Shown here in pieces: positions 1 to 26,777 of a stretch of DNA of 26,777 nucleotides; positions within the stretch are counted from its first letter, which is position 1; each line of letters begins with the position of its first letter. The notes below the pieces were generated by a model, which made no database searches, was not told the origin of the DNA, and saw only the letters and a list, made by a program, of their open reading frames with translations. The stretch comes from a virus. The stretch is from positions 1 to 26,777 of the IMG/VR virus record IMGVR_UViG_3300012920_000214. One strand, given 5' to 3'. A program made the position numbers and the translations under genes.

Positions 1-51
1 AGAGAATGGATTGGTTCAAGAGATGATATAGTATTACCGGAGGTTTCATAA
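1..51 (+). CDS. C-terminal end of an upstream gene (partial)
   Basis: Reading frame 1 is open from the first base to a TAA at 49-51 and encodes about 16 residues (REWIGSRDDIVLPEVS). The stop overlaps the next ATG as TAATG, and the GGAGG ribosome site of the next gene lies inside this tail; such compact joints recur throughout the window. Too little is visible to name a product. The other two forward frames are less suited: frame 2 stops at TAG within the first 35 bases. Confidence 0.5.
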   Translation, partial: REWIGSRDDIVLPEVS

Positions 52-341
52 TGGGATACGCTAGAATAATGACCGCATACGCAGAGTGTGCAGCAGATAT
101 GCTCGAAATAGAGAATATTAGAAAGACTGTTAAACAGATTAACAAGTCAAACAAACGTGCAGAAATGCGACACAATTACAATCCAATGACGGATGACCTT
201 GTAACTTTTCCACAATATTATGTGAAACTTGCAGGACGTTATGGAAGGAATAACCCAAAATACAATAGTACTAAGGCAAATCAAGGATGTGTTCCTTTAG
301 CAGATGCTGAAAGATACGATGTATATGTTTATCAAAGATAA
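51..341 (+). CDS. Small protein of unknown function (96 aa)
   Basis: This 96-residue protein has no signal peptide or membrane segment and I do not recognise its family. The start at 51 is supported by GGAGG eight bases upstream and by the TAATG joint with the preceding frame. The N-terminal half is helical and charged; the C-terminal half is rich in Tyr and Asn (e.g. KLAGRYGRNNPKYNS). An in-frame ATG at residue 7 lacks a comparable ribosome site. The next gene follows after nine bases, so the two are probably co-transcribed. It belongs to the dense array of small accessory genes typical of the early region of T4-like phages; no function is claimed. Confidence 0.75.
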   Translation: MGYARIMTAYAECAADMLEIENIRKTVKQINKSNKRAEMRHNYNPMTDDLVTFPQYYVKLAGRYGRNNPKYNSTKANQGCVPLADAERYDVYVYQR

Positions 342-350
342 GGAGTAAAT

Positions 351-569
351 ATGGTAAATGGAATAAAACTAACTCACATCGCAACAGGATATCCAGAAGA
401 TATACCTTTAAACGCGAAAGAAATGCAATTGGCTATGGATAAGACAAACATTAATAAGTCTTGGGAAATGGTCGTAGCGAGCGTATACGCACGTCTAGGG
501 ATATGGATTGAAGGCAACTACGAGCTAGAAACCCTAGTCATAAATGGGGAGGAGAGACCTTTACATTAA
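351..569 (+). CDS. Small protein of unknown function (72 aa)
   Basis: A 72-residue soluble protein beginning MVNGIKLTHIATGYPE. AAGGAG six bases before the ATG supports the start. It lies nine bases behind the previous small gene on the same strand and is followed by a gap that carries a sigma70-type promoter, so it probably ends a transcription unit or is read through into the next. Codons for residues around 43-50 (VVASVYARL) are markedly richer in G and C than the rest of the gene. The family is not recognised. Confidence 0.75.
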   Translation: MVNGIKLTHIATGYPEDIPLNAKEMQLAMDKTNINKSWEMVVASVYARLGIWIEGNYELETLVINGEERPLH

Positions 570-588
570 ATTATTTTCAAAAAGGGGG

Positions 589-617
589 TTTACAAGATAC
601 CAAAAATACGGTATAAT
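589..617 (+). promoter_or_regulatory. Sigma70-type promoter P1
   Basis: The -35 box TTTACA (589-594) and a perfect -10 box TATAAT (612-617) are separated by 17 bp. The predicted start at about 624 gives a leader of about 18 bases to the ATG at 642. It is one of four near-identical promoters in the window, each with GG directly before TATAAT. It probably uses unmodified host polymerase, hence early expression (inference). Confidence 0.85.
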
Positions 618-641
618 GATCCCCAATAATTAGGAGTTATT

Positions 642-962
642 ATGAATAGATTAGATTTAATCAAAGAAGCAGCACTAAAAGCAAAAGCTAAAAAGCTCGG
701 TGTTGATGTAGAAGAGCTTAAGTTCCAAGAGACTATTAAGAAATTGGACGCACGTAAGGCTAAAATCAAAGCCGACCAAAAGAAGATCAAAAAAGATCTT
801 ACTTCACAAATCAAAAAAGCAGGTCATCTAAAATCCGGTTCATTGGATTTAAACAGACCAGAGAATATGTATTACTCAGAAAAAGAAACCCAAGATTGGT
901 TCGAATCTTCTTCTTTGTTCGATGCATATAGTGCTAACAGATCTGCAGACGGAGATTATTAA
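642..962 (+). CDS. Lysine-rich coiled-coil protein of unknown function (106 aa)
   Basis: The first two thirds of this 106-residue protein are a highly charged helix dense in Lys, Ala and Glu with heptad-like spacing (e.g. KKLDARKAKIKADQKKIKK), so a coiled coil or nucleic-acid-binding helix is likely. The C-terminal third is acidic and aromatic (SEKETQDWFESSSLFDAY), suggesting a different, perhaps partner-binding, segment. TAGGAG seven bases before the ATG supports the start. It is the first gene behind promoter P1, and its final codons contain the GGAG used by the next gene. The function is unknown. Confidence 0.85.
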   Translation: MNRLDLIKEAALKAKAKKLGVDVEELKFQETIKKLDARKAKIKADQKKIKKDLTSQIKKAGHLKSGSLDLNRPENMYYSEKETQDWFESSSLFDAYSANRSADGDY

Positions 963-963
963 T

Positions 964-1149
964 ATGATGTTCGTTGCCAACTTTTTAACACCAAAGGAAA
1001 AAACAAATTACAATGTAAGAGTTTCTTTCTTTGAATATGTACATTACTTAATAAACAGGAAATCTTTTTTACAAGATTTAAGTTTAAAGTATGATACTGA
1101 TTTTAACCAATTCTATTTTAAAGGAGTGAAATTATGGATAGGTACTTAA
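964..1149 (+). CDS. Small protein of unknown function (61 aa)
   Basis: A 61-residue protein rich in Phe and Tyr (MMFVANFLTPKEKTNYNVRV at the start). An in-frame ATG exists at 922, but it lies deep in the upstream gene without a ribosome site. The ATG at 964 has GGAG (951-954) nine bases upstream and sits just after the upstream stop (TAA at 960-962), so I place the start there. The 3' end overlaps the next gene by 16 bases, and the AAGGAG of that next gene lies inside this one, implying coupled translation. The family is not recognised. Confidence 0.7.
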   Translation: MMFVANFLTPKEKTNYNVRVSFFEYVHYLINRKSFLQDLSLKYDTDFNQFYFKGVKLWIGT

Positions 1150-1328
1150 TTACAACCTCGTATTATATTTACGCGGATAATGATAAAAAAGCCAAATCGC
1201 TAGCAGGGTACATTAGCGATAAACAAAGAAAAATGTACGATAACAGATGCGAAGTTACAGAATTAAGAAGATGTGATTTCGGTAGATTACCAGCAGATAC
1301 AAATTTAGCTGAAGGAGAACATTTATGA
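1134..1328 (+). CDS. Small conserved phage protein, unknown function (64 aa)
   Basis: A 64-residue protein beginning MDRYLITTSYYIYADND. The N-terminal beta-rich motif (LITTSYYIYADND) and the ending with an FGRL segment resemble small proteins I recall in marine T4-like phages, for which no function is established. AAGGAG lies seven bases before the ATG. The stop overlaps the following start as ATGA (1325-1328), the first link in a chain of such joints. No membrane segment or cysteine cluster; a cytoplasmic accessory protein is the most that can be said. Confidence 0.8.
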   Translation: MDRYLITTSYYIYADNDKKAKSLAGYISDKQRKMYDNRCEVTELRRCDFGRLPADTNLAEGEHL

Positions 1329-1519
1329 TTAACGGATTTATGGATATAGGTCCAGAATTCGATAAGCTTGTCGGATTGCTTGAAAACCTAGATAGTAAAC
1401 TAAATGACATTCAATCTCAGATTGATACGTTAGATAGTAGAGTTTCTAATATTGACAGTATAGAGAGCGAAGTTAGTTCCATACAAAGTACTGTTGATAA
1501 TATTGAATCAATGTTATGA
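1325..1519 (+). CDS. Small all-helical coiled-coil protein (64 aa)
   Basis: From about residue 11 to the end the 64 residues form one continuous heptad pattern of Leu, Ile and Val (LVGLLENLDSKLNDIQSQI, then repeated SIES/NIDS units). This is a strong sign of a parallel coiled coil, probably an oligomeriser. It is acidic overall. The start overlaps the upstream stop as ATGA and the stop overlaps the next start as ATGA (1516-1519), so translation is probably coupled; GAAGGAG lies nine bases upstream of the ATG. The function is unknown. Confidence 0.8.
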   Translation: MINGFMDIGPEFDKLVGLLENLDSKLNDIQSQIDTLDSRVSNIDSIESEVSSIQSTVDNIESML

Positions 1520-1764
1520 ACGAGTATCTAACTGAAACAAATAAAGTAAATGGGGGTATACAAAAAGTGTACAAGTTCCCAAATGGTTATGGAGCTAGCG
1601 TTATTAAGCATAAAGGTTCTTATGGTTATTCAGAAGGACTATGGGAATTGGCTGTGCTAAACGAAGGCGAACTTTGTTATGATACTGAAATAACTAATGA
1701 TGTTATTGGTTATTTAAACGACCCTGAAGTAGATAGATACTTAAGGAGGATAAACCAGTTATGA
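1516..1764 (+). CDS. Conserved phage protein of unknown function (82 aa)
   Basis: An 82-residue soluble protein with the central motif YKFPNGYGASVIKHKGSYGY followed by a GLWELAVL segment. This combination recalls a small family of unknown function in marine myophages (memory of the family, not a search). The end is acidic then basic (YLNDPEVDRYLRRINQL). It is joined by ATGA overlaps at both ends (1516-1519 and 1761-1764). A ribosome site for the next gene (AAGGAGG) lies inside its last codons. Confidence 0.8.
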   Translation: MNEYLTETNKVNGGIQKVYKFPNGYGASVIKHKGSYGYSEGLWELAVLNEGELCYDTEITNDVIGYLNDPEVDRYLRRINQL

Positions 1765-1964
1765 GATTATTATTAGAAAATTACGGCGATGTAAGAATAT
1801 TCCAAGAAAGAATTTTTGGATATAAAAGATACATCGTAGAAGAAATTGACCCAGACTTTGGGTTTAGACACACTACGGTTTATTCCAGTTTATGGTATTC
1901 CTTAGATAGGGTAAAAGAAATCGTAGAGGAGAGATTAAAAAATTATGACGAAAAGAAAGCTTAA
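1761..1964 (+). CDS. Small protein of unknown function (67 aa)
   Basis: A 67-residue protein, MRLLLENYGDVRIFQERI at the start, with a beta-rich aromatic middle and a charged C-terminal helix (VKEIVEERLKNYDEKKA). AAGGAGG lies upstream of the ATG inside the previous gene, and the start overlaps the previous stop as ATGA. Its 3' end overlaps the next small gene by 20 bases. The aromatic, short-strand composition resembles other small phage accessory proteins, but I do not recognise it. Confidence 0.75.
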   Translation: MRLLLENYGDVRIFQERIFGYKRYIVEEIDPDFGFRHTTVYSSLWYSLDRVKEIVEERLKNYDEKKA

Positions 1965-2076
1965 AAGGTTAGAAAAAGATATTCGTTCTGTAAAGCATTC
2001 TCTTGAGTTGGTTAGAACTATTGTACCTATGATAGTATTAATTTTACAAATCATTATATTAGGGAGGATAACATGA
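1945..2076 (+). CDS. Short single-TM protein (43 aa)
   Basis: An ORF of 43 codons starts at ATG 1945 inside the end of the previous gene and ends with TGA 2074-2076, which overlaps the next start as ATGA. The product has a basic N-terminus (MTKRKLKRLEKDIRSVKH) followed by a hydrophobic segment at about residues 23-39 (LVRTIVPMIVLILQIIILG). That fits a small inner-membrane protein with a cytoplasmic basic head. A gag-gag purine stretch lies upstream, at a spacing longer than usual. Its position in an otherwise unbroken ATGA chain is the main argument that it is real; without it there would be a 108-base gap. Confidence 0.6.
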   Translation: MTKRKLKRLEKDIRSVKHSLELVRTIVPMIVLILQIIILGRIT

Positions 2077-2345
2077 CGGAGTATGATGGAAGAGTCGAAA
2101 GACAAAGATTGTTATTAGAAGCAGAAGAATGGGCAAAAGGAATTAAATCCTTACATGCACATAGTTTAAATTCAATGTGGTATGATAATAGACCACAAGA
2201 TACAGAAGATGGAAAACATGTTGTTGATAAACAATATAACAATGGACTAATTCAAAGAACCTTAGACGATGGAACTACAGTATACTTTGGAGAGGAACTT
2301 GTAGGTGACGAATTAGTTAGAGCGTACGTGAGAGGGGGCGCATAG
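2073..2345 (+). CDS. Protein of unknown function (90 aa)
   Basis: A 90-residue soluble protein, acidic and polar. An N-terminal helix (RVERQRLLLEAEEWAKGI) is followed by a beta segment with GLIQRTLDDGTTVYFGEEL. GGGAGG seven bases before the ATG gives one of the strongest ribosome sites of the cluster, and the start overlaps the preceding stop as ATGA. The gene ends the small-gene array: a perfect 11-bp terminator stem follows within 80 bases. The family is not recognised. Confidence 0.8.
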   Translation: MTEYDGRVERQRLLLEAEEWAKGIKSLHAHSLNSMWYDNRPQDTEDGKHVVDKQYNNGLIQRTLDDGTTVYFGEELVGDELVRAYVRGGA

Positions 2346-2350
2346 TTTTA

Positions 2351-2374
2351 AAAGTACTTTTTTATAAGTACTTT
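2351..2374 (+). repeat. Pair of AAGTACTTT direct repeats, each palindromic
   Basis: AAGTACTTT occurs at 2352-2360 and again at 2366-2374. Because AAGTACTT is its own reverse complement, the pair can fold into an 8-bp hairpin just before the terminator. Its role is unknown; it may protect the transcript end or serve as a protein site. Confidence 0.5.
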
Positions 2375-2376
2375 AT

Positions 2377-2423
2377 GCCGGGTTTCCAACCCAACTAACT
2401 CCTTATAGGAAACCCGGCTTTTT
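2377..2423 (+). terminator. Rho-independent terminator after the small-gene array
   Basis: GCCGGGTTTCC (2377-2387) pairs perfectly with GGAAACCCGGC (2408-2418) across a 20-base loop and is followed by TTTTT (2419-2423). The left arm can alternatively fold locally as GGGTT-tcc-AACCC, a weaker competitor. It separates the small genes from the 44-residue membrane peptide and the gp33-gp59-gp32 block. Confidence 0.85.
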
Positions 2424-2436
2424 ATTAGGAATTATT

Positions 2437-2571
2437 ATGAATGGATTTTTTGGAATGTTAAAAGAGTTAATTAAATGGATTGCAATCATCACTATGTTTT
2501 TGATATTCATACTTTGGATGGAAGGAGCTTTCACAAAAGAGTGTTTACAATCTATACTAGATATGGTATAA
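2437..2571 (+). CDS. Short single-TM protein (44 aa)
   Basis: The 44-codon frame starts at ATG 2437 with TAGGA seven to ten bases upstream. The product begins MNGFFGMLKELIKWIA and has a single hydrophobic span at about residues 14-28 (IAIITMFLIFILWME). The C-terminal 14 residues are polar with one Cys. It is the only plausible gene between the terminator at 2377 and the next promoter, and promoter P2 (2544-2572) is embedded in its last codons: its stop TAA lies inside the TATAAT box. A small membrane effector such as an inhibitor or holin-like peptide is possible; nothing in the sequence decides it. Confidence 0.6.
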   Translation: MNGFFGMLKELIKWIAIITMFLIFILWMEGAFTKECLQSILDMV

Positions 2572-2572
2572 T
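2544..2572 (+). promoter_or_regulatory. Sigma70-type promoter P2
   Basis: TTTACA (2544-2549), a 17-bp spacer ending in TGG (an extended -10), and TATAAT (2567-2572). The predicted transcription start falls at about 2578-2580, on the first ATG of the next gene, so either that mRNA is leaderless or translation begins at the downstream ATG 2621. Confidence 0.85.
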
Positions 2573-2578
2573 ATAGCT

Positions 2579-3745
2579 ATGGCGGAAAGAAAAAGAGTAA
2601 AAAATTTAGATGAGGTGTACATGGGGCCTGAACCAGATTTCAGAGAAACCCCACCACCCACAGACGAAAGCGAAAGACAAGCCGTACGTATGAAGGCTTC
2701 TCGATGGTATTCTTATTTCACAAATAAGAAGTTATATGCACAAAGAGTTCACAACTATTGTCAACACACTTTGGGTTTTTCTAAGAAAGAAATGCAAGCA
2801 ATTAAGAAATGTCCTGATTGGAAATTATACATGGGACAGAAAGGACATTTCTTTGTTAGAATGACCGAACGAGGTTGGAACTTTGAAGAACAAAGCATAA
2901 ATGAATCTCATGCATATCTAAAAGAATGTATGGAAGAAGGTAAAGAGATCTTAAAAAAGAATAAAGAAAAGAAAGATCTAAAACCAAAACCACCAGTTAT
3001 TTCCCCACAAGAAAGAACAAGAAGAAAAGTTTTAAACACTATTGTTGGTGATTGGGATAGTATGGTCGTAGATAAATGGATGGAAGGAGAATTTGATAAA
3101 AAGAATATCCAGTTCCCAGTTTATAGTTTATTCCAAATGCATGGATTAAAAGGTGGACCAGCAATTAATATGTTTAAAGAACATGTTCAGTTTGAATATG
3201 ATAATGTTAAAGGTGCTTATGAAAAGACTGACGAACAATTAGTAGAAGGTTATTCCCACATTAAGAAAGGTGACCAAAGAAAGATGTTAGACTTTATGGA
3301 TAAGATCTTTGAAGAATGTGAACGTGTAAGAGATGCACAAAGAAATCAAAGAATGAGAACAAAGACACCTAAAGCAAGAGACAAACAAGTCGAGAAATTA
3401 AATTACTTAAAGGATTCAGAAGAGTATAAGATAGCTTCTATTAATCCTGTTCTTATACCTGGATCTAATTATATCTGGATGTATAATGTTAAACAAAGAA
3501 AGCTTACAGAGTTTATGACTAGTTCTTCGAACGGTTTTGAAGTTAGAGGTTCTACTTTATATAACTGGGAAGAAGGACGAGTTACTACATTGAGGAAACC
3601 AGATGAGATTCTGCCTCAGATTTTAAACAAAACAGTTAAACAAATAGATAAAATCTGGGATGGTTTAACTACTAAAATAGGGAAACCTACAGGAAGAATA
3701 AACAAAGATTGTGTTATTCTTCGAAGAGAATTATGGAAGAACTAG
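2579..3745 (+). CDS. Conserved myophage protein of unknown function (388 aa)
   Basis: A 388-residue soluble, basic protein immediately upstream of gp33. I recall uncharacterised proteins of this kind in marine T4-like phages but know no function. Visible features are a Pro-rich N-terminal stretch (RETPPPTDE), a long charged helical middle (about residues 115-145, Lys/Glu rich), and a C-terminal part with an NYIWMYNVKQRKLTEF strand pair and the ending TTKIGKPTGRINKDCVIL. The start is uncertain: ATG 2579 has no ribosome site and coincides with the P2 transcription start, whereas ATG 2621 (residue 15) has GAGG five bases upstream. The early promoter and linkage to gp33/gp59/gp32 suggest a role in DNA metabolism or transcription (inference). 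Confidence 0.85.
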   Translation: MAERKRVKNLDEVYMGPEPDFRETPPPTDESERQAVRMKASRWYSYFTNKKLYAQRVHNYCQHTLGFSKKEMQAIKKCPDWKLYMGQKGHFFVRMTERGWNFEEQSINESHAYLKECMEEGKEILKKNKEKKDLKPKPPVISPQERTRRKVLNTIVGDWDSMVVDKWMEGEFDKKNIQFPVYSLFQMHGLKGGPAINMFKEHVQFEYDNVKGAYEKTDEQLVEGYSHIKKGDQRKMLDFMDKIFEECERVRDAQRNQRMRTKTPKARDKQVEKLNYLKDSEEYKIASINPVLIPGSNYIWMYNVKQRKLTEFMTSSSNGFEVRGSTLYNWEEGRVTTLRKPDEILPQILNKTVKQIDKIWDGLTTKIGKPTGRINKDCVILRRELWKN

Positions 3746-3972
3746 AACATAAGATTATGACTAAAAAAAGGTTCACCAAAGCTGTTGAAGCTCTAGTTTC
3801 TAAAAACAATATGACTTACCTTGATGCTATGACTTATATCGTAGAACAACGTGGTATGGATTATATGAATGTTAAGAAGTTATTATCTCCTGCACTAAAG
3901 GAGAAACTTACCAATGAAGCTACTGGATTGAATTTAGTTAAAGTCAAAAAGAAAAACACTTTACCAGTTTAG
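3733..3972 (+). CDS. 33: gp33-like late transcription coactivator (79 aa)
   Basis: In T4, gp33 bridges RNA polymerase and the gp45 sliding clamp so that late promoters fire. This small protein has the pattern I recall for gp33 of marine T4-like phages: a short N-terminal lead, a TKKRFTKAVEALV helix, MTYLDAMTYIVEQRGMD, then KKLLSPALKEKL and a NTLPV tail. Its position just before gp59 and gp32 is the T4 gene order (33-59-32). I chose ATG 3733 (AAGAGA upstream); an in-frame TTG at 3709 is less likely, and ATG 3757 is possible. It overlaps the end of the 388-residue gene by 13 bases. It is shorter than T4 gp33 (112 aa). TATAAATA late promoters elsewhere in this window are its expected targets. 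Confidence 0.75.
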   Translation: MEELEHKIMTKKRFTKAVEALVSKNNMTYLDAMTYIVEQRGMDYMNVKKLLSPALKEKLTNEATGLNLVKVKKKNTLPV

Positions 3973-3975
3973 GGG

Positions 3976-4004
3976 TTTACAAACCTCGTGTACTATGGTA
4001 TAAT
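3976..4004 (+). promoter_or_regulatory. Sigma70-type promoter P3
   Basis: TTTACA (3976-3981), 17 bp ending TGG, TATAAT (3999-4004). The predicted start is about 4011, giving a leader of about 19 bases before ATG 4030. It begins right after the gp33 stop. Confidence 0.85.
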
Positions 4005-4029
4005 AGTACTTTTATTATGGAGAAATTAT

Positions 4030-4350
4030 ATGGCAATGATTAATTTGGGAAGTTCAATGCGCTACGGTCCGTCAGGTAAACGCAGAAAAACAAACGCTTG
4101 GACTACAAAAAAGAAAAAACCAACTATGGCTCAACCTTTAAAACCATGCCCGAACGCTCTCGCTCGCGCGGCCGAAGCACAAAGACATAGGGAAATGTAT
4201 CCTTCTTGGACAGGTAAATCTATTTATTCTGCACCAGAAGATCAATCATACAAACAAGAGGTTAGTAAAAACTATACAGTTTCTATAGCATACAACAAAG
4301 GTGCATACCAAGTTATACCTAAAAAAGAGATTAAGAGTATTGGAAAATGA
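4030..4350 (+). CDS. Small basic protein between gp33 and gp59 (106 aa)
   Basis: A 106-residue, strongly basic protein: the first 35 residues carry GKRRKTNAWTTKKKKPTM, a likely nucleic-acid-binding tail, and the middle has a PCPNALARAAEAQRHREMYP segment. The C-terminal half is beta-rich with Lys. The start is ATG 4030 with GGAG at a normal distance; the upstream GTG 3988 lies inside promoter P3 and cannot be used from that promoter. The stop overlaps the gp59 start as ATGA. The codons for PNALARAA are unusually GC-rich (about 4148-4178). T4 has no obvious counterpart at this spot; the function is unknown. Confidence 0.8.
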   Translation: MAMINLGSSMRYGPSGKRRKTNAWTTKKKKPTMAQPLKPCPNALARAAEAQRHREMYPSWTGKSIYSAPEDQSYKQEVSKNYTVSIAYNKGAYQVIPKKEIKSIGK

Positions 4351-4934
4351 TGGATCCGTTTGAGGTTTATAAATTATACAACGCAATAAAATTACACTTT
4401 GAACAAGATAGTTACGATGCGATAAAGTATAACTATAAGACTACGGTTAATCCTCAATCGTTTTTTAAAAGAAAAGACAAATACTTTTTTGCTAAGTTAG
4501 GTAAAAACCAAAAAGACCTACAAAACTTTTTTGTATTTAACTTTATCGAAGACATGAAATATGTTGGAGACATGATGGATATAGAAGGACAACAAAACTA
4601 TACCAAACATAAAAAGATACATGAATCTATACATCGTGAGTTCGAAAAAGATATAAATACTATTACAGAACAATTCGATAATCTGCTGGTGGTGCACACT
4701 ATAAACACTCCACCCAAGATTATTGAAATGTGGATGGAAGAAGAAGTATCACTGGAGACAGTGGTTATTCTAAATTCATTAACGGACTTCATACGTGTTG
4801 AAGGGAAGAAGATAACCGAAACTTTGTTTTGGCCAGACGTTTCCCGAAAGATAACAAAGTATGGTCCATTCGTAAACTTCTCTAAAGAGAAATGTTTAAA
4901 CATTATCAAAAAGAGGTTTACAAATACCGCGTAA
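4347..4934 (+). CDS. 59: gp59-like helicase loader
   Basis: In T4, gp59 loads the gp41 helicase onto gp32-coated forked DNA. This 195-residue protein (T4: 217) shows the family's N-terminal signature: VYKLYNAIKLHFEQDSYDAI, then KYNYKT and a KRKDKYFFAKLGK segment close to the T4 sequence. It is all-helical in character and basic at the C-terminus (NIIKKRFTNTA). The start can be either of two adjacent ATGs (4347 or 4350); 4347 overlaps the upstream stop as ATGA. It is directly followed by gp32, its protein partner, and the gp32 promoter P4 begins inside its last codons. Confidence 0.88.
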   Translation: MMDPFEVYKLYNAIKLHFEQDSYDAIKYNYKTTVNPQSFFKRKDKYFFAKLGKNQKDLQNFFVFNFIEDMKYVGDMMDIEGQQNYTKHKKIHESIHREFEKDINTITEQFDNLLVVHTINTPPKIIEMWMEEEVSLETVVILNSLTDFIRVEGKKITETLFWPDVSRKITKYGPFVNFSKEKCLNIIKKRFTNTA

Positions 4935-4945
4935 TGTGGTATAAT
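4917..4945 (+). promoter_or_regulatory. Sigma70-type promoter P4 for gp32
   Basis: TTTACA (4917-4922), 17 bp ending TGG, TATAAT (4940-4945). The predicted start at about 4952 leaves a leader of about 53 bases to ATG 5005, the longest of the four. T4 gp32 represses its own mRNA through a leader pseudoknot; I could not see a convincing pseudoknot here. Confidence 0.85.
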
Positions 4946-5004
4946 AAGTTATATATTATGTGTAAGTGGATAATTCAGTAATACAATGCAATACGGAGAA
5001 TAAT

Positions 5005-5898
5005 ATGTCATTTGCAAACTTAAAGAGTTCGCGAGGCTCGTCAATCGACCAACTCGTAAAAGCAGCGGGAGCTGTTTCAGAAAAGACAGAAACTAAATCA
5101 TACGTTGATGATAGATTCTGGAAACCCACTCAAGATAAAGCTGGTAATGGTTATGCCGTTATTAGATTCTTACCTGCGAAAGAAGGTGAGGACTTACCTT
5201 GGGTCAGATACTGGGACCATGGTTTTAAAGGACCAAATGGTCTATGGTATATTGAAAATTCTTTAACTTCTATTGGACAACCAGATCCTGTATCAGAAAT
5301 GAATACACAACTCTGGAACACTGGAAGAGAAGAAGATAAAGCTATAGCAAGAGAAAGAAAAAGACGTTTACATTACGTTTCAAACATCAAAGTTATTTCT
5401 GACTCTGCTAATCCATCTGCAGAAGGTAATGTTTACCTTTACAGATTTGGTAAGAAAATCTTTGATAAAATCATGGATGCTATGCAACCACAATTCGCAG
5501 ACGAATCACCGGTAAATCCGTTTGATTTCTGGGAAGGTGCTGATTTTAAAATTAAAATTAGAAAGATAGATGGTTGGACTAACTATGATGCTTCAGAGTT
5601 TTCACCAACAAGTGCACTACATAATGGTGATGATACTTTACTAGAAGAAACATACAGTAAGCTTTACAGTTTATCAGAGTTTACTTCACCTAGTAATTTT
5701 AAAACTTATGATGAGTTAAAAACTAAATTGAATAGAGTACTTGGTGTAAGCGCAGGCGTAAGTATGCCTGAACCGTCAGTATCTAATGTAATGGAAGAAC
5801 CTGAAATTGCTACTGCATCAGCAGTATCAGAACCAGAAAGTACTTCTGAAGAGGATGATACTCTAAGTTATTTTGCTAAACTAGCAAATGATTCGTAA
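5005..5898 (+). CDS. 32: gp32-like single-stranded DNA-binding protein
   Basis: gp32 coats ssDNA during replication, recombination and repair. This 297-residue protein (T4: 301) aligns by eye with T4 gp32: DKAGNGYAVIRFLPAKEG, HGFKGPNGLWYIEN, YLYRFGKKIFDKIMDAM, FWEGADFKIKIRKIDGWTNY and an acidic C-terminal tail (TSEEDDTLSYFAKLANDS) of the kind that recruits partners. The first zinc ligand His is kept (H72), but the positions of the three T4 zinc cysteines are Ser86, Asp94 and Ser97, so it should not bind zinc as T4 gp32 does. The start is ATG 5005 with CGGAGA upstream, not the in-frame GTG at 4966. It has its own promoter (P4) and a strong terminator starting at its stop codon. Confidence 0.93.
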   Translation: MSFANLKSSRGSSIDQLVKAAGAVSEKTETKSYVDDRFWKPTQDKAGNGYAVIRFLPAKEGEDLPWVRYWDHGFKGPNGLWYIENSLTSIGQPDPVSEMNTQLWNTGREEDKAIARERKRRLHYVSNIKVISDSANPSAEGNVYLYRFGKKIFDKIMDAMQPQFADESPVNPFDFWEGADFKIKIRKIDGWTNYDASEFSPTSALHNGDDTLLEETYSKLYSLSEFTSPSNFKTYDELKTKLNRVLGVSAGVSMPEPSVSNVMEEPEIATASAVSEPESTSEEDDTLSYFAKLANDS

Positions 5899-5957
5899 AA
5901 ACCTATAGGGTTTTTCGGGGCTTAAAAAGAGCGCCACCGCGCTCGGCCCCTTTTTTT
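5897..5957. terminator. Bidirectional terminator between gp32 and the tape measure gene
   Basis: Rightward: AAAAACC (5897-5903) pairs with GGTTTTT (5909-5915); then GGGGC (5917-5921) pairs with GCCCC (5946-5950) around an inner GAGCGC-cacc-GCGCTC hairpin (5929-5944), followed by seven T (5951-5957). Leftward: the same inner hairpin is followed on the minus strand by TTTTT, so it also serves the convergent leftward operon. The bases from 5958 to 6021 hold only a weak imperfect inverted repeat (about 5971-5993) and no gene. Confidence 0.88.
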
Positions 5958-6021
5958 ATGCGTGTTAGGAATTCAATTATTATAGATATAGTTGAGATCC
6001 CAAGAGAAGGGAAGAGAGTTT

Positions 6022-8412
6022 TTAATTACCAGGACCAGAGTTACCAGCACTGTGAGGACGTGGTTGAATAACTAAGACTGGAGCATTGGATATGGTCTTT
6101 ACGTTTTGATTGATCCCAGTATTTACTTGTGGTGATTCTGATACGTTCATTCCTTGAGCTTGTGGGGTAAGAGTTTGAAAATTAATTCTTGGAGCAATCT
6201 GATTAAATGTTTCTTCTAAACTTTCAAGTTGTTCGATTGCGTCTTGTATACCTACTACTTCTACTTTAGCTATAAAACTTAAATCCTGATCTATTTTTCC
6301 AAGCTGTTCTAAATTAGATAATGCAGATTTTTCTTCAGGACCTAACTGAAAATCTTTTAAAAGACCTAAAGCTACTTTTGTATAAACGTCAGCATTTTTT
6401 TCTAAGTTAGCAGTTGACATCAACTCCAATCCACCAAATCCAAATATCATTCTATTTAAAGCTTCACTAAATGTTTCTAGACCTGGTCCTATAAGTGTTA
6501 ACGGTCTAAGTTCATCTGCTATTTTTTCGAATTTGCCTCTTCTATCACCGCCTTCTCCAATACCAAACCATGCAAAAAGATCTTTTCCTGAATTTATTAT
6601 TCCCTCTCCTAAATCAACCACCGCTCCTGTAACTGAATCAATGAGTTTACCACCAGTGAATATTGCTAGTCCACCACCAAGTGCTGCTAGTCCACCACCT
6701 GCTGCCGCTAGATTAGCGCCATCTATAGTATTGAATTCTGTTAAACCTCTTGCCACACCTTTCATTAGACTTTCAAGTTTGTCCCCATTACCTATTAAGC
6801 CCCCAAGAAAACCACCGACTGAAATACCTGTAAAGAATGCCCCAATAGCAAAACCAGCAGCGCCAATACCAAGTGTTGCACCTAATGTTGCACCACCTGC
6901 GACTAATGCGACTGGAGTTCCAACGCCAGTTGCTAATGAGCCACCTGCTACTGCACCGGCCCCTGCAAATATTCCGGTTAGTGCGAATAATCTTTTTGGT
7001 ATAGTATCAAGAGCTGATAAACCACTTGCAACGTTTGTCATTAAAGACCCAAACTTGGAACCATCTCCAGCAAATACTGTACTTAATGAACCAGACATTG
7101 ATATACCGGTGAAGAAAGCACCGATTGCTATACCAGCAAGAGCCATACCACCGGTTATACCAACCATTCCTGCTAAAGCTAATCTTCTTCCTTTACCTGT
7201 AAACTGCATTGCACCGGCCGTTCCAAATACTCCAGCACCTATTAGTGTTCCTAGAACTCTAAATGTATTTTCATTTTCGACAAGTGGATCTATTATTTTA
7301 ACTAATCCTTGAGTTGCATTTTGCATATTTGTTAGCTCAGAATCTCCAATATTCATTAGAAGATCACCTGCGGTTAGTCCTAAGAAGAAACCTGATATAC
7401 CTGCACCGACTGAGAATAAGCTTTTAGCAACACTTGAGTTTGCCATTGTAAACTTACTTCCGGTAAATGTACCTTTAAAAGTTTCTGCAGCTAATAATAA
7501 ACCAATTGTGGTAATAGTAGCGGGTGTCATAGCACCCAATGTCATGTTGAATCCTTTTACGGCTCTTACGTATGTACTGTAATCTGCTTCACCAAATAGG
7601 AATTCTACTCCCTCTATAGCTTTAGCACCAAGAAGGAATCCTGAGAAGAACATACCAATACCTAATCCAACACCAGCCATTGCAGCTGCAAATTTACCAG
7701 CCGTTGCAATACCAAACCCTTTACCTTTCCTAGTTAAGGCTACAGCAAAGAATCCAGCCGTAATTAGCGTCGCGATAGTAGCAGTGTCAAGATCTTTTAA
7801 TATGACACCAAGTGTTTTAGAAACCTCTTTAACTTGTTCGGTATCAATATCTTTCATGAAGCCGCCAACTAGTTCAACAGATTTAAATCCTAAGAGCAGT
7901 CCAGCTGCTCCTAATCCAACACCTAGACCTACACCAAGTAATGTAGATCCAATAGCTATTCCTATACCAGCTCCTGCAGAGGCTAGACCCCTAAACAAGA
8001 ATCCTAATCCAAATAATCCCCCAGCACCAAATCCTCCTTTTTTTCCGGCCTCTGCGTCTGCAGAAACAGTGACTGATGCTTCTATTCTTTTGAATACCTC
8101 TAATAATTCTTTTTCTCTTTCGGCTTTTTTAAGATCCTCGATTGAACGATCTTGGTCTTCATCTTTTTCAAGTCTAAGTAATTCAGTGTCTGATTTAAGC
8201 ATTTTTGTGTTAACATCTAAAATGCCTTGTAATATACTTTTAACACTAGTTAGTTCTGACGATATACTGCCTTCCAGCATCTCTGTTTGTGCAGAAAGTT
8301 TTTCTTTTATTTGTAAAAGTACGTCAAGCTCACTACTTGGAACTTCGCCGTTATCCATGTTCGGCTTATCCCTCTGCAGATCAGCGTCTTTTTTTATATC
8401 GTCTTCAGCCAT
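6022..8412 (-). CDS. Tape measure protein (gp29-like)
   Basis: A 796-residue protein, last gene of the leftward tail operon and two genes downstream of the gp26 frameshift locus, the usual place of a tail tape measure. Residues 1-120 are charged coiled coil (DLKKAEREKELLEVFKRI). Residues about 125-600 are Gly/Ala-rich hydrophobic helices arranged in five tandem repeats of 85-93 residues, with anchors at about 166, 251, 336, 427 and 520 (e.g. AIGAFFTGISMSG and AIGAFFTGISVGG). The C-terminal 180 residues are mixed and end in a polar Pro/Gly tail. T4 gp29 is 590 residues; the greater length suggests a longer tail if one residue spans about 1.5 angstrom (inference). AAGGAA upstream of the ATG supports the start. 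Assigned from composition and context, not detailed similarity to gp29. Confidence 0.8.
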   Translation of the reverse strand: MAEDDIKKDADLQRDKPNMDNGEVPSSELDVLLQIKEKLSAQTEMLEGSISSELTSVKSILQGILDVNTKMLKSDTELLRLEKDEDQDRSIEDLKKAEREKELLEVFKRIEASVTVSADAEAGKKGGFGAGGLFGLGFLFRGLASAGAGIGIAIGSTLLGVGLGVGLGAAGLLLGFKSVELVGGFMKDIDTEQVKEVSKTLGVILKDLDTATIATLITAGFFAVALTRKGKGFGIATAGKFAAAMAGVGLGIGMFFSGFLLGAKAIEGVEFLFGEADYSTYVRAVKGFNMTLGAMTPATITTIGLLLAAETFKGTFTGSKFTMANSSVAKSLFSVGAGISGFFLGLTAGDLLMNIGDSELTNMQNATQGLVKIIDPLVENENTFRVLGTLIGAGVFGTAGAMQFTGKGRRLALAGMVGITGGMALAGIAIGAFFTGISMSGSLSTVFAGDGSKFGSLMTNVASGLSALDTIPKRLFALTGIFAGAGAVAGGSLATGVGTPVALVAGGATLGATLGIGAAGFAIGAFFTGISVGGFLGGLIGNGDKLESLMKGVARGLTEFNTIDGANLAAAGGGLAALGGGLAIFTGGKLIDSVTGAVVDLGEGIINSGKDLFAWFGIGEGGDRRGKFEKIADELRPLTLIGPGLETFSEALNRMIFGFGGLELMSTANLEKNADVYTKVALGLLKDFQLGPEEKSALSNLEQLGKIDQDLSFIAKVEVVGIQDAIEQLESLEETFNQIAPRINFQTLTPQAQGMNVSESPQVNTGINQNVKTISNAPVLVIQPRPHSAGNSGPGN

Positions 8413-8423
8413 TTACTGTTCCT

Positions 8424-8804
8424 TTATTTTCCGCCGAATGCTTTACCAGCTTCGCTAATTCCAAATGCACCTAATGTGACTACTACAAACGATGTGTAGA
8501 TTGTTTCTGATACTTTTAAATCTATGTCCCATGCTAATGCAGTGACTAAGTCTGTAATACCAAATACAGTCATCAAGAAGAATGATATAAATCCTATAAT
8601 AGATTTTTCATTAATATCGTTATCATCTAAAAATAAGTCAATCATTTTTCTCTTAGGTGGTGCTAATTGAGCTTTAGCTTTTCTGGCTTCTTCTTGCATT
8701 TCGACAATAGTGTCTTCAGCTTTATCAAGCTTATCGATTAAAGACATATACTTGTCTAAATCTATTTCGACTTCGTTTCTACTGTTATCGTTATTCTCTG
8801 CCAT
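8424..8804 (-). CDS. Two-TM protein between tail chaperone and tape measure (126 aa)
   Basis: A 126-residue protein. Residues 1-60 are acidic then basic helix with coiled-coil character (YMSLIDKLDKAEDTIVEMQE). Two hydrophobic segments follow at about residues 68-91 (IIGFISFFLMTVFGITDLVT) and 100-118 (IYTSFVVVTLGAFGISEAG), ending in a short basic tail. The topology resembles a class II holin or a membrane-active tail component. AGGATAGGA upstream of the ATG is a good ribosome site. It sits four bases from the gp26 extension and eleven from the tape measure gene, so co-expression as a late tail gene is likely. Functional options are a holin, or a membrane protein delivered with the tape measure; the sequence cannot decide. 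Confidence 0.85.
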   Translation of the reverse strand: MAENNDNSRNEVEIDLDKYMSLIDKLDKAEDTIVEMQEEARKAKAQLAPPKRKMIDLFLDDNDINEKSIIGFISFFLMTVFGITDLVTALAWDIDLKVSETIYTSFVVVTLGAFGISEAGKAFGGK

Positions 8805-8808
8805 TTTC

Positions 8809-9039
8809 CTATCCTAATTTATTGTTGTTACTATTCTGTTCATCTATCCACTGCTTTAACATTGTAAGATAAACCTCCCGCTCCCACGGCATCATATTTT
8901 CAAGTTCAGTCAAACTATATTGATGATGCTGCATCAAAGCAAAATTAGTCTGATAATGATTAATTAAATTATCGTGCGAAAGGCTTAGGTAAAAAAACTT
9001 TGGAGACCTCTTAGCTCTATTTTGTTTTCTTTTCCACAT
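8809..9039 (-). CDS. gp51/T-like frame, probably translated as a -1 frameshift extension of gp26
   Basis: The open frame runs from ATG 9039, but that ATG lies inside gp26 and neither it nor the next in-frame ATG (8934) has a ribosome site, unlike neighbouring genes. It overlaps the end of gp26 by 55 bases in the -1 frame. At 8997-8991 gp26 reads AGT TTT TTT ACC TAA; slipping back one base at T_TTT_TTT gives TAC CTA AGC and continues for 60 codons to TAG 8811-8809, a fusion of about 296 residues. The extension holds YSLTELENMMPWEREVYL, which resembles small gp51-type hub-assembly proteins of T4-like phages. A weak AT-rich hairpin (8952-8973) lies 17 bases downstream of the slip site. By analogy with lambda G/GT this would be the T-like domain that recruits tube protein. 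Confidence 0.75.
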   Translation of the reverse strand: MWKRKQNRAKRSPKFFYLSLSHDNLINHYQTNFALMQHHQYSLTELENMMPWEREVYLTMLKQWIDEQNSNNNKLG

Positions 9040-9698
9040 TTATCACATTCATATTCCATATCGTATGTTAGCATTGGCATACTATTAAAAAAGTTTCCAA
9101 CCTTTTTAAATTGTTCTGTGGATAAGCCTTCGATGAATTCTTTAATTTCATCTTGATTATCATCTGTCGCTTTGTATACATTATCTTCATCAAATATATT
9201 TTGTACACTTGCAATAATTAATTCCATAATACCTTCTACTGTCTCAATTGCGTGTTCTCCAGACATTTTGAGCAGTGTCTTTGTAGTAGGATGCATCATC
9301 GTGATGCCTACTGTATCACTTAACTTAATTACTTTATCATCCGGATTCCAATCAGAAATTTTTATATCTTTGATATCAACAGAAACCTCATTCTTGTCGT
9401 GGTCACAATGTTGGCATTTTGCCATTAATTGAATCGTTTCCCCGACTGAGATACCTCTTAATTCTAAGAATATTTTTTCTACATCATATCCAGCTAAATC
9501 AGACATTTCTAATTCTGTTTCAATACATGCCTCAAGTAGCGATGATATTGCCATTGTTATTTGTTCAGCGTCTTGCGATTCTAAAGCTAACAATAACAAT
9601 TTTTCTTCTTTGACCGTGTAAGGTCTCATTATAATTTCCCTTCCATCAGACGGTAAAGTCGTCTTATGTTTAGGTAATTCAAGTTTTGGTAAAGCCAT
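8985..9698 (-). CDS. 26: gp26-like baseplate hub / tail assembly chaperone
   Basis: A 237-residue protein of the T4 gp26 family (T4_baseplate family, about 200 residues). The signature is an N-terminal PSDGREIIMRPYTVKEEKLL, then KIFLELRGISVGETIQLMAK followed by CQHC. A second cysteine pair CDKC lies near the C-terminus (about residues 222-225), so the four Cys could form a zinc site. In T4 gp26 is needed for baseplate hub assembly. Here it is encoded upstream of the tape measure gene and ends at a slippery site leading into an extension frame, which is the genetic layout of lambda-type tail assembly chaperones. TGGAGA upstream of the ATG supports the start. It is separated by 14 bases from the gp54-like gene. 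Confidence 0.82.
   Translation of the reverse strand: MALPKLELPKHKTTLPSDGREIIMRPYTVKEEKLLLLALESQDAEQITMAISSLLEACIETELEMSDLAGYDVEKIFLELRGISVGETIQLMAKCQHCDHDKNEVSVDIKDIKISDWNPDDKVIKLSDTVGITMMHPTTKTLLKMSGEHAIETVEGIMELIIASVQNIFDEDNVYKATDDNQDEIKEFIEGLSTEQFKKVGNFFNSMPMLTYDMEYECDKCGKENKIELRGLQSFFT
8991..8997 (-). promoter_or_regulatory. Slippery heptamer T_TTT_TTT for programmed -1 frameshift
   Basis: Seven consecutive T on the minus strand, phased as T TTT TTT in the gp26 frame, lie four bases (ACC plus the slip boundary) before the gp26 TAA. This is the canonical X_XXY_YYZ form with both codons Phe. The -1 frame is open from upstream of the site and stays open for 60 codons. The nearest downstream structure visible is only a 6-bp AT-rich stem. 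Confidence 0.7.
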
Positions 9699-9712
9699 AA
9701 TTTATTTCTCCA

Positions 9713-10366
9713 TTATGTGAATAATCCTCCAAGGGTGTCACCAATAGCACCAATGGAAGAGGTTAAAGCGTTTTCTGGTTCATAATAATCATAAGACCAT
9801 CCAACGGTTAATTCGTGAATACTGTCTGTTGCAGTATTGTCTAAAGCCATTTCTCCAACCTGTGTTGGATAAGCGTTAACTAATTTTACTCCATATACAG
9901 GTTGTCCTTGTTTATTTACTTGTTGAATCCTAACATCTGTACAATAACCGCCATCACCTCTTTTATAATTTGCGCGGTAATCTCTTGTGTCAAATATATG
10001 ATTCATCCAGGAATCAAACATAGTCTTCATGTACATATCATTTGTAACATAGAAAACCATATTTATATCTCCATCTGATTTTCCTGTAATGTATTTTTTA
10101 CTTTCTCTTTGTGCTTGATATTCTGCACTGTTTAAACTTCTTGATGGGAAAGATGCGTTCTTACATAGGATACTAATATCTCTTGGATCGCTAATAAGTG
10201 ATTTCCAACTAAAACTATTATTAATTATATTACCTAATAGGTTAGTGGGATTTAGATTTAATAATGAAACTGTTGGAGGTGTAAAGATTACATTAAATCT
10301 ATTACTTGGTGCTACACCACCATGTTTTGCAAATTGAGCTTTCATTGTATCTAGTCTATTTGGCAT
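9713..10366 (-). CDS. gp54-like tail tube initiator (tail-tube-fold protein)
   Basis: A 217-residue protein with the tube-fold pattern shared by T4 gp19, gp48 and gp54: an N-terminal SNRFNVIFTPP strand, ICKNASFPSRSLN, an FYVTNDMYMKTMFDSWMNHI segment, a DVRIQQVNKQGQPVYGVKL hairpin and an HELTVGWSYDYYEPE closing strand. About 35 residues are inserted between the first strand and the CKNASFP motif, unlike the compact gp19 tube subunit (163 aa in T4), so I prefer the gp54 role of the ring that starts the tube. T4 gp54 is longer (320 aa). The start overlaps the upstream stop as TAATG. The main alternative is a tail tube gp19 paralogue; gp48, its presumed partner, begins the rightward arm. Confidence 0.65.
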   Translation of the reverse strand: MPNRLDTMKAQFAKHGGVAPSNRFNVIFTPPTVSLLNLNPTNLLGNIINNSFSWKSLISDPRDISILCKNASFPSRSLNSAEYQAQRESKKYITGKSDGDINMVFYVTNDMYMKTMFDSWMNHIFDTRDYRANYKRGDGGYCTDVRIQQVNKQGQPVYGVKLVNAYPTQVGEMALDNTATDSIHELTVGWSYDYYEPENALTSSIGAIGDTLGGLFT

Positions 10367-10950
10367 TAGTACATATTCCTACTATATCTCCAAACTGTAT
10401 CTCTGGAAACCTTTTTGAAATTATCTATCGGTAAAAAGATAGCTATTTCCCATTCTGTCATTGGCACTCTAGCCATATTTCCCTTTACATGTTTAGTTAA
10501 ATAATGTTTAAAACACGGTTTAAACTCCTTAAACTTTGAAGCTTTCTTTAGTAAGTCATACCTTAAAGCTCTTAATCTTGTTGTTTCTGTCATCTTTTTT
10601 GGAGCTAAACCCATTAATTCATCAAGAAAATTTGCTCTAACTATAGGTGAAAGATAGTGTAAATTCAGTCCATGGAATCCACCTGGAGCTGGTTGTACCA
10701 TTATAGTTAATGGGAATGTATCGTAGTAAGGTAAAGTCTTTTTAAATTTTGGATCGTAAACATACATAACCATGTCGCCAACATCCGGATTCTGTTTTCT
10801 TTTTAGAACAGGATCGCTCATTACCTTTGTACGTGATACATTACCAAGCTCGCCAACCTTTTTACGAAACCAATTCATAGAATCTTTAGACCTAGGAATT
10901 ATCTGGTTACGGTATGCACCTGCCTGTAGTGTGTCAAATAAACTTGCCAT
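10366..10950 (-). CDS. Conserved structural-type myophage protein, unknown role (194 aa)
   Basis: A 194-residue basic protein beginning MASLFDTLQAGAYRNQIIPR. Conserved-looking motifs are MYVYDPKFKKTLPYYDTFPL, APGGFHGLNLHYL and the CFKHYLTKHVKG to WEIAIFLP end. I recall similar proteins next to gp4 and tail genes in marine T4-like phages, usually called structural; T4 has gene 2 (DNA end protector) beside gene 4, but I see no firm basis to equate them. The ATG follows directly on the variant late promoter CATAAATAGATAT, with no ribosome site, so its mRNA may be leaderless. It lies eight bases behind gp4 and runs into the gp54-like gene with a one-base overlap. Confidence 0.8.
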   Translation of the reverse strand: MASLFDTLQAGAYRNQIIPRSKDSMNWFRKKVGELGNVSRTKVMSDPVLKRKQNPDVGDMVMYVYDPKFKKTLPYYDTFPLTIMVQPAPGGFHGLNLHYLSPIVRANFLDELMGLAPKKMTETTRLRALRYDLLKKASKFKEFKPCFKHYLTKHVKGNMARVPMTEWEIAIFLPIDNFKKVSRDTVWRYSRNMY

Positions 10951-10955
10951 ATATC

Positions 10956-10963
10956 TATTTATG
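10956..10963 (-). promoter_or_regulatory. Variant late promoter CATAAATA
   Basis: On the minus strand CATAAATAGATATATG runs straight into the start codon of the 194-residue gene. It shares 12 of 13 bases with the TATAAATAGATAT in front of gp25 and gp8; the first base is C rather than T. The expected transcription start falls at or next to the ATG. Confidence 0.45.
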
Positions 10964-11411
10964 AACCTGTCTTGAGTAGTTTGATCCCTAAATTCTTTAA
11001 AGTTTCCTCAGTCCATACCTGGAACTTCCAACCTTTATGTTTTGCAAACTGATCAGCTGATTCCCATTTATCCTGATTTTTAATGTATGTCATAACCTCA
11101 TTAATATATCTTTTAGTCTTTCTTTTAGGTTCTTTTGGTGGTTTAGTCTCTTTCTTTGGCTTAATTTCAACTAATAATATTTCACCATTAGTCATTTCAA
11201 CAAATAAATCTATGAAATATCTGTGCATTTTTTTATCCGTACGTGAAACATAAGGTACAACAACCTCTTCGCTATTCCAAGCTTTTACATTTGGATTCGA
11301 TTCACACCATTTGAAACATTGTCTTTCCCAAAGTGATCTGTACACCACATTGGTATAATCGCCGATATATTTTTCGGGCTTAGTAATTTTAAATCTGCCT
11401 TTGTAACTCAT
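10959..11411 (-). CDS. 4: gp4 head completion protein (TnsA-like nuclease fold)
   Basis: gp4 (formerly gp50) completes filled T4 heads before tail attachment. This 150-residue protein (T4: 150) matches the family: IGDYTNVVYRSLWERQCF, NPNVKAWNSEEVVVPYVS, HRYFIDLFVEMTNGEILLVE and EIKPKKETKPPKEPK, then RYINEVMTYIKNQDKW. The likely endonuclease residues E29, D68, E82 and K84 (E-I-K motif) are all present. The start is ATG 11411-11409, with a weak AAGAG upstream. Transcription is expected from the minus-strand TATAAATA at 11445-11452. It heads the leftward operon; its neighbour across the intergenic region is gp48. Confidence 0.9.
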   Translation of the reverse strand: MSYKGRFKITKPEKYIGDYTNVVYRSLWERQCFKWCESNPNVKAWNSEEVVVPYVSRTDKKMHRYFIDLFVEMTNGEILLVEIKPKKETKPPKEPKRKTKRYINEVMTYIKNQDKWESADQFAKHKGWKFQVWTEETLKNLGIKLLKTGS

Positions 11412-11418
11412 ATAAATA
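11411..11418 (+). promoter_or_regulatory. T4-type late promoter for gp48
   Basis: TATAAATA, identical to the T4 late consensus, pointing right. The expected start at about 11424 gives a 41-base leader to ATG 11465. It touches the gp4 start codon and faces the minus-strand late promoter at 11445-11452. Confidence 0.75.
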
Positions 11419-11444
11419 CTCTTATAAGAAAATTAATTCTATTC

Positions 11445-11452
11445 TATTTATA
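11445..11452 (-). promoter_or_regulatory. T4-type late promoter for gp4 and the leftward tail operon
   Basis: TATTTATA on the plus strand is TATAAATA on the minus strand. The expected start at about 11439 gives a leader of about 28 bases to the gp4 ATG. The first 15 or so bases of this transcript are complementary to the 5' end of the gp48 transcript. Confidence 0.75.
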
Positions 11453-11464
11453 ACGGAAAAAAGT

Positions 11465-12535
11465 ATGTCCAACGTAATAGCTAATAACATCAAACAAATG
11501 AAAAACCTTAATCTTGAAAAGGTAAAGGAAGGCGCTGGTAAAATAGCAGCAAATAACGCGTCTAATGGTCAACTCTTTACAACTGCAGACAATAAAATTA
11601 AAGCCAAAAGAATAATGCATTGGCCTGATAATTTAAGAGAAGATGGAAGAGAAGTTGTTAGATTCTCTGTAAGAAAAAGATCTGATTTAGATAATGTGCC
11701 GGGAGCTATATATCTTTATAATGCCCCAGGATTTTCTTTAGCTGATACAGCACAATATAATGGAGATTCTTTTGGTCTTTATGGAAGATCTAGTTTAGAA
11801 GCTGTTGATTTTGCAACTGATTTTACTAATGCAGCGGCAAATGAAACTAGCTTTAAAGCGCTTGACTTTGCAAAAGGAATTGGTATTAATTTAGCTCAAA
11901 CCGCACAGACAGAGGGATTAGATGTTGGTGCTGTTTTAATGGGTCAATTAGGAACAGCTGGTAAAGCAATACAAACAAAACAAGGTAAAATATTAAGTCC
12001 ATTTAATAATATTACATATCAGGGACCAACTATGAGAGGATTTACTTTCCAATATAAAATGGTTGCTGAAACAGAAGATGAATCAGATATGATTCGTGAC
12101 ATAGAAAACACATTTAGAAAATATCTATATCCAAAAGAAGCAGTCGAAGGATTTATCTTAGAATACCCACCATACTTTATGATTCAATTTTTAAAAACAC
12201 AAATAACTGAAGAAGGAAATTTTGAATTAGTAGAAAACGAATATCTTCCGTTCTTAAAATTATCATATTTACAAAGTATGTCTGCTACATATAATGGTGG
12301 ATCAAACGCTTTTCATAATAAAGGTCAGCCAATTGAATTAGATTTATCTTTAACCTTTGCAGAAGCAACAATGCAAACACGTGATTCTCTATATGAAAGC
12401 GGCGATGACGCACCAGAATACTTAGAAGATAGAAGGAGAGAAGGTATTACTAGTATGTTTGATGGAACTAAGAAAGAGACAACTGGTGGTGGTAAAAAAC
12501 CTACATTTAATCCTAAGCCAGGAGGATTTAGATAA
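11465..12535 (+). CDS. 48: gp48-like baseplate tail tube cap
   Basis: gp48 sits on the baseplate hub under gp54 and seeds the tail tube in T4. This 356-residue protein is close to T4 gp48 in length (364). It has an N-terminal linker region, a beta-rich core with the tube-fold signature RGFTFQYKMVAETEDESDMI followed by ENTFRKYLYPKE and PYFMIQFLKTQI, and a Gly/Lys-rich flexible tail (GGGKKPTFNPKPGGF). The ribosome site is a modest GGAAAA. It is first gene of the rightward baseplate operon behind a TATAAATA promoter. Its stop is followed by the gp53 start (TAATG joint), with GGAGG for gp53 inside its last codons. Confidence 0.82.
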   Translation: MSNVIANNIKQMKNLNLEKVKEGAGKIAANNASNGQLFTTADNKIKAKRIMHWPDNLREDGREVVRFSVRKRSDLDNVPGAIYLYNAPGFSLADTAQYNGDSFGLYGRSSLEAVDFATDFTNAAANETSFKALDFAKGIGINLAQTAQTEGLDVGAVLMGQLGTAGKAIQTKQGKILSPFNNITYQGPTMRGFTFQYKMVAETEDESDMIRDIENTFRKYLYPKEAVEGFILEYPPYFMIQFLKTQITEEGNFELVENEYLPFLKLSYLQSMSATYNGGSNAFHNKGQPIELDLSLTFAEATMQTRDSLYESGDDAPEYLEDRRREGITSMFDGTKKETTGGGKKPTFNPKPGGFR

Positions 12536-13434
12536 TGTATTTTAATAAATTTCCTAAAATTAAATATGACTTTAACCGTGATGGAATTATTAATAATGTA
12601 GTAGATATATTTAGACAAGTAAGACCTTTACAGAATTTTGTAGATGAATTTACGTCATACCAATATATTACTATTCCTGATGGAGATAGACCAGACGTAT
12701 TATCACAACGTTTATACGGAACACCAGATTTTTATTGGACATTCTTTATTGTAAATGATTCATTACATGATGGAATTGGTGTATGGCCAATGTCTATGAT
12801 TGACCTAAACGAATATATTGAAAAGGAATATGAAGGGTTCGCATTAGAAACAAGACCAGATTTAGTAACAAACACAGATGATGGTGTTATAGAATTTAAA
12901 AATAGTTTAGCAGGAAGATTTACAGTAGGACAAACAATCACGGGAGCGACCTCGGGCGCGACGGGTACGCTCGTACGAAAGGATATATATTTAAATCAAT
13001 TAATCGTACAAAACGTGACAGGAACATTTTTAGGAGCTGGAGATAATAATACTCTAGAAAATATATCAGGTAATAGAGTGGACGAATTAGGAAATGTTAC
13101 ATTGAGCACAGTACAATGTTTTAAAGCTTGGAAGTATGCAGACGCTCCACATCACTATTATGAAACAGGAGATGGTAAAGAAGATTCTGTTACAAGACCA
13201 GATGGAAGTAAAACATTTGGAATAGAAGCTCATGTAAGTAATGCTAATTTCTTTTCTGTTCCCGATAATGCTAGTTTGGCATTACAACTACAGGAAGGTT
13301 CTGTGGCAGCTCCGCAGTATGTAAGTAACAGACAATATGTATTCGATTTAAATGAACAAAGATCTAAGATAAGAGTTATAGATCCAAATATAATTGTAAA
13401 GTTTGATGAAGCATTTAGATCATTGGTTAAATAA
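12535..13434 (+). CDS. 53: gp53-like baseplate wedge subunit with inserted beta module
   Basis: gp53 links baseplate wedges in T4 (196 aa). Here the family core is split: residues 1-105 contain the LysM-like signature DRPDVLSQRLYGTPDFYWTF and VNDSLHDGIGVWPM, and residues 260-299 the C-terminal signature (YVFDLNEQRSKIRVIDPN). Between them lies an extra segment of about 100 residues. Its first part, about 122-182, is a small beta module with ITGATSGATGTLV and a LIVQNVTGTFLGAGD strand pair that recurs, diverged, in the gp8 and DUF4815-type proteins. The codons for this ATSGATG stretch (about 12938-12980) are strikingly GC-rich against the AT-rich surroundings. GGAGG lies upstream of ATG 12535. 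Confidence 0.85.
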   Translation: MYFNKFPKIKYDFNRDGIINNVVDIFRQVRPLQNFVDEFTSYQYITIPDGDRPDVLSQRLYGTPDFYWTFFIVNDSLHDGIGVWPMSMIDLNEYIEKEYEGFALETRPDLVTNTDDGVIEFKNSLAGRFTVGQTITGATSGATGTLVRKDIYLNQLIVQNVTGTFLGAGDNNTLENISGNRVDELGNVTLSTVQCFKAWKYADAPHHYYETGDGKEDSVTRPDGSKTFGIEAHVSNANFFSVPDNASLALQLQEGSVAAPQYVSNRQYVFDLNEQRSKIRVIDPNIIVKFDEAFRSLVK

Positions 13435-13436
13435 TT

Positions 13437-14906
13437 ATGGAAGCATCTTATAATATAGGGGCGGGTGGAAAACACGTTCACCCAAACAGCTATTCAATAA
13501 AACAGTTTGAACTGTTTCCCCACAATGTAAAATTTAGACCACCAGAAGCTGATGAAGAAGAAAGCCAAATAGTTTCCGAAACTAAGGCACTTACAAATTT
13601 AGCTATGACAGAATTAGGAGATGCTCTGAGTGGAGGTCCTTCAGCTGATATATTAGGCGCAGTCCAATCATTTTCATTTTCAGAAAGTATAACCCAACCA
13701 AGTATTATGGGAGAGGTTATTATTGTAGATGCTACTAATATGATTGAAAATTATAGAATACAAGGCGGTGAAAAAATAAGAATAGTAATAGTTCAGGATT
13801 TACCAGAAGAACAAAAAGAGATAATTCTTTCCTTATACATTTCTGAAGTATTGGGAATTCGAAAAAAGTCAATAGGTGGTCAAACATATAAATTAACCCT
13901 AGTTACAAAAGAACACTTTCAGAATGCACTAATGAAACTAAATAAACATTTTAGTGGTACCGCAGTTAATATAGTAGAAGGTATTATTAAATCAGAATTA
14001 GGTGGAAAGATTGCTGAGAGTTCTATTCCAGCACCTAGTGCTATTACTTCAATTATACCTGAAGGAACAATAAACCCAGATCTAGCGTCTTCAAATAAAC
14101 TATCAGGAATATATCCTAAATTAAGACCCTTTGATGCAATTAATTGGATTTTAAGAAACGCACATGATACACTTACACCTATTTTCTTATATCAAACATT
14201 ACAGGGATATCCAGGATATACATTAAAAAGTTATAGACAAATGATAGCAGAAGGTGTATATTCACAGTATAATAATAAACCTTTTGGACTAACTCAAACA
14301 ATAGAAGATAAGGATTTTTACGATTTACAAAGAGAAAAGATACAGAATTTTTCCGTAAATAGTTATTCTGATAAAATGCAAAAAGCAAGAAGGGGTGTTT
14401 ATGCTGCAACTGCAGAAGAAGTTTCTATTGATAATAAAAAGCATGAGACATACGAATATACGTATACAGATCCTACAAAATTAAATGATTTTAAACCTTT
14501 TACAATGACCGAATCTCTCGGTGGAGGATTTACTAGACTAAATGATAAAGAATATATTAACTCTAGAAACTATTTTATTAATAGAGATTCAGACTATCAT
14601 CAAAATCTTGCTACATTCCTTCCACAAACAGTTGCTTCTTTTGAAAATTTAAGTGATACATCTATGACAATCCAATTGTTTGGTGATCCAAACTTATCAC
14701 CTGGTAAAGTTGTAGAATTAAATATGTTTAAAGATCAGCCAGAAGGTACATTAGAAAAAGATAAAAATATAGACAATGCATTACTTGGCGGAAAATATCT
14801 AGTATCAGCTATTACACATTCCTTTGCAGTTACAGGATATTCAATGTCAGTTAATTTACTAAAAGATTCTAGTAGACTAAACTTTGAGGAGAGAACAGAA
14901 TTATGA
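13437..14906 (+). CDS. 27: gp27-like baseplate hub protein
   Basis: gp27 forms the trimeric hub ring that holds the gp5 spike. This 489-residue protein (T4: 391) shows the hub-fold pattern: an N-terminal beta domain (SFSFSESITQPSIMGEVIIV), a tube-like second domain (LYISEVLGIRKKSIGG, YKLTLVTKEHF), then LRPFDAINWILRNAHDT and PIFLYQTLQGYPGYTLKS as in gp27/gpD-type hubs. The C-terminal beta domain ends near LLGGKYLVSAITHSFAV. Its position directly before the gp5 OB-fold gene, with an ATGA overlap, supports the assignment. The ATG at 13437 has only a poor ribosome site and lies three bases behind gp53, so translation may depend on coupling. Confidence 0.78.
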   Translation: MEASYNIGAGGKHVHPNSYSIKQFELFPHNVKFRPPEADEEESQIVSETKALTNLAMTELGDALSGGPSADILGAVQSFSFSESITQPSIMGEVIIVDATNMIENYRIQGGEKIRIVIVQDLPEEQKEIILSLYISEVLGIRKKSIGGQTYKLTLVTKEHFQNALMKLNKHFSGTAVNIVEGIIKSELGGKIAESSIPAPSAITSIIPEGTINPDLASSNKLSGIYPKLRPFDAINWILRNAHDTLTPIFLYQTLQGYPGYTLKSYRQMIAEGVYSQYNNKPFGLTQTIEDKDFYDLQREKIQNFSVNSYSDKMQKARRGVYAATAEEVSIDNKKHETYEYTYTDPTKLNDFKPFTMTESLGGGFTRLNDKEYINSRNYFINRDSDYHQNLATFLPQTVASFENLSDTSMTIQLFGDPNLSPGKVVELNMFKDQPEGTLEKDKNIDNALLGGKYLVSAITHSFAVTGYSMSVNLLKDSSRLNFEERTEL

Positions 14907-15367
14907 GGAAAGACGGATTTTTAGGAAATGAGTTTCATTGGTTTACTGGGGAGATAATTAGTTACCATTCAAAAAATAAAGTAAGAGTATATTGTCACGG
15001 GTATCATCCAAAAGGTTTACCAGATAATCAATATCCATTTGCACACGTTATGCTTCCAACTACTGTAGGAGGAACAAGTGATAGGGCAGCTAACCATAGC
15101 TTAGAAAATGGTTCATGGGTGGTTGGATTCTTTCGTGATGGACCAAGTGCACAAGACCCTATTATTATAGGATCTCTTCCATCTACTGACGATGGAACTG
15201 GTTCTTCTGGTGATAAAAAAGTATATGAGTTTCACGGTCATAGATTAAGTTATGAAGATGGTGGTTCAATTATAATAAAACATCGAATAGGTTCTACAAT
15301 TGAAATGGATCAGCTTGGTGATATAAAACTTACACCTGCACTTGGTAAAAAAGTAATAATGCCATGA
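14903..15367 (+). CDS. 5: gp5-like spike/hub OB-fold protein without lysozyme domain
   Basis: T4 gp5 (575 aa) has an N-terminal OB-fold, a lysozyme domain and a long triple beta-helix. This protein has 154 residues: the OB-fold (GNEFHWFTGEIISYHSKNKV, YPFAHVMLPTTVGG, NGSWVVGFFRDGPSAQDPII) and then only about 50 residues of beta strands (YEFHGHRLSYEDGGSIIIKH, STIEMDQLGDIKLTP), enough for a short tip. No lysozyme motif or catalytic Glu-Asp-Thr set is present, and the gene ends in a clean ATGA overlap with the next gene, so this looks like the natural form rather than a truncation. It follows gp27 with an ATGA overlap. Any cell-wall-cleaving activity must come from another protein. Confidence 0.82.
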   Translation: MRKDGFLGNEFHWFTGEIISYHSKNKVRVYCHGYHPKGLPDNQYPFAHVMLPTTVGGTSDRAANHSLENGSWVVGFFRDGPSAQDPIIIGSLPSTDDGTGSSGDKKVYEFHGHRLSYEDGGSIIIKHRIGSTIEMDQLGDIKLTPALGKKVIMP

Positions 15368-16461
15368 CGGATATACCAAAAACAGAAGTTCCACCAATGG
15401 AATGCCCGAATGTATTATTACCAACCCCCGCAAATTTATCTAACCTGTTTGGGACATTAGCAAGTAATGCTGAAAGAATGGTCCTATCAGAAATAGAAGA
15501 AATAAAAGAAGAAGGGGAAAAGATAAAAGAAGTAGTAGAGGATATAAGAAAAACATTTAGTCCTTACGATCCAAATTTTAAAGGAATATCTATTCCTGAA
15601 AAAGAATTTGAGATAATGATTCAAAGACTAATAGAAGAATATCACATGTATATTCCTGCAAAGATATTAGAGTTATTAAGTTCCGTTGTTCCAAGTGTTA
15701 TGGTTCCAATACCGGGATTAGGAATATCGGTTGATGTAGTAAAAATAGCAACTGATAGAGAATATTTAAATACAGTAATAGCAGAAATAGAAGATGTAGA
15801 TAAATTCTATGACTTATTACCAAGTGAGTATAAATTATTTAATGGAGATTTTGGATTAGAATCAAAAGAACTAAAGAAAAAACAAATACAGGATTTTATA
15901 AAGAACGAGGTAACAAAGGCACAGAATAATTTAATGTTTGGTGGGTTCGGTGCTTTAATTGGGACTTCTCCAACAAAAGAAGTTTGGGAAACTTTATCTT
16001 TACCTGGATTACCTAATCCTTTAAATTTAGATGTTAAGGGTTCGATTGACGCAGCTCTTGCAGATGGTAAATCAGATTTAGAAAAAGTAAAATCCTTAAA
16101 AGAAATAAAAATAGAAGGGTTCGATATAACAGGATTATTAGGCGGTGAGTTTAATGATATTATTGATAGTACAGAATTTAAAGTTGCTAGAATAAATCAA
16201 AAATTAAAAGAGTTTGAAGCTTCATGGCAAACCTTTTTATTAAAAACGTGGATGGGAAAGGTTACAGAATTTTTTAGTAAGATAGGATTAGGACAATTAA
16301 CAGAATTACTTAATATAGATTTTTGTAAGTTTTGTGAACTAATTGGATTACCTAAACAATTAACTTTGCCGGCTAGTGTTACAGCAGTCGCAAATGAATA
16401 TGTTAGTCCATTAAGTAATCAAACTGTTTCAATAACTCCTTACAATCCGCCACCAGAATAA
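15364..16461 (+). CDS. Baseplate-operon protein of unknown function (365 aa)
   Basis: A 365-residue protein with Pro-rich ends (KTEVPPMECPNVLLPTPAN at the start, SITPYNPPPE at the end). It has a long charged helix at about residues 43-68 (EIEEIKEEGEKIKEVVEDI), hydrophobic Pro/Gly segments at about 105-125 (VVPSVMVPIPGLGISVDVV), more amphipathic helices, and an FCKFCELIGLP motif near residue 321. No membrane span is certain. It starts in an ATGA overlap with gp5 and ends 14 bases before gp25. I recall uncharacterised virion proteins at this position in marine T4-like phages. Position between the spike and gp25 suggests a hub or spike accessory protein (inference); I find no enzyme motif. Confidence 0.85.
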   Translation: MTDIPKTEVPPMECPNVLLPTPANLSNLFGTLASNAERMVLSEIEEIKEEGEKIKEVVEDIRKTFSPYDPNFKGISIPEKEFEIMIQRLIEEYHMYIPAKILELLSSVVPSVMVPIPGLGISVDVVKIATDREYLNTVIAEIEDVDKFYDLLPSEYKLFNGDFGLESKELKKKQIQDFIKNEVTKAQNNLMFGGFGALIGTSPTKEVWETLSLPGLPNPLNLDVKGSIDAALADGKSDLEKVKSLKEIKIEGFDITGLLGGEFNDIIDSTEFKVARINQKLKEFEASWQTFLLKTWMGKVTEFFSKIGLGQLTELLNIDFCKFCELIGLPKQLTLPASVTAVANEYVSPLSNQTVSITPYNPPPE

Positions 16462-16462
16462 G

Positions 16463-16470
16463 TATAAATA
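16463..16470 (+). promoter_or_regulatory. T4-type late promoter for gp25
   Basis: TATAAATAGATAT lies directly before the gp25 ATG (16476). With the TATAAATA at about -13 to -6 the transcription start coincides with the A of ATG, implying a leaderless mRNA from this promoter. The same 13-mer precedes gp8 (20750) and, with one change, the leftward 194-residue gene. Confidence 0.7.
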
Positions 16471-16475
16471 GATAT

Positions 16476-16913
16476 ATGAGTTATTCAGATAAATCAACAA
16501 CAGCAAGCGTACAGGTTTCTACAGTTAGAAGAAAAAAATCTTTTGCGGATCTAGATTTAAGTTTACCAATACATCCGTTAAAGAAAGATATTACTCCTTT
16601 AAAAGATGATGAGGCTATAAAAAATGCAGTTAAGAATTTAATATTAACTAATTTTTATGAAAGGCCTTTTCAACCAGATAAAGGTGCTAACTTGGTTGCA
16701 TTACTTTTTGAACATGCAGATTCTTTTACAGCTTTAGAAATAGAAGAAGCAATAAAAGATGTATTAAGAATATATGAACCAAGGATTAGAGTAAAAAGAG
16801 TAATATGTAATGATGATACACAATTAAACGCTTGGAGAGTAACAGTTAACTACACCATAAAATCTTTTGGTATTCCTTCAAAGGTAGGTGTTGTATTAAA
16901 AAGGTTAAGATAA
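16476..16913 (+). CDS. 25: gp25-like baseplate wedge protein
   Basis: gp25 is the sheath-polymerisation initiator at the baseplate wedge core (T4: 132 aa). This 145-residue protein matches the family: TNFYERPFQPDKGANLVALL, AIKDVLRIYEPRIRVKRV and a closing VNYTIKSFGIPSKVGVVL. The conserved YEPRI motif is intact. The N-terminal 20 residues are an unstructured Ser/Thr/Lys lead. No ribosome site precedes the ATG and a TATAAATAGATAT promoter abuts it. It is followed by gp6 after one base, the order 25-6 that is also conserved in other contractile systems. Confidence 0.92.
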   Translation: MSYSDKSTTASVQVSTVRRKKSFADLDLSLPIHPLKKDITPLKDDEAIKNAVKNLILTNFYERPFQPDKGANLVALLFEHADSFTALEIEEAIKDVLRIYEPRIRVKRVICNDDTQLNAWRVTVNYTIKSFGIPSKVGVVLKRLR

Positions 16914-16914
16914 A

Positions 16915-18786
16915 ATGGCTACAGATTTAAAAATTACAGACTTAGACTTTGCAGATATTAAAGCAAATCTAAAAAATTACTTAAAACAACAAACAGTTTT
17001 TCAAGACTACGATTTCGATGGAGCTGGACTTAATGTTCTATTAGATGTTCTAGCTTATAATACCCATTACAATGCCATGGCAGCTCATTTATCATTAAAT
17101 GAAGCTTTCCTTGATTCTGCGCAGATAAGAGGAAACGCAGTATCAAGAGCTCGGATGTTAGGATACGTTCCTACTTCCGAGCAAGCGCCAAAGGCTCAAG
17201 TTGATATGGTTATAGATGCCACAGACGTTCCCGCAGAAAATAGACCAGCAGCTTTAACACTTAAAAGAGGAACAAGATTTTCATCTACAGTCACAGGATT
17301 ACCATTTCCTTTTGTTTCAACAGAGGCTTCAAATACAACTTTAGTTGGTACAACATATACATTTTCAAATGTTAAATTAGCAGAAGGTAATTATAACTCT
17401 ATTAAATACAGAGTTGATAATGATATCCAAATACAGAAACACCAAATACCACATAAGAATGTAGACATCAGCACACTTCGCGTACGTGTGCAGGCGAACG
17501 AAGAATCTACTTCTTTTGATGTTTATACTAAATTCGAAACATTATTAAATGTAGATTCATCTAGTAAGATATATCATATACAAGAAAATAATGCAGGATT
17601 CTATGAAGTATATTTCGGCGATGGGGTAATAGGTAATAAACCACAAAATAATAATATAGTTACATTGGATTATGTACACACATCAGGTCCAGAAGCTAAC
17701 GGAGCAGGAAAGGCAATCGGATCTGTTGGTGAATTTAGTTTAACTGATACAGTATTATCTGGTTCGTCTGAAACAATTACAACAAAGATCGTAGCTTCAG
17801 GTGGATCAGATCAAGAAGGTTTAGAATCTATTAGGTACAACGCACCTATTACATTCTCATCACAAAATAGAGCAGTTACAACAGACGATTATAGAGCAAT
17901 TATAAAAAATAACTTTTCAAATATTGCTTCTATTAATACTTGGGGAGGTGAAGATCAAGCCATTCCAGATTATGGTAAAGTCTTTATAGCTATTCGACCG
18001 AACACCGCAGAAAATTTAACAAGTGCAGAAAAAACAGAAATAATAAACACAATTTTAAAAGGTAAGAACGTAGTTTCTATTACTCCTGAAATAGTTAATC
18101 CAAATTATTCTAAGTTAGAGTTAGACGTAGTATTTAAATATAATCCAAACCTAACTGATAGAACTGCAGCAGATCTAGTAGCAGTCGTAAAAGATACATT
18201 AGATGATTATTCATTAAATCAATTAAATAGGTTTGATGGTATATTCAGACATTCAGAAGTATTAAGAAACATAGACAAAGCAGATCCAGCTATTGTTAAC
18301 TCAACAGTAAGACCTTATATGTTTCAAAATATTACACCAACAGCAAATCAATTAAATAACTTTACATTGACATTCCCAGGAACATTCTTTGTACCGGGCG
18401 GAGCTACTCAAAGTGTTATAGAATCTACTTCTTTCTCTCAAGGTGGAGTAGATAATTTCTTTAATGATAAAGCTATCGATGGTTCTACAGAAAGACAAAT
18501 ATTTGCTTATAAATTAGTTGGTGATAATAAAGTTACAACAATTGAAAATTGTGGAACAGTTAGTCCATCAACAGGAACAGTAACCTTAAATAATTTTAGC
18601 CCAGTAGACGTTACAGCAATTCGTGTAACAGTTCAACCTAATTCATTGGATATTGCTCCGAAGAGAGATCAGATATTAGAAATATCCGGTTCCAGATTAA
18701 CAGTAACAGCAGAAGAAGATCTAATCGCAACTGCTGGTTCTTCAGGTTCTATAGATTATACAACAACATCAAGGTTTAGATCATAA
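16915..18786 (+). CDS. 6: gp6-like baseplate wedge protein (Baseplate_J type)
   Basis: gp6 builds the wedge backbone and the iris-like inner ring in T4 (660 aa). This 623-residue protein has an N-terminal helical lead (DYDFDGAGLNVLLDVLAYNT, HYNAMAAHLSLNEAFLDSAQ), then the gpJ-family signature FGDGVIGNKPQNNNIVTLDY with SGPEANGAG, and GGSDQEGLESIRYNAPITF with AVTTDDYRAII. It ends in a Ser/Thr-rich beta domain (about 490-623). A GC-rich codon patch (about 17472-17502) encodes TLRVRVQANEE. An AGG site lies in the gp25 end and the stop overlaps the next start as TAATG. Confidence 0.92.
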   Translation: MATDLKITDLDFADIKANLKNYLKQQTVFQDYDFDGAGLNVLLDVLAYNTHYNAMAAHLSLNEAFLDSAQIRGNAVSRARMLGYVPTSEQAPKAQVDMVIDATDVPAENRPAALTLKRGTRFSSTVTGLPFPFVSTEASNTTLVGTTYTFSNVKLAEGNYNSIKYRVDNDIQIQKHQIPHKNVDISTLRVRVQANEESTSFDVYTKFETLLNVDSSSKIYHIQENNAGFYEVYFGDGVIGNKPQNNNIVTLDYVHTSGPEANGAGKAIGSVGEFSLTDTVLSGSSETITTKIVASGGSDQEGLESIRYNAPITFSSQNRAVTTDDYRAIIKNNFSNIASINTWGGEDQAIPDYGKVFIAIRPNTAENLTSAEKTEIINTILKGKNVVSITPEIVNPNYSKLELDVVFKYNPNLTDRTAADLVAVVKDTLDDYSLNQLNRFDGIFRHSEVLRNIDKADPAIVNSTVRPYMFQNITPTANQLNNFTLTFPGTFFVPGGATQSVIESTSFSQGGVDNFFNDKAIDGSTERQIFAYKLVGDNKVTTIENCGTVSPSTGTVTLNNFSPVDVTAIRVTVQPNSLDIAPKRDQILEISGSRLTVTAEEDLIATAGSSGSIDYTTTSRFRS

Positions 18787-20792
18787 TGCCACAATACGGT
18801 TCAGACTCGACAAACCCTAATTACATTGAAAGTGTAGGGTCATTAAAGAGAAAAACAAAAGAAGATATACGTATCGACTCTTTGATACCACCTGCCATTT
18901 TAGAAAATGCTGAAAATACTGATGGCTCTCCAGATATAAAAACTTTATTAGAACACTATTATAAGTTTATGAATATGGATGAGTTCATCTATACGGCAAC
19001 TGAAACTTTTACAGATTTAGTTGCTCCATCTGGAACATACGCAGGTAAAGGTAAAGCCGTGTTCAGAGTTTCAGATCCAAATAATGATAATAATGAATTC
19101 TTTCAAACAAATGCAGCAATGCAACTTAAATTTGGTGATACAGTTATACCAATAACAGGATTAAGTACACCGGTTATTTCAAACGGTAATGAATTACCTG
19201 GTTCTTTAAAAAATACAGCAGTTAGTACAGGTAAGACATTAACCATTGATAATTTAGATGCGACTTATGTAAACCAAAACGTAACACTAACAACACCAAT
19301 AACTTATTTTGTTGGTCCTGGACCTAGTTATATTCTTAACGCTATTGAAGAAGCTATGAATATAGATTATAATGATGATGTATATCTTTCAGCTATGCAA
19401 AAAGAAATAGCTTCAGCGATTCCTAAAAATTTAACAAGTGTAGAAAAAAGATCCTTATATAAAAACATTGTTGAATTATATAAGCTAAAAGGTTCATCAG
19501 ATTCGATAGAAATATTTTTTAGATTATTATTTGACGAAGAAACAGAAGTAGAATTTCCGTGGGATAAAACATTAATACCTTCAGAAGGTAATTGGGACGC
19601 AGGACTAAACAGATATTTAGATAACAAAGGGTTCTTATCTAATAATACTAAACTACAGGATTCTTTATTTTATCAAAAGTTTTCTTATAATATTAAAACA
19701 GGTAAAAACCTAAGCGAATGGAAACACGCATTTGATAGACTTATACACCCAGCTGGATTTATATTCTTTGGAGAAATTTTAATTCTTACCCAATTAACAC
19801 GTTCAGCTTTAGGTGATAATACTAGAATAAGTAGTACAGTATTAGGTGATGGATTAGTTCAAGATCCTAATAACCCAGGACAACAATTTAGAATTAGAAA
19901 TGTTTATCCAAGAACAAATAGAAAAACATTATCATCAATGCCAGGCGAACAACCTGGTGTTATAGGTTTAGAGGATTTACCATTATTAGTAGAAATGTTT
20001 GCCGCTACATTTATGCCAAACATTGTAGCAAAGATAGACAGAAACGCAAGATTTTCAGTAGATCTAAATAGTAATGGTACAATAGGCAGTATAAATATAG
20101 TAGATGGAGGATTTGGTTATCCAAGCGCACCAGCTATTACTATATCAGGAGATGGTGGTTCAGGTGCAGCAGCAACTTGTACAATCGATGAGAATGGTAT
20201 TGTAGAAACAGTTACAGTTGGACAAGCTGGATCTGGATATACAACAGCAAGTGCAAGTCCAGCAGCTAATCCAGATAAGGGTAAAGTCAAAACTATATTC
20301 TTAAGTAATCAAGCTGATAAGGAATATACTGTTAAACCTACTCTTATATTTGATGACCCAACTTCAGTTGATGCTGATGGTAATCCATTAGCTACTAACG
20401 TAACAGCAACAGGAACTGTTATATTAGATGGGGATATAGATAATACATCAGGAAAAATTACTGCGGTACAAATGGATGTATTTGGTAATGGATATATAAC
20501 TGATCCTAAGATTAGGATTAGCTCTGCTTCATCTGGAGAGCTTAGAGCCCAAGAGGTAAAAGAGATTGCAATAATAATGCTAAATCACGTAGCAAATATT
20601 GATCCTCATTCTCCAGGGTTTAGAACATTAACGGGTAATAGTTATTTTAACCGAAAACAAGATAACTATTATACAACTAAAAAATTTAGAGATGGATATC
20701 CTATCAGTTTTTATGGGGACAAAACCATAGAAAGTAGATCTGAAAGTGATATAAATAGATATAACGTGAAAACAATTATTAATCAGGAATAA
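18786..20792 (+). CDS. 7: gp7-like baseplate wedge protein with GYT-type repeats
   Basis: A 668-residue protein at the gp7 position between gp6 and gp8. The N-terminal half has the P2 gpI/gp7-type signature: SPDIKTLLEHYYKFMN, SLYKNIVELYKLKGSSDSIE and FFRLLFDEETEVEFPW, then FDRLIHPAGFIFFGEILI. Residues about 425-610 are a beta-rich region with degenerate repeats of the form GGFGYPSAPAITISGDGGSG, GSGYTTASASPAAN and GNGYITDPKIRISSA, shared with gp8. T4 gp7 is 1032 aa, so this is a shorter, differently decorated version. It starts in a TAATG overlap with gp6. A late promoter for gp8 lies in its last codons. Confidence 0.72.
   Translation: MPQYGSDSTNPNYIESVGSLKRKTKEDIRIDSLIPPAILENAENTDGSPDIKTLLEHYYKFMNMDEFIYTATETFTDLVAPSGTYAGKGKAVFRVSDPNNDNNEFFQTNAAMQLKFGDTVIPITGLSTPVISNGNELPGSLKNTAVSTGKTLTIDNLDATYVNQNVTLTTPITYFVGPGPSYILNAIEEAMNIDYNDDVYLSAMQKEIASAIPKNLTSVEKRSLYKNIVELYKLKGSSDSIEIFFRLLFDEETEVEFPWDKTLIPSEGNWDAGLNRYLDNKGFLSNNTKLQDSLFYQKFSYNIKTGKNLSEWKHAFDRLIHPAGFIFFGEILILTQLTRSALGDNTRISSTVLGDGLVQDPNNPGQQFRIRNVYPRTNRKTLSSMPGEQPGVIGLEDLPLLVEMFAATFMPNIVAKIDRNARFSVDLNSNGTIGSINIVDGGFGYPSAPAITISGDGGSGAAATCTIDENGIVETVTVGQAGSGYTTASASPAANPDKGKVKTIFLSNQADKEYTVKPTLIFDDPTSVDADGNPLATNVTATGTVILDGDIDNTSGKITAVQMDVFGNGYITDPKIRISSASSGELRAQEVKEIAIIMLNHVANIDPHSPGFRTLTGNSYFNRKQDNYYTTKKFRDGYPISFYGDKTIESRSESDINRYNVKTIINQE
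20750..20757 (+). promoter_or_regulatory. T4-type late promoter for gp8
   Basis: TATAAATAGATAT inside the 3' end of the gp7-like gene. The expected start at about 20763 gives a leader of about 33 bases with AGGA before ATG 20796. Confidence 0.7.
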
Positions 20793-20795
20793 AAA

Positions 20796-22403
20796 ATGGC
20801 AGCAATAATAACAACACCTTTTAGAGTGGTTAATGCAGAAAACTTTAAGGAAGATATTGCCGAATCCTCAGTTTATGTGGGTATAGGTAAATCAGATGTT
20901 TGGTCAACGAACACATCAGACTTAACAGATGCAGCAACCCCTTTTACACCACAGGATCGTTTAGACGATCTTCACGAAGCATACCAAAATATGATTGGTA
21001 TGAAAAAAATAGCATCAAGTGATGTATCACACATTGTAAATAGATATACATGGTCAGCTAACACAGTATACCATGCATGGGATTCAGACGATTCTGCAAT
21101 ATACGACAAAAAGTTTTATATAATCACATCTGAATTCAAAGTTTATAAGTGTATTATTTCACCAGGTACTAATTCAACAGAAGAACCAACACACATTAAT
21201 ACTGATCCAACCGCAGAATCAGATGGTTATACTTGGAAATATCTGTACACAGTCACAGTGACTGACGCAGAAAAATTCCTAACAACATCTTATATGCCGG
21301 TTGCATCACAGTTCATTCCAGTCACTGCAACAGTTAATGGCGCAGTTTCTAGTTCAACAAGTGTCACAATAGACGCTGGAGAGAATAATGAATTTATTAA
21401 AATAGGACAAAGAGTTGATGGAACTGGCGCATCTTCTGCTCCAACGGTTACAGCAATTTCAGCTAACAAACTTGTAATTACTTTATCAAGTGCACAATCT
21501 ATATCAGATGGCGCTACACTTACATTTGGAAGATTAGCAGATACAGATGTTAACTTTGCAAACCAAACAGCTCAAATGAATTCAGGAGACACAACTAAAA
21601 CAGCAGTAGCTGGTATTGAAAGGTTTGAAGTTACAAATCAAGGTTCAGGATATACATCGGCAACAGCAACTATTACTGGAGACGGTACTGGTTGTCAAGC
21701 TTCAGTCACAGTAGCTGGAGGAAAGGTTACAGGATTAACTATTTCTTCTGAAGCAAATAAAGGAGATGGTTATACAGTAGCAGACGTAGTTATATCTGGA
21801 GACGGAACTGGCGCAACAGCAAGAGCGGTTATAGCTCCTCCAGGTGGACATGGTACAGATCCAATCAGTGAACTTGGAGCTTTCTTTGTAGCAGTTAATA
21901 CACAATTATCAGGTTCAGAATCTGGTGACTTAACTGTTGGAAATGATTTTAGACAAATTACTTTAATTAAGAAACCAAAAGCTTTTGGAAGTAATGCTAC
22001 ACTTACATCAACAACAGCTAGAGTAAGAAGGTCTCTAGTATTAGCGTCAGGCGCATCTTTAACAGGATTCGCAGTTGACCAAGTTATAAATGGTTCTAGT
22101 TCAAGTGCTAAAGCATATTTAGCAGAGATAGATACCACTAATAAGATATTATATTATTATCAGAATTCTAAAACAGGGTATGGAAACTTTGTGCAAGGAG
22201 ATACAATTACAGGAACAAATCCATCTGGCGGATCTGCAGCATTAGATCAAACAAATGCAACATCATGGTTCGGCACAGCAGGAAACGGATATGGCCCAGA
22301 GGTTACAATGAATTCAGGAGAATTATTATTCCTAGAAAACAGAGCACCTATTAATAGATCCTCATCACAGATAGAAGATATTAAACTGATTATTGAATTC
22401 TAA
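20796..22403 (+). CDS. 8: gp8-like baseplate wedge protein with inserted domains
   Basis: T4 gp8 (334 aa) is a dimeric wedge protein. This 535-residue version keeps the family frame: SSVYVGIGKSDVW, AYQNMIGMKKI, the DGYTWKYLYTV motif at 143-153, NDFRQITLIKKP at 383-394 and the C-terminal SGELLFLENRAPIN. Into it are inserted a beta domain at about 176-250 (VDGTGASSAPTVTAISANKL), two GYT-type repeats at about 279-348 (GSGYTSATATITGDGTG and GDGYTVADVVISGDGTG), and a third module at about 420-485 resembling that of gp53. The inserts account for the extra 200 residues and could be surface decoration. AGGA precedes the ATG. Confidence 0.88.
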   Translation: MAAIITTPFRVVNAENFKEDIAESSVYVGIGKSDVWSTNTSDLTDAATPFTPQDRLDDLHEAYQNMIGMKKIASSDVSHIVNRYTWSANTVYHAWDSDDSAIYDKKFYIITSEFKVYKCIISPGTNSTEEPTHINTDPTAESDGYTWKYLYTVTVTDAEKFLTTSYMPVASQFIPVTATVNGAVSSSTSVTIDAGENNEFIKIGQRVDGTGASSAPTVTAISANKLVITLSSAQSISDGATLTFGRLADTDVNFANQTAQMNSGDTTKTAVAGIERFEVTNQGSGYTSATATITGDGTGCQASVTVAGGKVTGLTISSEANKGDGYTVADVVISGDGTGATARAVIAPPGGHGTDPISELGAFFVAVNTQLSGSESGDLTVGNDFRQITLIKKPKAFGSNATLTSTTARVRRSLVLASGASLTGFAVDQVINGSSSSAKAYLAEIDTTNKILYYYQNSKTGYGNFVQGDTITGTNPSGGSAALDQTNATSWFGTAGNGYGPEVTMNSGELLFLENRAPINRSSSQIEDIKLIIEF

Positions 22404-22419
22404 TTAAAAGAGAGAAATT

Positions 22420-25400
22420 ATGCCAATAACTAAAGTTAAAAACTATGCCATAGCACCATATCATGATGACTATGACGAAAGTAAAAATTATCATAGGATC
22501 TTGTTTAGACCTGGATTTGCAGTACAAGCTAGGGAGTTAACACAACTACAAACAGCGTTACAATCACAAATAGACAGAGTCGGTCAATATAGTTTTAATG
22601 ATGGTTCAAGAGTCGTTGGTGGTAAAGTTAGTATTGATACAGAAAGAGATTTTGTTAAGTTAACTTCTACTACTAACGTTTCAGAATTTGTAGGAACAAC
22701 TATTACAGGTGGAACAAACGGTGTTCAAGCCGATGTACTAGAAGCGGTTGCTGCTACTGGTAGTGACCCAGATACACTTTATATAAAATATAAAAGTTCT
22801 GGTACTGGGAAAACAACTAAGCTATTTGCAAATGGCGAAAGTATTACAAATGGTTCTAAAACAGCAACTCTCGCATCTTCGGCAGCGACCGGAAAGGGAT
22901 CGAGGGTAAGTATTGAAGAAGGTGTATACTTTATTTCTGGTACAATGGCTTATGTGGCATCTGAATCTTTAATTTTAGACAAATATACAAACACACCTAA
23001 TTATATTATAGGTTTAAAAGTCACAGAGTCATTAGTAGACAGTTCAACAGATAACACATTAGTAGATAATGCGCAAGGTACACCTAACTTTGCAGCTCCA
23101 GGCGCACACAGATATAAAATTGGTACTGAACTAATTAAAGAATCTTTAACATCTCCAAACGCAACACATAATAATTATATTATATTAATGAAAATTAAGA
23201 ATGGTGTTGTACAAGTAGAGACACAAGATAGAACAGCTAATACAGAATTAACTACAAGATTAGCTAGACGAACACACGAAGAATCTGGTAACTATACGGT
23301 CACACCTTTATCATTAGATGTAAGAGAACATTTAAATGATGAAGCAGGAAACAATGGTTTCTTAACAGCTGGAAGTGGTGGATTAGCTACTAAACTGGCA
23401 ATCGGGGTCGAGCCCGCCATCGCGTACGTGCAAGGGTATAGATTAGAAAACTTAGCTACAAAATATGTTGCAGTAGATAAACCAAGAACACACGTAAATG
23501 AAAATGATGTAAACACATCTTTACCAGTTGGTAACTATGTTAAGGTTACTTTAAGCACTGTTTTAGGTATGCCAGATATTAATGGTTATAAAACATGTGA
23601 ATTAAGAAACAATTCAAATACAAAGATTGGTACAGCAAGAATAAGAGGTCTTGAAGAATTCTCATCTACTATCGCAAAACTATTCTTATTTGATATAGTT
23701 ATGGATTCTGGTCAAACTTGGTCTAACGTAAATAAAGTATTCCAGGATAATGCTGATTCAAACCATCAGGACTTTTCAGCAACTATGACAGCAACAACCA
23801 ACAATCCAAGATTCGATGTTGGCCAAAACAATTTAGTATTTAAATTACCATTTGATGCAGTAAAAAGTTTAAGAGATTCAACTCCAACAGACGAATTAAA
23901 ATATCAAGTTAGAGTACAATTACAAGGACAAGTATCTGGTACAGGAACAAGTGCTAAAGTTACTTTCTCTAACTTACCTGGAACATTAGCATCACAATCA
24001 GATATATTCTTAACAGTTGGAAATAATGCAGCAGTTGCAGTACCAGTTGGAGCAGTTAATACTAGTGTTGGTGCTGGTAACTTAGAAATACAAAACAATT
24101 CTAATCTAATTTCTACTATGGCTTCTGGCACACCATACGTTCAAGCAATTGCTACTATCGCAAAATCAGCATCTAGTGGATTAAGAAGTAAAACAAAAAC
24201 AACACAATCAGCAACTAATTTCTCATTTGATGGAACAAACCCTGTTCCTTTAAACCAAACAGACGTTTTAAAAATTAACACACTAACAGTTGGTGGTGTA
24301 GACTTTAAAGATAAATTTACTTTAGATAACGGTCAAAGAGATAACTACTATGAAGAAGCTAGACTTATCCCAATCGGATCACAAGCAGCTGCAACATTAA
24401 GTGTTTCATTTGATTACTATGAACACGGAGAAGGAGATTATTTCTCAGTAGATTCATATCACAACAAAACTTTGGCAGCTCAAGGTAATGCTACAGAAAT
24501 TGCTAAGTACGAAGAGATTCCAGTATTTAACGGATCAAACGGTACTGTCGAGCTTAGAGATTGTATAGACTTTAGGCCTACAAAATCTTTTGCAGGTTCT
24601 ATTACAGCAGGTCAAGAATTTACAACAGGAACTGGCGCATCTAATAATCCAGCCGATACACCTAAACCAGGTTCAGTAGGAATAGCAGATATATCACACT
24701 ATCTAGGAAGAATTGATAAACTTTATATGGATAGAGAAGGCGCATTTAAAATTATAAGTGGTGTTGCTGATACAAATCCAAAAGTACCAGAAGATGTACC
24801 TGATAGTATGACAATATTTAATTTACATTATCAACCGTATGTGTTTGATAAGAACGATTTAGTTCCAGTAAAAATAGATAACAAACGTTATACTATGAAA
24901 GATATTGGTGGATTAGATAAAAGAATTAAGAACTTAGAATACTATACTTCACTATCACTATTAGAAAAAGATGCACAGAGTATACAGATTCCAGATGGAA
25001 CAGACGAAAGATTAAAAAATGGTATTGTAGTTGATGGATTCTTTGGACACAATGTTGGTAATGTAACACATCCAGACTATCACGTTTCAATAGACAAATC
25101 AAATGGTATATTAAGACCTATGTTCTATGAAGATAATGTTAACCTTGTTAAAACCGCTACACAACATAGTGGAATGAAAACAGGTTCATTAGTTCATTTA
25201 CCATACACAGAAACAACTTATATAGATCAACCATACGCAACAACATCTGAATTTGTTAACCCATACAATGTATTTGTTTGGGGTGGAGATATGAAACTAT
25301 CACCAGAATCAGATGAGTGGAAAGATACAGATACAAGACCAGACGTTGTTATTGATGACGAAGGTGTATATGACCAATTAGTTCAAATGGCAGATGAATC

Positions 25401-26777
25401 CGGTATATTAGGAACAGTCTGGAACGAATGGGAAACAAACTGGACAGGCGTAGAGTCAAGTACAACTACAGAAACAAATTGGATTGACGAAGGAGAAGGA
25501 ACAGTTTGGAGCAGATTAAGACGTAGAAGAAATAGACAAGGGTTTGCAACAACATCTGTTACTGCTACAACTACTACACAACAACAATCTAGGTCAGGTA
25601 TAAGAACAACCGTAGTACCTGATACACAATTAAAAGAATTAGGTTCAAGAGTCGTAGAAACAAACTTTATACCTTTTATTAGGTCAAGAGAGATATTCTT
25701 TAAAGCAGAAAGATTAAAACCAAATACTAAAATGTTTGCTTTCTTTAATGGAACAAACGTGACTGACTTCTGTTCAGAGACTGGCGGTTATAAAGAATGG
25801 TCAGACGAAACTAATCTAGTTAGCTATAGAGGAGCAACGGTTCATTCGGCTAATACAGATTTAATTACAGACGCATCAGGTAAAGTAGAAGGTTCATTTA
25901 GAATACCACATAACTCTACACTGAAATTTAAAACAGGTACAAGAGAATTTAGATTAACAGACGATTCATCAAATAATAAATCAAACGAAACAACATTTGC
26001 AGAAGCATTATATCACGCACAAGGTTTACTTGAAGTAAAAGAAAATGTTATAATGTCAACAAAGGTACCTAGATTCGTATCAACAGAATTAACTGATGAA
26101 AGAGTAATTGAAGAAACATCTATTACCAGATTTACAGAACCAGTAGAATGGGTAGATCCATTAGCACAAACATTTATTATTGATACAGTTGGAGGTATAT
26201 TTGCTTCATCAGTAGATCTATTCATTCAGGCAAAAGACGCAGCTATACCACTAAACGTTTCTATACGTTCAGTTGAAAATGGTATACCAACACAGCAAAT
26301 CGTTCCTGGTTCAAGTGTAAACGTTTATCCTGATTCAAGTATGGGAACATCAACAGATGGTTCAACAGCATATAATATTCCGTTTGAACACCCAATCTAT
26401 CTTGGACAAGACCAAGAATATGCTATTGTATTAATATCCAACTCTGATGCTTACAAAGTATTCATAGCAGAAACAGGTGGATTTGATTTACAAAACCAAG
26501 CTAACAGGGTAACAAAACAACCATACAACGGTGTATTCTTTACATCACAGAACGCATCTACTTGGACACCAGAACAAACAAAAGATCTTAAGTTTAAATT
26601 AAAAAGATGTAGTTTCTCACAGACATCAGGTACAGTTACATTACAAAATGATAAAGTACCAGCTAGGATATTACCAGGTAATCCATTTAACTTTATTTCA
26701 AATAGTACAAATACTGTTATAAGAGTAAATCATCCAAACCATGGTATGTACGGATCAAACAGTAAAGTTACATTGGA
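22420..26777 (+). CDS. Giant DUF4815-type structural protein (partial, runs off the window)
   Basis: The frame is open from ATG 22420 (GAGAGAAA upstream) to the window end, at least 1452 residues. The N-terminus has the signature NYHRILFRPGFAVQARELTQ followed by LQTALQSQIDRVGQYSF, which I associate with DUF4815 in marine T4-like phages. Residues about 88-165 hold a TITGGTNGVQADV beta module similar to that in gp53 and gp8. At about 1029-1062 a very basic WSRLRRRRNRQG is followed by a Thr/Gln-rich linker (TSVTATTTTQQQS), a probable domain boundary; beyond it come large beta-rich domains (about 1240-1350, WVDPLAQTFIIDTVGG). It sits where T4 has gp9-gp12, so a baseplate-periphery or fibre-attachment role is likely (inference). 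GC-rich codon patches occur at about 22869-22908 and 23401-23435. Confidence 0.78.
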   Translation, partial: MPITKVKNYAIAPYHDDYDESKNYHRILFRPGFAVQARELTQLQTALQSQIDRVGQYSFNDGSRVVGGKVSIDTERDFVKLTSTTNVSEFVGTTITGGTNGVQADVLEAVAATGSDPDTLYIKYKSSGTGKTTKLFANGESITNGSKTATLASSAATGKGSRVSIEEGVYFISGTMAYVASESLILDKYTNTPNYIIGLKVTESLVDSSTDNTLVDNAQGTPNFAAPGAHRYKIGTELIKESLTSPNATHNNYIILMKIKNGVVQVETQDRTANTELTTRLARRTHEESGNYTVTPLSLDVREHLNDEAGNNGFLTAGSGGLATKLAIGVEPAIAYVQGYRLENLATKYVAVDKPRTHVNENDVNTSLPVGNYVKVTLSTVLGMPDINGYKTCELRNNSNTKIGTARIRGLEEFSSTIAKLFLFDIVMDSGQTWSNVNKVFQDNADSNHQDFSATMTATTNNPRFDVGQNNLVFKLPFDAVKSLRDSTPTDELKYQVRVQLQGQVSGTGTSAKVTFSNLPGTLASQSDIFLTVGNNAAVAVPVGAVNTSVGAGNLEIQNNSNLISTMASGTPYVQAIATIAKSASSGLRSKTKTTQSATNFSFDGTNPVPLNQTDVLKINTLTVGGVDFKDKFTLDNGQRDNYYEEARLIPIGSQAAATLSVSFDYYEHGEGDYFSVDSYHNKTLAAQGNATEIAKYEEIPVFNGSNGTVELRDCIDFRPTKSFAGSITAGQEFTTGTGASNNPADTPKPGSVGIADISHYLGRIDKLYMDREGAFKIISGVADTNPKVPEDVPDSMTIFNLHYQPYVFDKNDLVPVKIDNKRYTMKDIGGLDKRIKNLEYYTSLSLLEKDAQSIQIPDGTDERLKNGIVVDGFFGHNVGNVTHPDYHVSIDKSNGILRPMFYEDNVNLVKTATQHSGMKTGSLVHLPYTETTYIDQPYATTSEFVNPYNVFVWGGDMKLSPESDEWKDTDTRPDVVIDDEGVYDQLVQMADESGILGTVWNEWETNWTGVESSTTTETNWIDEGEGTVWSRLRRRRNRQGFATTSVTATTTTQQQSRSGIRTTVVPDTQLKELGSRVVETNFIPFIRSREIFFKAERLKPNTKMFAFFNGTNVTDFCSETGGYKEWSDETNLVSYRGATVHSANTDLITDASGKVEGSFRIPHNSTLKFKTGTREFRLTDDSSNNKSNETTFAEALYHAQGLLEVKENVIMSTKVPRFVSTELTDERVIEETSITRFTEPVEWVDPLAQTFIIDTVGGIFASSVDLFIQAKDAAIPLNVSIRSVENGIPTQQIVPGSSVNVYPDSSMGTSTDGSTAYNIPFEHPIYLGQDQEYAIVLISNSDAYKVFIAETGGFDLQNQANRVTKQPYNGVFFTSQNASTWTPEQTKDLKFKLKRCSFSQTSGTVTLQNDKVPARILPGNPFNFISNSTNTVIRVNHPNHGMYGSNSKVTL

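Follow-up and report, generated by a model that had tools for sequence, protein, structure and literature searches.

Does translation of the gene 26 homologue (gp26) in this uncultivated marine T4-like phage always end at the gp26 stop codon, or do some ribosomes pass into the frame behind it? The window, meaning the whole analysed stretch of 26,777 nucleotides, carries gp26 on the minus strand at 8985–9698 (237 aa), and the gene ends CTA AGA GGT CTC CAA AGT TTT TTT ACC TAA. AGT occupies 8999–8997, the two TTT codons 8996–8994 and 8993–8991, and, after ACC, the zero-frame stop TAA 8987–8985. The seven T (8997–8991) are in the phase T_TTT_TTT, an in-phase X_XXY_YYZ heptamer of the kind that marks -1 frameshift cassettes, and one sense codon separates them from the stop. 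The -1 frame, closed by a stop 45 nt 5' of the heptamer, is open across it and for 60 more codons, up to a stop at 8811–8809. The site is as the preliminary description had read it, and a -1 join of both frames is predicted to give a fusion of 296 residues (8809–9698, minus strand), with the junction ...LQSFF|YLSLS... and the end ...LQSFFYLSLSHDNL...

Tail assembly chaperones (TACs) bind the tape measure protein, are absent from the virion and have a long form at a few per cent of the short one. The general G/GT system was reportedly established by Xu et al. in 2004 and by others. Lambda gpG/gpGT and P2 E/E+E' likewise comprise a short and a -1-shifted long form encoded between the tail tube and tape measure genes; the lambda heptamer is G_GGA_AAG, against T_TTT_TTT in the window. 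The chaperones of T4-like phages are said to have been identified by Vladimirov, Gautam and Davidson (Virology 2022), whose abstract reportedly names genes 26 and 51. Citing papers credit that work (Virology 566:9-15) with poly-T frameshift signals in the TAC-N genes of T4-like phages (PMC12846349), and with the finding that in some T4-like phages a short gene and a separate fused gene take the place of a frameshift (PMC10274946). The gp26 of the window belongs to the same gene family, as an uncultivated marine member with no difference in principle. Already known are the frameshift principle and the unification of T4 hub-assembly factors with the general tail chaperones, which the preliminary description proposed rightly, though not as a novelty, since it was published in 2022. 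The present comparison of sequences adds a further member of this kind, puts figures on a synonymous-codon constraint, and points to an SD-like element 7–11 nt upstream that appears to be selected beyond the protein sequence. These results give independent, quantitative support for placing gp26 and gp51, the 'hub assembly' proteins of T4, in the general tail chaperone system.

The reading preferred here, with a probability of about 0.93, is that gp26 represents TAC-N, the short form of the tail assembly chaperone, and that a minority of ribosomes slip -1 at T_TTT_TTT to produce a long form (TAC-NC). Translation of gp26 to its stop would yield TAC-N. A minority of ribosomes at the gene end would slip back one base, bypass the stop and add a helical domain of 60 residues (TAC-C, annotated as gp51 in relatives; 8809–8994, minus strand). 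The slip would most likely proceed by tandem re-pairing of two Phe-tRNAs, consistent with the TTTTTTN (T6N) consensus described below, and is probably assisted by the SD-like AAGAGG 9 nt upstream. By analogy with lambda G/GT, many TAC-N and few TAC-NC molecules would coat the tape measure protein, the C domain of TAC-NC would recruit the tail tube protein, and both forms would leave the finished tail. Comparison establishes the site and its selective upkeep, the coding nature of the extension and the kinship with tail assembly chaperones; the slippage itself, its rate, the binding partners and the chaperone function are what we infer. The programmed -1 frameshift at the gp26 end that the preliminary description had proposed is strongly supported by comparative evidence from about 90 related viruses.

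A scan of IMG/VR yielded 76 gp26 loci, to which isolates were added (phages of Vibrio, Rhizobium, Sinorhizobium, Stenotrophomonas, Xanthomonas, Delftia and Pseudomonas, cyanophages and one pelagiphage), and the combined set held 94 genes in 60 gp26 clusters (<85% identity). All IMG/VR loci with the gene end present have an in-phase TTTTTTT, TTTTTTC or TTTTTTA among the last codons. BLAST detected a -1-frame extension in each of these but one (L043), where it is visible on direct reading. In-phase T6N stands at the gp26 end in 54 of the 60 clusters and at 3 of the 13,472 in-phase positions elsewhere in these genes, a difference far beyond chance; the heptamer and the -1 overlap, which the preliminary description had suggested following through aligned homologues, are both conserved. 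The base after the six T is T in 31 of the 54 clusters, C in 19, A in two and G in two. Two rhizobial phages (L092 and L094) have T_TTT_TTG at the gp26 end, where the A-site Leu codon re-pairs less well. Six Ackermannviridae-type clusters (L086, L087, L088, L089, L099 and L102) keep the -1 extension and have, instead of T6N, the short runs CTTTTT, CTTTTC or ATTTTC, so that slippage of a single tRNA, or recoding of another kind, would be needed there.

The codons around the slip site are more uniform than the protein requires. The codon preceding the first Phe of the heptamer ends in T in all 54 clusters, though C (or more) would be synonymous there, and the first Phe codon is always TTT (54/54). 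Calculated from the codon usage of each locus, the joint synonymous probability is about 1e-26 if the clusters are independent, a figure that is no strict P value, given their shared ancestry. Among control pairs from the gene bodies the same pattern was found in 63 of 251 xF and 16 of 43 FF pairs. On these codon counts, the protein motif (D/S/N)FF is by itself insufficient to account for the T6N constraint.

For the extension, a match to phrog_634 ('baseplate hub assembly catalyst', gp51) was obtained at 8.9e-25, and one to the C-terminal end of phrog_150 as well, which means that the phrog_150 family includes fused proteins. It is 53–69 codons long in the T6N clusters, and F1, P36 and E38 are invariant in 38 aligned loci. 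Substitutions counted over 26 disjoint pairs of relatives are distributed 330:127:52 among -1-frame positions 3:1:2, and by this measure the extension evolves as coding sequence. Extensions are homologous from the heptamer onwards, while the position of the -1 stop before it varies between -3 and -159. With the -1 frame closed at such varying points, the joint lies at the heptamer, with no -1 coding before it. The compared sequences contain two overlapping frames, and a frameshift close to where the first gene ends would join them. A model of the extension has a pLDDT of 82.6, and a search of it against BFVD returned homologous extensions, weak matches and nothing else.

Most records annotate the extension as a separate small gp51, which would be translated by termination-reinitiation or internal initiation. 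Such annotations are numerous, and a one-base TAATG or TGATG overlap is present in phiM9, N34, ValKK3, YB07, W14 and others. In roughly one cluster in four, the -1 frame has an ATG no more than 18 nt past the heptamer's first T, and in some of these relatives translation could also start near the junction. However, in 28 of the 54 clusters, the window included, the -1 frame has no ATG, GTG or TTG from -30 to +45. The nearest ATGs of the window lie outside this range, at -42 (9039) and +63 (8934) relative to the heptamer, and neither has a proper ribosome site: the anti-SD pairing before 9039 is weak and mis-spaced (-3.3 kcal/mol at 23 nt), and there is no such pairing before 8934 (+0.4 kcal/mol). 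By comparison, gp26 itself has -6.4 kcal/mol at 17 nt, and the two genes after it -4.4 and -5.6 kcal/mol at 11–15 nt. The preliminary description was therefore right that these two ATGs have no usable ribosome site, but not that the neighbouring genes all have one, the sites of gp2 (-3.2 kcal/mol) and gp4 (-2.4 kcal/mol) being likewise weak. The P-HM2 and Mosig annotations start the gene at internal ATGs and thereby truncate the conserved domain; in T4 gp51 this domain is joined to one resembling gp26, and a separate gene leaves the T6N constraint unexplained. A free-standing gp51 is, on this balance, very unlikely. Cyanophage gp51 was noted to lack its first 200 residues, and this was left unexplained (PMC3037559); a frameshift fusion would explain the apparent truncation of about 200 residues. 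In many records the extension is wrongly annotated or missed altogether.

The same fusion would arise if RNA polymerase, not the ribosome, slipped on the T run, giving some mRNAs with an extra U that are read straight into the extension. The window, with seven T, would allow this, but the run is broken after six in 23 of the 54 clusters (19 T6C, 2 T6A and 2 T6G), a length that is short for polymerase and suits tandem tRNA slippage, and the SD-like element fits ribosomes. Polymerase slippage is accordingly rated as most improbable. Runs of seven T are also error-prone in sequencing, and a homopolymer error could have split one gene, a concern raised by the preliminary description; its probability is negligible because the same arrangement is shared by some 70 contigs and 20 or so isolate genomes, often as T6C and not T7.

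The assignment of gp26 as a chaperone of the TAC-N type draws on family and fold. gp26 matches PF12322 at 3.1e-56 and 190.9 bits, above the Pfam gathering score of 24.5, and phrog_150 at 1e-60. Its AlphaFold model has a pLDDT of 91.8. Foldseek with this model against the PDB gave nothing at E<0.001 (2OB9 had an E of about 1 and a probability of 0.5), and sequence searches of the PDB with gp26, T4 gp51 and the gp26 profile found no credible relative. Realignment of the model to PDB chains gave Z scores of 8.3 for 3FGX, 7.5 for 3KLU and 7.4 for 2OB9, all three over residues 1–95, the next chain being at 3.5. These three, Rbstp2171 (3FGX), YqbN (3KLU) and HK97 gp13 (2OB9), have been called phage tail assembly chaperones (PMC9603447). 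A Z near 8 is moderate alone and carries weight here because no other chain stands out and these three are all chaperones; by its best three matches the model has the TAC-N fold. The aligned part shares 6–13% sequence identity with these proteins, and gp26 is about twice as long, with an extra C-terminal region containing Cys pairs past the TAC-like domain. Sequence and model together support gp26 as TAC-N and the predicted frameshift product as TAC-NC. The roles given to them in the preliminary description, G-like for gp26 and T-like for the extension, are supported by heptamer conservation, synonymous constraint, missing starts in about half of the clusters, gene order (tail tube, chaperone, putative tape measure) and the fold match.

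In T4, PF12322 is matched over its full length by both gp26 and gp51, the latter running on into the extension; the gp51 proteins of T4 and RB49 match phrog_150 end to end. At the junction, T4 gp26 stops at GLKEFFELL and T4 gp51 continues (21 residues not shown)...YSLNSISKMIPAER. According to this alignment, the C-terminal part of T4 gp51 is the same domain that marine phages would reach by shifting, and the two T4 proteins are paralogues, gp51 having the extension in frame. The proposal that gp51 supplies the T-like part holds to this extent, but T4 gp51 is more than a T part, being a full gp26 paralogue with the T part added. T4 and RB49 thus have two separate genes, divergently oriented, where the window shares PF12322 and the C-terminal domain but has a predicted frameshift. 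In a tree, the gp26 and gp51 sequences of three phages group together (99/99) with long branches, and the Vibrio phages ValKK3 and V07, also Straboviridae, retain the frameshift form. The simplest reading of these relationships is gene duplication in place of frameshifting in the T4 lineage.

The candidate stimulator in the window is the SD-like AAGAGG at 9007–9012 (minus strand), 9 nt before the heptamer. In 38 of the 54 clusters the core of such an element ends 7–11 nt before the heptamer. Over the seven codons upstream, the mean anti-SD energy is -5.44 kcal/mol, against -4.50 kcal/mol for synonymous re-codings, of which 0 of 300 were as low (54 clusters, not independent). Part of the signal comes from conserved K/R/E-Gly codons; the re-coding comparison corrects for these, and shared ancestry remains. 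RNA structure 3' of the site in the window was no better than in shuffled sequence (z -0.4 to +0.8). Judged by the energies, AAGAGG probably aids frameshifting in the window. A wider proposal, to which we give even odds, is that marine T4-like phages tune the frameshift by an SD-like element 7–11 nt before the heptamer that is selected beyond protein needs, and that the cassette was replaced by gp26/gp51 duplication once, in the T4 lineage.

A tail tube homologue (9713–10366, minus strand; phrog_45, 4.9e-35) lies directly upstream of gp26. Downstream, a protein of 796 aa (6022–8412, minus strand) is a putative tape measure protein by its length and position only, with a related ORF in the gp26 locus L001. 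It had no PHROG or Pfam match, and BLAST found no link to T4 gp29 or the equivalent ORFs of other phages. Between it and the chaperone, a 126-aa protein of no known family (8424–8804, minus strand) has two hydrophobic stretches in its second half that look membrane-spanning by eye. This protein is 99% identical in L001, against 84% for gp26 and 53% for the N-terminal part of the tape measure protein, which may reflect either mosaic exchange or strong constraint.

The T4-like genes around gp26 comprise the tail tube gene, gp2, gp4, a gp48-like cap, wedge and hub genes, a gp32-like protein and a helicase loader. The gp5-like hub protein (14903–15367, plus strand; 154 aa) matches much longer hub/lysozyme families in their N-terminal part only, and the lysozyme domain is absent from its ORF. 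A 668-aa protein (18786–20792, plus strand) has piecemeal matches to numerous wedge and virion structural families, as a mosaic of repeated domains. An open frame of 1452 aa (22420–26775, plus strand) runs off the contig end.
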